From Pseudomonadota bacterium (GTDB taxonomy: Bacteria; Pseudomonadota; Gammaproteobacteria; Burkholderiales; SG8-39): 64,000 nt of DNA. How positions within the stretch are numbered: the first letter of the stretch is position 1; each line of letters opens with the position of its first letter. Position numbers and translations under genes: made by a program. Positions 1-64,000 of this stretch are shown piece after piece. The stretch is from assembly GCA_021811085.1 (NCBI GenBank), contig JAJZPQ010000016.1, positions 1 through 64,000 on the forward strand. Direction: 5' to 3'. A model generated the notes under the pieces. The model was not told where the DNA came from. It made no database searches and was given only the letters and a program-made list of their open reading frames with translations.

Positions 1-47
1 CGCTTTGTCGCAACCACGGCTTGCCCAGATTGCTTTGCCTCGCTCAT
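1..47 (-). CDS. 5' end of an unidentified gene (partial)
   Basis: A leftward reading frame begins with ATG at 47 and stays open to the window edge, giving about 15 residues that start MSEAKQSGQAVV. A strong Shine-Dalgarno sequence (AAGGAGG, 54-60) lies about six bases upstream, which is the main support. The fragment is too short to assign a family. It is divergent from the toxin-antitoxin operon, so the interval 48-193 probably serves both directions. Confidence 0.5.
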   Translation of the reverse strand, partial: MSEAKQSGQAVVATK

Positions 48-142
48 CGTTCGCCTCCTTCGCCAAAAGGACAAACGCTGACATATTCGGCTCAGCTACG
101 GTAGTACGGGGATTTGGGGACGCTTACTTCCGTCTTGCCATG

Positions 143-158
143 AGTCTATAAAAAGACT
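143..158. promoter_or_regulatory. Candidate toxin-antitoxin operator/promoter
   Basis: A perfect inverted repeat AGTCT-N6-AGACT encloses a TATAAA -10-like element (147-152), 36 bases before the antitoxin start. Phd/YefM antitoxins typically repress their own operon by binding palindromes that overlap the promoter. The repeat is seen in the sequence; its role is inferred. Confidence 0.5.
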
Positions 159-193
159 ATATTTGGTCCTAGTCGAACATTAGGAGCACGGCC

Positions 194-469
194 ATGCGCT
201 ACAGATCGCAAGTCAAACCGATCAGCTATCTCAAGGCCAACGCCGCCGAGGTTCTGACACGCCTCGCCGAGCGCCGTGAGCCCTTGGTCATCACGCAAAA
301 CGGTGAAGCCAAGGCAGTGTTGCAGGACGTGGCCTCGTTCGAGGAGACCCAGGAAACCATGGCTTTGCTGAAAATCCTGGCATTGGGTAATCAAGACGTG
401 GCAGCCGGCAAAGTCAAGCCAGTGGCTGATGTCGTGGACCGCCTGCGTGCCAAGCGCGCAACCGTCTGA
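194..469 (+). CDS. Type II antitoxin, Phd/YefM family
   Basis: This 91-residue protein has the Phd/YefM layout. An N-terminal DNA-binding half contains the usual opening (SYLKANAAEVL, then PLVITQNGEAKAVL), and an acidic/helical C-terminal half would wrap the toxin. Its expected role is to neutralise the toxin encoded immediately downstream and to autorepress the operon. It starts at ATG 194 behind a TAGGAG Shine-Dalgarno sequence. Its stop overlaps the toxin start by one base (TGATG), indicating translational coupling. The length is normal for the family. Whether the module stabilises an island or acts in stress cannot be told from the sequence. Confidence 0.88.
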   Translation: MRYRSQVKPISYLKANAAEVLTRLAERREPLVITQNGEAKAVLQDVASFEETQETMALLKILALGNQDVAAGKVKPVADVVDRLRAKRATV

Positions 470-810
470 TGCCAGGCACTTCGGCGAAGTTCGACGTCCT
501 GCTCACCGCGGGCGCCGAGCAGGATTTGGAGGCCATTCACGACTACATCTCGGAGTTCGACTGCGTTGCCAATGCCAACCATGTGTTGGACCAGTTGATG
601 GCAGTCGCGGAGAGTGTGGCGCACTTTCCGGAGCGTGGCAGCTATCCGAAAGAACTGGTCGCGCTGGGCATCAAAGAATACCGCCAGACTTCGTTCAAGC
701 CCTACCGGGTGATTTATCGGGTCGCAGGAAGCCAAGTCATCATCTATCTCATCGCAGACGGCCGACGGGATATGCAATCGCTGCTTGCCCGCAGGCTGCT
801 GGGCGCATAG
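469..810 (+). CDS. Type II toxin, RelE/ParE superfamily
   Basis: This 113-residue protein has the RelE/ParE fold pattern: LTAGAEQDLEAIHDYI as the first helix, a central FPERGSYPKEL segment, YRQTSFKPYRVIYRV as the core beta hairpin, and a C-terminal strand ending near the conserved Arg-rich ADGRRDM. It resembles ParE (gyrase-targeting) more than RelE (ribosome-dependent mRNase), but the target cannot be fixed from sequence alone. The start codon overlaps the antitoxin stop by one base. The gene is intact and converges with the MFS gene ending at 871. Confidence 0.87.
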   Translation: MPGTSAKFDVLLTAGAEQDLEAIHDYISEFDCVANANHVLDQLMAVAESVAHFPERGSYPKELVALGIKEYRQTSFKPYRVIYRVAGSQVIIYLIADGRRDMQSLLARRLLGA

Positions 811-870
811 CCCATCGGCTGAAGCTGGACAACTCGGCGCAATTGCCGCGCAGGCTTGCACCAGCGCCAG

Positions 871-2097
871 CTAGCCTGCGCCCCTTGCATCGGCTCCGCT
901 GCGCAAAGCGAGCAGCGTCCCCAACGCGATGAGCGACAGCGCTGCCGAGACCGTCAGCGCGCCTCGCGCACCCCATGCATCGAGGACCAGGCCGAACGCC
1001 AAGGGCGCCAGCGCCTGCATGCCGCGCGCGACGACCGACAGGAGTCCGGTGCGCTCGCCGTAACCCGCGGGACCGAACAGCGCGAGCGGCAGCGTCCCCT
1101 TGGCAATCGTGATCATGCCGTTGCCGGCGCCATGCAGCATCGCGAAGCCGAAGGCGCCCGCCGGCGTGCCGAATAGCAGCGCAATGAAGGCCACCCCCAC
1201 CGGATGCAGCGCCGTCGCGACGCGCGCGGTGATCAGCGGATGGATGCTGAAGCGTTGGGCAATGCCGAATTCGGCAATCCGCGCCGCTACCTGCGCCGGA
1301 CCGAGCAAAGCGCCGGCGGTGACGGCGATAGCGGTCGTTACACCCGTAGCGACCAGCAGCCCGGGCAGATGCGCCGCCATCGCCGAAGTAACAAATGCGG
1401 TGCTGGCGAAAAACATCGCGAGCAAGATCGAGGTACGGATCGGCGCTGGCGCAAGCGCAGGGCCAGAAACCTTAGCTGCTGCGCCGACCGCTTTGTCCGT
1501 TCCCGCTGTCGGGCGTCTGTCCTCTTCGGGGATGACCAGGAGATTGATCGGCAGGGCGAGCAGGATATGGATGGCCGCCCAGGTCAGGCAGCAGGCACGC
1601 CAGCCGAAGTGCGCCGACAGAAAAGCGCTCAAAGGCCAGCCTACGGTGCTGGCGAATCCGGCGATCAGCGTAATCCCGGTGATCGGCGCGCGCGCCCCCA
1701 TGCCGTGCAGGCGCACCAGCGTCGCGAATGCCGCATCGTAGAGCCCCAGGGCCATGCCCGCACCCAGTACGCACCAGGCAATCATCAGCAGGGCCACGTT
1801 TGCGCTCGCGCCGAGCAGGATTAGCCCGCCGGCGAGTACCAGGTTGGAAATTGCCAGCACGCGCCTGCCGCCGTGCAGATCGATCGCGCGGCCGGCGGCC
1901 GGCCCGGCCAGCGCCATCACCACCAGGGACAGCGAGAATGCGCCGAACACCGTCGATTTTCCGACCCCGAGGTCGGCGGCGATCGGTGCTGCGAGGATCG
2001 CAGGCAGGTAGGTCGAGGACGCCCAGGCGATGGTCTGGGTAATACCGAGCGCGATGACTTGGTGGCTGGTCTTGCCGCTGGCGGAAAACTTTTCCAT
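871..2097 (-). CDS. MFS transporter
   Basis: This 408-residue integral membrane protein has about 12 hydrophobic segments, typical of a major facilitator superfamily permease. The segment between helices 2 and 3 contains GRAIDLHGGRR, the MFS loop A-type motif (GxxxDxxGxR). A Thr/Ala/Lys-rich central loop lies near residues 200-225. ATG at 2097 (MEKFSASGK) is preferred over the TTG three codons upstream. The gene stands alone and points away from the sugar cluster. Its substrate is unknown; a link to the neighbouring importer operon is possible but unsupported, since MalG ends 156 bases upstream of this start. Confidence 0.85.
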   Translation of the reverse strand: MEKFSASGKTSHQVIALGITQTIAWASSTYLPAILAAPIAADLGVGKSTVFGAFSLSLVVMALAGPAAGRAIDLHGGRRVLAISNLVLAGGLILLGASANVALLMIAWCVLGAGMALGLYDAAFATLVRLHGMGARAPITGITLIAGFASTVGWPLSAFLSAHFGWRACCLTWAAIHILLALPINLLVIPEEDRRPTAGTDKAVGAAAKVSGPALAPAPIRTSILLAMFFASTAFVTSAMAAHLPGLLVATGVTTAIAVTAGALLGPAQVAARIAEFGIAQRFSIHPLITARVATALHPVGVAFIALLFGTPAGAFGFAMLHGAGNGMITIAKGTLPLALFGPAGYGERTGLLSVVARGMQALAPLAFGLVLDAWGARGALTVSAALSLIALGTLLALRSGADARGAG

Positions 2098-2252
2098 CGC
2101 CGGCAAGTCTGATGCGTGTGACCGGATTTGTCTATGACGTCTGCGAGGCGTCGATCTTGGCCGCGCCCGCGCGATGAGCGCTTAGCAGGAGGCACGGATA
2201 CGCGCCGGCAATTCGCCTCGGCTCCTCGTATCCAAGATGAGCGAGAAGCCGC

Positions 2253-3095
2253 TCAATCCTTCAGCGCCCCCATGGTCAAGCCCTGCACGATGGACTTGCG
2301 CACGAAGAACGCGAATATGGAAACCGGCAGCACAATCAAGGTAGCGGCGGCGCCGATGCCGGCCCAGTCTATCTTGCCGTAGGAAATGAAGTTGTACACC
2401 GCGACCGGCACCGTCTTGGTCTGCGGCCCGGAGAGGATCAGCGAAAACAGGAACTGGTTCCAGGAGAAGATGAAGGCCATGATCGCCGAGGTGGCGATGC
2501 CGTTGCGCATCAGCGGCAGCACAATCAGGAGAAAGCTCTGCCAGCGCGAGCAGCCGTCGATCATCGCCGCGTCCTCCAGTTCGCCCGGCATGCTCTCGAA
2601 AAACGACACCATCAGCCAGATCACCATCGGCATCGTGATGATCAGGTGGGTGACCGTAAGCGCGCTGTAGCTGTCGATCAGCTTCAGGTAGCGGAAAATG
2701 ATGTACCACGGCAGCAGATAGCTCACGAACGGCGTCATGCGCGCAATCAGGATCAGGATGCCGATCTTTCCCTGGCGGTACTTGGCGATCGAATAGGCTG
2801 CCGGCAATCCCAGCACCAGCGAGATCGCGGTGGCCAGGGTGGCGATGATCAGGCTGTTCATCAAGTAATGGAAGAAATTGTATTGCTCGAACACCGCCCG
2901 GAAATTTTCCAGCGTCGGCATGAAAATGAACTCCGGCGGATAGGAAATGTTCTGCACGCCGGTTTTGAGCCCGGTCATGATCATCCAGACGAACACGAAC
3001 AGCGGCGGCGCGCATAGCGCGATCGCGCCCGCATAGAACAGGATCGTCTTCAGCGCTTTGGCGGTTCGATTCTTGGCCATATCCGTTCCGGTCAC
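2253..3095 (-). CDS. CUT1 carbohydrate ABC transporter permease (MalG/UgpE type)
   Basis: This 280-residue inner-membrane permease has six predicted helices. The cytoplasmic EAA loop is visible in the C-terminal half (EDAAMIDGCSRWQSF followed by LP), which docks on the ATPase. It belongs to the MalG-type subunit of CUT1 importers for oligosaccharides, glycerol-3-phosphate and polyols. The GTG start overlaps the stop of the MalF-type gene (GTGA), so the two are translationally coupled; an in-frame ATG lies five codons further in. It is the last gene of the leftward importer operon. Confidence 0.93.
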   Translation of the reverse strand: MTGTDMAKNRTAKALKTILFYAGAIALCAPPLFVFVWMIMTGLKTGVQNISYPPEFIFMPTLENFRAVFEQYNFFHYLMNSLIIATLATAISLVLGLPAAYSIAKYRQGKIGILILIARMTPFVSYLLPWYIIFRYLKLIDSYSALTVTHLIITMPMVIWLMVSFFESMPGELEDAAMIDGCSRWQSFLLIVLPLMRNGIATSAIMAFIFSWNQFLFSLILSGPQTKTVPVAVYNFISYGKIDWAGIGAAATLIVLPVSIFAFFVRKSIVQGLTMGALKD

Positions 3096-4003
3096 ACCGC
3101 GGACGCATCGCGCCGCAGGCGGTTCATGAGCACGTTGAACACCAGCACCACCAGAAACACCACCACCATCAGGGCCGAGCCATAGCCGGCCTTGAAGAAG
3201 CCGAAGCTCACGTTGTAGGAATACAGGTAAAGCGTCTCCGACGCGATGCCGGGCCCGCCCTGGGTGATGGTGTAGATCATGTCGAATTCCTTGAGGTTAT
3301 CCAGGGAGCGCAGCATCAGCGCGGCGATCAGCACCGGCCGGATCAGCGGCAGCGTGATGTACCAGAAGATCTGCAGCGGGTTCGCGCCGTCGATGCGCGC
3401 CGCCTCGTAGGGATCCTGCGGCAGGGACTTCAGGCCCGCGAGCACGATCAGCGTGATCATCGGCGTCCATTTCCAGACGTCGACCATCACCAGAGTCGGC
3501 ACGACCATATGCTCGCTGCTGACCCACAGTCCCGGCGGTAGCCCGATGCTCGTGAGCATATAGTTGATCACGCCGATTTCGGGATTCAGCATGATGCGCC
3601 AGATCAGCGCGACGGCGACCGGCGTCGCGGCAAACGGGATGATGTAGATCGCCTGCACCGCTTCGCTGCCCCTGAAGGCGCGGTTGAAATAGAGCGCGAT
3701 CATCAGGCCGAGAAACAGCTCCAGCGCAAGGCTCGCACCGCTGAAATAGACCATCACCTTCACGCCGTTCCAGACGCGCTCATCCCCGAACGCTTCGACG
3801 AAATTGTCGAAGCCGATGAACTGCGGCTGCCCCAGCCCGACGGTCCATTTGGTGAACGTCAGGTAGAGGTTGAACACGATGGGCAGAACAATGATCAGAA
3901 ACAGCACGGCCACCGCGGGCGCCGGAAAGAAAAAGCGCTGGCGGCGATCGACGAAACGGGAGATGGCGCTGAATGCAGCCGTCATTTCAGTGAATTCACC
4001 CAT
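3092..4003 (-). CDS. CUT1 carbohydrate ABC transporter permease (MalF/UgpA type)
   Basis: This 303-residue permease subunit pairs with the MalG-type protein. The EAA motif is clear (YEAARIDGANPLQIFWYITLP), as is the FxGxxNF-type periplasmic segment (FIGFDNFVEAF) common to MalF/UgpA proteins. It lacks the long extra periplasmic loop of E. coli MalF, so it is the short UgpA/LacF kind. It sits between the binding protein and malG-like genes and overlaps the latter by four bases. The substrate is not shown by this subunit. Confidence 0.93.
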   Translation of the reverse strand: MGEFTEMTAAFSAISRFVDRRQRFFFPAPAVAVLFLIIVLPIVFNLYLTFTKWTVGLGQPQFIGFDNFVEAFGDERVWNGVKVMVYFSGASLALELFLGLMIALYFNRAFRGSEAVQAIYIIPFAATPVAVALIWRIMLNPEIGVINYMLTSIGLPPGLWVSSEHMVVPTLVMVDVWKWTPMITLIVLAGLKSLPQDPYEAARIDGANPLQIFWYITLPLIRPVLIAALMLRSLDNLKEFDMIYTITQGGPGIASETLYLYSYNVSFGFFKAGYGSALMVVVFLVVLVFNVLMNRLRRDASAV

Positions 4004-4057
4004 GGGAAACCGGATCCGCCCGCGTCGAGCGCGGCGGGCAGACCCGGCAACACCAAA

Positions 4058-5365
4058 TTACCGCTCCATCTTCTTGTCCATCAGTTCGGCCGCCTTCCTC
4101 GCAGAAGCGGCTACGTCCTTGCCTTCGATCGCGTCCACGATCACCTGACCGGTGATGTCGCGAATCTCGGGCACGTTGATCACGGGCGGGTTCCATTGGC
4201 CCTGGCCGATGTCGAAGGACTTCATCGTCGCGGCGGTCCAGTCCGGCTGCTTGTCGTTGGCCTTGTATTCCTTGGAATCCCATGACGATTTACGCCCGGA
4301 CGGGACGCCGGCGAGCAGCGCGCCGAGACAATTCTCCTTGTTGGTCGCCCACTGAACAAAAAGCCAAGCCGCCTTCTGCCGCTCGGGCGTGCTGGCCTTC
4401 GCGATCGAGAGACTCCAGTTGGAGACATGCGGCAGGCGCAAGCCTTTCGGACCGGCCGGAATCACGGCATAGCCGACCAGGCCGGCCACTTTCGATTCCT
4501 TCGGGTTCTCGTACAGCGCCTTGAACACGTTGGCGTCGTAGATCATCGCCGCCTTGCCCTCCATGAAGGCGGAGGTGCTCTCGGCCCAATGCAGCATGGT
4601 GCCGCCCTGCGGTCCGTAGTTCCTGAGCAAATCGCCGTAGAACTTGAACGCAGCGATGTCCTCGGGAGAGGCGAAATTCGACTTACCCTGCGCGTTGGTC
4701 CAGGAACCGCCGAAGCTATAGAGGAAGTCGACCCACTGGGAGGTGGCCGCCGCTTTCTTGCCGCGCAGCGTGATGCCGACGAGCTTTTTGCCGTCCACCT
4801 CCTTGCCGTGGAAGAACTTGGCAGTGGCTTCCAACTCCTTCATGGTCGTGGGGACCTTCTGCTTGAACTTGGCGAACAGATCCTTGCGATACGCCAGCAG
4901 CGAGGTCTCGGCGTTGATGACGACGCCGATCTGCTTGCCGTCCACCGAGGACGCCTTGGCGAAGCTGGCGAAGAAGTCCTTCGGATCCCAGGAACGATCG
5001 GTCAGCTTGGGGTCGGCGATGTACGCATCCAGAGGCTGCAGCCATCCCGCCTTGGAGTAGTACAGGTCGTCCTGACCCGGCATGATCATGTAGCCGTCCA
5101 CCTTGCCGCCGGAATTCAGTTCGATCGTGAGCTTGTTGCGGTACTGATCCTCGGGAAAGGCCTCGATCACGACCTTGATGCCGGTCAGTTTCTCGAACTC
5201 GGCCACCTTCGGCTCGATGTAGGTCGTAAACGGATGCTTGTTCATCAGGAAACGAATCTCGGTTCCCTGAGATTGTTTCCAGTCGATCTGGGCGGATGCG
5301 CTCGCCGAGATCAGACTGGTGCACAGCAGGCCCGCCAACGCGACAAATTTCAGTGCCTTTCTCAT
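4058..5365 (-). CDS. ABC transporter sugar-binding protein (CUT1, family 1)
   Basis: This 435-residue periplasmic binding protein has a Sec signal peptide: a Lys-containing n-region, a hydrophobic core and cleavage near SASA-QIDW. It has the MalE/UgpB-type bilobal fold, with typical elements such as EFEKLTGIKVV near the N-terminus, FMEGKAAM in the second lobe and a C-terminal domain rich in helices. ATG 5365 is chosen over an upstream start because a GGAGG Shine-Dalgarno sequence lies just before it. It captures the substrate for the MalF/MalG-type permeases downstream. The ligand is unknown; neighbours suggest a sugar acid, polyol or modified hexose. Confidence 0.92.
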   Translation of the reverse strand: MRKALKFVALAGLLCTSLISASASAQIDWKQSQGTEIRFLMNKHPFTTYIEPKVAEFEKLTGIKVVIEAFPEDQYRNKLTIELNSGGKVDGYMIMPGQDDLYYSKAGWLQPLDAYIADPKLTDRSWDPKDFFASFAKASSVDGKQIGVVINAETSLLAYRKDLFAKFKQKVPTTMKELEATAKFFHGKEVDGKKLVGITLRGKKAAATSQWVDFLYSFGGSWTNAQGKSNFASPEDIAAFKFYGDLLRNYGPQGGTMLHWAESTSAFMEGKAAMIYDANVFKALYENPKESKVAGLVGYAVIPAGPKGLRLPHVSNWSLSIAKASTPERQKAAWLFVQWATNKENCLGALLAGVPSGRKSSWDSKEYKANDKQPDWTAATMKSFDIGQGQWNPPVINVPEIRDITGQVIVDAIEGKDVAASARKAAELMDKKMER

Positions 5366-5401
5366 ACAGTGCCTCCTAGTCAAGTGATATTGCCAAATGC
5401 G

Positions 5402-6505
<1,104 letters not shown>

Positions 6506-6550
6506 GTCGCGTGTCTCTTTCGTCGGGTGCTCGGTCTCTGCCGCAGCGGT

Positions 6551-7402
6551 CTAAATCGAGTAAGCAGAAAACCCGCCGTCGATGGGCACCACCACGCCGG
6601 TCACGAATGCGGAAGCGTCCGACAACAGCCACACCAAAGCGCCGATCAGGTCGTCGGGCTCGCCATACCGGCCCATGGGCGTGTGCGCGATCACCTGGCG
6701 CGCACGCGGCAGCAGTTCGCCCGTCGCGGCATCGATATGCAGGAAGCGCAACTGCTCGGTCATGAAGAAGCCGGGTGCGAGCGCGTTGACGCGCACACCG
6801 GCGTGGGAAAAATGCACCGCCAGCCACTGGGTGAAATTGCTCACCGCAGCTTTCGCGGCCGAATAGGCGGCCACCTTCGTCAGCGGCATGAGGGCGCTCA
6901 TCGAGGAAATGTTGACGATCGATCCTTTGCCCCGGGCGACCATGCCGCGGGAAAACGTTTGTGTCGTCAGAAACGTGCCCATGAAATTCAAGTCGAACAC
7001 GTGGCGGAATCCGGCCGGATCGAGATCGAAGAAGGACTGCGCCGCAGCGTCCGCCTGGACCGGCTGCGCGAATTCGACCGAGGTACTTCCCCGGGGATCA
7101 TTCCCTCCGGCGCCGTTGATCAGCAGATCGGGAGATCCCCAGGCTGCGCAGACCGCGTCACAGCATTGCCGCAGTTGAACTGCATCGAGCACGTCGCAGC
7201 CAAAGGCGAGTGCCGTGCCGCCGGCGCGCGTGATCGCCTGCGCCCGGGCTTCTGCTTTTTCCAGGCTGATGTCCAGAACCGCCACGTTCACGCCCATCGT
7301 TCCCAACGCGTCGGCCATCGCGCCGCACAGCGCGCCCCCGCCGCCGGTGATGACGACCGTCTTTCCGCCCAGATCGAAACGCTGCAACTGCGCGTTGCCC
7401 AT
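6551..7402 (-). CDS. SDR oxidoreductase, D-mannonate oxidoreductase-like
   Basis: This 283-residue classical short-chain dehydrogenase has a nucleotide-binding glycine motif near residue 20 (TGGGGALCG), NGAGG near residue 96, a catalytic Ser around 166-167 and the Y180-x3-K184 pair (AYSAAK). The FNFTQWLAVHF-like stretch (SNFTQWLAVHF) and the end VPIDGGFSAYS closely resemble the Bacillus YjmF/UxuB-type SDRs that interconvert fructuronate and mannonate. It would oxidise a hydroxyl of the imported sugar acid or polyol with NAD(P). ATG 7402 has a GGAGG sequence upstream and lies 25 bases after the kinase stop. Confidence 0.85.
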   Translation of the reverse strand: MGNAQLQRFDLGGKTVVITGGGGALCGAMADALGTMGVNVAVLDISLEKAEARAQAITRAGGTALAFGCDVLDAVQLRQCCDAVCAAWGSPDLLINGAGGNDPRGSTSVEFAQPVQADAAAQSFFDLDPAGFRHVFDLNFMGTFLTTQTFSRGMVARGKGSIVNISSMSALMPLTKVAAYSAAKAAVSNFTQWLAVHFSHAGVRVNALAPGFFMTEQLRFLHIDAATGELLPRARQVIAHTPMGRYGEPDDLIGALVWLLSDASAFVTGVVVPIDGGFSAYSI

Positions 7403-7426
7403 GTCACCCTGCCTCCGAGCCCGCAC

Positions 7427-8455
7427 TCACAGTCCGCCGCGCTCGTCGGCGAACGCGATCACTTCATCCCAGAACGGCATGGATATCGAGCAGCCGTGCC
7501 GGGTCACCACCATCGCACCGCAGGCGTTGCCGAGCCGCGCCGCCTTGTGCAGACTCCATCCCTTTACGTAGCCGTAGAGAAAGCCCGCGCCGAAGGCATC
7601 GCCCGCCCCGAGGATGTTCTGCACCGTCACCGGGAACCCCGGCACGTCCTCCGGCGCCCTGCCCCGCTGGTGGATGCGGCAACCCGCCTCCCCGAGTTTC
7701 TCGACCACTAGCGCGGGTCCCAAATCCAGCAGATCGGCCACGTGTTCCGCCGTATTGCCGCTGACGCGGGCGTCGCTGATCTGCGAGTGCGTCAATCGAA
7801 CCGAACGCGTATCGGTCAGCATCGCCGCGTTGATCTCGTCTTCGGTGCCCATGATGATGTCGGCGCAACGCAGCGCGGAGCGCACCGCCGTGCCGAACGC
7901 GCGCGGGTCGTGCCACTGGTTCGGCCGGAAATCCAGGTCGAGGACCACGGTCGCGCCCGCCTTGCGCGCGAGCTCCGCCGCATACAGCGTGGCGCTGCGG
8001 CTCGGCTCCTGGCTCAGATTCGTGCCGGCGAACTGGAATACGCGGCTCTCTCCGATCGGCGCGGCCAGCACATCGTCGATCGATAGCGCAATATCGGCGC
8101 AGTTGTCGCGGTAGAACACCAGCGGAAACTTGTCGGGCGGCTCGATGCCGAGCACGACGGCACTCGTGTGGCGTCCGGGTTTGCGCGGGCTGAACGCGAT
8201 GTCCACGCCTTCCTGCGTCAGAAAATGGGCGACGAAATCGCCGACCGGATCCTCGCCGAACGCGGTCAGGAGCGCAGATTTCAATCCCAGCCGGCGGCAG
8301 CCGACGCTCATGTTCGTGGGCGAGCCGCCGACGTAGGCAGCGAAGCTGCGGATATCGACAAACCTGGCCCCGATATCGTTGCTGTAAAGGTCCATGCCGG
8401 AACGGCCCATGTGAAAGGTATCGTAAGCACGCTCGGGCTGGCGCTGGGGTTCCAT
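7427..8455 (-). CDS. PfkB-family sugar kinase, IolC-like
   Basis: This 342-residue ribokinase-family protein resembles 5-dehydro-2-deoxygluconokinase (IolC): MGRSGMDLYS near the N-terminus, YVGGSPTNMSVG around residue 41, FPLVFYRDNCADIAL in the middle and the PfkB signature GAGDAFGAGF with catalytic Asp286. It phosphorylates a sugar or sugar-acid hydroxyl using ATP. No other inositol gene (iolA, B, D, E, G) is present, and the aldolase across the intergenic region is LacD-type. The true substrate may therefore not be the inositol intermediate. It is the first gene of the leftward operon. Confidence 0.82.
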   Translation of the reverse strand: MEPQRQPERAYDTFHMGRSGMDLYSNDIGARFVDIRSFAAYVGGSPTNMSVGCRRLGLKSALLTAFGEDPVGDFVAHFLTQEGVDIAFSPRKPGRHTSAVVLGIEPPDKFPLVFYRDNCADIALSIDDVLAAPIGESRVFQFAGTNLSQEPSRSATLYAAELARKAGATVVLDLDFRPNQWHDPRAFGTAVRSALRCADIIMGTEDEINAAMLTDTRSVRLTHSQISDARVSGNTAEHVADLLDLGPALVVEKLGEAGCRIHQRGRAPEDVPGFPVTVQNILGAGDAFGAGFLYGYVKGWSLHKAARLGNACGAMVVTRHGCSISMPFWDEVIAFADERGGL

Positions 8456-8490
8456 GCCATGAATTAGATAGCGCGAGGCGGAGTCGACAG

Positions 8491-8504
8491 TTGATTATTG
8501 TCAA
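8491..8504. promoter_or_regulatory. Candidate operator between kinase operon and aldolase
   Basis: TTGAT-TATT-GTCAA is a near-perfect palindrome in the 161-base gap between the divergent kinase (start 8455) and aldolase (start 8617). It also contains a TTGACA sequence on the minus strand. It could be a LacI/DeoR-type operator or a CRP/FNR-type site; no regulator gene lies beside it. Confidence 0.4.
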
Positions 8505-8616
8505 TAGACTTTACGAATCGGCGCGTACATTCGGTGCGCTGCCCCGGGGCGTAGGCCGCTCGTCTGGGTCGCGCTGACGGCCGGCTACGGCGCTATTTGA
8601 TTGCTCTACCCAAACA

Positions 8617-9678
8617 ATGTCAGAAAGTCGCATGACCACCCAATTGCGCCTCGGTAAACCATGGGGCCTGCGCCGCATGGCGACGCCGGCCGGTCACTTC
8701 AACATGATGGCCGTGGACCAGCGCCATCAGATTGCGTCTTTCATTGCGAAAAAGCTCGGCATCGCCGCAGACGCCGTGAGCTTCGCCGACATGGTCGCGA
8801 TCAAGCGCCTGCTGGTGCAGGAACTGGGTGCGCAGGTCAGCGCAGTCCTGCTGGACCCGAACTTTTCGTTTCCCGGCGCGCTGCAAACGCTGCCTGCGCG
8901 CACCGGCTTCCTCGCGACGCTCGAGGACCATCGCTATGAAGACAGCCCGGGAGGCCGCAGATCGCATTCGATATCCAACTGGAGCGTCGAACAAATCAAA
9001 CGCGCGGGCGGCGACGGTGTGAAATTGCTGACCTGGTTTCGGCCCGACGCCGACCCGGACATCCTCGCGCACCAGAAAGCCTTCGTTGAGAATGTCGGCA
9101 ATGAATGCCGCCGCCACGACATTGCGCTGGTGCTGGAACTACTGGTGTACCCGTTTGCCAACGCTGCGAGGCACGCTTCCGATGATTTCGACTCGCCTGA
9201 CAAGCACGCCGAACTGGTGCTCGCGGGCGTGCGCGAGTTCGTGCGTCCGCGCTACGGCGTGGACCTGCTGAAGCTCGAAAGCCCGCTGCCAGGCGCGACG
9301 CTGCCGCCGCGCGACGGCGGCAGCGCGCATCTGCAGGCGCAACGATGGTTCGACGCGATGGGCGCCATCTGCCGCGATGCCGGCATGCCTTGGGTGATGC
9401 TCTCCGCCGGCGTCACAGCGGCGCAGTTCCTACGGGTGATGGAGTACGCCTACGCCGCCGGCGCCAACGGCTTCCTCGCCGGACGCGCCATCTGGTGGGA
9501 CGCGTTGCAGCAATTTCCGGACATGGCGAATTTCGCAGCGCAACTGCGCGCGCAAGGCCGCGCCACCTTGCGCGAACTCGATGCGCTCACGCTGCGCGCG
9601 GGCAGCCAGTGGCGCCCGGACTACAGCGCCCTGGACGGCATCAAGTCCGAAGGCGAGGTGTGCGCGACGTATATCTAG
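8617..9678 (+). CDS. Class I aldolase, tagatose-1,6-bisphosphate aldolase (LacD) type
   Basis: This 353-residue protein aligns along its whole length with the LacD family: MAVDQRHQ near residue 31, GDGVKLLTWF near 132 (LacD has AVKFLLYY), LVLELLVYPF near 171, the Schiff-base segment GVDLLKLE with Lys219, LSAGVTAAQF and the GRAIWW block. LacD enzymes cleave ketose-1,6-bisphosphates or related phospho-sugars to dihydroxyacetone phosphate and an aldehyde. The sulfosugar aldolase YihT belongs to the same superfamily. Being divergent from the SDR-kinase-importer operon, it likely performs the cleavage step of that pathway. Confidence 0.85.
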   Translation: MSESRMTTQLRLGKPWGLRRMATPAGHFNMMAVDQRHQIASFIAKKLGIAADAVSFADMVAIKRLLVQELGAQVSAVLLDPNFSFPGALQTLPARTGFLATLEDHRYEDSPGGRRSHSISNWSVEQIKRAGGDGVKLLTWFRPDADPDILAHQKAFVENVGNECRRHDIALVLELLVYPFANAARHASDDFDSPDKHAELVLAGVREFVRPRYGVDLLKLESPLPGATLPPRDGGSAHLQAQRWFDAMGAICRDAGMPWVMLSAGVTAAQFLRVMEYAYAAGANGFLAGRAIWWDALQQFPDMANFAAQLRAQGRATLRELDALTLRAGSQWRPDYSALDGIKSEGEVCATYI

Positions 9679-9717
9679 CTGGAAATCGTTGCAATATCCC
9701 TGGCGGGCGCTCACCGA

Positions 9718-10617
9718 TTAGCGCGTTCTTCCCCGCTGCTCGATGGCTTCGTGACGCGCGAGTGTAGCCCTGGCGCGCTCCACCACCGGTATGTCGACCA
9801 TTTTCCCGTCCACCTCGATCGCGCCCTGATTGCCGCCGGCAGCCGCCTCGAACGCGGTAACCACTTTGCGCGCCCGCTGCACTTCTTCCGCGGAGGGCCG
9901 GAACTCCTCGTTCAGGATCGCAATCTGCGACGGATGGATCACCGACGCACCGGTGAAACCGAGCCGCCGCGAGCGCCGGGCAGTGGCGCGGAATGCGTCC
10001 AGATCCTTGTAATCCGCCACCGTGCCGATGAAGCCCAGCGGCAGCACGCCCGCGGCGCGCGCCGCGATCACGATCTGCTGCTTCGGGTAGAACAGCCCTT
10101 CGGCTTCCGGCACCATGCCTACCGACAGTGCAAAATCCTCCGCTCCCAGCGTCAACGCGACCACGCGTGCATGCGCCGCTGCAATTTCCCGCACCCGAAA
10201 GAATGCGGCGGCGCTCTCGATCATGGCCACGAGCTGGGTATGCCCCTGCGGCAGGCCGCGTTCCGCCTCGAGTTCGTCCAGTACCTCGGCCACCATGTGC
10301 ACGTGGTCCGGGCTCTCGGTCTTCGGCAGCATCAGCGCGCAAATCTCCCGGCTCACCACCGCCTCCAGGTCGCGCAGGCACAAGCGCCAGGGCCGGTTGA
10401 TGCGCACCACCACGTCGGCGCCCGCGCGCGCGACCTTCGGCGCCGCGCCGGCGACGAGCGTGCGCGCGCGCTCCTTGTCCTTGGGCAGGATGCTGTCCTC
10501 CAGATCGAGAATGATCACGTCGGCGCCGCGCGTGTGCGCGCTGTCGACAAACTTGTCCACGTTCACCGGCACGAACATCATCGAGCGCCAGATCGGCAGT
10601 CGCTTTTTCTCACTCAT
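9718..10617 (-). CDS. HpcH/HpaI aldolase / CitE-like CoA-ester lyase
   Basis: This 299-residue TIM-barrel protein is of the citrate lyase beta-subunit-like family: FVPVNVDKFVDSA at the N-terminus, GADVIILDLEDSI near residue 33 with metal-binding acidic residues, VVRINRPW, LMLPKTES, MIESAAAF and the ASVIHPSQI block. Members cleave or form malyl-, citramalyl- or similar acyl-CoA thioesters, or act on free keto acids. The start (ATG 10617) overlaps the stop of the broken dehydrogenase upstream (TGATG), so the two were once an operon. Substrate unknown. Confidence 0.85.
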   Translation of the reverse strand: MSEKKRLPIWRSMMFVPVNVDKFVDSAHTRGADVIILDLEDSILPKDKERARTLVAGAAPKVARAGADVVVRINRPWRLCLRDLEAVVSREICALMLPKTESPDHVHMVAEVLDELEAERGLPQGHTQLVAMIESAAAFFRVREIAAAHARVVALTLGAEDFALSVGMVPEAEGLFYPKQQIVIAARAAGVLPLGFIGTVADYKDLDAFRATARRSRRLGFTGASVIHPSQIAILNEEFRPSAEEVQRARKVVTAFEAAAGGNQGAIEVDGKMVDIPVVERARATLARHEAIEQRGRTR

Positions 10618-10838
10618 CACTGTTCCTTTGGTTCGGATTGAATTCCAACCGGGGCATCTTGTTCAAATGATCTTTCGCCGCGCAGGTGGCGCACGATGTT
10701 GCTCGCGGCGATGGTGCCCACGCGCAGCAGCGCACCCTTGGTCGATCCCCCGATATGCGGCGTGCAGATGGCGCTGCCGAGTGCGAACAAGGGATGCCCC
10801 GGATCGGGCGGCTCCGCGGCAAACGCGTCGAGTCCCGC
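10617..10838 (-). pseudogene. 3' remnant of a D-isomer-specific 2-hydroxyacid dehydrogenase
   Basis: Seventy-three codons encode only the C-terminal end of a phosphoglycerate dehydrogenase-like protein. The segments GLDAFAAEPP and TPHIGGSTKGAL are the classic end of the NAD-binding domain, the latter containing the conserved His region. The remnant runs in frame to a TGA that overlaps the lyase start. There is no N-terminal part; upstream it joins directly to the start of an aldo/keto reductase gene in another frame. It is a deletion product and very unlikely to be functional. Confidence 0.8.
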
Positions 10839-10908
10839 CCACGGCGCCGCAGCCGAAGCCCAAGATCGAAATCTTCATCCCGCTGCGGCCGAATTTTCGC
10901 TTCTCCAT
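10834..10908 (-). pseudogene. 5' remnant of an aldo/keto reductase
   Basis: An ATG at 10908 opens a frame whose first 25 residues (MEKRKFGRSGMKISILGFGC...) are the standard aldo/keto reductase N-terminus. After GAVGG the match ends, and the sequence continues into the C-terminal coding part of a 2-hydroxyacid dehydrogenase in a different frame. The combined open frame of 81 codons (10663-10908) is therefore a frameshifted chimera. The junction falls within about five bases (10834-10838), a deletion joining two once-separate genes. Confidence 0.78.
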
Positions 10909-10947
10909 TGCTATTTGGCTTTATGTTGTTGTGTCTTGGTCTTTCGA

Positions 10948-11205
10948 TCAGTCCTTCAGCGACGCGATCAAATCCACATACTGGCGCATCGCTTCCTCTT
11001 TCGCCGTGCCCGCAATGCCGGCCCAGGCATCGTATTTCGCACGCGCGATGAAGTCTGTCATGCCGGGGCGCTCGTCTGCTGCGTCGCCGCTCGTACCCTG
11101 CTTGTACAACGCGTAGAGTTTCAGCAGAGTGTTGTTGTCCGGGCGCTCGGGGAGCTGCTTCGACTCCACGACTGCCGCCTCGAATTGTTGCTGCAGATCT
11201 GACAT
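10948..11205 (-). CDS. Acyl-CoA-binding protein (ACBP)
   Basis: This 85-residue protein matches the ACBP family along its length: DLQQQFEAAV, NNTLLKLYALYKQGTSGD (the YxxYKQ ligand-binding segment), KYDAWAGIAGTAKEEAM (the KWDAW-type motif) and the C-terminal YVDLIASL. ACBPs bind long-chain acyl-CoA esters in the cytosol and buffer or deliver them. ATG 11205 follows CTGGAGGA. The family is mostly eukaryotic but occurs in several proteobacteria. It fits a genome with many acyl-CoA enzymes. The gene is divergent from the MFS gene at 11304. Confidence 0.93.
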   Translation of the reverse strand: MSDLQQQFEAAVVESKQLPERPDNNTLLKLYALYKQGTSGDAADERPGMTDFIARAKYDAWAGIAGTAKEEAMRQYVDLIASLKD

Positions 11206-11303
11206 GGTTCCTCCAGCCAGTGCCGCCGGTGCCGGGGCCGACACCGAAGCGACATTGTTGGATAATGCCGGTTCTTTGAAGCGCTTGCCAGAGGGTTCCG
11301 CCC

Positions 11304-12539
11304 ATGCCCAAAGCCGCTGTTGGCGCAATGACCCACCCCGCGACCCCGATGACGGGGAGCGCAGCGGTATTTCCGATCCTGATCTCGCTTGGTTTCTGCC
11401 ACCTGCTGAACGACCTCATGCAGTCGCTGATCCCGGCCCTGTACCCGATGCTGAAGCAGGAGTTCCATCTGGACTTCACCCAGGTCGGACTGATCACCCT
11501 CGCGTTCCAGCTCACGGCCTCGCTGCTGCAGCCCACCGTTGGCACCTATACCGACCGCAAGCCGCAGCCGTATTCGCTCGCGCTCGGCATGGGCGCGACG
11601 CTGCTCGGACTCATCCTGCTTTCGCTTGCAAGCAGCTACGCCGCGATTCTGCTCGCGGCGGGCCTGGTCGGCACCGGATCGGCGGTATTCCATCCGGAAG
11701 CCTCGCGCGTCGCGAGGATGGCCTCGGGCGGCCGCTACGGCGTGGCGCAGTCGCTGTTCCAGGTCGGCGGCAATCTCGGCGGCGCGATCGGCCCGCTGCT
11801 TGCGGCTTTCATCATTCTGCCGCGCGGCCAGGGCGCGATCGCCTGGTTTTCGCTCGCCGCGCTGCTTGCCATGGTGGTGCTCGCGCGCGTGGGCATGTGG
11901 TACGCGGCACACCTGCGCGCGAACCGGCCCGGCGTGCACGCAAGCGCCTCCGGCGCCGGGATGCCGCAGGCGCGCGTGATTTTTTTCGTGTTCCTGCTGA
12001 TGCTGCTCGTGTTCTCGAAGAACGTCTACACCGTGAGCCTGACCTCCTACTTCACGTTCTACCTGATCGGGCGCTTCGGGCTTTCGGTGCGGGATGCGCA
12101 AGTGCAGCTTTTTGTGTTCATGGCAGCGATCGCCGTCGGCACGCTCATCGGCGGCCCCATCTCGGACCGTATCGGCCGCCGGCCGATGATCTGGATCTCG
12201 ATCCTGGGCGCGCTCCCGTTCACGCTCATGCTGCCCTACGCCAGCCTGTTCTGGACCGGCGTGCTGACGATCATCATCGGCCTGCTGATGGCTTCGGCGT
12301 TCCCCGCGATCCTCGTCTACGCGCACGAATTGATGCCCGGGCGCGTCGGACTGGTGTCGGGCATGTTCTTCGGCTTCGCATTCGGCCTGGGCGGCCTCGG
12401 CGCCGCAGCGATGGGCCGCATCGCCGACGCTCACGGCATCGCGGTGGTCTACGCGCTTTGCTCGTACCTGCCGGCGATCGGCCTCCTCGTCTGGTTCCTG
12501 CCCAACCTGGAACGGGGTCGGGCGCGGCATTCCGCTTGA
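11304..12539 (+). CDS. MFS transporter, fosmidomycin-resistance (Fsr) type
   Basis: This 411-residue, 12-helix permease closely resembles Fsr: HLLNDLMQSLIPALYP in helix 1, FQLTASLLQPTVG in helix 2, the loop motif TDRKPQPY, GTGSAVFHPEASR in helix 4 and LFQVGGNLGGAIGPL in helix 5. Fsr proteins export small phosphonate or aromatic compounds by proton antiport. An AGAGGG sequence precedes ATG 11304; a second in-frame Met lies eight codons later. It is a single gene, divergent from the ACBP gene. Confidence 0.85.
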   Translation: MPKAAVGAMTHPATPMTGSAAVFPILISLGFCHLLNDLMQSLIPALYPMLKQEFHLDFTQVGLITLAFQLTASLLQPTVGTYTDRKPQPYSLALGMGATLLGLILLSLASSYAAILLAAGLVGTGSAVFHPEASRVARMASGGRYGVAQSLFQVGGNLGGAIGPLLAAFIILPRGQGAIAWFSLAALLAMVVLARVGMWYAAHLRANRPGVHASASGAGMPQARVIFFVFLLMLLVFSKNVYTVSLTSYFTFYLIGRFGLSVRDAQVQLFVFMAAIAVGTLIGGPISDRIGRRPMIWISILGALPFTLMLPYASLFWTGVLTIIIGLLMASAFPAILVYAHELMPGRVGLVSGMFFGFAFGLGGLGAAAMGRIADAHGIAVVYALCSYLPAIGLLVWFLPNLERGRARHSA

Positions 12540-12997
12540 CGCAAGGCACAAGCGCCGCGCCAGGCTTCCGCCGCATGCGACCGACGGAGCTTCCCGGCTT
12601 TCCGAATTCATGCGCCCCCGGTATAATCTTCTCGCCAACGACGACCGAGTTTTGCCAGCACCATGAACCGCCACGACATCACCGCCAGATCTGAGCGCGC
12701 AGCGCGCAAGGGCGGAGCTTTTGTCGCGGGCGTTACGCTGCGCTTCGCAATGCTGAGCACTCCGGGCGCGATGATTCGCTCCCGCGGCGTCGGCGCATAA
12801 ATCGGCCGGGCCGTCGCCCGCCGAGGTTCGAGGCGGGAAGGATGGCCACACGCAGTACCCCTCCTCCCTCTTCCGAAAGATTCTAGGGTCTTGCTGCGCC
12901 TACCGGCGCATCGAGGCCAGCTGCAATCGCCTCTGCGCCAGTCGAACGGCAAGGAAGCGTGTAACGTAAAACCGCTCACAAGGCGGTAATCGGAGCA
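12540..12997. other. Intergenic region with a promoter-like element and a short open frame
   Basis: This 458-base gap between two MFS genes holds a promoter-like TTTCCG-N17-TATAAT (12599-12627) and, 36 bases after it, an ATG at 12663 opening a 45-codon frame to TAA 12800 (begins MNRHDITARSERA). No Shine-Dalgarno sequence is obvious before that ATG and the peptide is not recognised, so it is not called as a gene. From 12800 to 12997 nothing convincing is visible. Confidence 0.4.
12599..12627 (+). promoter_or_regulatory. Promoter-like element
   Basis: A consensus TATAAT -10 (12622-12627) is preceded at 17 bases by a weak -35 (TTTCCG). It would transcribe rightward into the 45-codon frame and possibly the MFS gene at 12998. 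Confidence 0.4.
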
Positions 12998-14341
12998 ATG
13001 AGCATGCAATCGAGCACTGACACAACGGCAGACGCGGGTAGCGTCCGCCGGCGCGGCAAGCTGTTGCGCAACCGCGACTTCCTCAGATTGTGGGGCTCGC
13101 TCACGATCACGCACTTCGGCGCGCAGATCACCTCGCTTGCCCTGCCGCTGACGGCGGCACTGATCCTGCAAGCCTCGCCGTTCGAAATGGGCGTGCTGAT
13201 CGCGCTCGAAGCGCTGCCGTTCCCGCTGTTCGGGCTTTTCTCCGGCGTCATGGTGGACCGCTGGCGCAAGCTGCCCATCATCATCTCGGCCGACATCGGG
13301 CGCGGACTGGTTCTGCTCGTGGTGCCGGCCTGTGCCTGGCTCGGATGGCTCAACATGCCGGTGCTCTACGCCGCCGGTTTCCTGGTCGGCGCCGGCGGCG
13401 TGTTCGGCTGGCCTGCCTACCAGGTATTCATGACCGAGCGCGTGGGCCGCGGCAACTTGGTCGAGGCCAACGCCAAAATGGCGATGTCGGACTCGGCTGC
13501 GCAGCTGGTCGGGCCCGGAATCGCCGGCGCGCTGGTGCACTGGCTGACCGCCCCGTTCGCGATCCTGGCCGATGCGATCGGCTTCTTCTGCTCGGCGCTG
13601 CTGCTGCGCGGCATCGCTCCGGCGCCGAGCGATGCGCCCAAGCACGACGGCGAGCACATATGGGCGGACATACGTGAAGGGCTGCACGCCATCTGGCACA
13701 ACCAGACCTTGCGCGCGCTCGCCTGGGCCCTGGCGGTCTGGCAGGTGTTCCGCCATGCCTTTCTCGCGGTGGTGGTGCTGTTCGCGACGCGCGATCTCGG
13801 CTTCTCAGCCGGACGCATCGGTGCGGTGTTCATGATGGCCGGCATCGGTTCTCTCGCCGCAGCGTGGGCGGTGAAGCCGCTCAACCGGCAGTTCGGTGTA
13901 GGACCGACCATGCTGGGAGGCCTGTTCGGTACCGGCGTAGCCTGGGTTGTCATCGGCCTCGCGCGCGGGCCATCGCTCGCGGCATCGCTGGTATTCGGCC
14001 TGGGCCTGTTCCTGCTCGACCTGAGCGCGATGGTGTTCTTCATCAACTATCTCGTGCTGAGGCAGTCGGTCGCGCACGACCGATTGCTCGGCCGCGTGAC
14101 TGCGACCATGATCTGCCTCACCACGGCCACCGCGCCGCTCGGCGGTCTGACTGGAGGCTGGATCGCGCAGCAACTGGGACTGCGCGCGGCGATACTGCTT
14201 GCCGGCGTCGGCGCCATCCTGCTTACGCCGGTGCTCGCGTGGCTGTCGCCGCTCGCGCGCATGCGCTCGCTGTCGCAAATCGGGGAGGACAAGAGGTATC
14301 CTGTCGCGGCCTATGAATCGGTAGTAAAGGAGACGGTGTGA
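12998..14341 (+). CDS. MFS transporter, EntS-like (MFS_3)
   Basis: This 447-residue permease has about 12 hydrophobic helices. NRDFLRLWGSLTITHFG in helix 1 and GVMVDRWRK in the first cytoplasmic loop are typical of the MFS_3 branch, which contains the enterobactin exporter EntS and macrolide efflux proteins. It is probably an exporter of a small hydrophobic or siderophore-like compound. The downstream esterase, 118 bases away with its own promoter, belongs to a family that includes enterochelin esterase, but no siderophore synthesis gene is present. The C-terminal 25 residues are hydrophilic. Confidence 0.82.
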   Translation: MSMQSSTDTTADAGSVRRRGKLLRNRDFLRLWGSLTITHFGAQITSLALPLTAALILQASPFEMGVLIALEALPFPLFGLFSGVMVDRWRKLPIIISADIGRGLVLLVVPACAWLGWLNMPVLYAAGFLVGAGGVFGWPAYQVFMTERVGRGNLVEANAKMAMSDSAAQLVGPGIAGALVHWLTAPFAILADAIGFFCSALLLRGIAPAPSDAPKHDGEHIWADIREGLHAIWHNQTLRALAWALAVWQVFRHAFLAVVVLFATRDLGFSAGRIGAVFMMAGIGSLAAAWAVKPLNRQFGVGPTMLGGLFGTGVAWVVIGLARGPSLAASLVFGLGLFLLDLSAMVFFINYLVLRQSVAHDRLLGRVTATMICLTTATAPLGGLTGGWIAQQLGLRAAILLAGVGAILLTPVLAWLSPLARMRSLSQIGEDKRYPVAAYESVVKETV

Positions 14342-14394
14342 GCTACGATATCGAACGGCATATCGCACTTGAACGCGTATCCGGGATCGCGGCA

Positions 14395-14422
14395 TTGCGC
14401 TGCGGCAGGTTCCGGCGATAAT
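14395..14422 (+). promoter_or_regulatory. Candidate sigma70 promoter of the esterase gene
   Basis: TTGCGC (14395-14400) and GATAAT (14417-14422) are separated by 16 bases and lie 38 bases before the esterase ATG at 14460. Confidence 0.45.
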
Positions 14423-14459
14423 TACGATCCTGGCAACCAGAGCACCCAGAAGGACGACC

Positions 14460-15572
14460 ATGGCGATCAAGCGCTCCCAAGGCAAGGACGGCACGCTCGT
14501 CGTGCTCGAGCACAGTTCGAAAATCCTCAGCGGCAATCCCTTGGGAGATCCGCATGTACGCAGGCTGGGCGTGTGGCTGCCGCCGCAATACGATCAGGGC
14601 AGCGGCGGATCGGGCCAGCGATTTCCGGTGCTGTGGGATCTGGTCGGATTCACCGGCTCGGGGCTGGGACACACCGGCTGGAAGCCGTTCGGCGATAACG
14701 TGCCGGAACGCGCGGCGCGGCTCATGCACACGCGCAAGATGGGACCGGCGATCATCGTGTTTCCGGACTGTTTCACCGCACTCGGCGGCAATCAGTACGT
14801 CAATTCCTCGGCGATCGGCAACTACGCGGACTACCTGACCCAGGAGCTCATTCCTTTCGTCGATCGCGAGTTTCGCACGCTCGCCTCGCGCGAGCATCGC
14901 GGCTGCTTCGGCAAATCCTCAGGCGGCTACGGCTCGATGATTCACGGCATGAAGTACGCGAAATACTGGGGGGCGATCGCCGACCACTCGGGCGACGCAT
15001 ACTTCGATTTTGTCTACTGGCACGACTGGCCCAATACCCTGAACACCCTCGCCCAGCATCGCGCGGCGAAACGCAAGCCCGGCGCCGTGGACATGCGCCG
15101 CGAATCGAACTATCGCGGCGCTGCGGCCGGATTCGACGACGGACGCATCAAGCGCTTCCTCGATCACGTGTGGAAGAAAGAGAAGCTCTCCGCAGCCGAA
15201 GCCCATTGCATCATGAACATCTGCATGGCCGCGACCTACGACCCGGATCCGAAAGCGCCGCTCGGATTCCGCGTCCCGTTCAATCTGGAAACCGGCGAAG
15301 CCCTGCCCGAGCGCTGGAAGAACTGGCGCCGCAACGACCCCGTAAACCTGGCGGACAAGTACCGCGCCAATCTCCAGTCCCTGCGCGGCATCTACATCGA
15401 CTGCGGCTGGCGCGACCAATACCACATTCACTACGGCAGCCGCATCCTGTCCAAGCGCCTCGCGCAGGCCGGCATCCGCCATACCTACGAAGAATTCAAT
15501 GACGACCATTCCGACGTCGACTACCGCATGGACGTCAGTTTGCCGTTTCTTTACCGGGCGCTGAATCCCTAG
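14460..15572 (+). CDS. Putative esterase, alpha/beta-hydrolase (esterase D / Fes-like)
   Basis: This 370-residue protein belongs to the putative esterase family PF00756. An N-terminal strand region (RRLGVWLPPQY) leads to VLWDLVGFTGSG, IIVFPDCFTALGG near residue 98 and the nucleophile elbow GKSSGG with Ser153. The C-terminal His candidate is in FNDDHSDVDYRM. The family hydrolyses carboxylic esters, including S-formylglutathione, trilactone siderophores and mycolyl esters; the substrate here is unknown. No signal peptide is seen, so it is probably cytoplasmic. A promoter lies just upstream. Confidence 0.8.
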   Translation: MAIKRSQGKDGTLVVLEHSSKILSGNPLGDPHVRRLGVWLPPQYDQGSGGSGQRFPVLWDLVGFTGSGLGHTGWKPFGDNVPERAARLMHTRKMGPAIIVFPDCFTALGGNQYVNSSAIGNYADYLTQELIPFVDREFRTLASREHRGCFGKSSGGYGSMIHGMKYAKYWGAIADHSGDAYFDFVYWHDWPNTLNTLAQHRAAKRKPGAVDMRRESNYRGAAAGFDDGRIKRFLDHVWKKEKLSAAEAHCIMNICMAATYDPDPKAPLGFRVPFNLETGEALPERWKNWRRNDPVNLADKYRANLQSLRGIYIDCGWRDQYHIHYGSRILSKRLAQAGIRHTYEEFNDDHSDVDYRMDVSLPFLYRALNP

Positions 15573-15831
15573 GGCCTGTTGAAGTTAAATGCATGCGGCG
15601 CAATGCACCGCGAGGCGTCCGGCGCCGCGCGTCGGCCGGCTGCGGCTTAAGAAGCCATTTAAAAAGGCGTGTAAACCCTCATCTTGGCCAAGCCATAAGT
15701 AAGGGCTGGCTCGGCCACTTATTATACAGCTACCATATTATTTAAAATTTGGCTATAGGTGTATACCCTAGGGCCTTTCCAAAATTGGGCGGGGTAGGAT
15801 TCGTCCCGCAGGGCCGGCGGGGCTTTATTCA

Positions 15832-15860
15832 GTGACTTAGGTCACACTTTTTAGGATAAT
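15832..15860 (+). promoter_or_regulatory. Candidate regulated promoter of the TonB receptor
   Basis: A perfect inverted repeat GTGAC-TTAG-GTCAC (15832-15845) sits where the -35 element of a GATAAT -10 box (15855-15860) would be. That position suits either an activator replacing the -35 or a repressor. The half-site resembles CRP-family sites (GTGA/TCAC), but the N4 spacing is not that of canonical CRP. Confidence 0.45.
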
Positions 15861-15873
15861 CCGCAAGTCCTAT

Positions 15874-15910
15874 GTAACAAGGCCGTAACACTCGCAACAA
15901 TTCGTAACAA
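15874..15910 (+). repeat. Four phased GTAACAA-like direct repeats
   Basis: GTAACAA (15874), GTAACA (15885), GCAACAA (15894) and GTAACAA (15904) recur every 9-11 bases, about one helical turn, in the transcribed leader of the receptor gene. Repeats on one face of the helix suggest cooperative binding of a regulator; the role is unproven. Confidence 0.5.
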
Positions 15911-16051
15911 CGCAATTTCGACACGAGGAAACCTAGTCACAAATGATGTTTGCAGTCCTGTTGCGGTAAAAAAAGTTGAGTTCGTCGCCGCTTTGCGATT
16001 CCATCTGCAAAGTAGCAAAGACCATAAACGTAATCGCTAGGGGGGCACACG

Positions 16052-18745
16052 ATGAATAGGACGTTCCGTTGTAATCCGACAAGGTTCGCGGTCGCGAACG
16101 CGCTCGGGGCAGTCTTGGTTTTGGGGGTGAGTACGTCTGCGGCGCTGGCACAGGATCAGGTGCAGCGCGTCGAGGTCACGGGGTCGGCGATCAAGCGCAT
16201 TGATGCCGAAACCTCGGTCCCGGTGACGATCATCAAAATGGAGGACCTCCAAAAGCAAGGTATTACGTCGATTGAACAAATCGTCGATACGCTTACCGTC
16301 AATCAGTCGACCCAGGGGACCAGCCAGTCGGTGGGCCTCGGAAGCGGGGGCGCTTCGTTCGCGAATCTGCGCGGACTGGGCCAGAACAAGACGCTGGTGC
16401 TGTTGAACGGCCGCCGGCTGTCCAACAACGCGATCGACAGCTCGGCACCCGACCTGAACATGATCCCGTTTGCCGCCCTGCAGCGCGTCGAAGTGCTGCG
16501 CGACGGCGCCTCGGCCCTGTATGGTACCGATGCAATCGGCGGCGTGATCAACTTCATCACGCGCAATGATTACAAAGGCGTCACGATCACCATGGGCAAG
16601 GATAAGCCCAAGGGCGGCGGCGAGTCCGGCAACTTCAACGTCGGCATGGGATTTGGCGATCTAGCCAAGAACAACTACAACATATTCGGCTTCTTCGACT
16701 ACCAGAAGCAGGATCCGCTGCGAGCCTCGGACCGCGCCGACATCCTCGCCCGCAGCGTCAAAACCTCGCCCTCGACCTCGCCCGGCCAGTACAACCAGGG
16801 CGGCGCCGTGCAGAACCCTTCCTTCCCCGGCTGCGGCTCGCCGGACGGCATTCCGAAGGGTGACGGCGTAACGGACGCGACTTGCGGCTACCTGTACGCG
16901 CGCAAGGTCGATCTGGTGCCAAGAACGGAACGCACCACGGCCTACATTAAGGGAACATTCCAGCTAGCCCCCGAGCACCAGTTGGGCGTCGAGTACTTCA
17001 ATTCCTGGAACAACAACGCCACCCTGATCGCGGGCGTGCCCTACGGCGCCTTGTGGATGAATCCGGGCACCAAGTACTACCCGGGCAACGGCATCACGCC
17101 GCTGCCAACGGTATTCGCGCTCAATCCGGCTTACTTGCCGGCCAGCGCTCCGGCGGGCGCCCTGCCCGGGGTGATCAAATTGCGCTGGCGCGACACCGCC
17201 AGCGGCGGTCGCGCGGAGGCCACCAACAACCGCCAGGATCGCTTCATCGTTTCGTTGAACGGCACGGCTGGCGCCTGGGACTACAAGTCCGGCCTCAGCT
17301 ATAACGAGAACACGATTGCCGACAATATTACGGGCGGCTATACCGACGGCGGGATGGTCACGGCCGGGGTGCTGAATGGCACCATCAATCCGTTCGGGCC
17401 GCAAGATGCCGCGGGCAGCGCACTGCTTTCACGCGCGGCGACCAAAGGCAATTTGTTCAACGCGGCAGGCAAGGTGCTTTCGGCGGACTTCCAGGCCAGC
17501 ACGGAACTGGGCGACTGGTTTCATAACGGCAAGAAGTCAGCGATCGCGCTGGGCGTGGAACACCGCAACGAGCAATTCAACTTCACCGCGAATGCGCCGT
17601 TCGCGGCACTGGTGGTCAACAGCACGGGTTTCGATCCCGCGATTGACAGCCGGGGCCAGCGCGACGTCGATGCGTTCTACACCGAGTTGAACATGCATTT
17701 GCTCAAGGACCTCGAGGTGACGGGCGCGGTTCGGTACGACCGCTACAGCGATTTCGGCAGCACGACCAATCCGAAGGTCAGCTTCCGTTATCAGCCGAAA
17801 AAACAGGTCCTGTTCCGCGGTTCCTATTCGACCGGCTTCCGCGCACCGTCGCTGTATGACCTGAATGCGCCGCAAACCTACACCAATACGGCCAATAACT
17901 GGGACGATCCGATCCGTTGCCCGGGCGGAGTGCCTATAGCTGGAGCGTCGAAGTCGGACAACTGCCAGGTACAGTTCATGTCGCTGACGGGCGGCAATAA
18001 GAAGCTGAATCCGGAGACGTCGACTAACGCCACCTTGGGCGTCGTGTTCGAGCCGACCGCCAACTTGAGCGCAAGCCTCGATCTGTGGACGATCCAGCTC
18101 AAGCATCAGATATTCCCGCTGCAGGATGTGACCGTGTTCGGCGATCCGACCAAATACGCCGCGCTGTTCCACCGCGCTCCGGACGGCTCGCTGGCCACCG
18201 ACGGCTCGCTCTGCCCGGGCGCGAACTGCGGCTACGTCGAACTGACCACCATGAATCTGGGCGGTCTGGATACGAACGGCGTTGACTTGTCCGCGTCGTA
18301 TCGCCTGCACACGACCAGCGCCGGCACGTTCACGTTCGGCGGCAACGGTACCTACGTCAACAAGTCCGTGTACCAGAATGAAGACAAAGGCCCCTGGATC
18401 CAGAACCTCGGCATCTACTCCGGCATAGGCCCGGTTTTCCGCTGGCAGCACACTCTGGTCGCGAACTGGAACCGCGGCATTTGGGGCGCGGGTTTGGTCA
18501 ATCACTACAAGTCGGGCTATGTTGACCAGGATCCCGCGAACTCGGTCGGTTCCTATACCACCTGGGATGCATACGGTACCTTGCATGCTATGAAGAACCT
18601 GTTGCTGACCCTGGGCGTGCGCAACCTGAACAACAAGATGCCGCCGTATTCGAACCAGTCCGGGACTTTCCAGGTCGGTTATGACCCGCGGTTCGCGGAT
18701 GCATTTGGACGCGTGATCTATGTGCGCGCCAACCTGAGCTTCTGA
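16052..18745 (+). CDS. TonB-dependent outer-membrane receptor
   Basis: This 897-residue protein has a signal peptide cleaved near AALA-QDQVQ. It has a plug domain from about residue 45 to 180 (VPVTIIKMEDL, the FANLRGLGQNKTLVLLNGRR block and VEVLRDGASALYGTDAIGGVINFIT) and a C-terminal 22-stranded barrel ending in aromatic Phe (RANLSF). The start VEVTGSAIKRID is that of the large receptor subfamily linked to carbohydrate, peptide or siderophore uptake in Gram-negatives. Substrate unknown. It is followed by a hairpin terminator and then by its probable energising system, in separate transcription. Confidence 0.93.
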   Translation: MNRTFRCNPTRFAVANALGAVLVLGVSTSAALAQDQVQRVEVTGSAIKRIDAETSVPVTIIKMEDLQKQGITSIEQIVDTLTVNQSTQGTSQSVGLGSGGASFANLRGLGQNKTLVLLNGRRLSNNAIDSSAPDLNMIPFAALQRVEVLRDGASALYGTDAIGGVINFITRNDYKGVTITMGKDKPKGGGESGNFNVGMGFGDLAKNNYNIFGFFDYQKQDPLRASDRADILARSVKTSPSTSPGQYNQGGAVQNPSFPGCGSPDGIPKGDGVTDATCGYLYARKVDLVPRTERTTAYIKGTFQLAPEHQLGVEYFNSWNNNATLIAGVPYGALWMNPGTKYYPGNGITPLPTVFALNPAYLPASAPAGALPGVIKLRWRDTASGGRAEATNNRQDRFIVSLNGTAGAWDYKSGLSYNENTIADNITGGYTDGGMVTAGVLNGTINPFGPQDAAGSALLSRAATKGNLFNAAGKVLSADFQASTELGDWFHNGKKSAIALGVEHRNEQFNFTANAPFAALVVNSTGFDPAIDSRGQRDVDAFYTELNMHLLKDLEVTGAVRYDRYSDFGSTTNPKVSFRYQPKKQVLFRGSYSTGFRAPSLYDLNAPQTYTNTANNWDDPIRCPGGVPIAGASKSDNCQVQFMSLTGGNKKLNPETSTNATLGVVFEPTANLSASLDLWTIQLKHQIFPLQDVTVFGDPTKYAALFHRAPDGSLATDGSLCPGANCGYVELTTMNLGGLDTNGVDLSASYRLHTTSAGTFTFGGNGTYVNKSVYQNEDKGPWIQNLGIYSGIGPVFRWQHTLVANWNRGIWGAGLVNHYKSGYVDQDPANSVGSYTTWDAYGTLHAMKNLLLTLGVRNLNNKMPPYSNQSGTFQVGYDPRFADAFGRVIYVRANLSF

Positions 18746-18758
18746 TCTTTTGATGGAT

Positions 18759-18808
18759 CTTGCGCAGGCGCCCGGCCGATTGCAATTTGGGCCGGGCGCT
18801 TGCGCAAG
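18759..18808 (+). terminator. Hairpin terminator after the TonB receptor
   Basis: Two 19-base arms (18759-18777 and 18790-18808) pair with a single mismatch around a 12-base loop, and a short TTTT tract follows shortly after. It begins 13 bases after the receptor stop, so transcription likely ends here. Confidence 0.8.
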
Positions 18809-18835
18809 CTGGTTTTGCTCGAAGGGTTCGGGCGC

Positions 18836-18953
18836 CCGGCGCCTGAATCGACTGATGATGCCCCACCGCCGGAACGTCAATAGTGGCACTCACACGCACC
18901 GCAATTTTGGATTTGGGACATAAGAGGGGGTCGGCCTCGTAGACTTTGCGCGT
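18836..18953 (-). mobile_element. Decayed IS91-family transposase C-terminal fragment
   Basis: On the minus strand a short stretch reads RKVYEADPLLCPKSK followed by VSATIDVPAVG and SIQAPG. It resembles the C-terminal zinc-ribbon end of IS91/putative transposases, which read KVYEvDPLxCPxCxxxMRvIAfIxxxxVixxILxHLG. The second Cys of the first pair is lost and later residues are degraded. No terminal repeats or remainder of the element are visible. This is a relic, identified by motif memory only. Confidence 0.5.
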
Positions 18954-19161
18954 GCCATACCCGGATCGTCCTGGCGCAAATTGCGCGCTCGCTCTTTGAC
19001 CGCTCGCCGCGGGCTGCGTCACCGGATTTCGCGATCAGTTATCGGACCATGACGTCCCGATCTGGCGCACACCGAAATGTCGGCCGCGACTACGGCGTTC
19101 AAATCGGGGAATATTCAGGGATATTGCAGGTGTATATTTATGTGCCTACGCGCACAACTGG

Positions 19162-19177
19162 CCGGTCAGGTGACCGG
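19162..19177. promoter_or_regulatory. Perfect inverted repeat upstream of tonB
   Basis: CCGGTCA-GG-TGACCGG is a perfect 7-base palindrome 79 bases before the tonB ATG, with a TATATT element about 25 bases upstream (around 19133-19138) that could be a -10 box. It is a candidate operator controlling the tonB-exbBDD operon; no cognate regulator is adjacent. Confidence 0.45.
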
Positions 19178-19255
19178 TTCAGTACGAATGCTTGGTTGCA
19201 GGATACGGAATTGCAGGATGCCTATGCACGCGGATAGCAGAACGGGGGTTGCTCG

Positions 19256-19912
19256 ATGAGCTACGTGCAACCCCAAGGAAATTCGAACAGACGGGCTACA
19301 GGTTTAGCCATCGTCGTCGCATTGCACGTGCTACTGGGCTATGCGTTGGTCAACGGGCTCGCGCGCAAGATCGTGCAAGTGGTCACGCAGCCGCTGGAAA
19401 CCAAGATCATCGAGGAGACCAGGCCGCCGCCTCCGGATAAGCCGCCGCCCCCGCCGCCGCCGAAGCTGGTGGCGCCGCCGCCGCCCTTTATCCCTCCGCC
19501 GGAGGTTCAGGTGCAGGTTCCGCAGACCGCTCCGACGATCACAGCGGTCACGCGCACCCAGCCGACTGGTCCGGTTGCGGCGCCGGGGCAGCGGCCCGCC
19601 CCCCCTGCCCCGGCGGTTCAGCACGTACCGGTGCGAACGCCACCCGTCGTGGATGCCAAGGCTTGCGACAAGCCGGAATATCCTCCCGCTTCGTTGCGGG
19701 CCGAGGAGACCGGGATCGTGCTGTTGGCGTTTCTGATCGACGTAAATGGAGCTGTCGTCGAGAGCAAGGTAGAGCGCTCGAGCGGCCACCGGCGTCTGGA
19801 CGAAGCGGCGCGCAAGGCGCTGAGCCTGTGCAAATTCAAACCCGCGACGGTCGACGGCAAGCCCGAGCGCGCATGGGCAAAAATCGAGTACCAGTGGAAA
19901 ATCGATGAATAA
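19256..19912 (+). CDS. tonB: Energy transducer TonB
   Basis: This 218-residue protein has the three-part TonB layout: one N-terminal membrane helix (about residues 15-35, GLAIVVALHVLLGYALV), a Pro-rich periplasmic spacer (about 50-130, with long runs of Pro) and a C-terminal TonB domain (about 135-218) containing PEYPPASLRAEETGIV and a YQWKID end. It carries the proton-motive-force signal from ExbB/ExbD to outer-membrane receptors such as the one encoded upstream. The start at ATG 19256 has an ACGGGGG sequence before it. It is the first gene of tonB-exbB-exbD-exbD-TPR. Confidence 0.93.
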   Translation: MSYVQPQGNSNRRATGLAIVVALHVLLGYALVNGLARKIVQVVTQPLETKIIEETRPPPPDKPPPPPPPKLVAPPPPFIPPPEVQVQVPQTAPTITAVTRTQPTGPVAAPGQRPAPPAPAVQHVPVRTPPVVDAKACDKPEYPPASLRAEETGIVLLAFLIDVNGAVVESKVERSSGHRRLDEAARKALSLCKFKPATVDGKPERAWAKIEYQWKIDE

Positions 19913-19971
19913 TGCCGCCGGCGCTGCGATGCCGGAGGATTGCAAAAGAAGTACAACTAGAGGATGTCAAT

Positions 19972-20850
19972 ATGACTAGTTTCAAGACGCGTATGCAGCA
20001 TCTGTTCTTTGCGGGGCTGGTAATGGTCGCCAACGCAACGGTGATCCTCGCATCCTCCCCGGCGCACGCCCAGGCCCCTGCTCCGGCGGCGCCTGAGGCC
20101 GCGCCTGCGGCTGCGGCGCCCGCGACCACGGCACCGCAAGCGCCGGAGGCCACGCCCCAAACCGAGGTGGTCAAGAATCCCTACGGCCTCGACGCGCTGT
20201 GGAAGCAGGGCGATTTTGTCGCCAGAGGCACCTTGATCGTGCTCGTCATCATGTCCATAGGCTCGTGGTATATCGGCGTGCTCAAGCTGCTGGAGCAGGC
20301 GAAGCTGATGAGGCAAGCCAAGGAATCGGACGAGAAATTCTGGAAGGCGAACTCGGTCAAGGACGGCATCGTCGCCCTGAACGAGGACAGCGCTTTCCGC
20401 TACGTCGCCGAGGAGGGCGCGCGCGCGGCTGAGCATCATGTCGGCTCGCTCATCGAAAGCGTAGACCTGAACGGCTGGATCAGCATGTCCATCCAGCGCG
20501 CAATCGACACGGTGAATAACCGGCTGCAGAACGGGCTCGCGTTTCTCGCCACCGTGGGCTCCACCGCACCGTTCGTCGGGTTGTTCGGCACCGTATGGGG
20601 CATTTACCATGCGCTCACCGCAATCGGCATCGCTGGCCAGGCATCGATCGACAAGGTTGCCGGCCCGGTAGGCGAAGCCCTGATCATGACCGCGTTCGGC
20701 CTCGCCGTCGCCGTACCTGCCGTGCTCGGCTACAACTGGCTGGTCCGGCGCAACAAAGTGGCGATGGAACTGGTGCGCCACTTCGGCGGCGGCGTGCACA
20801 TGACGCTGCTGGGCGGCGGCGGCGCGTTGGTGCAGCGCAAGGGAGCCTGA
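19972..20850 (+). CDS. exbB: ExbB/MotA/TolQ proton-channel protein
   Basis: This 292-residue protein begins with a cleavable signal-like segment (to about SPAHAQ) and an Ala/Pro-rich periplasmic stretch. Three membrane helices follow, with the conserved MotA/TolQ core LATVGSTAPFVGLFGTVWGIYHAL and the last helix GEALIMTAFGLAVAVPAVLGYNW. This long-N-terminus ExbB form is common in TonB systems of the Xanthomonas/Massilia kind. With the two ExbD proteins it forms the proton channel that drives TonB. ATG 19972 follows AGAGGA; an upstream in-frame start overlapping tonB is less likely because it would bury the signal sequence. Confidence 0.92.
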   Translation: MTSFKTRMQHLFFAGLVMVANATVILASSPAHAQAPAPAAPEAAPAAAAPATTAPQAPEATPQTEVVKNPYGLDALWKQGDFVARGTLIVLVIMSIGSWYIGVLKLLEQAKLMRQAKESDEKFWKANSVKDGIVALNEDSAFRYVAEEGARAAEHHVGSLIESVDLNGWISMSIQRAIDTVNNRLQNGLAFLATVGSTAPFVGLFGTVWGIYHALTAIGIAGQASIDKVAGPVGEALIMTAFGLAVAVPAVLGYNWLVRRNKVAMELVRHFGGGVHMTLLGGGGALVQRKGA

Positions 20851-20852
20851 AC

Positions 20853-21284
20853 ATGGGCATGGGCGTGGCCCCGCTGGAGGCCGAGGACGAGGTCGTCTCG
20901 GCGATCAACACCACGCCCCTGGTGGACGTGATGCTGGTGCTGCTGATCATTTTCCTGATCACGATTCCGGTGGCGATTCAAACGACCCCGGTAGAACTGC
21001 CGAAGGAAAGAAACCAGCCGACTCAAACCAAGCCGGAGAACATCAATATCGTCGTCGACAAGGACGGAGGGGTGTTCTGGAACAATCAGCCGATCGAAGA
21101 CAAAAAACTGCTGGCGCGGCTGAAGGAGGTCGCGGTAAAGAAGCCCCAGCCCGAGGTGCATATCCGCGGCGACCGCAACGCGCGCTACGAATTCGTCGGC
21201 CGGGTGGTGTTCGACTGCCAACGCGCCGGCATACTCAAGATCGGCTTCATTACCGAGCCGCCGGTCGGCGTCCTGGCGGATTAA
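20853..21284 (+). CDS. exbD: ExbD/TolR biopolymer transport protein (first copy)
   Basis: This 143-residue protein has a short cytoplasmic N-terminus, one membrane helix with the conserved proton-carrying Asp in NTTPLVDVMLVLLIIFLI, and a periplasmic domain ending with FVGRVVFDCQRAGILKIGF. The start lies two bases after the exbB stop. Two different ExbD copies in one operon are typical of some TonB systems, where the second copy is required for only some substrates. Confidence 0.92.
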   Translation: MGMGVAPLEAEDEVVSAINTTPLVDVMLVLLIIFLITIPVAIQTTPVELPKERNQPTQTKPENINIVVDKDGGVFWNNQPIEDKKLLARLKEVAVKKPQPEVHIRGDRNARYEFVGRVVFDCQRAGILKIGFITEPPVGVLAD

Positions 21285-21294
21285 GGGGAAATTC

Positions 21295-21726
21295 ATGGCA
21301 ATGAATGTAGGCAGCGGCAGCGGATCCGGCGATCCCGAAGTAATGGTGGACATCAACACCACGCCGCTGATCGACGTGATGCTGGTACTGCTGATCATGC
21401 TGATCATCACGATTCCGATTCAGACGCACGCGGTGAAGCTGAACATGCCGGTAGGCAGTCCGCCGGCGCAGGTCGTGCCGCCCGAAGTCGTCACCATAGA
21501 GCTCGATTTCGACGGCACCGTGCTGTGGAACGGCACCGTGCTTCCGGACCGGCCGGCGCTGGAGGCGCGGCTGCGGGCCGCAGCGGCCACCCCGGTGCAA
21601 CCCGAAATTCATCTGCGCCCGAACAAGCTGGTCAAGTACGAGAACGTGGCCGCGGTACTGGCCTCGGCCCAGCGGCTCGGCCTGACCAAGATCGGGATCA
21701 TCGGCAACGAGCAGTTCATCAACTGA
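21295..21726 (+). CDS. exbD: ExbD/TolR biopolymer transport protein (second copy)
   Basis: This second ExbD paralogue, 143 residues, has the same plan: Gly/Ser-rich N-terminus, helix with INTTPLIDVMLVLLIM carrying the essential Asp, and a periplasmic domain ending in LASAQRLGLTKIGIIGNEQF. It differs clearly from the first copy in the periplasmic part, so it is not a recent duplicate. It lies 10 bases downstream of the first exbD. Confidence 0.92.
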   Translation: MAMNVGSGSGSGDPEVMVDINTTPLIDVMLVLLIMLIITIPIQTHAVKLNMPVGSPPAQVVPPEVVTIELDFDGTVLWNGTVLPDRPALEARLRAAAATPVQPEIHLRPNKLVKYENVAAVLASAQRLGLTKIGIIGNEQFIN

Positions 21727-21750
21727 TACCGCATCGGCACTCGGAGAACC

Positions 21751-23052
21751 ATGGTTTCACGTTCGGCAATATTGAATGCGGCGCGTATGCGCCATTGCCT
21801 CGCCGGCGCAGTGCTTGCAGGCATTGCTCTGGGCGTCGGCAGCATCGGATTCGCGAACCTGGCGCCGATCCGCTCCGCGCTGGCGCAGGAAAAAAAGAGC
21901 CCGGGAAATAGCGCACGCCCCGAAGTCGGCAAACCGATCCAGGCGGCGCTGGAACTGCTCAAGCACAAGCGCGGCAAGGAGGCGCTGGCGAAGGTCCAGG
22001 AAGCCGACGCGGTGCCGAACAAGAACGCGTACGAAGCGTATCTGGTCGTGCGCGTGCGCGCCCAGGCCGAGGCGGCGCTAGGCAATGCGGCCGCCTCTGC
22101 ACGCGATTGGGAAGCGACCGCGGCGTCGTCTGCCGTCAGCGCAGCCGAGCGGTTGCAGTTTATCGCCGCAGCCGCAGGACAATACTATCTGGCCAAGAAC
22201 TACGGCAAAGTAGCCGAACTCGGCGCGCGCTATTTCAAGGACGGCGGCACCGACAAGGCGATCCGCACGCTTTACATCCAGGCCTTGTATCTGGGCAACG
22301 ACTTCGCTGCCGCAGGGAAAGAATTGCAAGGCCAGATCCAAGCCGAGGAGCAGGCCGGCAAGGCTCCGCCGGAAGATCAGCTCCAATTGCTGGCAAACGT
22401 CTATGTGAAGACGCACGATAACGCGGCTTATGCCGGCGCCCTGGAAAAGCTCGTTGCCTATTACCCGAAGAAGGACTATTGGCTCGCCGTGGTCAGCGGC
22501 GTTGCGGCGCGTCCCGGCTTTTCCGAGCGTCTGGCACTGGATCTTGCGCGGCTCAAACTCGCCACCGGCACCATGCGCACGGCGGCCGAATACGTCGAAG
22601 CCGCCCAGTTGTCCATCCTGGCCGGCCTGCCGGCGGAAGCGAAGAAGACCGTGGACCAGGGCTATGCCGCAGGCCTGCTCGGTACCGGCCCCGAAGCAGA
22701 CCGCCATCGGCGCCTGAAGGACATGGCGGCGAAGAATCTGGCGGAGGACAGCAAGGCCCTAGGGCAAGATGACGCCGAAGCGGCTGCGGCCAAGGACGGG
22801 AATGCGCTGCTCAATGCAGGACTCAACTACGTGCTGCACGGGAACTTCGACAAGGGACTGAAAATGATGGAGCAGGCGATGCGCAAAGGCGGATTGAAGC
22901 ATCCCGACGATGCGCGCTTGCATCTGGGCTACGCCTATCACATCGCCGGTCAGAATCAACAGGCGATCAAGGTTCTCAAGACCGTACATGGCACGGACGG
23001 AACGGCGTCTCTGGCTCACCTTTGGAGCATCTACCTGGGCCGGGGATCCTGA
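21751..23052 (+). CDS. Exported tetratricopeptide-repeat protein of the TonB operon
   Basis: This 433-residue protein has an N-terminal hydrophobic segment with an ALAQ-type cleavage site near residues 43-46, followed by helical repeats of TPR type. Clear examples are ALELLKHKRGKEALAKVQEA near residue 65 and the last repeats ALLNAGLNYVLHGNFDKGLKMM and HLGYAYHIAGQNQQAIKVL. TPR genes regularly follow tonB-exbB-exbD-exbD, where they are thought to organise or assist the energising complex in the periplasm. It is 24 bases after the second exbD. Confidence 0.8.
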   Translation: MVSRSAILNAARMRHCLAGAVLAGIALGVGSIGFANLAPIRSALAQEKKSPGNSARPEVGKPIQAALELLKHKRGKEALAKVQEADAVPNKNAYEAYLVVRVRAQAEAALGNAAASARDWEATAASSAVSAAERLQFIAAAAGQYYLAKNYGKVAELGARYFKDGGTDKAIRTLYIQALYLGNDFAAAGKELQGQIQAEEQAGKAPPEDQLQLLANVYVKTHDNAAYAGALEKLVAYYPKKDYWLAVVSGVAARPGFSERLALDLARLKLATGTMRTAAEYVEAAQLSILAGLPAEAKKTVDQGYAAGLLGTGPEADRHRRLKDMAAKNLAEDSKALGQDDAEAAAAKDGNALLNAGLNYVLHGNFDKGLKMMEQAMRKGGLKHPDDARLHLGYAYHIAGQNQQAIKVLKTVHGTDGTASLAHLWSIYLGRGS

Positions 23053-23085
23053 CCCGGGATTTGCGGCCGCCGCCACGGTGCACCG

Positions 23086-23583
23086 TTGAAACTGCAGGAA
23101 CGCGTGGCCGCGCCGCTGAGCACGAAAGCGATGGGGCATGCGGAACTCGACGCCGCATTCGACCTGCTGCGGGCCTTCCTCACTCTGGATGAGCATTATC
23201 GCGACAGCGCCGAGGCCTATGGCGACCGCGGGCCGGAGGCGCTGGGGCAGGCGCTGCGGCTGTTCCTGTCGCAGCCCGAGCTCGGCTTCGTGTGGCTGGC
23301 GCTCGACGCCGGCGCCGTAGTCGGCTGTTGCGTCGTCTGCTATGCGATCTCGACCTCAGCGGGCGCGATCGTCGCCAAGCTCGATGATGTGTGCGTGCTG
23401 CCCGGCCGCGAGGGACAAGGCATCGGCACCGCCCTGCTCCACGCTCTCACGGCCGAACTCCGGCGCCGCGGCGTGCAGCGCATAGACACCTCGTGTCACC
23501 TCGGCAACCTGCGCGCCCGGGAATTCTATTTGCGGCTCGGATTCCGTTCGCTCAACGAAGAGCGTCTCGCGCTAGTTCTCTGA
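23086..23583 (+). CDS. GNAT-family N-acetyltransferase
   Basis: This 165-residue protein has the acetyl-CoA-binding GNAT core: VAKLDDVCVLPGREGQGIGTALLHAL, where GREGQGIG fits the pyrophosphate-binding R/Q-x-x-G-x-G/A signature. It ends with the C-terminal AREFYLRLGF typical of the family. It transfers an acetyl group from acetyl-CoA to an amine; the acceptor is unknown. The listed start is TTG 23086; an in-frame ATG at 23131 gives 150 residues and keeps the whole domain. The gene is 33 bases downstream of the TPR gene and may be co-transcribed. Confidence 0.82.
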   Translation: MKLQERVAAPLSTKAMGHAELDAAFDLLRAFLTLDEHYRDSAEAYGDRGPEALGQALRLFLSQPELGFVWLALDAGAVVGCCVVCYAISTSAGAIVAKLDDVCVLPGREGQGIGTALLHALTAELRRRGVQRIDTSCHLGNLRAREFYLRLGFRSLNEERLALVL

Positions 23584-23795
23584 GCGCTCGCTGCCGCGTC
23601 TGCGCCTGGAGTCATTTGCAGCTAAGCCGGAGGCTCGGTTTTTGCATTACCGTCCAACAAACGATTACACTTCCGCTTCGCGACAGGTCGAAAATTTCCG
23701 CGTCGGACCGACACCGAAATCGGGCAGGCTTCAAGATAGCGCTCGGCGACGCGGCGCAGAAAATGCAGGCTTCCGAAAACAAAGGAGGAGCACCC

Positions 23796-24108
23796 ATGAA
23801 AACGCCAGCGCCAGCAGTCGTCACCGGCGGGTCCAGCGGCATTGGCGCCGCCGCGGCGCGCTTGTTTGCCTCGCGCGGGCACCCCGTCGCGATCCTGGAC
23901 GTGAATCGGGAGCGCGGCGAAAAGCTGGCCGAAGCGCTGTCTGCCGGCGGCGCCGGCGCCCGCTACTATGACTGCGACGTCGCCGACGCCGAGGCGGTCG
24001 ACGCGATTGCGGCCCGGGTCGAAAAAGATCTGGGCCCGGCGCAGATTCTGGTGACCTCGGCCGGCCTCATCCCGAATACCGAATCGATCATGGATATGGA
24101 TCTGCAGG
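23796..24108 (+). pseudogene. Truncated short-chain dehydrogenase/reductase
   Basis: ATG 23796, preceded by AAGGAGGAG, opens a frame encoding a good SDR N-terminus: TGGSSGIGAAAARLF (coenzyme loop), an LDV motif at the end of beta-2, DCDVADAEAV, and ILVTSAG near residue 84. After about residue 103 (MDMDLQ) similarity stops and the frame runs on through sequence that is the antisense of the hydrolase gene. The catalytic Ser and YxxxK are missing. The ribosome-binding site is intact, so a truncated peptide could still be made, but an active enzyme cannot. Confidence 0.78.
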
Positions 24109-24124
24109 CGAATCGCCGGCGCGC

Positions 24125-25075
24125 TCAGGGCACGTCGACGATATCGCCCTCGGGCCCCTCGTGGTGCGGGTGCGTCTGGTGCGCCGGCTGCAGCGGCTCC
24201 CCGCCCACGGGCACCGCGCGCGACAGGAATTCGATCACCGCATTGCCGAATATGTCGTTGCGGTCCCCCGCCACCATGTGCGCCGCACCGGTGACGTTGA
24301 CGTACTCGGCATGCGGGCACAGGCGCAGGAAGCCCTGCGCCCCTTGTTCGCTCAGCACGTCCGAGAGCCCGCCGCGCACCAGCAGCGTCGGCAGCGCCAG
24401 CTTCCTCGCACAGGCCTCGAGGCGTTCGCGCCGCTTTTCCAGGTCCCGTTTCGCGGGGCGGAAGCGCGGGTCCCAGTGCCAGCGGTATTTGCCATCCGCG
24501 CCCAGGCGCACGTTCTTCGCCAGGCCGTCCAGATTGCGCGGGCGTTTGCGATGCGGCTGATAATTGCCGATCGCCTCGGCCACCTCCTCGAGCGAACTGA
24601 AGCCCTCGGGCTTCTGGCTCATGAACGCCTGAATCTTGTTGATCCCTTCGGTCTCGATTTGCGGCGCGATATCGACCATGACCAGCGCGGTCGCATCGAC
24701 GTGATCCTCGCCTACCGCCACGAGGCTGGTCCCGCCGCCCATCGATGCGCCCACCAGCACCGGGCGCCGCTTGCCCAGCGCAGCGACGACGCATTTCAAA
24801 TCCTCGACCATCACATCCTGGCCGTAGAGCCCGTCGGGAGCCCAGTCCGAATCGCCGTGGCCGCGCGCATCGAACGCTATGGCGTAATAGCCCGCAGCCC
24901 CGAGTACCTCACCCGCCCCTTTCCAGGCATGGCGCGTCTGGCCGCCGCCGTGTTGCAGCAGTACCAGCGGCCCCTGGGGGTCGCCCCAGGAATCTCCCGC
25001 TATGCGCACGCCGCCTACGCCGCTCCAAAAGTGCATCGGCTGCGGCGTGCCCGGCAGTCTTGCACCTGCGCTCAT
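24125..25075 (-). CDS. Alpha/beta-hydrolase
   Basis: This 316-residue protein has the alpha/beta-hydrolase fold: oxyanion region LLQHGGGQTRHAW, FDARGHGDSDW, the nucleophile elbow VGASMGGG with Ser111, acid region VRGGLSDVLSE and His in TGAAHMVAGDRNDIF. These features resemble epoxide hydrolase, haloperoxidase and lactonase relatives; no cap-domain feature fixes the substrate. ATG 25075 overlaps the stop of the FmdB-like gene (ATGA), so the two are coupled. The 3' end abuts the broken SDR gene on the other strand. Confidence 0.85.
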   Translation of the reverse strand: MSAGARLPGTPQPMHFWSGVGGVRIAGDSWGDPQGPLVLLQHGGGQTRHAWKGAGEVLGAAGYYAIAFDARGHGDSDWAPDGLYGQDVMVEDLKCVVAALGKRRPVLVGASMGGGTSLVAVGEDHVDATALVMVDIAPQIETEGINKIQAFMSQKPEGFSSLEEVAEAIGNYQPHRKRPRNLDGLAKNVRLGADGKYRWHWDPRFRPAKRDLEKRRERLEACARKLALPTLLVRGGLSDVLSEQGAQGFLRLCPHAEYVNVTGAAHMVAGDRNDIFGNAVIEFLSRAVPVGGEPLQPAHQTHPHHEGPEGDIVDVP

Positions 25076-25311
25076 TGCTGATTCGCACTGAAGGCGCAAG
25101 CGCCGGGACCACCAGGGTTGCCGCAACTCTGGCAAGGCGCAGGAAATTCCGCCTGCGCCGAAGCCGAGCTGGTGACCGCGGCGAAAGCCGACAGCTTCTT
25201 GCGCAATTCGGTGCTCTTGCACGCGGGACACTCAGGCACGACGGATGCGTTGCGCACGAGCATTTCGAAGTCCTTGCCGCAGGACGCACATTGATATTCG
25301 TAAATCGGCAT
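25072..25311 (-). CDS. FmdB-family zinc-ribbon protein
   Basis: This 79-residue protein starts MPIYEYQCASCGKDFE and continues with PECPACKS, giving two CxxC knuckles that bind one zinc ion, as in FmdB-type putative regulatory proteins. A further CQSCGNPGG pair lies in the C-terminal tail. The function is not settled; the family was named from a formamidase/amide-induced operon. It overlaps the hydrolase gene by four bases, and a second small Cys-rich gene lies 80 bases upstream. Confidence 0.9.
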   Translation of the reverse strand: MPIYEYQCASCGKDFEMLVRNASVVPECPACKSTELRKKLSAFAAVTSSASAQAEFPAPCQSCGNPGGPGACAFSANQQ

Positions 25312-25391
25312 GATTTTTTTCTCCGGTCAAATGAACTGTAGCCTGGATGCGGCATGCCGGCGCGAGTGCCGCCGGTGCAGAGGCTGACCGA

Positions 25392-25571
25392 CTACTTGCC
25401 GCGCGAGTCGCGCACAATCTTTCTCAAGGCGAGGACGCGCTTGAAGCAGTCGGGACAGACGTAGCGGATGCCGCTGCCGAGCTGGTTGCGCGACAGCGGA
25501 CGCATGGTCGCAGCCTCGACCAGGCGCCGGCACTCCGGGCAGACCTTGATTTTGGAAGGGTCCTTACCCAC
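25392..25571 (-). CDS. Small Cys-pair protein, putative zinc ribbon
   Basis: A 59-codon frame starts with GTG 25571 and ends with TAG 25392. It encodes KIKVCPECRRLVEA and, 30 residues later, RYVCPDCFKRVLALRK. This gives two CPxC knuckles spaced like a single zinc-binding site, followed by a basic C-terminus. It is read in the same direction as the fmdB-like gene, 80 bases upstream of it. An in-frame TGA further upstream bounds the start, and GTG is the best initiator seen. Not recognised as a named family. Confidence 0.55.
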   Translation of the reverse strand: MGKDPSKIKVCPECRRLVEAATMRPLSRNQLGSGIRYVCPDCFKRVLALRKIVRDSRGK

Positions 25572-25764
25572 GGCCCCGTCCCGATGCAGCGATCCAGGTT
25601 CTCATAGCCGGCTATCTTATCCCTTTCCAGCGTCGCCTGTTTTCCCTGCAACTGCCCTATGCTAGCGGTGTGAGGTACCGGCAGATATTCGCTACGCGGC
25701 GGCCGCAGCACTATGCACGCAGAACATTGTCGCCAGGCTGCCGGGATGCCAAAGGAGAGAGCCC

Positions 25765-27030
25765 ATGCCTACGGATACACTTGCGCGCCTGCAGCTTCCC
25801 AAACGCGCTTTCGCCGTTGTGCTCGCAGGCGGACGCGGTGCGCGCCTGAAGCAGCTGACCGACCGCAGGGCGAAGCCCGCCGTGCATTTTGGCGGCAAGT
25901 TCCGCATCATCGACTTTACCCTGTCCAATTGCCTCAATTCAGGCATCCGGCAGATCGGCGTCGCCACCCAGTACAAGTCGCACAGCCTGCTGCGCCATCT
26001 GCAGCGCGGCTGGTCCTTCCTCAAAACCGAAATGAACGAATTCATCGATCTGCTGCCGGCGCAGCAGCGCATCGACGAGGCCACCTGGTACAGAGGCACG
26101 GCGGATGCGGTGTATCAGAACCTGGATATCATCCGCGCCAAGCAGCCGCAATTCATCGTCGTGCTTGCGGGCGACCATGTCTACAAGATGGACTATTCGC
26201 TGCTGCTCACCGACCATGTCGAACGCGGTGCGCAATGCAGCGTCGCCTGCATCGAAGTGCCGATCGCCGACGCGAGCAGCTATGGCGTCATGGCGGTCGA
26301 TCGCTCGCGCCGCATCACCGATTTCGTCGAGAAACCGCCTCACCCGCCGGCGATGAAAGACAAGCCGGGGCGCGCACTGGCGAGCATGGGCGTCTACGTA
26401 TTCAACGCGCAGTATTTGTACGATGCCCTGCAGCAGGACCTCGCCGATCCCGATTCGAACCACGATTTCGGCAAAGACATCGTACCGCGCGCGGTGCGCA
26501 GCGGCGAGGCCGTGGCGCACCCGTTCGCACACAGCTGCGTCGCCGGCGACCGCAGCCAGGAGCCCTATTGGCGCGACGTGGGTACGCTGGACGCCTATTG
26601 GGAGGCAAATATGGACCTGACCGCGATCGCGCCCCTGCTCGACATGTACGACAGCAACTGGCCGATACTGACCTATCAGGAACAGCTGCCGCCGGCAAAA
26701 TTCGTTTTCAACCAGGACGGTCGCCGCGGCACGGCCTTGGATTCGCTGGTTTCCGGCGGCTGCATCATTTCCGGATCCATGGTGGAGCGCTCTCTGCTGT
26801 TTTCGCGCTGCCGCGTCAACTCCTACTGCGAACTGCACGAAGCCGTGCTGCTGCCCGAAGTCACGGTCGGCCGCCACACCCGCCTCAGGCGCGTGGTCGT
26901 AGATGCCGGCTGCCAGATTCCGGCGGGCATGGTCATCGGCGAGGATGCGCAGGAGGACGCGCGACGCTTCGAGCGCACGGAAAAAGGCATCACCCTGGTT
27001 ACGCGGGAGATGCTCGCACGCCTCGGCTGA
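25765..27030 (+). CDS. glgC: Glucose-1-phosphate adenylyltransferase
   Basis: This 421-residue enzyme makes ADP-glucose from glucose-1-phosphate and ATP, the committed step of bacterial glycogen synthesis. Features are the nucleotidyl-transferase motif [20 protein letters not shown] (about residues 20-39), [37 protein letters not shown], the Glu/Lys segment FVEKP and the C-terminal left-handed beta-helix (from about residue 320). Length and order match GlgC. An AAAGGAGAG sequence precedes the start. No other glg gene lies beside it. Confidence 0.95.
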
Positions 27031-27139
27031 AACCGGGCCGCGCGGCCCTGACGCGGCTGCCGTCACCCGGGCAGCCAGCTACAATAGCGGCGCTGCCGCG
27101 GCGCGCGGCCGTTCCCATCCCCTATCGAAGGAGTTTTGC

Positions 27140-27928
27140 ATGGCGCAAGAACTGCTGGAGAGCGTGAGCGATCGCGTGGCGACGCTGACGCTCAATCGTC
27201 CCGACCGGCTCAACGCGCTCTCCGCACCCATGCTGGAGGGCCTGCTCGAGGCGCTGCCGCGGCTCGCCGCCGATGCGCAAGTCGCCGTCGTGGTGCTGAC
27301 CGGCGCCGGCCGCGGTTTCTGTGCCGGCGGCGACGTCAAGAGCATGGCCGAAGGCAGCAGCCAACTGGGCATGGACGACGCGGTGCAGCGCCTGCGCGGC
27401 AGAATGGAAGTCTCGCGCCTGCTGCACACGATTCCGAAACCGACCATCGCCATGGTGAATGGACCCGCCGCGGGAGCCGGGCTCGCGATGGCGCTCGCCT
27501 GCGACCTGCGCGTCGCCTCGGAGTCGGCGCGCTTGATCACCGCTTTTGCCAAGGTGGGTTTTTCCGGCGACTTCGGCGGCAGCTATTTCCTGTCGCAGCT
27601 GGTCGGCAGCGGCAAGGCGCGCGAATTGTATTATCTGGGCGAGCCGCTGGATGCCGCCCAGGCGCTCGCTCTGGGCCTGCTCAATACGGTGGTGCCCGAT
27701 GCCGAGCTGCTCGACGCGACCACGGCGCTGGCGCAACGCCTGGCCCGGGGACCGGGTGTCGCGCTGGGCCTGATGAAACAGAACTTCAATGCCGCCGAAA
27801 CCGGCACGCTAGCCGAACTTCTGGATCTGGAAGCCTTGCACCAGATCCAGACCGCCAGAACCGAGGATCATGCGGAGGCGGCGCGCGCCTTTGTCGAAAA
27901 ACGCCCGCCGCTGTTCAAGGGGCGCTGA
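27140..27928 (+). CDS. Enoyl-CoA hydratase/isomerase family protein (PaaG-like)
   Basis: This 262-residue crotonase-fold protein has two oxyanion-hole segments, GFCAGGDVKSM near residue 62 and GPAAGAGLAMALACDL near 110. The position of the second catalytic Glu of hydratases is Asp in GFSGDFGGSYFL, as in PaaG-type isomerases, which suggests isomerase or epoxide/oxepin chemistry more than simple hydration. A GAAGGAG sequence precedes ATG 27140. It is convergent with the CoA-transferase gene and near the acyl-CoA dehydrogenase cluster. Confidence 0.85.
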   Translation: MAQELLESVSDRVATLTLNRPDRLNALSAPMLEGLLEALPRLAADAQVAVVVLTGAGRGFCAGGDVKSMAEGSSQLGMDDAVQRLRGRMEVSRLLHTIPKPTIAMVNGPAAGAGLAMALACDLRVASESARLITAFAKVGFSGDFGGSYFLSQLVGSGKARELYYLGEPLDAAQALALGLLNTVVPDAELLDATTALAQRLARGPGVALGLMKQNFNAAETGTLAELLDLEALHQIQTARTEDHAEAARAFVEKRPPLFKGR

Positions 27929-27957
27929 GCGCAGCGATCGCGCCCCGCATGCCGGCG

Positions 27958-29196
27958 TCAGTCCGGCAGCGCGCTCTGCAATACGACGCGGCGCGCCTCG
28001 AGCGCCGCGATTTCCTGCTCGGCGTAGCCTGCCTCGCCCAGAATTTCGCGCGTATGCTGCCCGAGCAAAGGCGCCTGCCTGCGCACCGTAGCCGGGCTCG
28101 CGCTGAAGCGCGTAGGCGGGTTCAGATAGCGGATCGGCCCTTCGCTCGCGTGCTCGGCGCACTGGATCAGACCCACCGCCTGCAGCTGCGGATGCTGCGG
28201 CAGTTCGTCCAGCGCATAGATCGGCGTCGCCGGTATATCCAAGGCAGCGCAGATCTGCATCCACTCGGCGGTGCTGCGCTGCCGCGTTATCTCCGCCATG
28301 TCGCGGTACATCGCAGCCACGTTCGCGTTGCGTGCGTGCCTGTCGCGCACATTGTGCTTCTGCGCCAGGTCGGCGCGGCCCGCGCTGTCGAAAAAAGCGG
28401 TCCAGTGCTGGCCGGTATAAGGCAGCATCGCGATGTAACCGTCCTTGGTCGGCGCCGGCCTGCGTCCGCCTTCGAGCAGGCGCGCGTAGCCGGCCTTGCC
28501 CTGCGCCGGTTCGAACGTGAGTCCGCCCAGATGCTCCGCGAGCATGAATGCAACCATGGTCTCGAACATCGGCACCTCGACATACTGGCCGCGGCCGCTG
28601 CGCTCCCGATGGAACAGCGCAGCCAGCACCGCATTCACCAGCGCCATCCCGGTGGTCTTGTCCGCAATCAGGCTGGGCGCATAATCCGGCTGCCCGCGGC
28701 CGATCGCGTTCAGACTGGCGAGGCCGCAGGCCGCTTGAATGATGTCGTCGAATGCGGGCTTGTCCTTGTCGGGACCGTTCTGGCCGAAGCCGGTCGCCGC
28801 GCAATAGACGATATCCGGCTTGAGTCCGGCCACCGCGCCGTAGCCGAATCCCAGGCGCTCGATCGCGGCCACGCGCATGTTATGCACCAGCACGTCCGCG
28901 CCCAGCACCAGGCGGCGCAAGACTTCCCTGCCCTCGGCCGATTTGAGATCGAGCGCGAGCGAGCGCTTGTTGCGGTTCAGCGCCAGCGAAATCGACCCCA
29001 TGCCCGGATGCCGGGATACGCCGCTGGAGCGGACCAGATCGCCCTCGAGGTTCTCGACCTTGATGATGTCGGCGCCGTAATCGCCCAGTATCTGCGTCGC
29101 CAGCGGGCCCAGCACCACCGAGGTCAGATCGAGCACGCGCACGCCCGCGAGCGGACCGGGCGCCGCCGCTGGCGCAACGGATTCGGGCGCGCTCAT
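27958..29196 (-). CDS. CaiB/BaiF-type CoA-transferase (family III)
   Basis: This 412-residue protein has the family III hallmarks: GVRVLDLTSVVLGP near residue 18, DYGADIIKVE, NRNKRSLALDLKS near 74 and the catalytic Asp150 in FDDIIQAACGLA. Such enzymes transfer CoA between acids, for example activating a carboxylic acid with succinyl-CoA. Its ATG 29196 overlaps the acyl-CoA dehydrogenase stop by four bases (ATGA), placing it third in a coupled leftward operon that would activate and then desaturate an acyl substrate. Confidence 0.9.
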   Translation of the reverse strand: MSAPESVAPAAAPGPLAGVRVLDLTSVVLGPLATQILGDYGADIIKVENLEGDLVRSSGVSRHPGMGSISLALNRNKRSLALDLKSAEGREVLRRLVLGADVLVHNMRVAAIERLGFGYGAVAGLKPDIVYCAATGFGQNGPDKDKPAFDDIIQAACGLASLNAIGRGQPDYAPSLIADKTTGMALVNAVLAALFHRERSGRGQYVEVPMFETMVAFMLAEHLGGLTFEPAQGKAGYARLLEGGRRPAPTKDGYIAMLPYTGQHWTAFFDSAGRADLAQKHNVRDRHARNANVAAMYRDMAEITRQRSTAEWMQICAALDIPATPIYALDELPQHPQLQAVGLIQCAEHASEGPIRYLNPPTRFSASPATVRRQAPLLGQHTREILGEAGYAEQEIAALEARRVVLQSALPD

Positions 29197-30245
29197 AGCC
29201 GGCTCAGCATCGGCCACAGCGCATCTGCGCCCTGCGCCGCAATGCTGCGGCCGAGGCGGCTCTGCCAATGGGTTTCGTTGCCGAACTCGTCGCGCCAGGA
29301 CCACAGCCGGCGCGTGCTGTAATGTAGGTTGTGCTCGCGCGTGTAGCCCATCGCGCCGTGCACCTGATGCGCGATTTCAGCCCCCTTGCCGGCCGCCTCC
29401 CCGGTGCGCGACTTGGCCACTGCGACCGCAAACTCGTCCGGCGCCGCGACCGAGGACTCGACCGCAGCGTCCGCCGCGGCGCTCGCGGCCGCCACCTGCC
29501 CCGCCAGCTGCGCCAGCATATGTTGTATCGCCTGGAATTTTGCTATCGGGCGGCCGAATTGGACGCGCTCGTTCGCATACTGCAGGGAATATTCGAGCGT
29601 ACGCTCCAGCGCGCCGGCCATCTGCACGCTGCGCGCGAGCGCGCCCTCCGCATACAGGCGCGCAGCCGCATGCGCGAGCGGTGCGCAGGCCAAGAGCGGC
29701 GCGGCAGCGAACTCGAGCAGCGTGCGCGGCTCGCCTGCGAGGTTTTTTTCCACGCCGCGCGCGGCGCCCGCAGTCGCAACCAGGCCGAGCACCGCCTTGC
29801 CTCCGAGTTCGCCCGCCACCACCGCATGTGTGCACACATGGCCCCAGGGCACGCGTTGCGCCCTGCCCGACAGCAGCACGCCTGTCGCAGACTGCATGAA
29901 ATCGAAGCGGTCATGCGCATGCACCGGCGCCAGCGTCAATGCGCCTTGCGGCACCGCTATCCCCGCAGCCGCGAGCAGCCGCCCCGCCACTAGGGTCTCC
30001 GCCAGCGGCAACGGCGCCGCGTGGTAGGCGCTGCGGCGCAGTGCGAACATCGCGTCCTCGAAATCCAGTCCCGGACCGCCTGCGTCTTCCGGCAGCACCG
30101 CCCGATCCAGCCCCACCTCTTCCAGCGCAGCCCACAAGGCGGCCGGCCACGCGCCTGCTTCGGCGGATGCGCGCACGGTTTTCGGGCAATGTTCGTCGAA
30201 GATGCGGTCGACGGTCTTCAGCAAATCATTGCGCATTGCGCTCAT
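29193..30245 (-). CDS. Acyl-CoA dehydrogenase, short subunit-like
   Basis: This 350-residue acyl-CoA dehydrogenase-family protein is shorter than the usual 380 residues. The C-terminal helical domain is recognisable (ERVQFGRPIAKFQAIQHMLA, then HQVHGAMGYTREHNL), but the central beta domain is divergent and lacks the usual substrate-loop motifs. Pairing with the full-length dehydrogenase immediately upstream, with four-base overlap, resembles the ChsE1/ChsE2- and FadE28/29-type heteromeric enzymes of steroid side-chain and related degradation. Confidence 0.87.
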   Translation of the reverse strand: MSAMRNDLLKTVDRIFDEHCPKTVRASAEAGAWPAALWAALEEVGLDRAVLPEDAGGPGLDFEDAMFALRRSAYHAAPLPLAETLVAGRLLAAAGIAVPQGALTLAPVHAHDRFDFMQSATGVLLSGRAQRVPWGHVCTHAVVAGELGGKAVLGLVATAGAARGVEKNLAGEPRTLLEFAAAPLLACAPLAHAAARLYAEGALARSVQMAGALERTLEYSLQYANERVQFGRPIAKFQAIQHMLAQLAGQVAAASAAADAAVESSVAAPDEFAVAVAKSRTGEAAGKGAEIAHQVHGAMGYTREHNLHYSTRRLWSWRDEFGNETHWQSRLGRSIAAQGADALWPMLSRL

Positions 30246-31390
30246 CGCAGCCCCAAGCCGCGCGCGATCATGCCGCGCAGTATTTCGCGCGTGCCGCCGC
30301 GTATGGTGAAGCCGGGCGCGCGCAGGATGGTCATGCCCAGCAGTTCCGCATAGCTCGTTCCCTCGCCCAGCGTCGGCTCGGTCGCGAGCAGATGACGGAA
30401 GGTCTCGGGAATTTCGCGCTCGAATGCGGTGCCGATGTCCTTCACCAGTGCCGCCTCCACCGCCGGCTGCTCGCCGCGCTCGAGCATGCCCGCAACCGAA
30501 ATCGACATGCGGCGCAAGGTCGCGAGATGCGCGACCAAGCGGCCGATCTCGTTGGCCGCGCGCGCGTCGGGCTCGGTTCCCACGGCGCGGATGGATTCGA
30601 TCAGCAGCTGGTAGGTGCTGAGGAAGCGGTCCGGCCCGGAGCGCTCGAACGCGAGTTCGCCGGTCACCAGTTTCCAGCCCATGCCGGGCTCCCCCATGAC
30701 CATGTCGTCGGGAACGAAATAGCCGTCGAACACCACTTCGTTGAAATCATGCCCGCCGTACAGATTGTAGATCGGGCGCACGCTCACGCCGGGCTGCGCC
30801 AGATCGACGATGAACTGCGTCATGCCGGCGTGGCGGTCCTCCTCCTTCGGTGCAGTGCGCGCCAGCGCGATCAGATAGTGGGTCTGATGCGCGCCGCTGG
30901 TCCAGACCTTGGTGCCGCTGATGCTCCAGCCGCCGTCGACCTTGCTCGCGCGCGTGCGCACCGCCGCCAGGTCGGAGCCGGAGTCGGGCTCGCTCATGCC
31001 GATGCTGAAAAAACACTCCCCCGCGGCGATCTTCGGCAGGATCGTGCGCTTCGCGCGCTCGCTGCCGTAGCGCAGGATCTGATTGCCGCTTTGCCTGTCG
31101 GCGATCCAATGCGCGCCTACCGGCGCGCCGCCGGCGAGCATTTCCTCGGTCACGACATAGCGCTCCAGCGCCGAGCGCTCGTGCCCGCCGTACTGCTTCG
31201 GCCAGCGCATGCCGATATAGCCGCGCGCGCCGCATTTGCGGCTGAAATCCGCATCGAAGGACGACCATGAATTGCGGCTGGGCGTGAACGCCCCTTGCGC
31301 CACCTCCTGCGCGATGAAGGCGCGCACTTCGCCGCGCAGCGCCTGCGCCGCTTCCGGCATAGGCACCGGATCGAATCTGAACTCGTGCAT
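30242..31390 (-). CDS. Acyl-CoA dehydrogenase
   Basis: This 382-residue FAD enzyme performs alpha,beta-dehydrogenation of an acyl-CoA. It has the N-terminal helical domain (RWPKQYGGHERS), the FAD-binding loop SIGMSEPDSGSDLAAVRTRA, WTSGAH in the beta domain, a likely catalytic Glu in ELAFERSGPDRF and RGGTREILRGMIARGLGL at the end. It heads the leftward operon with the short dehydrogenase and the CoA-transferase. It diverges from the crotonase at 31532. The substrate is unknown, probably a branched, alicyclic or side-chain acyl-CoA. Confidence 0.92.
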   Translation of the reverse strand: MHEFRFDPVPMPEAAQALRGEVRAFIAQEVAQGAFTPSRNSWSSFDADFSRKCGARGYIGMRWPKQYGGHERSALERYVVTEEMLAGGAPVGAHWIADRQSGNQILRYGSERAKRTILPKIAAGECFFSIGMSEPDSGSDLAAVRTRASKVDGGWSISGTKVWTSGAHQTHYLIALARTAPKEEDRHAGMTQFIVDLAQPGVSVRPIYNLYGGHDFNEVVFDGYFVPDDMVMGEPGMGWKLVTGELAFERSGPDRFLSTYQLLIESIRAVGTEPDARAANEIGRLVAHLATLRRMSISVAGMLERGEQPAVEAALVKDIGTAFEREIPETFRHLLATEPTLGEGTSYAELLGMTILRAPGFTIRGGTREILRGMIARGLGLR

Positions 31391-31531
31391 GTTTCCCCCA
31401 ATATACGGCCTGCGCCCGGCCGCCCATACTGCAGGCGGTCAATATAGCCGAGACGCTGCCGGCGCGCAAAAGGTAGAATCCCCCGCGCGCACTTCGCGCC
31501 AGCCGGCCCTACCCAGAAAGGAAACCGAAGC

Positions 31532-32335
31532 ATGAGCCATAGCCACCCGGTGCTGTATGAACAGCATGGCGGCGTCGTCGTCCTGACGCTGAACGAACCC
31601 ACGACGCGCAATGCCATTTCGCCGGCGATCGTGCGCGCGCTGGTGGAATACACCGAGCGCATCAATGCCGACCTGAGCGTAGGCTGTGTCATCCTGACCG
31701 GCGCCGGCAAAGGATTTTCCTCGGGCGGCAACGTCAAGCAGATGAAAGAGCGCACCGGCCTGTTCGGCGGCAGCCCGGCCGATATCCGCCGCAGCTATCA
31801 GCAGGGCATACAGCGCATTCCTCTGGCGATGTACGGACTCGAAGCGCCGTCGATCGCCGCGGTCAACGGCGCCGCGGTCGGCGCCGGCTGCGACCTTGCG
31901 TCCATGTGCGACATACGCATCGCGGCGCGCAGCGCCACATTTGCCGAGAGCTTCCTGCGCGTAGGTCTGGTTTCGGGCGACGGCGGCGCCTGGTTCCTGC
32001 CGCGCGCCGTCGGCATGTCCAAAGCCTGCGAGATGACGTTCACCGGCGATTTCGTCGACGCCGAGGAAGCGCTGCGCATCGGCCTGGTATCCAAGGTGGT
32101 CGACGACGACCAGCTCATGGACGCCGCGATGGCGCTCGCGCGCCGCATCGCCGCACAGCCGGTGCATTCGCTGCGACTGACCAAGCGCCTGCTGCGCGAT
32201 TCGCAGCAGATGGGTCTGGCTACGGCGCTCGAAATGGCCTCCGCGATGCAGGCGCTGGCGCAGCACACCAAGGATCAGCACGAAGCGGTACTCGCGTTTT
32301 CGGAAAAACGCGAACCGAAATTCGAGCGACGTTAG
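31532..32335 (+). CDS. Enoyl-CoA hydratase/isomerase family protein
   Basis: This 267-residue crotonase has oxyanion-hole segments GFSSGGNVKQM near residue 67 and GAAVGAGCDLASMCDIRIA near 113. As in the gene at 27140, the second catalytic position is Asp (GLVSGDGGAWFLPR), matching PaaG-like members. The N-terminus (MSHSHPVLYEQHGGVVVLTLNEP) is normal. It is divergent from the acyl-CoA dehydrogenase operon across a 141-base gap and is followed at 23 bases by the alcohol dehydrogenase, so these two probably form an operon. Confidence 0.88.
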   Translation: MSHSHPVLYEQHGGVVVLTLNEPTTRNAISPAIVRALVEYTERINADLSVGCVILTGAGKGFSSGGNVKQMKERTGLFGGSPADIRRSYQQGIQRIPLAMYGLEAPSIAAVNGAAVGAGCDLASMCDIRIAARSATFAESFLRVGLVSGDGGAWFLPRAVGMSKACEMTFTGDFVDAEEALRIGLVSKVVDDDQLMDAAMALARRIAAQPVHSLRLTKRLLRDSQQMGLATALEMASAMQALAQHTKDQHEAVLAFSEKREPKFERR

Positions 32336-32358
32336 CCGAATTCCGCGAGGAACCGGCC

Positions 32359-33528
32359 ATGCAAAGCGGCATCTACAGCTATCCCGGCACCAGCCGCATC
32401 GTCTACGGCACGCATTTCGACGCCGCGCTCAAGCGCGAGCTCGAACTCACGCGCGAGCGCCGCGTCTATGTGCTGGCGAGCGGCACGCTCGCGCGCAGCA
32501 CCGACGTCGTCGAGCGCCTGCGTGCAGCGCTGGGCGAGCGCTGCGCCGGCGTCTGCAGCAGCATCGGCGCGCATACGCCGCGCAGCGACGTGGTGGCGGC
32601 CGCGAACGCAGCGCGTGCAGCCGAGGCCGACTTGCTGCTCAGCGTTGGCGGAGGCTCGGTCACCGACGCCGCGAAGATGGTGGCGATTTGTCTGGGCAAC
32701 GGCATCACCGATCCGGCCGCGCTCGATGCCTATCACGTCAGGGTACAGGCGGACGGCAGTACCGAGCGGCCGAGTTTCAAGCCGCCGTCCCTGGCCTCGG
32801 TCATCGTCCCGACCACGCTCTCCGCGGGCGAATTCTCCGCCATGGCCGGCTGCACCGACAACCTGCGCAATGTGAAGCACATGTATTTCCACGCGCAGGC
32901 GATACCGCGCACGGTGATCCTCGATCCGGCCGTGACCGTGCATACGCCGCAATGGCTGTGGCTGTCCACCGGGGTGCGTGCGGTCGACCACGCGGTCGAG
33001 GACCTGTGCTCGGTCAGCAGCACGCCGTTCTCCGACGGGACATCATTTCATGCGCTGCGCCTGCTCGGGCGCGGCCTGCGCGCGGTCAAGGCGCATCCGG
33101 ACGATGTGGCAGCCCGGCTCGATTGCCAGCTCGGCGCGTGGATGTCGATGATAGGCAGCGCCGCCGGCGTAACCAAGGGCGCGAGTCACGGCATCGGCCA
33201 TGTGCTCGGCGGCACCGCGAACGTGCCGCACGGCTACACCTCCTGCGTCATGCTGCCGCATGTGCTGCGCTTCAATTTCGCGGTGAACACCGAACGGCAG
33301 GCGCGCGTGAGCGAAGCGCTGGGCCGGCCGGGGGTGCCTGCAGCCGAGGTGCTGGCCGAACTGATCGCCGATCTGGGCCTGCCGCGCACGCTGCGCGACG
33401 TCGGTGTAGCGGCCGAACTGCTCGACCGCATCGCTGCGGAGTCCATGCACGACCGCTGGATCCACACCAATCCGCGCAAGATCGACGGCCCGGCGGTGGT
33501 GCGCGAACTACTCGACGCGGCTTGGTAA
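32359..33528 (+). CDS. Iron-type alcohol dehydrogenase, maleylacetate reductase-like
   Basis: This 389-residue protein has the Fe-ADH fold. NAD(P) is bound by LLSVGGGSVTDAAKMVA near residue 93. The metal-binding region includes GVRAVDHAVEDL near 213 and the GASHGIGHVLGGTANVPHGYTSCVMLPHVL block near 275, close to maleylacetate reductases (which read HHGLCHVLGGxFxLPHAETHTVxLPH). It reduces or oxidises a carbonyl/alcohol on a carboxylic acid or CoA pathway intermediate. The context with a crotonase suggests ring-cleavage or side-chain degradation. Confidence 0.87.
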   Translation: MQSGIYSYPGTSRIVYGTHFDAALKRELELTRERRVYVLASGTLARSTDVVERLRAALGERCAGVCSSIGAHTPRSDVVAAANAARAAEADLLLSVGGGSVTDAAKMVAICLGNGITDPAALDAYHVRVQADGSTERPSFKPPSLASVIVPTTLSAGEFSAMAGCTDNLRNVKHMYFHAQAIPRTVILDPAVTVHTPQWLWLSTGVRAVDHAVEDLCSVSSTPFSDGTSFHALRLLGRGLRAVKAHPDDVAARLDCQLGAWMSMIGSAAGVTKGASHGIGHVLGGTANVPHGYTSCVMLPHVLRFNFAVNTERQARVSEALGRPGVPAAEVLAELIADLGLPRTLRDVGVAAELLDRIAAESMHDRWIHTNPRKIDGPAVVRELLDAAW

Positions 33529-33556
33529 CAGCACGGATTGCGCGCAGGCGCGATTC

Positions 33557-34291
33557 TTATCCGGCCGCTTTCTGGTACAGGCAGTAAAGCAGGGCGCGCC
33601 CGTCGTCATCGAGTTCGGGCGCTTGCTGCTGCGGCAGGTAGTGCAGTTTGAACGCGCGCAGCGCCGCGGCATAGTCTTCGGTGTCGTAACCGAGCGCGCG
33701 CAATTCCTGCGCCGGATCGATGGGCAGCGGCGGCGGCGCAAACGGCGGATCGCACCACAGGCCGTAGCCGTTATCGGCCAGCGTCTTCCACGGAAAATAG
33801 CGGCTGGGATCGACTTTTCGCCCGGGTGCAACATCGGCGTGTCCGAGGAAATTCGCGGCGGGGATATGATAGCGCGCCTCGATGTCCGCCAGCAGGCGCA
33901 GCAGGGCTGCAATCTGGGCCTCGGGGAACGGTTCGTTGCCGTTGTTGTCTAGCTCTATGCCCAGGGAAGCCGAATTGAGGTCCGTATCCGTGCCCCATTT
34001 CGAGGCGCCCGCGTGCCAGGCGCGCGCGCGTTCGTCGACCAGCTGGATGATGCGGCCGTCGCGCCCGATCAGATAATGCGCGCTCGCCTCGCGCAGCGGA
34101 TTCGTGAGCGAACGCAGCGCTTGCGCGACGCTGTCGTCGCTGGTGTGATGCAAAATGACGAAATTGGGTTTGCGCTCATTGAAGTTCGGCGACGGCTGCC
34201 ACTCGGTCGGAATGCCGGCGCGCTGCGGCAGCGGCGCACAGGCCGCCAGCGCGAGCAGGATGGCAACCGGAAAGGTCCGCGTCAGAGTCAT
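33557..34291 (-). CDS. N-acetylmuramoyl-L-alanine amidase, AmiD-like lipoprotein
   Basis: This 244-residue protein has a lipoprotein signal with lipobox LAAC (Cys18) and an Amidase_2 domain. Zinc ligands are predicted as His48 (VILHHTSDD), His151 and Asp161 (FLGHADVAPGRKVDPS); Glu113 lies in SLGIELDNNG. AmiD-type enzymes sit in the outer membrane facing the periplasm and cut the MurNAc-L-Ala amide of peptidoglycan or muropeptides, including anhydro forms. The C-terminal 60 residues form a small helical domain that may bind peptidoglycan. It is divergent from the DUF1330 gene. Confidence 0.9.
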   Translation of the reverse strand: MTLTRTFPVAILLALAACAPLPQRAGIPTEWQPSPNFNERKPNFVILHHTSDDSVAQALRSLTNPLREASAHYLIGRDGRIIQLVDERARAWHAGASKWGTDTDLNSASLGIELDNNGNEPFPEAQIAALLRLLADIEARYHIPAANFLGHADVAPGRKVDPSRYFPWKTLADNGYGLWCDPPFAPPPLPIDPAQELRALGYDTEDYAAALRAFKLHYLPQQQAPELDDDGRALLYCLYQKAAG

Positions 34292-34325
34292 AGCGCGCTG
34301 TATTTCATAGCCAAGTGGAAATTGT

Positions 34326-34346
34326 ACCGCCATGGCGGTTTACAAT
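34326..34346 (+). promoter_or_regulatory. 14-base palindrome next to a -10 element
   Basis: ACCGCCATGGCGGT (34326-34339) is a perfect palindrome followed directly by TACAAT (34341-34346), a -10-like box 28 bases before the DUF1330 start. It lies between the divergent amidase (start 34291) and DUF1330 genes and is a candidate operator. Confidence 0.4.
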
Positions 34347-34373
34347 AACGGTTAACGTCGAAGGGAGCGATCC

Positions 34374-34751
34374 ATGGCCGGACCGAAGGAAGCCAACGCG
34401 GAGTTGATTGCGAGCCTGCCCGATGCAGGCCCGGTGGTCATGGTGAATCTGCTGCGCCTGCGCGACCGCGCCGCCTACCGGCGCTACAGCGAGCTCGCCA
34501 TGCCCTTGATCAAGGCGCGCGGCGGCACGGTGCTGTGGGCGGGCAATGGCGAGGCGGTGGCCTTCGGCGACGCGCAGAGCGACCGCTGGGACTACGTGGT
34601 GCTGGTGCGCTATCCTTCGCGCGCGGCCTTCCTCGAGATGCTGCGCTCGAGCGAATACGCCGCGGCGAACGTCCAGCGCGAGCAGGCGGTCGAGCGGCAT
34701 GTGATTCTCGCCGCCGCCGAGACGTACTCGAAGATGCCGCAACCAAGCTGA
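34374..34751 (+). CDS. DUF1330-type ferredoxin-fold protein
   Basis: This 125-residue protein resembles DUF1330/dimeric alpha-beta barrel proteins: PVVMVNLLRLRDRAAYRRYSE at the start, RGGTVLWAGNGEAVAFGD in the middle and RWDYVVLVRYPSRAAFLEML near the end. These small proteins bind hydrophobic ligands or act as monooxygenase-like folds, but the function is not established. It ends 11 bases before the response-regulator gene and may be co-transcribed with the two-component system. Confidence 0.72.
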   Translation: MAGPKEANAELIASLPDAGPVVMVNLLRLRDRAAYRRYSELAMPLIKARGGTVLWAGNGEAVAFGDAQSDRWDYVVLVRYPSRAAFLEMLRSSEYAAANVQREQAVERHVILAAAETYSKMPQPS

Positions 34752-34762
34752 GACCGATCGCG

Positions 34763-35425
34763 ATGCGCCTGTTGCTAGTCGAAGACGACCCGATGATCGG
34801 CGAGAGCGTGCGCGCCGGCCTGCAGCAGGACGGTTTCGCGGTCGACTGGGTGCAGGACGGGCGCGCGGCCGAGCTTGCGCTCCAGACCAATGCCTACGAC
34901 ACGCTGTTGCTGGACCTGGGCTTGCCGCGCAAAGCGGGCCTCGACGTGCTCGCCGCGCTGCGCCGGCGCGGCGATTCCATACCGGTGCTGATCCTGACCG
35001 CACGCGATGCGGTCGCCGACCGGGTCAAGGGGCTGGATGCGGGCGCCGACGATTATCTGGTGAAGCCGTTCGACCTGGAGGAGCTGGCGGCGCGGGTGCG
35101 GGCGCTGCTGCGCAGAAAATCCGGCAGCGCCGATCCGGTGATTCAGGTCGGCGGGCTCATCCTCAATCCGGCGACGCACGAGGTGACGCTGGACGGAAGG
35201 CAGGTCTCGCTATCGGCGCGCGAGTTTGCGCTGATCCATGCGCTTGCCGCGCGCCCCGGCGTGGTGTATTCGCGCGCGCAGCTCGAGGAAAAGCTCTACG
35301 GCTGGGGGCAGGAAGTGGAAAGCAACACGGTGGAGGTATACGTGCATTCGCTGCGGCGCAAACTCGGCGCGAACGTCATCCAGAATGTGCGCGGCGTCGG
35401 CTACATGGTGCCGAAGCAGCCATGA
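34763..35425 (+). CDS. OmpR/PhoB-family response regulator (QseB/PmrA type)
   Basis: This 220-residue regulator has a receiver domain with acidic pocket E7-D8-D9, phosphoacceptor Asp51 (LLLDLGLPRKAGL) and VKPFDLEEL around the conserved Lys. A C-terminal winged-helix DNA-binding domain (about 125-220) ends with VYVHSLRRKLGANVIQNVRGVGYM. It closely matches QseB/PmrA/BasR proteins, which bind tandem TTAA half-sites. ATG 34763 is the natural start (MRLLLVEDD). Its stop overlaps the kinase start by four bases. Matching boxes occur at 36762 and 39288. Confidence 0.92.
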   Translation: MRLLLVEDDPMIGESVRAGLQQDGFAVDWVQDGRAAELALQTNAYDTLLLDLGLPRKAGLDVLAALRRRGDSIPVLILTARDAVADRVKGLDAGADDYLVKPFDLEELAARVRALLRRKSGSADPVIQVGGLILNPATHEVTLDGRQVSLSAREFALIHALAARPGVVYSRAQLEEKLYGWGQEVESNTVEVYVHSLRRKLGANVIQNVRGVGYMVPKQP

Positions 35426-36729
35426 GCTCGATCCGGCGCCAGCTGCTGCTATGGCTGTTATCCGGGCTTGCGCTCGCGGTCGTCGCCGCCGGCGCGCGCA
35501 TCTATACGCAGACGCTCGCCGAAGCCAACGAGCTGTTCGACTACCATCTGAAACAGATGGCCGCTTCGCTGCCGAACGACTCCTTCGGTCCGCTGCCGCC
35601 GTCGAGCGCGCGCGAGCTCGGAGCCGAAGACGGATTGGTGGTCCAGATCTGGGACCACAATGGCCTGGAGTTGTATTTCTCGCGCCCGGCTTCGAAGCTG
35701 CCGCAGCGCGCCGAACTCGGCTACTCCACGGTGGACACGCCGCGCGGACGCTGGCGCGTCTACAGCGCGCTGGAACAGAACAACGTAGTGCAGGTCGCGC
35801 AGCCTATGAGCGTGCGCCAGGATCTGGCTGCCGGCATGGCGCTGCGCGCGCTGGTTCCGCTGCTCGCGCTGCTGCCGGTACTGGGCATACTCATCTGGAT
35901 CACCGTCGGGCGCGGCTTGCAGCCAGTGGACCGCATCGCGGCGGCGCTGATGCGGCGCACGCCGGACTCGCTGGCCGCGCTGCCCGAGACAGGGCTGCCG
36001 CGCGAAATCCGGCCACTGGTGCTGGCGCTGAACGACCTGCTCGCACGCTTGGGCCGGGCGCTGGAATCGCAAAAGGCTTTCGTCGCCGATGCGGCGCACG
36101 AATTGCGCACACCGCTCACCGCGGTGCAGCTGCAGATACAGCTGGCCGAACGCGCCAAGACCGACGAGGAGCGCGCGGAGGCTTTTGCCCGGCTCAAGCG
36201 CGGACAGGCGCGCGCGGCGCATCTGGTGCAGCAGCTGCTCACGCTCGCACGCGAGGAGCCGGGGCTCGCGCCGCAGCTGCATGCCTCGGTCGACCTGGCG
36301 GAGTTGGTGCGGCTGGTCGTGTCCGAATACGCGCCTCTGGCGGCCGACCGCAATATCGCCCTGGAGCTGGGCGAAAACGCGCCGGCCAGCGTTGCCGGCG
36401 ACTTCGAAGCGCTGCGCGTGATGCTGGGCAACCTGATCGACAATGCAATTCGCTACACCCCGGTGGGCGGACGCGTGGAGGTCGCCTTGCGCCTGCGCGA
36501 GCGCGCTGCGGTCCTCGACGTCTCGGACACCGGCCCGGGCATCCCCGCGGAGGACCGGGCGCGGGTATTCGACCGTTTCTACCGGCGCGAGGCGACGCAT
36601 GTGGCAGGCAGCGGACTGGGCCTGGCCATCGTAAAAAACATCGCCGAGCGCCATCGCGCCTCGATCCAGCTCGACGACCGCAGCCCGGGCCCGGGTTTGC
36701 ACGTAGCCGTCAGCTTTCCGTTGAGCTAG
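35422..36729 (+). CDS. Sensor histidine kinase (QseC/PmrB type)
   Basis: This 435-residue membrane kinase has helix 1 (about residues 8-25), a periplasmic sensor region (about 26-140), helix 2 (about 141-163), a HAMP-like linker and the H-box FVADAAHELRTPLTAVQLQ with His226. The ATP-binding domain follows with an N-box (GNLIDNAIRYTP), DTGPGIP (G1) and GSGLGLAIVKNIAERH (G2). It would phosphorylate the regulator it overlaps. The periplasmic region is about 115 residues with no recognised ligand fold; PmrB/QseC relatives sense metals, antimicrobial peptides or signals. Confidence 0.92.
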   Translation: MSSIRRQLLLWLLSGLALAVVAAGARIYTQTLAEANELFDYHLKQMAASLPNDSFGPLPPSSARELGAEDGLVVQIWDHNGLELYFSRPASKLPQRAELGYSTVDTPRGRWRVYSALEQNNVVQVAQPMSVRQDLAAGMALRALVPLLALLPVLGILIWITVGRGLQPVDRIAAALMRRTPDSLAALPETGLPREIRPLVLALNDLLARLGRALESQKAFVADAAHELRTPLTAVQLQIQLAERAKTDEERAEAFARLKRGQARAAHLVQQLLTLAREEPGLAPQLHASVDLAELVRLVVSEYAPLAADRNIALELGENAPASVAGDFEALRVMLGNLIDNAIRYTPVGGRVEVALRLRERAAVLDVSDTGPGIPAEDRARVFDRFYRREATHVAGSGLGLAIVKNIAERHRASIQLDDRSPGPGLHVAVSFPLS

Positions 36730-36761
36730 CCTCCGCTGCCTCGCCGCCTGCGCGCGGCGCG

Positions 36762-36794
36762 CTTAAGTTTGACTTAAGCCGCGACTCCTAGTGT
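36762..36794 (+). promoter_or_regulatory. PmrA/QseB-type box and -10 for the ABC transporter gene
   Basis: CTTAAG-TTTGA-CTTAAG (36762-36778) matches the PmrA box consensus (YTTAAK-N5-YTTAAK) exactly. Ten bases after it, TAGTGT (36789-36794) is a plausible -10. This geometry places the transcript start near 36801, which supports translation from ATG 36820 and not from GTG 36793. Confidence 0.72.
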
Positions 36795-36819
36795 GGCGCC
36801 TCGACTCCAAGAGCGCGTC

Positions 36820-38565
36820 ATGCAAAACACAAACAGAACCTTCATCGCCGACCTGTGGGCGCTGACCAAGCCTTACTGGTCGGAGCAAGGCGCCTGGGCC
36901 GCGCGCGGGCTGCTGTTCGCGGTCGTTGCGCTCAACCTCGGGCTCGTCTACGTCAACGTGCTGCTCAACCGCTGGAACAATGCGTTCTACAACGCCTTGC
37001 AAAGCATGAACAAGGTCGTATTCTTCCATCAACTGCTGGTATTTTCGGGCCTGGCCACCGCGTATATCGCCATCGCCGTGTATCAGCTCTATCTGAACCA
37101 GATGCTGCAGATCCGCTGGCGGCGCTGGCTCACCGATCGCTATCTGACCCTATGGATGGCGGAACGCAGCTACTACCGCCTGCAGCTCGGCGACCGCGGC
37201 ACCGACAATCCGGACCAGCGCATCGCCGACGACCTGGCCGCATTTTGCGACAAGACGCTCAACCTCGGGCTGGGACTGTTGTCTGCCGCAGTCTCGCTCG
37301 TCTCCTTCGGCCTCATCCTGTGGACGCTCTCGGGAACGCTGAGCCTGCCGCTCGCAGGCGGCCACGTCGCCATTCCGGGTTACATGCTGTGGGTCGCACT
37401 TGCCTATGCCATTGCCGGCACCGGCCTGGTGCACTGGATCGGCAGACCGCTGGTGAGTCTGAACTTCCTGCAGCAGAAGTTCGAGGCGAACTTTCGCTTT
37501 TCCCTGGTTCGATTGCGCGAGAACGCCGAATCGGTTGCGCTCTATGCCGGAGAGGGCAGCGAACTGCACAGCCTCAGGCAGCGCTTTGCCGATATCGTCG
37601 GCAACTGGTGGGCGATCATGAAACGGCAGAAGACACTGACCTGGTTCCGCGCCGGCTACAATCAGATCGGCATCATTTTTCCGTTCTTGGTGGCCGCGCC
37701 GCGCTACTTTGCCGGCAGCATCCAATTGGGCGGGCTGATGCAAACCGTGTCCGCGTTCGGACAGGTGCAGGACGCGCTGTCCTGGTTCGTGAACGCCTAC
37801 GCCCAGCTCGCCGAATGGCGCGCCACCGTCGAACGTCTGACGGCGTTTCGCCGGGCGATCGATGCGGCGCGCGCCGCGGCGAACAGCGGCAGCGGCGTGT
37901 CGCTGACGGCGGGCGAAAGCGCGCGCTTCGCCGCGCAGGACATCGACGTCGACTTGCCCGACGGGACGGCATTGCTGCCCGCAGTCAGCATGGAATTTGC
38001 GGCGGGCGAAAGGGTGCTCCTCACCGGCCCCTCCGGCTCGGGCAAGAGTACGCTGTTTCGCGCGCTCGCCGGCATCTGGCCCTACTGCCGCGGTACGGTA
38101 TCGACTCCGCCGCAGGCACGGGTGCTGTTTCTGCCGCAAAAGCCTTATCTCGGCATCGGCAGCCTGCGCGCACAACTATGCTATCCGGGACCGGCGGACA
38201 GTCACGGCGACGCGGAGCTGCAGGCCGTACTCGGCGCCTGCGGCTTGAGTCATCTCGCCGCGCGTCTGGGCGAAGAACAGCACTGGGCGCAGCAACTCAG
38301 CGGCGGCGAGCAGCAGCGCGTGGCGATCGCGCGCGCGCTGCTGCGGCAACCCGGCTGGCTGTTCATGGACGAAGCGACTTCGGCGCTGGACGAAAATAGC
38401 GAGGCAGCGCTGTACAGCCTGCTCATTGCACGCCTGCCGCAAAGCTGCATCATCAGCATCGGCCATCGTTCCAGCCTTACCCGGTTTCACCAGCGCAGCA
38501 TCGAGGTCGGCCGCGCGGCGGCAGCCCTCCCCGATCGCGCTCTACGGCTGGAAGATGCGGCATAA
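36820..38565 (+). CDS. SbmA/BacA-type ABC transporter (fused permease and ATPase)
   Basis: This 581-residue protein has an N-terminal ABC_membrane_2 domain (about residues 1-330, with NNAFYNALQSMNK and WRRWLTDRYLTLWM typical of SbmA, BacA and YddA). The C-terminal ATPase has Walker A GPSGSGKST, signature LSGGEQQR, Walker B WLFMDEATSALD and the switch region IISIGHRS. Relatives import or export peptides, cobalamin or hydrophobic compounds and influence antimicrobial-peptide response. The promoter carries a PmrA-type box, linking it to the adjacent two-component system. Its stop overlaps the rhomboid start. Confidence 0.9.
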   Translation: MQNTNRTFIADLWALTKPYWSEQGAWAARGLLFAVVALNLGLVYVNVLLNRWNNAFYNALQSMNKVVFFHQLLVFSGLATAYIAIAVYQLYLNQMLQIRWRRWLTDRYLTLWMAERSYYRLQLGDRGTDNPDQRIADDLAAFCDKTLNLGLGLLSAAVSLVSFGLILWTLSGTLSLPLAGGHVAIPGYMLWVALAYAIAGTGLVHWIGRPLVSLNFLQQKFEANFRFSLVRLRENAESVALYAGEGSELHSLRQRFADIVGNWWAIMKRQKTLTWFRAGYNQIGIIFPFLVAAPRYFAGSIQLGGLMQTVSAFGQVQDALSWFVNAYAQLAEWRATVERLTAFRRAIDAARAAANSGSGVSLTAGESARFAAQDIDVDLPDGTALLPAVSMEFAAGERVLLTGPSGSGKSTLFRALAGIWPYCRGTVSTPPQARVLFLPQKPYLGIGSLRAQLCYPGPADSHGDAELQAVLGACGLSHLAARLGEEQHWAQQLSGGEQQRVAIARALLRQPGWLFMDEATSALDENSEAALYSLLIARLPQSCIISIGHRSSLTRFHQRSIEVGRAAAALPDRALRLEDAA

Positions 38566-39239
38566 TGACCGCTGCCGGTAAAGCCGGCGAACCGACTGTC
38601 ACAATATTCGGGCGAGACATGCTCAATTCCGTTCCGCCGATCACCCGGGCCCTGATTTTCATCAACGTGCTGATATTCGCCGGCGAGCGGCTGCTCGGCG
38701 ATGGACTGACGCTGCGGCTCGCGCTTTGGCCGATGCAGTCGGCGCCGCTTTCGAACAGCCTGATCTCGTTTCAGCCCTGGCAATTGCTCACCTATGGCTT
38801 CGTGCACGCGGGCACCTGGCATCTGTTCGTCAATATGTTTGCCGTGTACATGTTCGGCGGCCAGCTGGAGCAGCTGTGGGGACCGAAACGCTTCCTCAAC
38901 CTGTATCTGCTCAGCATCATCGTCGCCGGCGTGGCGCAGCTGCTCGTCGCAGGCTTCGCCTCGGTCGAGCCCTACCCGACCGTAGGCGCATCCGGCGGCA
39001 TTTTCGGCCTGCTGCTCGCCTATGCCATGTATTTCCCGCATCGAACCGTCGTACTGCTGATTCCTCCGATCCCGATGCCGGCGTGGCTGTTCGTGACGCT
39101 GTACGGAACGCTCGAGCTCTATTTGGGCATCACCGGGACCGAGGCCGGCGTCGCGCATTTTGCCCACCTCGGCGGCATGGCCGGTGCCTGGCTGATGATC
39201 CGATACTGGCGCGGCCAACCGCCGTTTCACCGGCGCTAG
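38565..39239 (+). CDS. Rhomboid-family intramembrane serine protease
   Basis: This 224-residue protein has six membrane helices. Key residues are Asn90 in the HLFVN segment (oxyanion), catalytic Ser143 in GASGG and His201 in HFAHLGG, with GGQLEQLWGPKRF in loop L1 and AG...AW in the last helix. Rhomboids cut transmembrane substrates inside the membrane. The ATG overlaps the ABC transporter stop by one base (TAATG), so it is translationally coupled and probably in the same PmrA-box operon. A second Met (residue 19) is an alternative start. Confidence 0.92.
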   Translation: MTAAGKAGEPTVTIFGRDMLNSVPPITRALIFINVLIFAGERLLGDGLTLRLALWPMQSAPLSNSLISFQPWQLLTYGFVHAGTWHLFVNMFAVYMFGGQLEQLWGPKRFLNLYLLSIIVAGVAQLLVAGFASVEPYPTVGASGGIFGLLLAYAMYFPHRTVVLLIPPIPMPAWLFVTLYGTLELYLGITGTEAGVAHFAHLGGMAGAWLMIRYWRGQPPFHRR

Positions 39240-39287
39240 CATGCCCGCTTTCCGCCCCGCGCCGCGGTTCCCTGCGGCAGCGCCGGT

Positions 39288-39320
39288 TTTAAGTCTGCCT
39301 TAAGTCTGCTCTCGCAAACT
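39288..39320 (+). promoter_or_regulatory. PmrA/QseB-type box and -10 for the DegP-type protease gene
   Basis: TTTAAG-TCTGC-CTTAAG (39288-39304) matches the same consensus as the box at 36762, with identical N5 spacing. Ten bases downstream CAAACT (39315-39320) is a weak -10, mirroring the first site. The protease ATG lies 50 bases further. Both boxes point rightward. Confidence 0.68.
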
Positions 39321-39369
39321 GTGCTCCATGGCGGGGATAGTCCCCGGCACACAACGCTAGGAGTGCATC

Positions 39370-40848
39370 ATGAAACCCAGACTTGTAGTTCGTAGCCTGA
39401 TCGCGACAGCGGTCATAGCGGCGGTGGGCGCGGGCGCGTTTTCCGCCGGTCACTGGTTTCCGCGGGAAGCCAGTGCTGCCACAGCACCTGTGGCTCTCGC
39501 CAGCGCGACCAACGCCAACGCGCCTTCGGCCAGCGCGCTGCTTCCCGACTTCACCAGCATCGTGCAGCAAAACGGGCCGGCTGTAGTCAATATCAGCGTG
39601 ACGCAAAAGTCCAAGGCCGAGCCCCAGGTGCAGCAGTTCGGCAAGGTCGACCCCAACAATCCCTTCTTCCAGTTCTTCGGCCAGTTTCCCGGCATGGTGC
39701 CGCACAATTCCGCGCCGGAACACGCTCTGGGATCGGGCTTCATCGTGAGCCCGGACGGCGTCATACTCACCAACGCGCATGTCATCGACGATGCGACCGA
39801 GGTGACGGTGAAGCTCACCGACCGGCGCGAGTTCCGCGCCAAGGTCATCGGCAGCGACAAGCCGAGCGATGTCGCCGTGCTCAAGATCAATGCGACCGGG
39901 CTGCCGACGGTGAAGCTGGGCAGCAGCCTCACAGAAAAAGTGGGTGAGTGGGTGCTGGCGATCGGCTCCCCGTTCGGCTTCGAGAACTCGGTGACCGCGG
40001 GCATCGTGAGCGCGAAGTCGCGTTCGCTCCCCGATGGAACCTACGTGCCGTTCATTCAGACCGACGTCGCCGTCAATCCGGGCAATTCCGGCGGACCGCT
40101 GTTCAACATGAAGGGCGAGGTGATCGGCATCAATTCGCAGATCTACACCCGTAGCGGCGGCTATCAAGGTCTGTCGTTCGCCGTCCCCATCGACTTGGCC
40201 GTCAAAGTCAAGGACCAGCTGCAGAAATTCGGCAAGGTCAGCCGCGGCCGGCTCGGCGTGACCATCCAGGAAGTCAACCAGCAGCTTGCCGATTCCTTCG
40301 GACTTAAGCAGCCTACCGGCGCCCTGGTCGCCTCGGTCGAGGACGGCGGTCCCGCGGCCAAAGCCGGAATCAAAGCCGGCGATGTGATCCTGAAATTCAA
40401 TGGGCAGGCCGTAGCGAGCTCGTCCGAGCTGCCGGAGCGGGTTGCGGACGTGAAACCGGGCAGCAAGGCGACGCTCGAGATTTCGCGCAACGGTGCGACC
40501 AAGGAAATCGAAGTGAAGGTGGGCGAACTGAAGGATGACAAGGTGGCGTCCGCCGATACCTCGAGCGAGGGGCATGGCCGCCTCGGGCTGGCGGTGCGGC
40601 CGCTGAATCCGGACGAGCGGCAGCAAGTCGGGGAGAAAGGCCTGGTGGTCGAACAGGCAAGCGGCCCCGCCGCGCTTGCCGGCATCCAGCCCGGCGACGT
40701 GGTGCTGGCGGTCAACGGAACCCCGGTGCAGTCGGTCGCGCAGCTGCGCGCGCTGGTGGCGAAATCCGGCAAGACGCTGGCCCTGCTGATACAGCGCGAC
40801 GACGGGAAGATTTTCATACCGGTCGATCTGGGCAAAGATCAGGGCTGA
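39370..40848 (+). CDS. DegP/DegQ-family periplasmic serine endoprotease
   Basis: This 492-residue HtrA-type protease has an N-terminal signal/anchor segment and a trypsin-like domain with catalytic His137 (LTNAHVIDD), Asp167 (PSDVAVLK) and Ser240 (NPGNSGGPL). Two PDZ domains cover about residues 275-370 (RGRLGVTIQEV) and 395-490 (GRLGLAVRPL). It degrades or refolds damaged periplasmic proteins. AGGAGTG precedes ATG 39370. Control by a PmrA-type box near its promoter suggests induction by envelope stress through the neighbouring two-component system. The intrinsic inhibitory loop is not long. Confidence 0.95.
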   Translation: MKPRLVVRSLIATAVIAAVGAGAFSAGHWFPREASAATAPVALASATNANAPSASALLPDFTSIVQQNGPAVVNISVTQKSKAEPQVQQFGKVDPNNPFFQFFGQFPGMVPHNSAPEHALGSGFIVSPDGVILTNAHVIDDATEVTVKLTDRREFRAKVIGSDKPSDVAVLKINATGLPTVKLGSSLTEKVGEWVLAIGSPFGFENSVTAGIVSAKSRSLPDGTYVPFIQTDVAVNPGNSGGPLFNMKGEVIGINSQIYTRSGGYQGLSFAVPIDLAVKVKDQLQKFGKVSRGRLGVTIQEVNQQLADSFGLKQPTGALVASVEDGGPAAKAGIKAGDVILKFNGQAVASSSELPERVADVKPGSKATLEISRNGATKEIEVKVGELKDDKVASADTSSEGHGRLGLAVRPLNPDERQQVGEKGLVVEQASGPAALAGIQPGDVVLAVNGTPVQSVAQLRALVAKSGKTLALLIQRDDGKIFIPVDLGKDQG

Positions 40849-40889
40849 AGGAGCCGCCTCTGCACCAGTCGACGTAAAAGCAGGTTAGA

Positions 40890-40924
40890 AACAACGCGAG
40901 GGGATGGCCTCCCCTTGCGTTGTT
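40890..40924 (+). terminator. 14-bp hairpin between the protease gene and the small peptide gene
   Basis: Arms 40890-40903 and 40911-40924 pair over 14 positions with one G-U pair, around a 7-base loop, 22 bases before the small gene's ATG. No U-tract follows, so it may be a partial terminator, an mRNA stability element or a leader structure. Confidence 0.5.
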
Positions 40925-40945
40925 GCAGCTTCCAAGGAGAAGAAT

Positions 40946-41113
40946 ATGAATACGCTCAAACTGACTCTGCTCATGCTAGCCGCCGCAATTGCCGGCACGG
41001 TCGCGTTCGCGACTCAATCCGCCGGCCCACCGAGAGAGGAGTTAAGAGACTCGATCAGCTACCAGGTGGTCGACGAATTCCTGGTGGACTCCAAGCGCTA
41101 CCTTGGCCTGTAA
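40946..41113 (+). CDS. Small exported protein, unknown function
   Basis: This 55-residue peptide starts MNTLKLTLLMLAAAIAGTVAFATQSAGP, a good Sec signal or single membrane anchor, and has a short polar C-terminus (DEFLVDSKRYLGL). AAGGAGAAG before the ATG gives a good Shine-Dalgarno sequence. It is 98 bases after the protease gene and 9 bases before the channel gene, so it is probably in their operon. The conserved-looking tail might contact a periplasmic partner. No family is recognised; small peptides of this kind are often regulators of proteases or kinases, which is only inference. Confidence 0.7.
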   Translation: MNTLKLTLLMLAAAIAGTVAFATQSAGPPREELRDSISYQVVDEFLVDSKRYLGL

Positions 41114-41122
41114 GGGGCTGCG

Positions 41123-41563
41123 ATGCGTGGCGCGGAGGCGTTAACGCCGGCCATCATTCTGAGTCTGTTTCTCTGCGGCAGCTCCACACTGCTGCACTAT
41201 GAATGTCTGAAATTGTTGAGCTTCGCGCTGCCGCGCGCCGCGATCATCGAAACCCGCGCCAAGGTCCTGGCCGCGCTGGGCGGCGCGATCGTCAGTCACC
41301 TGTCCCAGATTATGCTTTTCGCCGGCGCCTACTTCCTGCTGCGCGACAAATTCGGCCTGGGCGGCTTCGGCGGCCAGTTCAAAGACGTGTTCTCGAGTTT
41401 TGTCTATTTTTCCTCGGAGACCTATACCACCCTGGGCCTGGGCGACATTTTCCCTTCGGGCAGTCTGCGCCTGGTCACCGGCATAGAATCGCTCACCGGC
41501 TTGCTCATGATCAGCTGGACCGCATCCTTCACCTACCTGGAAATGCGGCGCTACTGGGACTGA
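41123..41563 (+). CDS. Ion channel, two-helix potassium-channel-like protein
   Basis: This 146-residue membrane protein has helices near residues 8-28, 48-72 and 115-135, a re-entrant pore loop and filter-like sequence TTLGLGD (residues 102-108) at the position of TVGYGD in K+ channels. The protein resembles Ion_trans_2 family channels of proteobacteria. The missing Tyr and the first Leu make its selectivity uncertain. It starts nine bases after the small peptide gene and may share its operon. No cyclic-nucleotide or RCK domain is present. Confidence 0.75.
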   Translation: MRGAEALTPAIILSLFLCGSSTLLHYECLKLLSFALPRAAIIETRAKVLAALGGAIVSHLSQIMLFAGAYFLLRDKFGLGGFGGQFKDVFSSFVYFSSETYTTLGLGDIFPSGSLRLVTGIESLTGLLMISWTASFTYLEMRRYWD

Positions 41564-41606
41564 TGCGCGCCGAGCGCCAGGCACGGGCGCGCGCAGCATG
41601 CGCAGA

Positions 41607-44417
41607 TCAGCGCGCCTGCTCGGCCTTCGCCAGTATGCGTTCGCAGCGCTGCCGATCGAGCGCATCGGTCACGCCCGCCTGCGCACACCAGGCAAGCAGA
41701 CGTTCGCCCGCGCTGACCGCGCCGGCGCTCGCTGCGCTGCTGAAGCGCTCCTTCAGCTGCTTCACCTGCAGCGCGAGCCGCTGCTGCTGGAATTCCGGCG
41801 GACTTTCCAGACCCAGCAGCAATTCGAGTTCGAGCAGGCCGTGGCGGCGCGCTTGCGCCTCCTGCTCCATGCGTGCGCGGTATTTATCGGCGGCAGCCGC
41901 ATCGGCGAGCGCCGCCAGCGCAGCATCGCGCCGCGCCAGCATTTTCTTCTCCCAGGCGGACGGCAGCACCGGCAATGCCGCCCAGCGTTCCGGTGCCGCC
42001 GCACCCGCGGCTTCCGTTTCCGGCACAGGCGCAGCGCCGCCCCGCAGCAAGCATGCGTCCAGCTCCTCGCATAGGCGCTCTTTCGCGGCCAGCGTCTGCC
42101 ATACTGCCGCCGCACGCGAGCGCACGCGCGCCGCCAGCATCGCCTCCACCGCGGCCCGCCCTTTGCTGAATCGGGCTTCGAGCTCGCGCAGTTCCGGGCC
42201 GGGAGCACCGGCCTTTTGCTTCCATTGGTCCTGCAGCTCGCGCAGGTTGCGGCGAACCTCCTGATCCTCCGTGTCCGCGGCGCGCGCAAGCTGCTCGAGC
42301 TGCGCGCACAGCTCCTGCAACGCATGTCGATGTTCGTTCCTGCGGCCCGTCTCTTCCTTGCGCTGGTTCTGGCGCGCATCGAATATTGCGTCGCAGGCCG
42401 CGCGAAACTGCTTCCACAGCGCGCGCTCGTCGCGCTGCGCCAGCGACAGTTCCTTCGCTTCGCTTTGCCAGCGCGCCTGAATCGCCTTGATCTGCGACGG
42501 CAGTTCACGCTCTGTCGCCTTGGCCGCCAACGCGGTGACTTCGGCGATCATGGCCTGCCGCCCCGCCTTGGCGCGCTCGCGCGCCGCCCCCAAGGCCTCG
42601 CGTGCCGGCGCGAGCGCCGCCTTGAAACGCAAATCGAGCTTCTTCCACGCGCCGGGATCGACGCTGCCCAGCTCACCTTCGCGCCAGCCATGTTCGGTTT
42701 CGCGCAGCCAGCGCTCGAGCGCGCGCCAGTCTGCGGGCTCGGCGAGCAGCGGCTGCACCTGCGCCGCGGCTGCGACGATGAATTCTTCGCGCCGCCTGCG
42801 CGCCTCCTTTCTTTGCGCGGCGAGCTCGGCAAAATGCCGGGCGGCGGGGGCGTAAGCCTTTTCGCAGGCAGCGTCGAAGCGTTCCCACAGCGCCTTGGGC
42901 ACGCCTGCGTGCTGCTGGTCCAGCACTTTCCATTCGCCGCGCAGCTTCTGCACCTCGAGCGCGAGTTGCGCCGGATCCTGGGTTTGCGTCGCGGCCGCTT
43001 CGGCGCGCTCGCACAAGCGCACGCGCGCATTTTGCTGGCCGAAGGATTCCCAGCGATCGAGTTCCACCAGTTGCTGCACCAGCCGGCCCAAGCGCTGGGT
43101 GGTCGGTTTCGGCAGCTGGCCGGCCGCGGCCTTGCGCAGCTTGATTTCGTCGGCGGCTGCGCGCGCCGCCTGCACCTGGCCCGCGGCCAAGGCCTGCTCA
43201 GCGCCATGCAGCAGCGCGTGCAGCTGCTGCCGCAGCGCATTGGCTTCCTGTTGCGTCGCCTGAATCTGCGCCAGCCGGCGCTGCTCCACCGCGGTCATCG
43301 CGGCTTCGAAGCGCCGCGTCAGATCCGGCGTGCGTATCGAGCGGTCCAGTGCCTGCCAGCGTACCGGTAGCTGCGCGTGGTCGATCGATGTTCCCGCAGC
43401 CAGATGTTCGGCTTCGAGCACGAGCGCCAGAGTACTGGCGAGTCCACGCAGCTCCTCCTCCCAGCGCACAAGGCGTTCCTCCGCCTGCGCCAGCTGGCCC
43501 AGCGCCGCCTCGTCGTCGCAGGTGCGCGCCTCGTCGCGCAAGGCCGCAAGCTCCGCGCGCAGAGCGGCAAGCGCCTCCTCTGTCTCCGGCGCCGCATGCC
43601 CGAGGCCGCCGATCCATGCGCCGAGCTTGCGCTCGAACTGCGAACGCGCGCGCTGCTCGTTCTGCTCGCGCTCGAACCTGGCTTGGATCGCCTGGCGCGC
43701 GGCCTCGCAGCGCGCCAGGCGCGCCGTGTCGCCGCTCATGTCCAAGGCCTGCCAGCGCCGGTTGAGTTCGATCACCGCGCTCAGGATCGGTCCGGGCTCG
43801 GCCGCCAGCGCTTCGAGCTGCGCGATGACGGCTTCGGCTTCGCCGTCCTGCTGCTGCCGCTGCCTGATCGCGTCGATGCGTTGCCGCGCGAGCCGGGCCA
43901 CGCCATGGTCCTTGTGCTTCGCCGCATCGGCGAGTTTGCGCAGGCCAGCCGGCGAAAGCACGCGCTCGGCTGCCGCCATGCGCATCTCCGCATGCTCGCC
44001 CGCCAGCGCGAGTTCGACCAGCATGGCTTCATCGCGCATATGGGCGATCGCCGCGCGCCGCCGCCCCGCATCCTGCGCCCGGCGCGCGACCTCGTTCCGG
44101 ATTGCATCGCTGCATTGCTCCGCCGCCAACAGCGCCTGCGCCGCCGCGCCGTCCTGCGTCAGCGCCAGCGCTGCACTCAGTGCGGCCGCGAGTGCGGGCC
44201 TCACGCCGGCGTCGGTTTCCGTGTTCCAGGCAGCGGCAAGCGCAGCGAGGTCGCTGCAGCGCCGCGCTGCGGCGGCACGCACCTGCGGCGCCGGGTCGCC
44301 GGCCAGCAGTTGTGCGAGTTCACCGGAGTCGGATGGCAATGCCGCCACGCCGAGGATGCGCTGCGCGGGATCGGCGTGCTGGTGCGGGGCAGTGCGTGAG
44401 AACAGATTGGTAATCAT
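41607..44417 (-). CDS. DUF349-repeat protein, predicted coiled coil
   Basis: This 936-residue protein is rich in Ala, Arg, Glu and Gln, with strong helical and coiled-coil character. The N-terminal third carries HEAT-like repeats (HADPAQRILGVAALPSD, PQVRAAAARRCSDL). The rest contains DUF349-type segments, about 70 residues each, with motifs such as VQKLRGEWKVLDQQHAG, LWERFDAACEKAYAPAARHFAELA and LWKQFRAACDAIFDARQ. The family is cytoplasmic and of unknown function; related proteins are implicated in cell envelope or RNA-associated roles, unproven. It is transcribed alone, opposite the channel. Confidence 0.82.
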   Translation of the reverse strand: MITNLFSRTAPHQHADPAQRILGVAALPSDSGELAQLLAGDPAPQVRAAAARRCSDLAALAAAWNTETDAGVRPALAAALSAALALTQDGAAAQALLAAEQCSDAIRNEVARRAQDAGRRRAAIAHMRDEAMLVELALAGEHAEMRMAAAERVLSPAGLRKLADAAKHKDHGVARLARQRIDAIRQRQQQDGEAEAVIAQLEALAAEPGPILSAVIELNRRWQALDMSGDTARLARCEAARQAIQARFEREQNEQRARSQFERKLGAWIGGLGHAAPETEEALAALRAELAALRDEARTCDDEAALGQLAQAEERLVRWEEELRGLASTLALVLEAEHLAAGTSIDHAQLPVRWQALDRSIRTPDLTRRFEAAMTAVEQRRLAQIQATQQEANALRQQLHALLHGAEQALAAGQVQAARAAADEIKLRKAAAGQLPKPTTQRLGRLVQQLVELDRWESFGQQNARVRLCERAEAAATQTQDPAQLALEVQKLRGEWKVLDQQHAGVPKALWERFDAACEKAYAPAARHFAELAAQRKEARRRREEFIVAAAAQVQPLLAEPADWRALERWLRETEHGWREGELGSVDPGAWKKLDLRFKAALAPAREALGAARERAKAGRQAMIAEVTALAAKATERELPSQIKAIQARWQSEAKELSLAQRDERALWKQFRAACDAIFDARQNQRKEETGRRNEHRHALQELCAQLEQLARAADTEDQEVRRNLRELQDQWKQKAGAPGPELRELEARFSKGRAAVEAMLAARVRSRAAAVWQTLAAKERLCEELDACLLRGGAAPVPETEAAGAAAPERWAALPVLPSAWEKKMLARRDAALAALADAAAADKYRARMEQEAQARRHGLLELELLLGLESPPEFQQQRLALQVKQLKERFSSAASAGAVSAGERLLAWCAQAGVTDALDRQRCERILAKAEQAR

Positions 44418-44573
44418 GGTTTGCTTGCGCTTAGGACAGATGCGAGCCTTGCTCGCGGATCGAACCGGATGCGTTCACCCGGTCAACGTGATGGTAACCA
44501 AAAAACAGCGCGGTCGCTGCACAATTCTGCGCTGCAGGTGCAAGCCCGTTTCGCGTTCGCTGTTTTGCGGGAA

Positions 44574-45050
44574 TCAGTTGAGCTGCCAAATTGCCGCGTT
44601 GAGGATGGCGGCGAAGGCGACCCAGGCCGCATACGGAACGAACAGCATCCCGGCGATGCGGTCGCTGCGCCAGAACACGACCGTCGTCGCCAGGATCGCG
44701 AGCAGCAAGACGACAATCTCGAGCAGCGCAGCGCCGACCGCATGCATGCCGAAAAACACGATGGACCACGCCAGATTCAACGCCAGCTGAAACGCGAACA
44801 AACTTAGCGCCCAGCGGGCAGCGCCGCGGCGCCATATCCTCCAGCCCGCGATCGCCATCATGAAATAGAGCGCAGTCCACACCGGGGCAAAAATCCAGTT
44901 GGGCGGATTGAACGCCGGCTTGGCCAGCAGCGGATACCAGCTGCCGACGCTGCTCGCGGTCACCGCGCCGCCGATGGCTGAAACCGCAAGGCACAGTGCG
45001 AGGATGACGATGAAGCCCAGCGTGCCGCGCGTGTGCGGCGCAGTGCTCAC
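44574..45050 (-). CDS. tspO: TspO/MBR-family membrane protein
   Basis: This 158-residue protein has five predicted helices and TspO hallmarks: SWYPLLAKPAFNPPNWIFAPVWT (WYxxLxKPxxxPPxxxFxPVW) and ALNLAWSIVFFG, followed by a C-terminal helix (AWVAFAAILNAAIWQLN). TspO proteins bind tetrapyrroles such as haem and porphyrins, and affect stress or oxygen responses. The GTG start (45050) overlaps the ankyrin gene stop by four bases (GTGA), so it is coupled to that gene. Its length is typical. Confidence 0.93.
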   Translation of the reverse strand: MSTAPHTRGTLGFIVILALCLAVSAIGGAVTASSVGSWYPLLAKPAFNPPNWIFAPVWTALYFMMAIAGWRIWRRGAARWALSLFAFQLALNLAWSIVFFGMHAVGAALLEIVVLLLAILATTVVFWRSDRIAGMLFVPYAAWVAFAAILNAAIWQLN

Positions 45051-45616
45051 TTGCGCGGCTTGAGGAACGTCACGACGTTCGAACCCGGCGCATTCTTGGT
45101 GGCGCAGCTGCCCTCGCCCACGCCGGCCTCGCCCTCCGCTTCGTGCAGCAGGTTGATGACGTCGACATAGTGCTTTTGCTTGACCATCATCAGCGCAGTG
45201 AGTCCGCCTTCATTGCGCGCGAGGACATCGGCTCCCGCTTTGAGCAGTACTTCCACCACCGCCGTCTCACCGTAACCGGCAGCCAGCATCAAGGGCCGTA
45301 TGCCGTAGCCGATCGGCGCCTCGACATCGGCGCCCGCATCGATCAGCGCTTGCGCCACATCGGCGAAACCGCGGTCCAGCTCCGCGTTGTAAGCGGCTTT
45401 TATCAGCGGCCCCCAGCCGCGCTCGTCCCTGGCATTCACGTCCGCGCCCGCATCGATCAGGATCTTGACCACGCCGAGCCTGCCCGCGTATGCGGCCAGC
45501 ATCAGCGCCGTGGCGCCATCGGCGTTGCGCTCGTTGCAATCGGCGCCGGCAGCCAGGAGCATGCGCACGCGCGCGGCATCGCCCGCGGTCACGGCATCGA
45601 GCAAGGATTCAGGCAT
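45047..45616 (-). CDS. Ankyrin-repeat protein
   Basis: This 189-residue protein has about five ankyrin repeats, recognisable by GATALMLAAYAGRLGVVKILIDAGADVNARD, RPLMLAAGYGETAVVEVLLKAGADV and GLTALMMVKQK, each split here by variable loops. It has no signal peptide and is probably cytoplasmic. Ankyrin repeats mediate protein contacts; its partner may be the TspO protein, whose start it overlaps. ATG 45616 has a good GGAGGT upstream. Confidence 0.9.
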   Translation of the reverse strand: MPESLLDAVTAGDAARVRMLLAAGADCNERNADGATALMLAAYAGRLGVVKILIDAGADVNARDERGWGPLIKAAYNAELDRGFADVAQALIDAGADVEAPIGYGIRPLMLAAGYGETAVVEVLLKAGADVLARNEGGLTALMMVKQKHYVDVINLLHEAEGEAGVGEGSCATKNAPGSNVVTFLKPRK

Positions 45617-45696
45617 GCAAACCTCCGTCAGGATCAAAGGGCCAGGAATTCTATCCTACTGCGGTTTTTCTGCAATGCGGCCTGCGCGCCGGCGCG

Positions 45697-46425
45697 TCAT
45701 GCATCGAGCTCGCGATAGCGCCGGAATATGCCTTCATTGTTGAACGCGAGCCGCCGCCCCGAGGCGACATAGCGCTTGATGCGCGGGCGCGCAAATACTT
45801 CCCGCTGCAGCGCGCGCAGCCTGGGGCAGGCGCGCAAGGCGCTTTTGCTTGCCAGCGGAAACGCAAAATCCAGTCCGGCGAGCACCTGGGCCATGGACAA
45901 ATCGGCATAGCTCAGCTGCCTTCCGGCCAGCCAGCGCCCGCTGTCCGGGTTGCGCTCGATGACGCGTTCGAAATAATGCAGAAACTTCGGCAGGCGCTGC
46001 GCGCGAAAATCGCGGCTGCGGCGCTTCGCTTCCGCCTTCTGCTCCTCATAGTAATACCCGGCGCCGATCGGATGATGGGTATCGTGAATTTCGGCCACGA
46101 AATCGGCCAGCGTAAGCTGCAGCTGATGAATCCATAGCCGGTCGGCCGCCGCGCGCGGCACCAGTCCCAAGCGCGGGCCGAGAAACAGCAGGATATTCGC
46201 GGTTTGCCCGATCAGCCTGCGCCCGGCCTTCAGAAAAGGCGGCGCAAACGGCGGTCGCGCGACGTCGTCGCCGTCGAGGAATTTCATCATCGCCGGCACG
46301 CCGCCGCCCTGCGCCTCCGGTAGCAGCGCCAGATCGCGGTATTCGGCCCCGGCTTCTTCCAGCGCCAGGCGCACGAATTCGCCGCGCCCCTGGATGCCGG
46401 GCCAGTAATACAGTTCGTAGATCAT
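45697..46425 (-). CDS. Glutathione S-transferase-like protein
   Basis: This 242-residue protein resembles GST-family enzymes. The N-terminal thioredoxin-like part (MIYELYYWPGIQGRGEFVRLALEEAGA) has the Tyr/Trp-rich opening of GST N-domains. The C-terminal all-helical domain contains LSYADLSMAQVLAGLDFAFP, the buried N-capping-box region. The N-domain TSNAIL-like segment for glutathione is visible as GQTANILLFLG. ATG 46425 follows GGGAGGA. It probably conjugates or reduces using glutathione; the substrate is unknown. Confidence 0.85.
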   Translation of the reverse strand: MIYELYYWPGIQGRGEFVRLALEEAGAEYRDLALLPEAQGGGVPAMMKFLDGDDVARPPFAPPFLKAGRRLIGQTANILLFLGPRLGLVPRAAADRLWIHQLQLTLADFVAEIHDTHHPIGAGYYYEEQKAEAKRRSRDFRAQRLPKFLHYFERVIERNPDSGRWLAGRQLSYADLSMAQVLAGLDFAFPLASKSALRACPRLRALQREVFARPRIKRYVASGRRLAFNNEGIFRRYRELDA

Positions 46426-46474
46426 GCTCGGTCCTCCCGCTTGTATCAACGCCTGCAACAGCCGCAAGGCGCAA

Positions 46475-47281
46475 CTAGGACAGCGCGCCGAAGAAGCGGA
46501 TCAGCGCGTCGGCGGTTTCCCGCGGCTTCTCGATCCAGAAGAAGTGCGATGCGTCCGGCAGCACGGCCAGTTGCGCGCCCGGAATGCGCTGCGCGATCCG
46601 GCGCGAATTCTCCGCCGGAATCAGCGGATCGTCGGCGCCGGTGATCACCAGCGTCGGCGCCTTGATCTGCTCCAGATCACCGCAGGCGTCGAACGCGTCT
46701 ATGGCCTTGAGGTGTCCGCGTACCGCGTGCGGCGGCGTCGGGTTCTGGTTTACCAGGTCGAACATGCCATCGATCAGCGTCCGCTCGCGCGCGCGAAATC
46801 CGGGCATGTAATACACCTCCTCCTGCCGCCGCGCGACCTCGCGCGCGTCCATGCTTTCGTTCGGCACCAGCCGCAGCAGTTGGCCGATGCGCTTTTCCGG
46901 CGCGACCGAGCCGCGGCCGCAGTTGGTGCAGCCCAGCGCCAGGCCGTACACCTGGTCCGGATGCCGCGTCGCCACGCGCTGAGCGATCATGCCGCCCATG
47001 GATACGCCGAATACATGCGCCCGGCGCAGCCCCAGGCCCGCGATCACCCCGGCGCAATCGTCGGCAAAGGCCTCGATGCTATAGCCGTCTTCTGGCTTGT
47101 CCGAATCGCCGGTGCCGCGGTTGTCCATCAGGATCAGCTGGAAGCGCTCGGCCAGCGGCCTGAGCACGCCCTCGAGCCACACCACGCGGCTGCGGCGAAA
47201 GCCGTTGATCATGAGCAGCGGCGGGCCCGCGCCGCGCAGTTCATAGGCGATGGACACGGCGCCGGCGTCCAGAACGGGCAT
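46475..47281 (-). CDS. Alpha/beta-hydrolase
   Basis: This 268-residue protein has the hydrolase fold: PPLLMINGFRRSR (oxyanion), MDNRGTGDSDKP, nucleophile elbow GVSMGG with Ser94, acid in ITGADDPLIPAEN and His in LPDASHFFWIEKP. The pattern resembles 3-oxoadipate enol-lactonase, haloperoxidase and BioH/MhpC relatives; the substrate cannot be fixed. ATG 47281 follows GAGGAGGG. It diverges from the lapG-like gene with about 90 bases between. Confidence 0.87.
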   Translation of the reverse strand: MPVLDAGAVSIAYELRGAGPPLLMINGFRRSRVVWLEGVLRPLAERFQLILMDNRGTGDSDKPEDGYSIEAFADDCAGVIAGLGLRRAHVFGVSMGGMIAQRVATRHPDQVYGLALGCTNCGRGSVAPEKRIGQLLRLVPNESMDAREVARRQEEVYYMPGFRARERTLIDGMFDLVNQNPTPPHAVRGHLKAIDAFDACGDLEQIKAPTLVITGADDPLIPAENSRRIAQRIPGAQLAVLPDASHFFWIEKPRETADALIRFFGALS

Positions 47282-47371
47282 GAAACCCTCCTCGTCAATT
47301 GCGCGAAATGCGGTGGAAATCCATTGTACCTGCGGCGGCGCCGGCCCGTCCCGATTGAGTACAATCATGCG

Positions 47372-48115
47372 ATGTGGTCCTGCCCCGCCCCGCCGCCGCG
47401 CGCGAACCCGGCCGGCATCCGCGCCAAGCTTGCGCCGCCCGCGCGCTGGCTCGCCGGCTTCGCGCTGCTGGCGTTCACTGCCGGCGCGGCGCTGGCGGCG
47501 ACGCCAGGACTCGGCTTTTCGCGCAGCGTAACGCCGGGGCTGGTGCAGCGCTACGCGGCGAAATTCGGGCCGAACGTCAGGGCGCGCATCAGCGGCTGGC
47601 AGGAATTCGTGCGCTCCGCCGCACCCGCGCCGGCCTCAGCCGACAACCTGCCGCTGCTGGGCGCGGTCAACACGTTTTTCAATCGCGTCCCCTTCGTCAC
47701 GGATCAGGCGCATTGGGGGGTGGAGGACTACTGGGCGTCTCCGGCCGAAGCCGTTTCCAGCAACGGCGCCGATTGCGAGGATTTTTCCATCGCCAAATAT
47801 TTTGCGCTGAAGGAGCTGGGCGTGCCGATCCAGCGCCTGCGCATCACCTACGTCAAGGCGGTACGCCTGAATCAGGCGCATATGGTGCTCGCCTACTACC
47901 CCGAACCGAACGCGGTGCCGCTGATCCTGGACAATCTCGAAGACCAGGTCAGGCCGGCATCGGAGCGCGCTGACTTGATTCCGGTGTACAGCTTCAACGA
48001 CGAGGACCTGCTGATCGTGCGCCAGGGTCAAGCCGGCGCGAGCGCCGGCAGTTCGCTGCAGATCCGCCTGTGGCGCGCCTTGCTGCAGAAACTGGAAGAG
48101 GAATTGCGCTACTGA
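47372..48115 (+). CDS. lapG: LapG-type transglutaminase-like cysteine protease
   Basis: This 247-residue protein has an N-terminal membrane or signal helix (about 25-43) and the bacterial transglutaminase-like cysteine protease domain. Catalytic residues match LapG: Cys135 in NGADCEDFSIAKYF, His170 in QAHMVLAYY and Asp187 in LILDNLEDQ. LapG is a calcium-dependent periplasmic protease that cleaves large surface adhesins (LapA type) to release cells from biofilms. The LapD-like receptor gene follows 30 bases downstream, as in classical lap loci. No LapA-like adhesin is in this window. Confidence 0.93.
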   Translation: MWSCPAPPPRANPAGIRAKLAPPARWLAGFALLAFTAGAALAATPGLGFSRSVTPGLVQRYAAKFGPNVRARISGWQEFVRSAAPAPASADNLPLLGAVNTFFNRVPFVTDQAHWGVEDYWASPAEAVSSNGADCEDFSIAKYFALKELGVPIQRLRITYVKAVRLNQAHMVLAYYPEPNAVPLILDNLEDQVRPASERADLIPVYSFNDEDLLIVRQGQAGASAGSSLQIRLWRALLQKLEEELRY

Positions 48116-48145
48116 GAGGGATGCTATGCTTCGCGGGATACGACC

Positions 48146-50092
48146 ATGACACTTTTCCGGCAATTGTTTTTCGGCGCCTCGCTGCTGTTCCTGCTCGTAT
48201 TGGCGGGCGTGGAGGCGATTTATCTATCGAATGCCCGCCTCTACGTGCAGCAGCAGCTGGAGTCGCATTCGCAGGATGCGGCCACGTCGCTCGCGCTGTG
48301 GCTGTCGACGGTGAAGCCGTTCGAGGACCGCGCGCTGATCGAGACTGTGGTCAACACGTCCTTCGACCGCGGCTACTATCAGTCCATACGCGTGGTCTCG
48401 GTAAGCGGCGCAACCCTCGTGGACAAGGAGCTCGCGCCGGCGCAGGGCGAAGTGCCCGCATGGTTTGCGCGGCTGTTTCCGCTGCATCCGCCCAGCGCCG
48501 AATCTCTGATCAGCTCGGGCTGGCGCCAGCTCGGGCGCGTGCTGGTGACCAGCCATCCGAATTTCGCCTACCTGCAGTTGTGGCACACGGCGCTGCAGAC
48601 CCTGGCGCTGCTGCTGCTCGTATACGCGCTGTCCCTGATCGCGCTGCGCGCCTTTCTTGCCACCATCCTGCGCCCTTTGCGCGAGATCGAGCAGGCCGCC
48701 GGCGCCATCGGCGAGCGCGATTTCCGCACGATCGCCCTCGCCCCCAAGGCGCGCGAACTCGGGCGCGTGGTCACCGCCATGAACAGCCTGTCGGCGAAAA
48801 TCAGGCAAGTGATCGAAGCTGAATCCGCGCGCGCGGAAACGCTGCAGCGCGAGGCTTATCGCGATCCGGTCACCGGCCTGCTCAACCGGCGCGGCCTGGA
48901 GCACGAGCTGCTAAGCCTGTTTCGCGCCGAGCGCGATGTGTTTTCCGGGGCGTTCGTGCTGATCGAACTCGAGCGCTTCAAGGAATACAACCTGCACCAC
49001 GGCTATCAGCGCGCCGACGAACTGCTGGCGCTGCTCGCACAGACCATCTCCGGCGCAAACCAGGCAGCGGTCTGTTCGCGCTTCGGCGGCGCGAGCTTTG
49101 CCCTGGCTGCCGTGAATATCGATGCCGGCGCCGCGCGCGCGCTGGCGGGCGCCGTCAGTGCGCGCGTCGAGGCGGCACTGGCGGAGCAGGCCCTCACCGG
49201 GGAAATAGAATTTCATTGCGGCGCGGCGCATTTCGACGCCGGCGCGCCGCCGCTGCCAGAATTGCTGGCCGCAGCAGATCTGGCCTTGACGCGCGCCCAG
49301 GGAAAAGGGCCAGACAGCTTCGATCTCATCGCGCTGGCCGAACTCGACCGGCGCGGACGCGGCTCGCTCGCCTGGCGCGAGCAGATCGAGGCCGCCATCG
49401 ACGGCGGCAAGCTCGCGCTGTACGCACAGACGGTACTGAGCCTGCCCGCACGCGCACCGCTGCAAAGCGAGGTGGTCACGCGCCTCCTCGAAGACGGCAG
49501 CCATCCCGTGCCCGCGGCGCAATTCCTGCCCATGGCCGCGCGCCATGGCCTGACGCCGCGGCTGGACAAGCGGCTGCTCGAACTGCTGATCGCGCGCATC
49601 GACGCCGGCGCCGCGCTCGCGCCGGCGATCGCCGTGAATATTTCCGCGCAGACCATTGCCGATGCCGCAGCCTGCCGCAGCCTGTTCGAAGTCCTGCAAG
49701 GCCGGCAGGACATCGCCGCGCGCCTGGTGTTCGAAATGACCGAGTTCGGCGTGATTCGCGCTCCTGCGCTCAGCCTCGCTTTCGCCACCGAAGTGCGGCG
49801 CCTGGGCGCGCAGTTCGCGATCGACAATTTCAACCTCCACCGCGATTCGCTCAGGCAGCTGCACCAGCTGCTGCCGCATTACATCAAGCTCGCGCCCGCA
49901 TATACGAATGAGCTGACGCAAAACCAGGACAGCCGTTTCATCGTGTCCTCGCTCATCCGCATCGCGCAAACGCTGGACATCGGCATCATCGCCCAGGCGG
50001 TGGAGTCCGATTCCCTGATCCTGCTGCTGCAGGACATGGGATTCGCCGGCTATCAGGGCTATGCCAACGGCAAGCCCGCGCCTATAGGCTAA
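48146..50092 (+). CDS. lapD: LapD-type c-di-GMP receptor with degenerate GGDEF and EAL domains
   Basis: This 648-residue protein has helix 1, a periplasmic LapD_MoxY domain (about 25-150, with [18 protein letters not shown]), helix 2 and HAMP (about 151-225), a degenerate GGDEF domain (RFGGASFAL in place of GGDEF) and a degenerate EAL domain (about 400-648, with the EAL motif replaced by SEVVTRL). Such proteins bind c-di-GMP with EAL and then sequester LapG, stopping adhesin cleavage. Length and domain order match LapD. It converges with gcvP; the two stops overlap. Confidence 0.93.
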
Positions 50093-52989
50093 GTCCGGGC
50101 TGGCGCCTGCGCGCGCGTGCACACCAGGTTGCGGTCGCCGTAGGCATTGTCCGCGCGCGCGACCGGCGGCCAGTACTTGTGCGCACGCAAGCCCGCAACC
50201 GGGAACGCCGCGAGCTCGCGCGTATAGGCGTGCCGCCATGCATCGGCGCACACCATGGCCGCCGTGTGCGGGGCGTTTCTGAGCGGATTGTCCTCGCGCG
50301 GCAGCCTGCCATCCTCGACGGCGCGAATTTCTTCGCGTATCGCGATCATGGCATCGATGAAGCGGTCCAGTTCCGCCTTGGGCTCGCTTTCGGTAGGCTC
50401 GACCATGAGCGTACCCGGGACCGGGAAGGACATGGTGGGCGCGTGAAAGCCGTAGTCCATGAGGCGCTTGGCGACGTCCTCGACGCCGATGCCGCTAGAC
50501 TCCTTCAGCGGCCGCAGATCGAGGATGCATTCATGCGCCACCAGTCCGCGCGCGCCGCTGTAGAGCACCGGATAGTGCGCCGCCAGGCGCCTAGCCATGT
50601 AGTTCGCATTCAGGATCGCGACTTCGCTCGCCGCGCGCAGGCCCTCGCGCCCGAGCAGCGCGATGTACATCCACGCAATCGGCAGGATGCCGGCGCTGCC
50701 GTAAGGCGCGGCTGCGACCGCGCCGATGCTTTGCACGCCCGCCGGCAGCTCGCGATGGCCCGGCAGGAAAGGAACGAGATGCGCCGCCACCGCCAGCGGG
50801 CCCACGCCCGGTCCGCCGCCGCCGTGCGGAATGCCGAACGTCTTGTGCAGGTTCAGATGCGACAAATCGCCGCCGAACAGCCCCGGCGCGCACAGACCGG
50901 CCATCGCATTCAGATTGGCGCCGTCGATATACACCTGGCCGCCATGTTCATGCACGATGTCGCAGATTTCGCGGATGCCGGGCTCGAACACGCCATGCGT
51001 GGAAGGGTAGGTCACCATGATCGCAGCGAGTTCGCGCTCGTATTGCGCGGCCTTGGCGCGCAAATCGGCGAGATCGACATTGCCGCGCGCATCGCAGGCG
51101 ACGACCACCACCTGCATGCCTGCCATATGCGCGGAGGCCGGATTGGTGCCGTGGGCCGAGGCCGGTATCAGGCATACCGTACGCTGGCTCTCGCCGCGCG
51201 ATCGATGCCAGGCGCGGATCACCAGCAATCCGGCGTACTCCCCCTGCGATCCCGCATTGGGCTGCAGCGCTACCGCCGCATAGCCGGTGATTGCGCACAG
51301 CCTGCGCTCCAGATCCGCAATCAATTCGCGGTAGCCCGCGGTTTGCGCCGCCGGCGCGAACGGATGCATATGCGCGAACTCCGGCCAGGAGATCGGCTGC
51401 ATCTCGCTCGTCGCGTTGAGTTTCATGGTGCAGGATCCGAGCGGGATCATGCCGCGGTCGAGCGCTAAATCGCGCTCGGCCAGCTGGCGCAAATAGCGCA
51501 GCATGGCCGTTTCCGAGTGGTAGTCGTTGAATACCGGATGCGCGAGAAAAGCGCTGCGGCGCGCAAGCACAGGCGAGTAGGCCGCGCGCACGCCGCGCGC
51601 GAGCGCATCGAAATCCGGCGCCATCACGCCCGCGGGGGCGAGGATCTGCCATAGCAGCCTCACATCGGTGCCGCTGCTGGTCTCGTCGAGCGATATGCCG
51701 ACGCGCTGATCGTCTATGCGTCGCAGGCTCGCGCCACGGGCTGCAGCGGCCGCGTGCACCGCCTGCGTGCGCGCCCCGGTAACCAGCGTCAGCGTGTCAA
51801 ACCAGGAGTTGTTCGCGATGGCCACCCCCATTTGCTGCAGACCGGCCGCGAGCACACTGGTAAGGCGGTGGGTTCTGCGCGCGATGCGGATCAAGCCCTG
51901 CGGGCCGTGATATACCGCATACATGGCCGCAATCACCGCGAGCAGCACCTGCGCGGTGCAGATGTTGCTGGTCGCTTTCTCGCGCCGGATATGCTGCTCG
52001 CGCGTCTGCAGCGCGAGGCGGTAGGCCGGATTGCCCTGGCTGTCCCGCGTCACCCCGACCAGGCGGCCGGGCAGGTTGCGCTTGAGTTCATCGCGCGTGG
52101 CGAAGTAGGCGGCGTGCGGGCCGCCGAAACCCAGGGGCACGCCGAAGCGCTGCGCCGAGCCCAGCACCACGTCCGCGCCCCACTCTCCCGGCGGGGAAAG
52201 CAGCACGAGTGCGAGCAGATCTGCGGCGACGGCGACCAGCCCGCCGCGCGCATGCACCGCCTGCACCAAATCACGATAGTCCTCCACTTCGCCGTCGGCT
52301 GCCGGATATTGCAGCAGCACGCCGAAACTCTCGGCGGCCGCTGCGACCTCGGCCGGACCGGTGCGCACTTCCAGCCCAAGCGGCTCGGCGCGCGTGCGCA
52401 CCACATCCAGAGTCTGCGGCAGCACCGAATCCGCGACGTAGAAAACGTTGCTTGCCGCTTGGCTGCTGCGGCGGCACAGCGCCATGGCCTCGGCCGCGGC
52501 GGTCGCCTCGTCCAGCAGCGATGCATTCGCGATGGACATGCCGGTCAGATCGCACACCATGGTCTGAAAATTGATCAGCGCTTCCAGCCGGCCCTGGGAG
52601 ATTTCCGGCTGGTAAGGTGTATAGGCGGTGTACCAGGCCGGGCTCTCCAGCAGGTTGCGCTGGATTACGCCAGGCAGCTCGGTGCCGTAGTAGCCCTGGC
52701 CGATGTAGCAACGCGCCACCCGGTTCGCCGCCGCCAGCTTTTTCAGTTCGGCCAGAGCCTCCGCTTCGCTTCTGCCCGGCGGCAACTCGAGCTCGGCGCG
52801 GCGGCGTATGCCGGCGGGAATGGCAGCGTCGATCAGCGCTGCACGCGTCGGATAACCGAGCACGGCCAGCATGGCGGCCTGCTCCGTCGCGTCCGGGCCG
52901 ATATGGCGGGCGGCGAATGCCTCGCGCTGCTGCAGCCCGTCCTCGGCCTGCTGCGCGTCTTTGGTACTGCGCACCAGCATGTCTTGCAT
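50089..52989 (-). CDS. gcvP: Glycine dehydrogenase (decarboxylating), P-protein
   Basis: This 966-residue single-chain P-protein decarboxylates glycine with pyridoxal phosphate and passes aminomethyl to the H-protein lipoate. Evidence: N-half [14 protein letters not shown] and [12 protein letters not shown], and C-half [11 protein letters not shown], the PLP-Lys region [18 protein letters not shown] and a C-terminal region with [17 protein letters not shown]. It is last in gcvTHP, 9 bases after gcvH; ATG 52989 fits an AGGAGGG sequence five bases upstream. Length and motif order match family members. Confidence 0.96.
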
Positions 52990-52998
52990 CACGCCCTC

Positions 52999-53379
52999 CT
53001 ATTTTGCCGCGTGACCGGCGTACGCGGCGGCGTCCATCAGGCTGACGAGATCGGTCGCCTGGTCCGGTTTTATTTTGAACATCCAGGCGGCGTAGGCGTC
53101 GGTATTCACCTGCTCCGGCGCTTTTACCAGCGCATCGTTGACGGCGACCACGACGCCGGCGATCGGCATATTGATGTCGGAAGCGGCTTTCACCGATTCG
53201 ATCACGGCGCAGGCCTCGCCTTGCGCATAGCGCTTGCCGACCTGCGGCAGTTCCAGGAATACGATGTCGCCCAGCACCTCCTGCGCGTGGTCGGTGATTC
53301 CGACCGCGAGCGTGCCGTCGGCTTCGCTGAGCGCCCATTCATGGGTGTCGGTGTATTTCAGCTGTTCGGGGGTTTTCAT
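52999..53379 (-). CDS. gcvH: Glycine cleavage system H protein
   Basis: This 126-residue lipoyl carrier shuttles the methylamine group between P and T proteins. The lipoylated Lys lies in the conserved segment [14 protein letters not shown] (Lys64), with [19 protein letters not shown] before and PVAG-like GVVVAVN after. Length and motifs match GcvH. The ATG at 53379 lies 11 bases after the gcvT stop. Confidence 0.96.
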
Positions 53380-53390
53380 GCGTTCCAGCC

Positions 53391-54476
53391 TTAATCGAAG
53401 TTGACCAGGATCTTGCCGCGGCGTACGAATGGCGGACGCACCACCTGTGCCGCAAGTTGTTTGTCGCGCACCGCCACGCGCACCGGCGCGCCCGGTTCGA
53501 CGCCCAGCGGCAGGCGCGCCAGCGCGATCGAGCGGTTGAGCGTAGGCGAGAACGTGCCGCTGGTGACCTCGCCTTCGCCCTGCGCGGTGGCCAGCCGCTG
53601 ATGGCTGCGCAGCACGCCGCCGGCTTCGGTCAGCACCAGCCCCAGCAGTTGCCGGCTCTGCGGACGCGCGAGCAGCGCCGCCTTGCCGACGAAATCGCGC
53701 GCACTCGCGAGATCGACCGTCCAGGCCAGACCCGCGTCCAGCGGCGACACGCTCTCGTCCATGTCCTGGCCCCACAGATTCATCCCCGCCTCGAGGCGCA
53801 GCGTGTCGCGCGCACCCAGGCCGCAGGGTTTCACGCCGCAGGCGAGCAGGCGCTGCCACAGCGCGGGCGCCTGGGCCGCCGGCAGCATGAGTTCAAAGCC
53901 GTCTTCGCCGGTATAGCCGGTGCGCGCGAGGACCAATTGGTCGAGCTGCACGCCGTGAAAACTCATCAGCGCCGCGCTCGCCGCGCGCGCCTCGGGCAGC
54001 ACTTGCCACACGCGCTCGCGCGCCTGCGGCCCCTGCACTGCGATCAGCGCGAGGTCGCGGCGCGGCTGGATGTCGGGCGGCGCAGCCTGCGCCAGCGCAA
54101 CCAGCCAGGCGAGGTCCGCCTCCGCCCTGCCCGCATTCAGTACCAGGCGAAACCAGGTTTCGTCGAAGAAATACACGATCAGATCGTCGATGACGCCGCC
54201 CGCGTGGTTGAGCATGCAGGAATAAAGGGCGTGTCCCGAATCGCGCAGCTTGTCCACGTCGTTCGCAAGCGCGCGCCGCAGAAAGTCGCGCGCGCCGGCG
54301 CCGTGCACATCGACCGCGAGCATATGCGAGACGTCGAACATGCCGGCATTGCTGCGCACCGCGCGATGTTCCTCGATCTGGGAGCCGTAGTTGACCGGCA
54401 TGTCCCAGCCGCCGAAATCGACCATGCGTGCGCCCAGGGCGCGGTGGGCGGCGTTGAGCGGAGTGGTCTTGAGCAC
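53391..54476 (-). CDS. gcvT: Aminomethyltransferase (glycine cleavage T protein)
   Basis: This 361-residue T protein takes the methylene group from H-protein to tetrahydrofolate, releasing ammonia. Conserved parts are [27 protein letters not shown] near the N-terminus, [11 protein letters not shown] in the middle, [16 protein letters not shown] near residue 225 and the C-terminal barrel domain ([17 protein letters not shown]). GTG 54476 (VLKTTPLN) is chosen because GAGG lies five bases before it; the GTG two codons earlier would abut it. A tandem glycine riboswitch precedes it. First gene of gcvTHP. Confidence 0.95.
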
Positions 54477-54533
54477 GTTCACCTCGACGGCAATGAAAAA
54501 AGGGGCAATGCCGATCTTGCGATCTACATTACC

Positions 54534-54720
54534 CCTCTGTCCTTGTACCTGAGAGATTACAGCCTTATGCAGCCGGCTGCGCGCCCCTTCGGTGGCCGCC
54601 GGTTCGGCGACTGCTCTCCAGAGTTACGGAAGCTCCGCTTCCGCCCGACCGGTCCTTTGTGCCTGAGAGTTTCTGGGTATTGCGCCTTCGGCGGCCACTT
54701 GCCTGCGGTGGCGCTCTCCC
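54534..54720 (-). promoter_or_regulatory. Tandem glycine riboswitch upstream of gcvT
   Basis: On the minus strand two glycine-aptamer cores lie in series. The first (54720 to about 54645) has GGGAGAGCG, GCCGAAGGCGCAA and ACTCTCAGGCACAAAGGAC; the second (about 54625 to 54534) has CTCTGGAGAG, GCCACCGAAGGGGC and ATCTCTCAGGTACAAGGACAG. This is the known tandem arrangement that turns on glycine cleavage genes when glycine is high. The second aptamer ends about 50 bases before gcvT, leaving room for an expression platform. Confidence 0.93.
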
Positions 54721-54993
54721 GGTCGGATGTATGGACTGTAGGCGCGGCGACAAACCCTGTCAACCGGTTCCGGGCGGTGCCTATGATTAATCTCAATTCG
54801 GACTTCACCTATGCTCGCGCAAGCGGAGGATAGCGGCGGTTGCCCGCGCGCACCGAAAATGGACCATGGCAGGACCGGGTGAATTGAGGTAGCCTGCCCC
54901 GCAGCCGCACGCTGCAATACTTCGCGCCTCTGCCCGACCCCTTGCACGAGTGCGGCCAGTATTGAACGAACTGATCAAAAAGGATATCTCGAT

Positions 54994-55842
54994 ATGGTGC
55001 AAGCCGACTCTAAACCGTTAGCCGGAAAAATTGCGCTGGTCACCGGCGCGAACACGGGCATAGGGCGCATCACCGCGGTAGACCTGGCGCGGCAAGGCGC
55101 CCAGGTATTTCTCGCCGTCCGTTCGGCCCAGCGCGCGCAAGCCGTGCTCGACGAGATTCGCGCGCTGCCTGGCGGCACAGCCGAGCTGCTGCCGCTGGCG
55201 CTCGACGATTTCGCCTCCATACGGGCATGCGCCGACACGTTTCTCGCGCGCGGCTTGCCGCTGCATCTGTTGATCAACAATGCCGGCCTCGCTGCCGCGC
55301 GCGGCCAGACCAAGCAGGGCTTCGAACTCGCGTTCGGCGTCAATCACCTGGGGCATTTCCTGCTCACCCAACTGCTGCTCGAGCGCCTCAAGTCTGCGGC
55401 GCCTGCGCGCATCGTCACCGTCGCGAGCAAGGCGCATTACCGCGCGCGCGGCATAGACTGGGAGGCGGTGCGCGCACCCACTCGCAGCGCAACCGGGCTG
55501 CGCGAGTATCAGGTTTCCAAGCTCGCCAACGTCCTGCTCAGCGCGGAACTCGCGCGCCGGCTCGCCGGTAGCGGCGTCACGACCTATTCCCTGCACCCGG
55601 GCGTCGTGGCCACCGAGGTCTGGCGCTCCCTGCCCTGGCCGCTGGGCCGGCTGCTGAAACTCGCGCTGATTTCCCCGCAACAGGGCGCGCAGACCAGTTT
55701 GCATTGCGCGACAGCGGCAAGCGCGGCGGCGGAGACAGGCCTCTACTACGATCAATGCAAGCCCAAGTGGCCCAGCCGCGTCGCGCAGGACGCGGCCCTG
55801 GCCCGGGACTTGTGGGAACGCAGCGCCGCCTGGGTGCGTTGA
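54994..55842 (+). CDS. Short-chain dehydrogenase/reductase, retinol-dehydrogenase-like
   Basis: This 282-residue SDR has the coenzyme loop TGANTGIGRIT near residue 18, NNAG (LLINNAGLA) near 91, GVNHLGHFLLTQLLL near 112, a Ser-region VASKAHY and the catalytic pair in REYQVSKLANVL (Tyr/Lys). It best matches the retinol dehydrogenase/WW-domain-oxidoreductase-like SDR branch that uses NADP. An AAAAAGGAT sequence precedes the start. The gene stands alone and its substrate is unknown. Confidence 0.87.
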   Translation: MVQADSKPLAGKIALVTGANTGIGRITAVDLARQGAQVFLAVRSAQRAQAVLDEIRALPGGTAELLPLALDDFASIRACADTFLARGLPLHLLINNAGLAAARGQTKQGFELAFGVNHLGHFLLTQLLLERLKSAAPARIVTVASKAHYRARGIDWEAVRAPTRSATGLREYQVSKLANVLLSAELARRLAGSGVTTYSLHPGVVATEVWRSLPWPLGRLLKLALISPQQGAQTSLHCATAASAAAETGLYYDQCKPKWPSRVAQDAALARDLWERSAAWVR

Positions 55843-55857
55843 ACTTCGGCTTGCGCG

Positions 55858-56835
55858 CTAGGCGCGCACGATGCCGGCGAGCCGCTGGTTGATCAGGGTA
55901 TCGGCCTCGCGCATGATGCGGTCGATCAATTCCTTGACGCTGGGCACATCGTGGATCAGGCCCGCAACCATGCCGCAGCTCCACGCGCCGGCCTCCATGT
56001 CGCCGTCGCGCATGACTTTGGGATAGATGCCCGCGACCTGGCCGTAGAGGTCGGCGATCGTCAGCGCCGCGCCCTTTTCGCGTTCGATTGCGAGTACGCG
56101 CTCCACGCCCGAGTTGTTGAGCACGCGCTCGGTATTGCGCAGGCCGCGCATGATCAGGCGCGTGTCGAGTTCGGAGGCGGCGACGATCGCCTGCTTCACG
56201 TTGTCATGCACCGGCGCCTCCTTGGTCGCGATGAAGCGCGTGCCCATGTTCATGCCCTCGGCGCCGAGCACCAGCGCGGCCACGAGGCTGCGTCCGTCGG
56301 CCATGCCGCCGGAAGCGACGAACGGAATTTTCAGTTCCTCGGCCGCGCGCGGCAGCAGGATGAAATTCGGCACGTCGTCCTCACCCGGATGGCCGCCGCA
56401 CTCGAAGCCGTCGACGCTGACCGCATCGCAGCCGATCGCCTCCGCCTTGAGCGAATGCCGCACCGAGGTGCACTTGTGTATCACCTTGATGCCGGCCGCT
56501 TTCAGATAGGGCATCACCGACTCCGGATTGCGCCCCGCGGTCTCGACCACCTTGACTCCGCCTTCGATGATCGCGCGTATGTATTCCGGATAAGGCGGTT
56601 TCGCGAATGCAGGCAGGAAGGTCAGATTCACGCCGAAAGGCTTGTCGGTCATGTCGCGGCAGCGCGCGATTTCCTTCGCCAGCAGCTCCGGCGTCGCCTG
56701 CGTCAGCGCGGTGATGATGCCCAGTCCGCCCGCGTTCGAGACCGCCGCGGCCAGCTCGGCCAGGCCGACGAAGTGCATGCCTCCCTGGATGATCGGATGT
56801 TCGATGCCCAGCAATTCCGTGATGCGTGTTTTCAT
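55858..56835 (-). CDS. Nitronate monooxygenase / FMN enoyl-reductase-like protein
   Basis: This 325-residue FMN TIM-barrel enzyme belongs to the nitronate monooxygenase/2-nitropropane dioxygenase family: IEHPIIQGGMHFVGLAELAAAVSNAGGLG at the start, KPFGVNLTF, DGFECGGHPGEDD near residue 142, PFVASGGMADGRSLVAALVLGAEGMNMGTRF near 170-200. Members oxidise alkyl nitronates or, as FabK-like enzymes, reduce enoyl thioesters; which applies is not clear. The gene starts 35 bases after the ATP-grasp stop, so it is probably the last gene of that operon. Confidence 0.88.
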   Translation of the reverse strand: MKTRITELLGIEHPIIQGGMHFVGLAELAAAVSNAGGLGIITALTQATPELLAKEIARCRDMTDKPFGVNLTFLPAFAKPPYPEYIRAIIEGGVKVVETAGRNPESVMPYLKAAGIKVIHKCTSVRHSLKAEAIGCDAVSVDGFECGGHPGEDDVPNFILLPRAAEELKIPFVASGGMADGRSLVAALVLGAEGMNMGTRFIATKEAPVHDNVKQAIVAASELDTRLIMRGLRNTERVLNNSGVERVLAIEREKGAALTIADLYGQVAGIYPKVMRDGDMEAGAWSCGMVAGLIHDVPSVKELIDRIMREADTLINQRLAGIVRA

Positions 56836-56870
56836 GTCGATCGCCTCATGCGGTATGAAAGAATTCTCGC

Positions 56871-58118
56871 CTACGTCCTTGCCTCGCTCAGCGCAATGTC
56901 CGGCTGAATCTCGAATGCGAGTTGCAGCAGCGCCTGACGCAGGCTGGCTTCGACCGCGTCGGCACTGTCGCCATGCGCAAAAATGAAGCCGAGGTAGCTC
57001 GCGCCCGCAGGCGGCGGCGCAATCAGCTGGCCCGGGCTCGCGCTGATCTGGATGTCGCTGATGCCGGCGACCGCCCGTGCGTTGTCGAGTCCGCGTACGC
57101 CGTGAAATATGCCGTGCCGCGGAATCGGGATCATCATCACCCCGCTTGCGGCTTCATGCCTGACTTGCGGCAGCGGCAGCTGCAGCGCCTGGCGCAGGAT
57201 CAGCTCTTCCAGGCTCATGCCGAGCGCGTGGCGCAGCGTCCTGCCGCACAGCCCGCCGATGGAGCGCGCGGCGACTTCCAGCAGCCACACGCCTCGTGCA
57301 TTCACGCGCATTTCGGCATGGATCGGTCCGGTCTCGAGGCCGGCCAGCGTGCAGGCTTGCTGCACCGTGCGCGCAATCGCTTCTTGCTGTTGTTGCGCGA
57401 GACGCGAAGGCGTCAGGTACAGCGTCTCTTCGAAATAAGGTCCATCCAGCGGATCGGGCTTGTCGAACAGCGCCAGCACGCGCAGCTTGCCCTCCTGCAG
57501 CAGGCCCTCGAGCGCGTGTTCGCTGCCGGGAATGAAGCGCTCCACGATCAGGCCCAGTTCGGCCGCATCGCGGTCGGCTTTGGCCTGTATCGCGCGCACC
57601 CAGCGCAGTGCCTGCACGTAATCCTCGCGCGTGTCGGCGCGGATCACGCCGCGACTCGCGCTCAGGCGCCGCGCCTTGACCACCAGCGGAAACGCCAGCG
57701 GCGGCGCTAACCCCGCGCCTGCGGCATCGCCGTCCAGATGCGCGAACTCGGGGCATAGCAGGCTGCCGCGCCGCAGCAGATTGCGAAACGCGAGCTTGTC
57801 GCGCGTCTGCCGCACCGCCTCGGGCGCATTGCCCGGCAGATGGAAGTATTCGCACAACAGCGCCGCCAGATCGAGGCCGCTGTCGTCCACGGCGAGCACC
57901 GCGTCCGGCTTGCGCCCCAGCGCAGGCAGCAGCTGCTTCAGCGCCGCCACCGGCTGGTCGAAAGGCAGGGCTTGGATCGGGCTCATGCCCCAGGCCGGCG
58001 CGAGCTGGTGGCAGTAATTCGCTACGGCGATCACCTCGACCTCCAGTCGCTTTGCCGCCGCGAGAAAATCCTCGTTGCGGTAACTCGCGGCGGGCAGGAG
58101 CAGCAGCAAACGCTTCAT
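56871..58118 (-). CDS. ATP-grasp domain protein
   Basis: This 415-residue ATP-grasp protein has an N-terminal pre-grasp domain (about 1-100), the ATP-binding core with FPLVVKARRLSASRGVIRA near residue 145, VERFIPGSEHALEGLLQEG near 192 and metal-binding acidic/Asn residues in IHAEMRVNARGVWLLEVAARSIGG near 270-290. A C-terminal domain (about 305-415) resembles the LAL_C2-type end of amino-acid ligases. It would ligate a carboxylate to an amine or similar nucleophile with ATP. It starts 10 bases after the radical SAM stop, indicating a common pathway. Confidence 0.85.
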   Translation of the reverse strand: MKRLLLLLPAASYRNEDFLAAAKRLEVEVIAVANYCHQLAPAWGMSPIQALPFDQPVAALKQLLPALGRKPDAVLAVDDSGLDLAALLCEYFHLPGNAPEAVRQTRDKLAFRNLLRRGSLLCPEFAHLDGDAAGAGLAPPLAFPLVVKARRLSASRGVIRADTREDYVQALRWVRAIQAKADRDAAELGLIVERFIPGSEHALEGLLQEGKLRVLALFDKPDPLDGPYFEETLYLTPSRLAQQQQEAIARTVQQACTLAGLETGPIHAEMRVNARGVWLLEVAARSIGGLCGRTLRHALGMSLEELILRQALQLPLPQVRHEAASGVMMIPIPRHGIFHGVRGLDNARAVAGISDIQISASPGQLIAPPPAGASYLGFIFAHGDSADAVEASLRQALLQLAFEIQPDIALSEART

Positions 58119-58128
58119 GGTCGCGGTA

Positions 58129-59592
58129 TCAGAAGCTTTGCAGCTGCTGCTCGGTCGGCTCAGCGCAGCAGTACCAGGGTTCGGACAGATGGGCTATCGG
58201 CTCGCCGAAATCCGCAGGCGCGAGCGGCGGCGGCGCAAGCCCCAGCGCCGCGTGCGCGCGCTGCCAGATCTGGGTAAAGATCTCGCTGCGCGCGAGTCCG
58301 GCTTGCTCGCCCTGCGCCGCCAGCGCCTGCAGCGCCTGCTGCAGGACATCGACGCGCGCATCGGCGTGGCGCCAGGGATAGCCGAGCAATTTTGCATCGA
58401 ACGGGGCCAGCCGTTCGCGAAATCCCGGCAACTGCAGCAGCCAGGAACCCGCCGGCACCAACAGGCGTATGCACAGCTGGATCGGCGGCACGGCTTGCAC
58501 CAGTTTCAGGCGCAACAGGCTGCGCAGCAGCTCGACATAGCCCTCGAGGCTGGTCCAGGGCGTAAACGGCACGAACGTCGGCGCCATGCCTATGCCGGCG
58601 TCGCAGCACAGCTGCAAGGCGCGCTCGAAGTCGGCGCGCGTATGGTTCTTCGCCAGATATTGCAGCACCTGGTCGTCTACCGACTCCACCGCCGCGGTGA
58701 TGAACAGGCAGCCCGCCGCCTTGAGCGCCGGCAGCAAGTCGGCGTGGGCGATGAGATGCTGGATCTTGATCGTGGCGTCGAAGCTCAAATCCGGATACTT
58801 CGCGTGCATGGTCGCGAGCACTTTCATCGCATGCGTCGTACCATTGAAAAAATCCGGATCGCCGAAGGAGATATGCGCGGCCCCGGCCTCGACCTGCTGC
58901 GCGATATCGGCCATCACCACCGCCAGCGGCACCACGCGGAATTTTCCCTGGTACACGGGCACCACCGGGCAATGCCGGCACAAGTGCTTGCAGCCGCGGC
59001 TGGCTTCGATGAAGCCGAGCCGCTTCTTGCCGCCGTCGGGCAGCAGCAGATGGGCGTAGCGCGCAAGTGCAGGCAGGCCGGAGCGGTCCGGCGTCAGAAA
59101 ATCGATCTTGGCCAGATGCCCCACCGGCTCGGATTGCGTCTCGCAGGACTCCCCCGCGCGCAGCCGCTGCGCCAGCCGCAGCAGGCCGGGTTCGCACTCG
59201 CCGCCGAGTATGGTTTTCACGCCCAGGCTGCGCAGCATTTCCTGGTTCATCGGCGCATACAGCCCGTATACGCACAGCTCGGCGCGCGGCGCGAGCGCGC
59301 GTATGCGCGGCAGGGCTTCGACTGCGATGCGCGTGGCGGTGTGCATGCCGACATAAATCGCCACCAGCTGCGCGCCTGCCAGCGCCTGCGCCTCCAGCTG
59401 CTGCAGCGAAAGGTCGAGGCAGCGCACGTCGAAGCCGTCCTGCTTCAGCCACGCAGCGGGTTCGGCCAGCGCGAACGGCTGCCGGCCGAGTTCGTAGGGA
59501 TTGATCAGCACGACCTCGAAGCGCGCGGCATCCGCGCCTCGCCCCTCTTGCCCGGCGCCGTCCTGCAGGCAGCAGTCGCTACGGCTATCCAT
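58129..59592 (-). CDS. CCAEP-tail radical SAM protein
   Basis: This 487-residue protein has an N-terminal cobalamin-binding-like Rossmann domain (about residues 25-145; no DxHxxG cobalamin motif is seen) and a radical SAM core with Cys201-x3-Cys205-x2-Cys208 (RGCKHLCRHCPV) for the 4Fe-4S cluster. Further core segments are HISFGDPDFFNG and AAVESVDDQVLQYL. The tail reads WYCCAEP (Cys475-Cys476), the hallmark of a radical SAM family in which some members have selenocysteine at this position (CUAEP). Here the codons are TGC TGC. Reaction unknown. Confidence 0.85.
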   Translation of the reverse strand: MDSRSDCCLQDGAGQEGRGADAARFEVVLINPYELGRQPFALAEPAAWLKQDGFDVRCLDLSLQQLEAQALAGAQLVAIYVGMHTATRIAVEALPRIRALAPRAELCVYGLYAPMNQEMLRSLGVKTILGGECEPGLLRLAQRLRAGESCETQSEPVGHLAKIDFLTPDRSGLPALARYAHLLLPDGGKKRLGFIEASRGCKHLCRHCPVVPVYQGKFRVVPLAVVMADIAQQVEAGAAHISFGDPDFFNGTTHAMKVLATMHAKYPDLSFDATIKIQHLIAHADLLPALKAAGCLFITAAVESVDDQVLQYLAKNHTRADFERALQLCCDAGIGMAPTFVPFTPWTSLEGYVELLRSLLRLKLVQAVPPIQLCIRLLVPAGSWLLQLPGFRERLAPFDAKLLGYPWRHADARVDVLQQALQALAAQGEQAGLARSEIFTQIWQRAHAALGLAPPPLAPADFGEPIAHLSEPWYCCAEPTEQQLQSF

Positions 59593-59598
59593 GCGCGC

Positions 59599-60009
59599 CT
59601 ATTTCGACTTGGGACGCTGCGCGAACTCGCCGGTCCCGGGCTCGCGGCTGGCGCCCGCCTCCTGCATGCGCTGCAGATAGTGTGCCCACATCGCGTCCTG
59701 GTTCTCGCCCAGGTTATAGAAATAGCTCCAGGAATAAATGCCGCTGTCGTGCCCGTCTGAAAACACCAATTGCACCGCATACGAGCCCACCGGCTCGACG
59801 CCGGTGATTTCGACGTCCTTCTTCCCGATTTGCAGCGTTTCCTGTCCCGGGCCGTGGCCGCGCACCTCGGCCGAGGGCGAGTAGACGCGCAGGAATTCGA
59901 ACGGCAGCGTAAAGCGCTTGCCGTCGGCAAAAGCGATTTCCAGTACGTGCGATTTCTGGTGCAGCTTGATTTCGGTCGGGGCCGGTGCGGTGTCGTCTAA
60001 GCCTGCCAT
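59599..60009 (-). CDS. DUF971-family protein
   Basis: This 136-residue protein matches the DUF971 (gamma-butyrobetaine hydroxylase-like N-terminal) fold: TEIKLHQKSHVLEIAFADGKRFTLPFEFLRVYSPSAEVRGH and SYAVQLVFSDGHDSGIYSWSYFYNLGE. The Zn-binding role is known only for related N-domains. DUF971 genes often neighbour ubiquinone or Fe-S genes in betaproteobacteria. It lies 6 bases before the radical SAM gene and heads that operon. ATG 60009 is the start with a GGAG upstream. Confidence 0.9.
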   Translation of the reverse strand: MAGLDDTAPAPTEIKLHQKSHVLEIAFADGKRFTLPFEFLRVYSPSAEVRGHGPGQETLQIGKKDVEITGVEPVGSYAVQLVFSDGHDSGIYSWSYFYNLGENQDAMWAHYLQRMQEAGASREPGTGEFAQRPKSK

Positions 60010-60124
60010 GAGATCTCCTTGGTTCGCATTGCCCCTATGGTAACGGTATTGCCGGCCCGCGTGGCGGCGGGATTGTAGCGGTTCCAGCCCCCGGCGCGGG
60101 CTTGTTTCAGGCCGCGCCGGGCTC

Positions 60125-60138
60125 TTGATGTACATCAA
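60125..60138. promoter_or_regulatory. Perfect FNR/Anr-type box
   Basis: TTGAT-GTAC-ATCAA matches the FNR/Anr/Dnr consensus (TTGAT-N4-ATCAA) at every specified base. Centre 60131.5 lies about 137 bases upstream of the methyltransferase ATG. A weak -10 (around 60163-60169) would put the start near 60174, giving a class II activator position of about -42. It also lies 116 bases upstream of the divergent DUF971 start. Confidence 0.7.
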
Positions 60139-60267
60139 AATGCCAATTTGACTTTTGCGCGAACATAGCGTCAAGCAAAAACCCGGCGCGCCTGGCTTGA
60201 TGGGGTCGGCAAAACGCCGCGAAACGGGCAAGCATAAATTGAATCCCCCATCGTTAAGGAAAATGCA

Positions 60268-61059
60268 ATGAATGCGTGGATGATGGACCTTGTCTTTACC
60301 GTTTTCCTGCTCCTGGCATCTACCGGCGTATTTTTCTTCGTGGTTACGCGGGGCGCCCTGGTTTTGCGCGGTCTGTCGCCGGGTTCAGCCAGCGACAAAT
60401 CGCATGTGTACCCGATTTACTCGAACATGCGCCTGATCAAGCTGGTCGATTTCCAGCCCATCATCTCCGCCATCCTGCTGTTCCAGTATCACCACCTGGT
60501 GTCGAAAATCGTTTCCGAACTCAAGCAAATGGACCTCAGAAACAGGAAAGTGCTGATCACTTCCTGCGCGTTCGGCAATGTGATTCCGCGCGTGGTGCAG
60601 GCAGCGCTCGGTTCGGGCGCCGAGCGCGTGCTCATCGCCGACATCATCCAGAACGAACTGGTGCATGCAAAGACCAAGCTGACCGAGTACGCGGGCAGGG
60701 TCGAGTACGTCGAAGACAACGCCACCTCGATGACGCTCAAGCATGACGGCGTCGCCGCCAACGTCATTTTCTTCCTGCTGCACGAACTGCCGCATCACCT
60801 CAAAGGCCAGACCCTGAACGAGGCCGGACGCATGCTCGCCCCGGGCGGCAAGCTGTTCCTGGCCGAATTCCACCGGCCGCAGCTGTGGGTGCTGCGCGCG
60901 CTCAGCTGGACTTACTTCAAGGTGTTCGAGCCGCTGGGCCTCGCGTTGTGGGATACGCACGACCCGCTTGCCTTCCTCGAGAACGCGGGCGGATGGAAGT
61001 GCGAGCGCACCACCTATTTTTTCGGCAATTTCCAGATCATCACCGCGACCAAGCTGTAG
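60268..61059 (+). CDS. RquA-like SAM-dependent methyltransferase family protein
   Basis: This 263-residue protein has an N-terminal membrane helix (about residues 7-27) and a class I methyltransferase-type domain. Motif I is LITSCAFGNVIPRVV near residue 97. Then come LIADIIQNEL, VIFFLLHELPHHLKG (168-180), MLAPGGKLFLAEFHRP and FFGNFQIITATKL at the end. These match RquA, which makes rhodoquinone from ubiquinone for anaerobic fumarate respiration. The membrane helix is unusual for RquA and no rhodoquinone-dependent partner is nearby. A perfect FNR box upstream fits anaerobic use. Confidence 0.6.
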   Translation: MNAWMMDLVFTVFLLLASTGVFFFVVTRGALVLRGLSPGSASDKSHVYPIYSNMRLIKLVDFQPIISAILLFQYHHLVSKIVSELKQMDLRNRKVLITSCAFGNVIPRVVQAALGSGAERVLIADIIQNELVHAKTKLTEYAGRVEYVEDNATSMTLKHDGVAANVIFFLLHELPHHLKGQTLNEAGRMLAPGGKLFLAEFHRPQLWVLRALSWTYFKVFEPLGLALWDTHDPLAFLENAGGWKCERTTYFFGNFQIITATKL

Positions 61060-61119
61060 CGCTCGGCGCGCTGTTGCATGGCGGCAGCGGAAGACTCCTG
61101 CGGGAGCCTTCTTGCTTTT

Positions 61120-62271
61120 TCAGATGCGCAGCCAGCCGCGCTGCGCTGCCTGGTGCGCGAGGATGCCGAACAGCACGGCCGCACCCACATTCCAGATGGC
61201 GAAGGCAGCCGTGGCCAGCACCACGAAACGGTCGGCCTTGTCCGTGCCGCTGTCGCGGCTGCCCAGCGCGAGCTGCAGGCCGGCCAGGAACAGGATCACA
61301 CCGAGGACGTACTGCGGAAAAATCCTGAACAGCGTGACGATGGACGAGGACAAGAACAGCCCGGCGCCAAGCAGGATGCCGCCGAGGATGATGGATGAGC
61401 CGCCGGTGCGCGCGCCGAATTGCACGTGGCCGGCCATGCCGCCCGCGCCATGGCACATGGGTACGCCCCCGATCAGGCTCGCCCCCAGGTTCATCAGGCC
61501 GGTGGAGTAAGCCACCGAACGTTCGCTCACCGGCCGATCGGGAAACAGGCGGTTGTTCTCCTCCGTGATCGCGATGAAGGCATTGCCGAACGTCAAAGGC
61601 AGCTGCGGCAAGGCCAGCAGGATGAATCCCGTCCACAGATCGTTCAGCGTCAGCGACTGCCAGGCCAGCGCCGGAATTCTGAATTCAGGCTTCAGTGCGC
61701 CCAGGTCGCGCATCAGGCCCGGCTGCTCGGCGAGTGCGATCGCCACCCCCAGGGCGAGCAGCACCAGCATCGCCGGCACGCGCGGGCGTCCAAGCAGCAG
61801 CAGCGTCAATGCGAGCAGCAGGCCCGCGAGCCAGGGATTCGCGGCCATCATGTGTATGCCCCCGAGCATGAAGGAAAAGCCCAGACCCATGACCACGCCC
61901 AGCAACGCCGAGCGCGGCACCCAACGTGCGGCCCGCCGGCCCAGGCCAGTCAGCGCGAGGACGATCCACAGCAGGCCCGTCGTCAGCGCCGCGCCGATCA
62001 CCGCCCCCGCGCCCAGGCCCGCCGCGAGCATGCTCTGGCTCACCGCCGCTGCGCCTATGGCCTTCATCGGCTGCACCGGAAACGGCGTGCGGTGTATATA
62101 GCCGGCCACGATCAGCGCCGCACCGAAGGCCACGAGCAGGCCGTTCGCGTCCATGTTCAAGATCGACACGTAGGCGGCGACGAACGGAATCAGCGTTCCC
62201 AGATCGCCGAAAGCCCCGGACCATTCGGGCAGATCGAAGCGGTTCGGCGGGCGCGCGGATTCATGCTGCAT
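61120..62271 (-). CDS. Putative sulfate/molybdate transporter (MOT1 family)
   Basis: This 383-residue membrane protein has about 10-11 helices. Family features are EWSGAFGDLGTLIPF near residue 14, FPVQPMKAIGAAA near 67, LPQLPLTFGNAFIA near 215 and GGVPMCHGAGGMAGHVQFGARTG near 260, all as in MOT1-type molybdate or sulfate transporters. It is transcribed alone, convergent with the methyltransferase and divergent from the acyl-CoA dehydrogenase. ATG 62271 (MQHESARPP) is the most likely start. Confidence 0.87.
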   Translation of the reverse strand: MQHESARPPNRFDLPEWSGAFGDLGTLIPFVAAYVSILNMDANGLLVAFGAALIVAGYIHRTPFPVQPMKAIGAAAVSQSMLAAGLGAGAVIGAALTTGLLWIVLALTGLGRRAARWVPRSALLGVVMGLGFSFMLGGIHMMAANPWLAGLLLALTLLLLGRPRVPAMLVLLALGVAIALAEQPGLMRDLGALKPEFRIPALAWQSLTLNDLWTGFILLALPQLPLTFGNAFIAITEENNRLFPDRPVSERSVAYSTGLMNLGASLIGGVPMCHGAGGMAGHVQFGARTGGSSIILGGILLGAGLFLSSSIVTLFRIFPQYVLGVILFLAGLQLALGSRDSGTDKADRFVVLATAAFAIWNVGAAVLFGILAHQAAQRGWLRI

Positions 62272-62363
62272 ACGCCCGGAATCATACAAGAGTCCGCAGC
62301 GCGCAGATAGCCGGCGCAGGGACTTATACTGTAGGCACACTACTACAGACCAAGGAAAATCCC

Positions 62364-63605
62364 ATGCTCGACCATCTGCTCAACGCTGAACAACGCCGCG
62401 TGCGCAACGCCGCGCGCGAATTCGTGAATGCCACGCCGCGCCAGCTGATTCTGGACATGGACGCGGAGAAAGTGCGCTTCCCCAGGGAGTGGCTGCGCGA
62501 GGCCGGCCGGCGCAATCTGCTCGGCGTGCGCCAACCGCTGCAATGGGGCGGCCGCGGTCTGGATTGGGTGGCTTCCTGCGCGATCAGCGAGGAAATCGGC
62601 AGCTTGAGCTACGAGCTTGCCTGTGTCTTCGGCGTAGGGGCCGATCTGGTCTGCGACGCGATCGTGCTGCACGGCACCGATGAACAAAAGGCGCGCTACG
62701 TCCAGCCGCTGCTCCAAGGCGAGATATTCGCCGCCGAGTGCCTGACCGAACCGCGCGGCGGCTCCGACTTTTTCGGGGCAACCTCGACGGCAGAGGACAA
62801 AGGCGATTACTTTTTGCTTAACGGCCAGAAGCGCTTCATCGTCGGTGCGGAGGGCGCGGATTATTTTCTGGTCTATGCGCGCACCGATCCGGACCCGGCC
62901 GCCGCGCCGCAAAAGCGCATCAGCTGTTTCATCGTCGACCGCGGCCCCGGGGTCGAGGTCGAATACCTCTACGGCCTGATGGGCTGCCGCGGCGGCGGCA
63001 CCGGCCGGCTCGCGTTCAGGGACGTGAAGGTGCCGCGCGCGAACCTCGTCGGCGCGCTCAACGGCGCCTATCCGGTGTTCAATACCATGATGATCCCCGA
63101 GCGCCTCGGCACCGCAGCCATGACCGTAGGCCCGGCACGCTCCGCGCTGGACATTGCGACGCGCTACAGCTCGCAGCGCAAAGCCTTCGGGGAGACGATC
63201 AACCGTTTCCAGGGCGTGAGTTTCCAGGTGGCGGAGGGCGCGATGCTGCTCGATGCCTGCCGCGCGCTCGTCTATGCCACGTCGCGCGCGGTCGACGGCG
63301 GCATGGAAATGAATAAAGTGCGGCGCATGGTGTCCGAAACCAAGAAATTCGTCACCGAGTCCTGCCAGAAAGTGGTGCACAACTCGATGCAGGTGGTGGG
63401 CGGCATCGGCTACACCAACGTATTCCCGCTGGAGCGCATCTACCGCGACATCCGGCTGGCATCGATCTGGACCGGCACCAACGAGGTCATGGCGACCATC
63501 GTCGCGCACGAGTGGTACCGCGAGGTGGCCGCAGGCCGCGGCACACGCGATTACGCCGCCGATGCCCCCGAGGCCGAGGCAGCGGACGAGATCAATTTCG
63601 GCTAG
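62364..63605 (+). CDS. Acyl-CoA dehydrogenase
   Basis: This 413-residue FAD enzyme has the helical N-domain (NAEQRRVRNAAREFV), the FAD/substrate loop AAECLTEPRGGSDFFGATSTAE, FIVGAEGADYFLVYART in the beta domain, GCRGGGTGRLAFRDVKVPRANLVG and a C-domain with the FAD-binding GGIGYTNVFPLERIYRDIR and WTGTNEVM end. It acts on an unknown acyl-CoA; it is unlike the pair at 29-31 kb. AAGGAAAA precedes the start. It stands alone. Confidence 0.92.
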   Translation: MLDHLLNAEQRRVRNAAREFVNATPRQLILDMDAEKVRFPREWLREAGRRNLLGVRQPLQWGGRGLDWVASCAISEEIGSLSYELACVFGVGADLVCDAIVLHGTDEQKARYVQPLLQGEIFAAECLTEPRGGSDFFGATSTAEDKGDYFLLNGQKRFIVGAEGADYFLVYARTDPDPAAAPQKRISCFIVDRGPGVEVEYLYGLMGCRGGGTGRLAFRDVKVPRANLVGALNGAYPVFNTMMIPERLGTAAMTVGPARSALDIATRYSSQRKAFGETINRFQGVSFQVAEGAMLLDACRALVYATSRAVDGGMEMNKVRRMVSETKKFVTESCQKVVHNSMQVVGGIGYTNVFPLERIYRDIRLASIWTGTNEVMATIVAHEWYREVAAGRGTRDYAADAPEAEAADEINFG

Positions 63606-63698
63606 GCTACGGAAGAATTGCGACCCGACGGAGATTGATCTTGCTCAACACGGCTGCGCGGCAGCACGACTAGGCTAGACAGAATAACGGAGAAAGCG

Positions 63699-63986
63699 AT
63701 GAACAAAAGCGAATTCGATATCGACCGCGCGAAAAGCCTGGTGCAGGAGATCTCTGCCAATCTGGCCGAATTGCCCCAAGACAGCCCCAAGTACGCGCAA
63801 TTGCGCGCGGAAGTGGAAGACCTCAAAGCGATGCTGAACAGCGCCGAGATTCATCTGCCTCTGCTCGAGGATCAAATGAAATCGGTGCATGGCTCGTTCG
63901 ACCGCGCGGCGGTGGAACTGCGCGCAGACGGCGTGCGCGTCGGCATTTTCCTGAGGGAGATCGGACGCATGCTGGGTCTGGACTGA
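63699..63986 (+). CDS. Hypothetical protein
   Basis: This 95-residue, mainly helical, charged protein has heptad-like spacing (LVQEISANLAEL, YAQLRAEVEDLKAML) suggesting a short coiled coil, followed by a helix (VRVGIFLREIGRML). No domain is recognised and there is no signal peptide. ACGGAGAAAG precedes ATG 63699. The gene is 93 bases after the acyl-CoA dehydrogenase stop. Another ATG lies at the very end of the window (63998). Confidence 0.65.
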   Translation: MNKSEFDIDRAKSLVQEISANLAELPQDSPKYAQLRAEVEDLKAMLNSAEIHLPLLEDQMKSVHGSFDRAAVELRADGVRVGIFLREIGRMLGLD

Positions 63987-64000
63987 GCGTCCGCACCATG

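Follow-up and report, generated by a model that had tools for sequence, protein, structure and literature searches.

A protein family sister to RquA, preceded by an FNR box and linked to fumarate reductase, may supply a low-potential quinone

The window, the whole 64,000-nucleotide stretch of DNA analysed here, carries a gene whose product is not RquA; on sequence evidence, it belongs to a sister family of RquA that has no name so far. The family is separate from RquA and shares its core; the gene stands behind a conserved FNR box in a host that encodes FNR proteins. Relatives are linked to, and co-occur with, both frdABCD and rquA, and in a homologous frd operon the sister gene and rquA are exchanged for one another. 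The explanation that best accounts for these results, to which a probability of about 0.6 is assigned, is that an FNR-controlled RquA-sister enzyme supplies a low-potential quinone to fumarate reductase. The presence of the sister gene in place of rquA beside fumarate reductase suggests a second, undescribed route to a low-oxygen electron carrier. The odds appear roughly even that the family is a second one devoted to bacterial low-potential benzoquinone synthesis, making either rhodoquinone or an undescribed ubiquinone derivative.

The window gene and its product

The gene and its upstream region comprise the following features.

60125..60138, plus strand: FNR-type operator TTGATGTACATCAA, an exact match, centred about 136 bp 5' of the ATG
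60139..60267, plus strand: leader and promoter region, with a weak class II -10-like GAACAT or a TTGATG...GATACT-like pair further downstream
60268..61059, plus strand: RquA-sister gene, an open reading frame with an ATG start, for a class I SAM-enzyme-fold protein of 263 aa
60274..60375, plus strand: N-terminal membrane helix and conserved FFFxxTRGALxxRG, residues about 3-36
60562..60576, plus strand: degenerate SAM motif I, SCAFG, residues 99-103 (ACVYG in RquA), from alignment
60769..60792, plus strand: FFLLHE-L-P core, residues 168-175, common to RquA and missing from UbiE, from alignment
60865..60879, plus strand: EFHRP motif, residues 200-204 (DYHxP in RquA), from alignment

An AlphaFold2 model of the window protein (pLDDT 84.7) showed a confident class I methyltransferase fold together with a membrane helix. 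Structural matches to this model were Coq5, NodS and CmoA-type folds (Z ~19-20), and a PDB search with the protein sequence returned weak methyltransferase matches only. The Pfam domains assigned were Ubie_methyltran and Methyltransf_25. The model helix spans residues 3-36, and the 19-residue Kyte-Doolittle mean is 2.6 from residue 8; conserved residues in this segment are F22, F24, T27, R28, G29, L31 and R34. All 92 relatives examined had an N-terminal hydropathy above 1.6, a value exceeded by no RquA protein among 73, and the helix thus marks a distinct family. The original prediction that the helix sets the protein apart from RquA is borne out, but, given its presence in every relative, it is no oddity of a single copy.

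Downstream, a predicted MOT1-family molybdate transporter gene (61120-62268, minus strand) converges on the RquA-sister gene; a terminator-like hairpin lies between the two, at 61100-61115. On the other side, the minus-strand block at 56871-59592 encodes a radical-SAM protein (487 aa) and, 10 bp on, an ATP-grasp/L-amino-acid-ligase-like protein (415 aa), followed by a nitronate monooxygenase-like gene. This block, possibly a small biosynthetic operon, is also present close to the RquA-sister gene elsewhere in the genus.

A family sister to RquA

The product had been described as RquA-like, and the profile search against RquA proposed with that description was performed. The NCBI RquA model NF038261 was by far the best NCBIfam match, at 111.4 bits against a curated cut-off of 175, whereas the UbiE/MenG model TIGR01934 scored 41.1 bits against a cut-off of 158. 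Full-length relatives scored about 103-122 bits with the RquA model, which all 32 aligned members of the sister family matched. The host genome also encodes a true RquA on another contig (307 bits), which is 28% identical to the window protein.

In a tree of 38 RquA and 22 sister-family rows, the sister family formed one clade (98/94 support) and RquA from all lineages sampled another (95/97), placed as sisters. The node joining them has a support of 73/83, a weak value attributed to the small and long-branched UbiE outgroup, yet the gap in profile scores with respect to UbiE-type proteins is clear. Grouping of the window protein with generic UbiE-type methyltransferases, the alternative outcome raised for such a tree, was not seen; the protein adjoins RquA. 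RquA is therefore its nearest named family, as predicted, but identity with RquA is ruled out by the cut-off, the separate clade and the true rquA in the same genome.

Residues were compared across 82 relatives and 40 RquA sequences, aligned together. Invariant positions shared with RquA are C100, G103, D125, FFLLHE, P175, E185, R188, GG193-194, H202, P204, EP221-222, W228 and Q256. Most of this core is taken to be absent from UbiE, given the general features of that family and the low UbiE scores. Three tyrosines that are invariant in the RquA sampled are replaced in the sister family by F102, F201 and F255, and an aspartate, likewise invariant there, by E200. At the level of motifs, the sister family has YPIYSNM, AFG, EFHxP and FGNFQ, as opposed to YWWAYxHP, VYG, DYHxP and GGLYQ in RquA.

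In R. rubrum RquA, D118 and D143 are the aspartates that contact SAM (PMC9814641). When mapped by their 25-residue spacing, the counterpart of D118 is D125, which is invariant, and that of D143 is N151 in the window protein, a position that is Asn in 84% of the family and Asp in most other members. The Tyr-to-Phe, Asp-to-Glu and N151 switches imply that the chemistry of the sister family may differ from that of RquA. No variation in core residues was found between carriers with and without RquA. An AlphaFold model of the RquA from locus L054 (pLDDT 59.6) was too weak to use.

The sister family is rare. Among 399 genomes of the order with a completeness of at least 90%, the host alone carries it, and the other RquA genomes of this sample all lack it; RquA-range matches occur in 43 of the 399, with 38 over the cut-off. 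A degenerate-pattern scan recovered 80 loci, largely from betaproteobacteria, at 61-92% identity; carriers that can be cultured include Noviherbaspirillum denitrificans TSA40 and Ramlibacter lithotrophicus RBP-1 (loci L064 and L079). No plasmid relatives were found. RquA exceeds the cut-off in 31 of 50 sister-family carriers, as against the 38 of 399 order genomes, and two more carriers have a truncated RquA; in the remaining 17, not even a partial RquA match was found. Most carriers are metagenome-assembled genomes, so RquA may be missing from some because the assembly is incomplete, and binning errors may lie behind some of the taxonomic labels. One genome (G072) has three RquA proteins over the cut-off and two sister-family copies, and two others (G070 and G091) have two sister-family copies each.

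A conserved FNR box

The original prediction had placed a perfect FNR box upstream of the gene, with transcription starting about 42 bases after it. The box is indeed exact and is the sole TTGATN4ATCAA in the 64-kb window; no such site arose in 100 shuffles. Across seven members of the host genus, nearly all box columns are invariant and the surroundings have diverged, making the box the best-kept upstream block. An exact FNR box lies within 350 bp 5' of the gene in 24 of 92 relatives, in several lineages; among 1406 control windows of that length, 5 had one (Fisher p ~4e-26, not corrected for kinship).

The proposed start fared less well, since a sigma-70 scan gave no consensus promoter at that position. 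A weak -10-like sequence (GAACAT/CAACAT) fits a class II position relative to the box. A TTGATG...GATACT pair further downstream is kept in relatives and degenerate in the window; if used, it would put the FNR box near -105.

A gene for a protein with a GBBH-like N-terminal domain (DUF971; 59599-60009, minus strand) is divergent from the RquA-sister gene and shares the intergenic region. The box could in principle serve this gene also, and co-regulation is possible. In Rhodoferax-type loci (e.g. L090), where the neighbour differs and the preceding gene is co-directional, the box stays 5' of the RquA-sister gene, which is thus the likelier FNR target.

In a profile search of the host genome, two proteins scored above the curated FNR cut-off; one of them (on L189) has CxxCx5C plus a further Cys, the cysteine pattern of an oxygen-sensing cluster. 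The host frdABCD has a perfect FNR box of its own (L183:11590), and the host rquA a box matching at 9 of 10 positions (L182:5343). The RquA-sister gene is probably switched on through FNR when oxygen is absent. Signs of FNR control have been reported for the oxygen-independent ubiquinone pathway (PMC11707229); in the open-licence literature, no RquA-like gene was found described as FNR-controlled.

Linkage to fumarate reductase

The tie to anaerobic fumarate reduction put forward in the original prediction is upheld for the family by both co-occurrence and neighbourhood. Of 58 unique carriers, 37 have frdC, compared with 15 of 399 order genomes (Fisher p ~5e-28, not phylogenetically corrected); before the merging of four genomes reached twice, the carrier count was 41 of 62. 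Within the fetched stretches, the RquA-sister gene lies beside frdABCD in seven of 80 loci; the window copy is not frd-linked. Three arrangements were observed: frdABCD followed by the sister gene (L078, L091), the sister gene followed by frdABCD (L056, L059, L066), and the sister gene followed by rquA, facing frd (L051, L054). The identity of the frd neighbours was confirmed with NCBIfam and Pfam in representatives. Apart from frd and rquA in these seven loci, the neighbourhoods of carriers held lineage-specific neighbours only.

The genomes of L056, L059, L066, L078 and L091 have neither an RquA match nor menaquinone genes, and MenD and MqnA/D over the cut-off are absent from all 17 RquA-less carriers and from the host. 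If the product is a low-potential quinone, frd operons in genomes that lack RquA and menaquinone genes would be explained.

The clearest exchange is between two homologous operons. In L184, a multihaem cytochrome gene is followed by frdABCD and rquA; in L078, a Polaromonas operon, the cytochrome gene is followed by frdABCD and the sister gene, which occupies the slot held by rquA in L184. The neighbours are 78-89% identical per gene, and the gap from frdD to the next gene is below 100 bp in both (81 bp in L184). The L184 genome also carries the sister family elsewhere. The first protein of the L184 operon (L184:166-2196), directly 5' of frdABCD-rquA and kept in L078, has eight CxxCH haem motifs and is perhaps a respiratory multihaem cytochrome. 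Given that 12 of 50 carrier genomes have rquA no more than about 4 kb from frdC, the frd neighbourhood is a habit common to RquA and the sister family. In the host, frdABCD (L183:8068-11351, minus strand) is divergent from a gene that resembles malic enzyme by eye, and the two plausibly form a fumarate-respiration unit.

A general rule that frd always needs RquA, the sister family or menaquinone was considered and rejected: searches that included MenD and MqnA/D found none of these in eight of 14 background frd genomes (frdC-bearing G015, G029, G216, G311, G356, G375, G380 and G466). Thus, frd alone does not demand an RquA-type enzyme.

Discussion

In the favoured explanation, low oxygen would lead FNR, bound at the 60125 box, to activate the RquA-sister gene. 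The N-terminal helix would anchor the enzyme at the membrane, where ubiquinone resides. The altered site of the enzyme would bind SAM, and H172, E173 and H202 may coordinate a metal, candidate ligands suggested by the invariance of these residues and by the Mn requirement of RquA (PMC9814641). Ubiquinone would be converted to a low-potential quinone that feeds electrons to FrdABCD for fumarate reduction; this quinone would most likely be rhodoquinone or a similar compound, for example a different amino-quinone or a demethoxy-quinone. From the Tyr-to-Phe switches, chemistry that differs somewhat from that of RquA would be expected; the operon exchange with rquA speaks for a similar outcome. Against this explanation count the small share of frd-linked loci, the unlinked window copy, the eight frd genomes with no such enzyme and the majority of carriers that have both RquA and the sister family, a need for both being unexplained.

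The narrow version of this explanation, that the protein is an isofunctional rhodoquinone synthase, is tentative but the strongest of the specific readings. Here, the protein would be an anchored second isoenzyme that replaces a methoxy group of ubiquinone with an amino group from SAM in a Mn-dependent reaction. It fills the slot of RquA in the homologous frd operon, has the RquA-specific core and occurs with frd where RquA and menaquinone genes are absent. However, the Tyr-to-Phe and Asp-to-Glu changes are invariant, the N-terminal motif is YPIYSNM instead of WWAYxHP, and RquA is already present in most carriers.

In another reading, the protein would make a different low-potential quinone for fumarate reductase, e.g. 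a rhodoquinone isomer or a hydroxy- or demethoxy-ubiquinone. The deep split from RquA, with its consistent active-site switches, and the coexistence with RquA in most carriers favour such a product, but the occupation of the same operon slot by either rquA or the sister gene points to similar products, and this reading is judged rather unlikely. An ordinary methyltransferase with an unrelated substrate, expressed anaerobically by chance, would agree with the Pfam assignments and the common fold; it is improbable in view of the RquA-like degenerate SAM motif I, the RquA-specific core and the three arrangements of frd linkage. Slightly less probable again is a role alongside RquA, as a partner, a tuner or a later step, in which the protein would bind or modify either rhodoquinone or the RquA protein. 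The co-occurrence in 31 of 50 carriers and the adjacency to rquA in L051 and L054 might suggest such a role; against it stand the 17 carriers of 50 without any RquA match, five of which have the sister gene in an frd locus, the absence of the sister family from most RquA genomes and the finding that RquA alone suffices in vitro (PMC9814641).

If the family is indeed a second one for low-potential benzoquinone synthesis, quinone surveys that rely on RquA alone miss producers. To our knowledge, no bacterial enzyme other than RquA is known to synthesize rhodoquinone. In published surveys, RquA is the sole marker from which rhodoquinone is deduced (PMC11707229, PMC13386864). Phylogenetic profiling found no gene co-occurring with rquA, and RquA was described as acting alone (PMC6529003); no candidate quinone gene was noted near rquA, although it is often close to genes for respiratory complexes (PMC5953543). 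In betaproteobacteria, the sister family breaks both patterns. No description of the family was found in the main texts of open-licence papers, and an earlier report elsewhere is possible. A low-potential quinone as product would also provide a natural comparison of Tyr and Phe at three sites for the unusual amino transfer from SAM by RquA. In R. rubrum, the methyltransferase Rru_A2553 is induced anaerobically, and its deletion had no effect on rhodoquinone (PMC6529003). It is probably not an ortholog, judging by its E-value ratio of only ~1e-5 between the two comparison genomes.

Comparison with known systems

TTGATN4ATCAA, the operator of the RquA-sister gene, is also that of anaerobic genes under FNR/Anr control, E. 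coli frdABCD among them. With the UbiE/Coq5/MenG C-methyltransferases, the window protein has in common the fold (Coq5 4obw, Z 19.6) and a weak profile match (41 bits); unlike them, it has no canonical motif I, has the RquA-type FFLLHE and H-x-P, and falls far below their cut-offs. The closest known system is RquA (NF038261), with which it shares the class I SAM-enzyme fold, the degenerate motif I, D125, the FFLLHE-P, H-x-P, EP and LW core and the linkage to frd. It differs from RquA in its identity of 23-32%, its score below the cut-off, its separate clade and its N151 in place of D143; RquA, for its part, is without the N-terminal membrane helix and has YWWAYxHP where the sister family has YPIYSNM.
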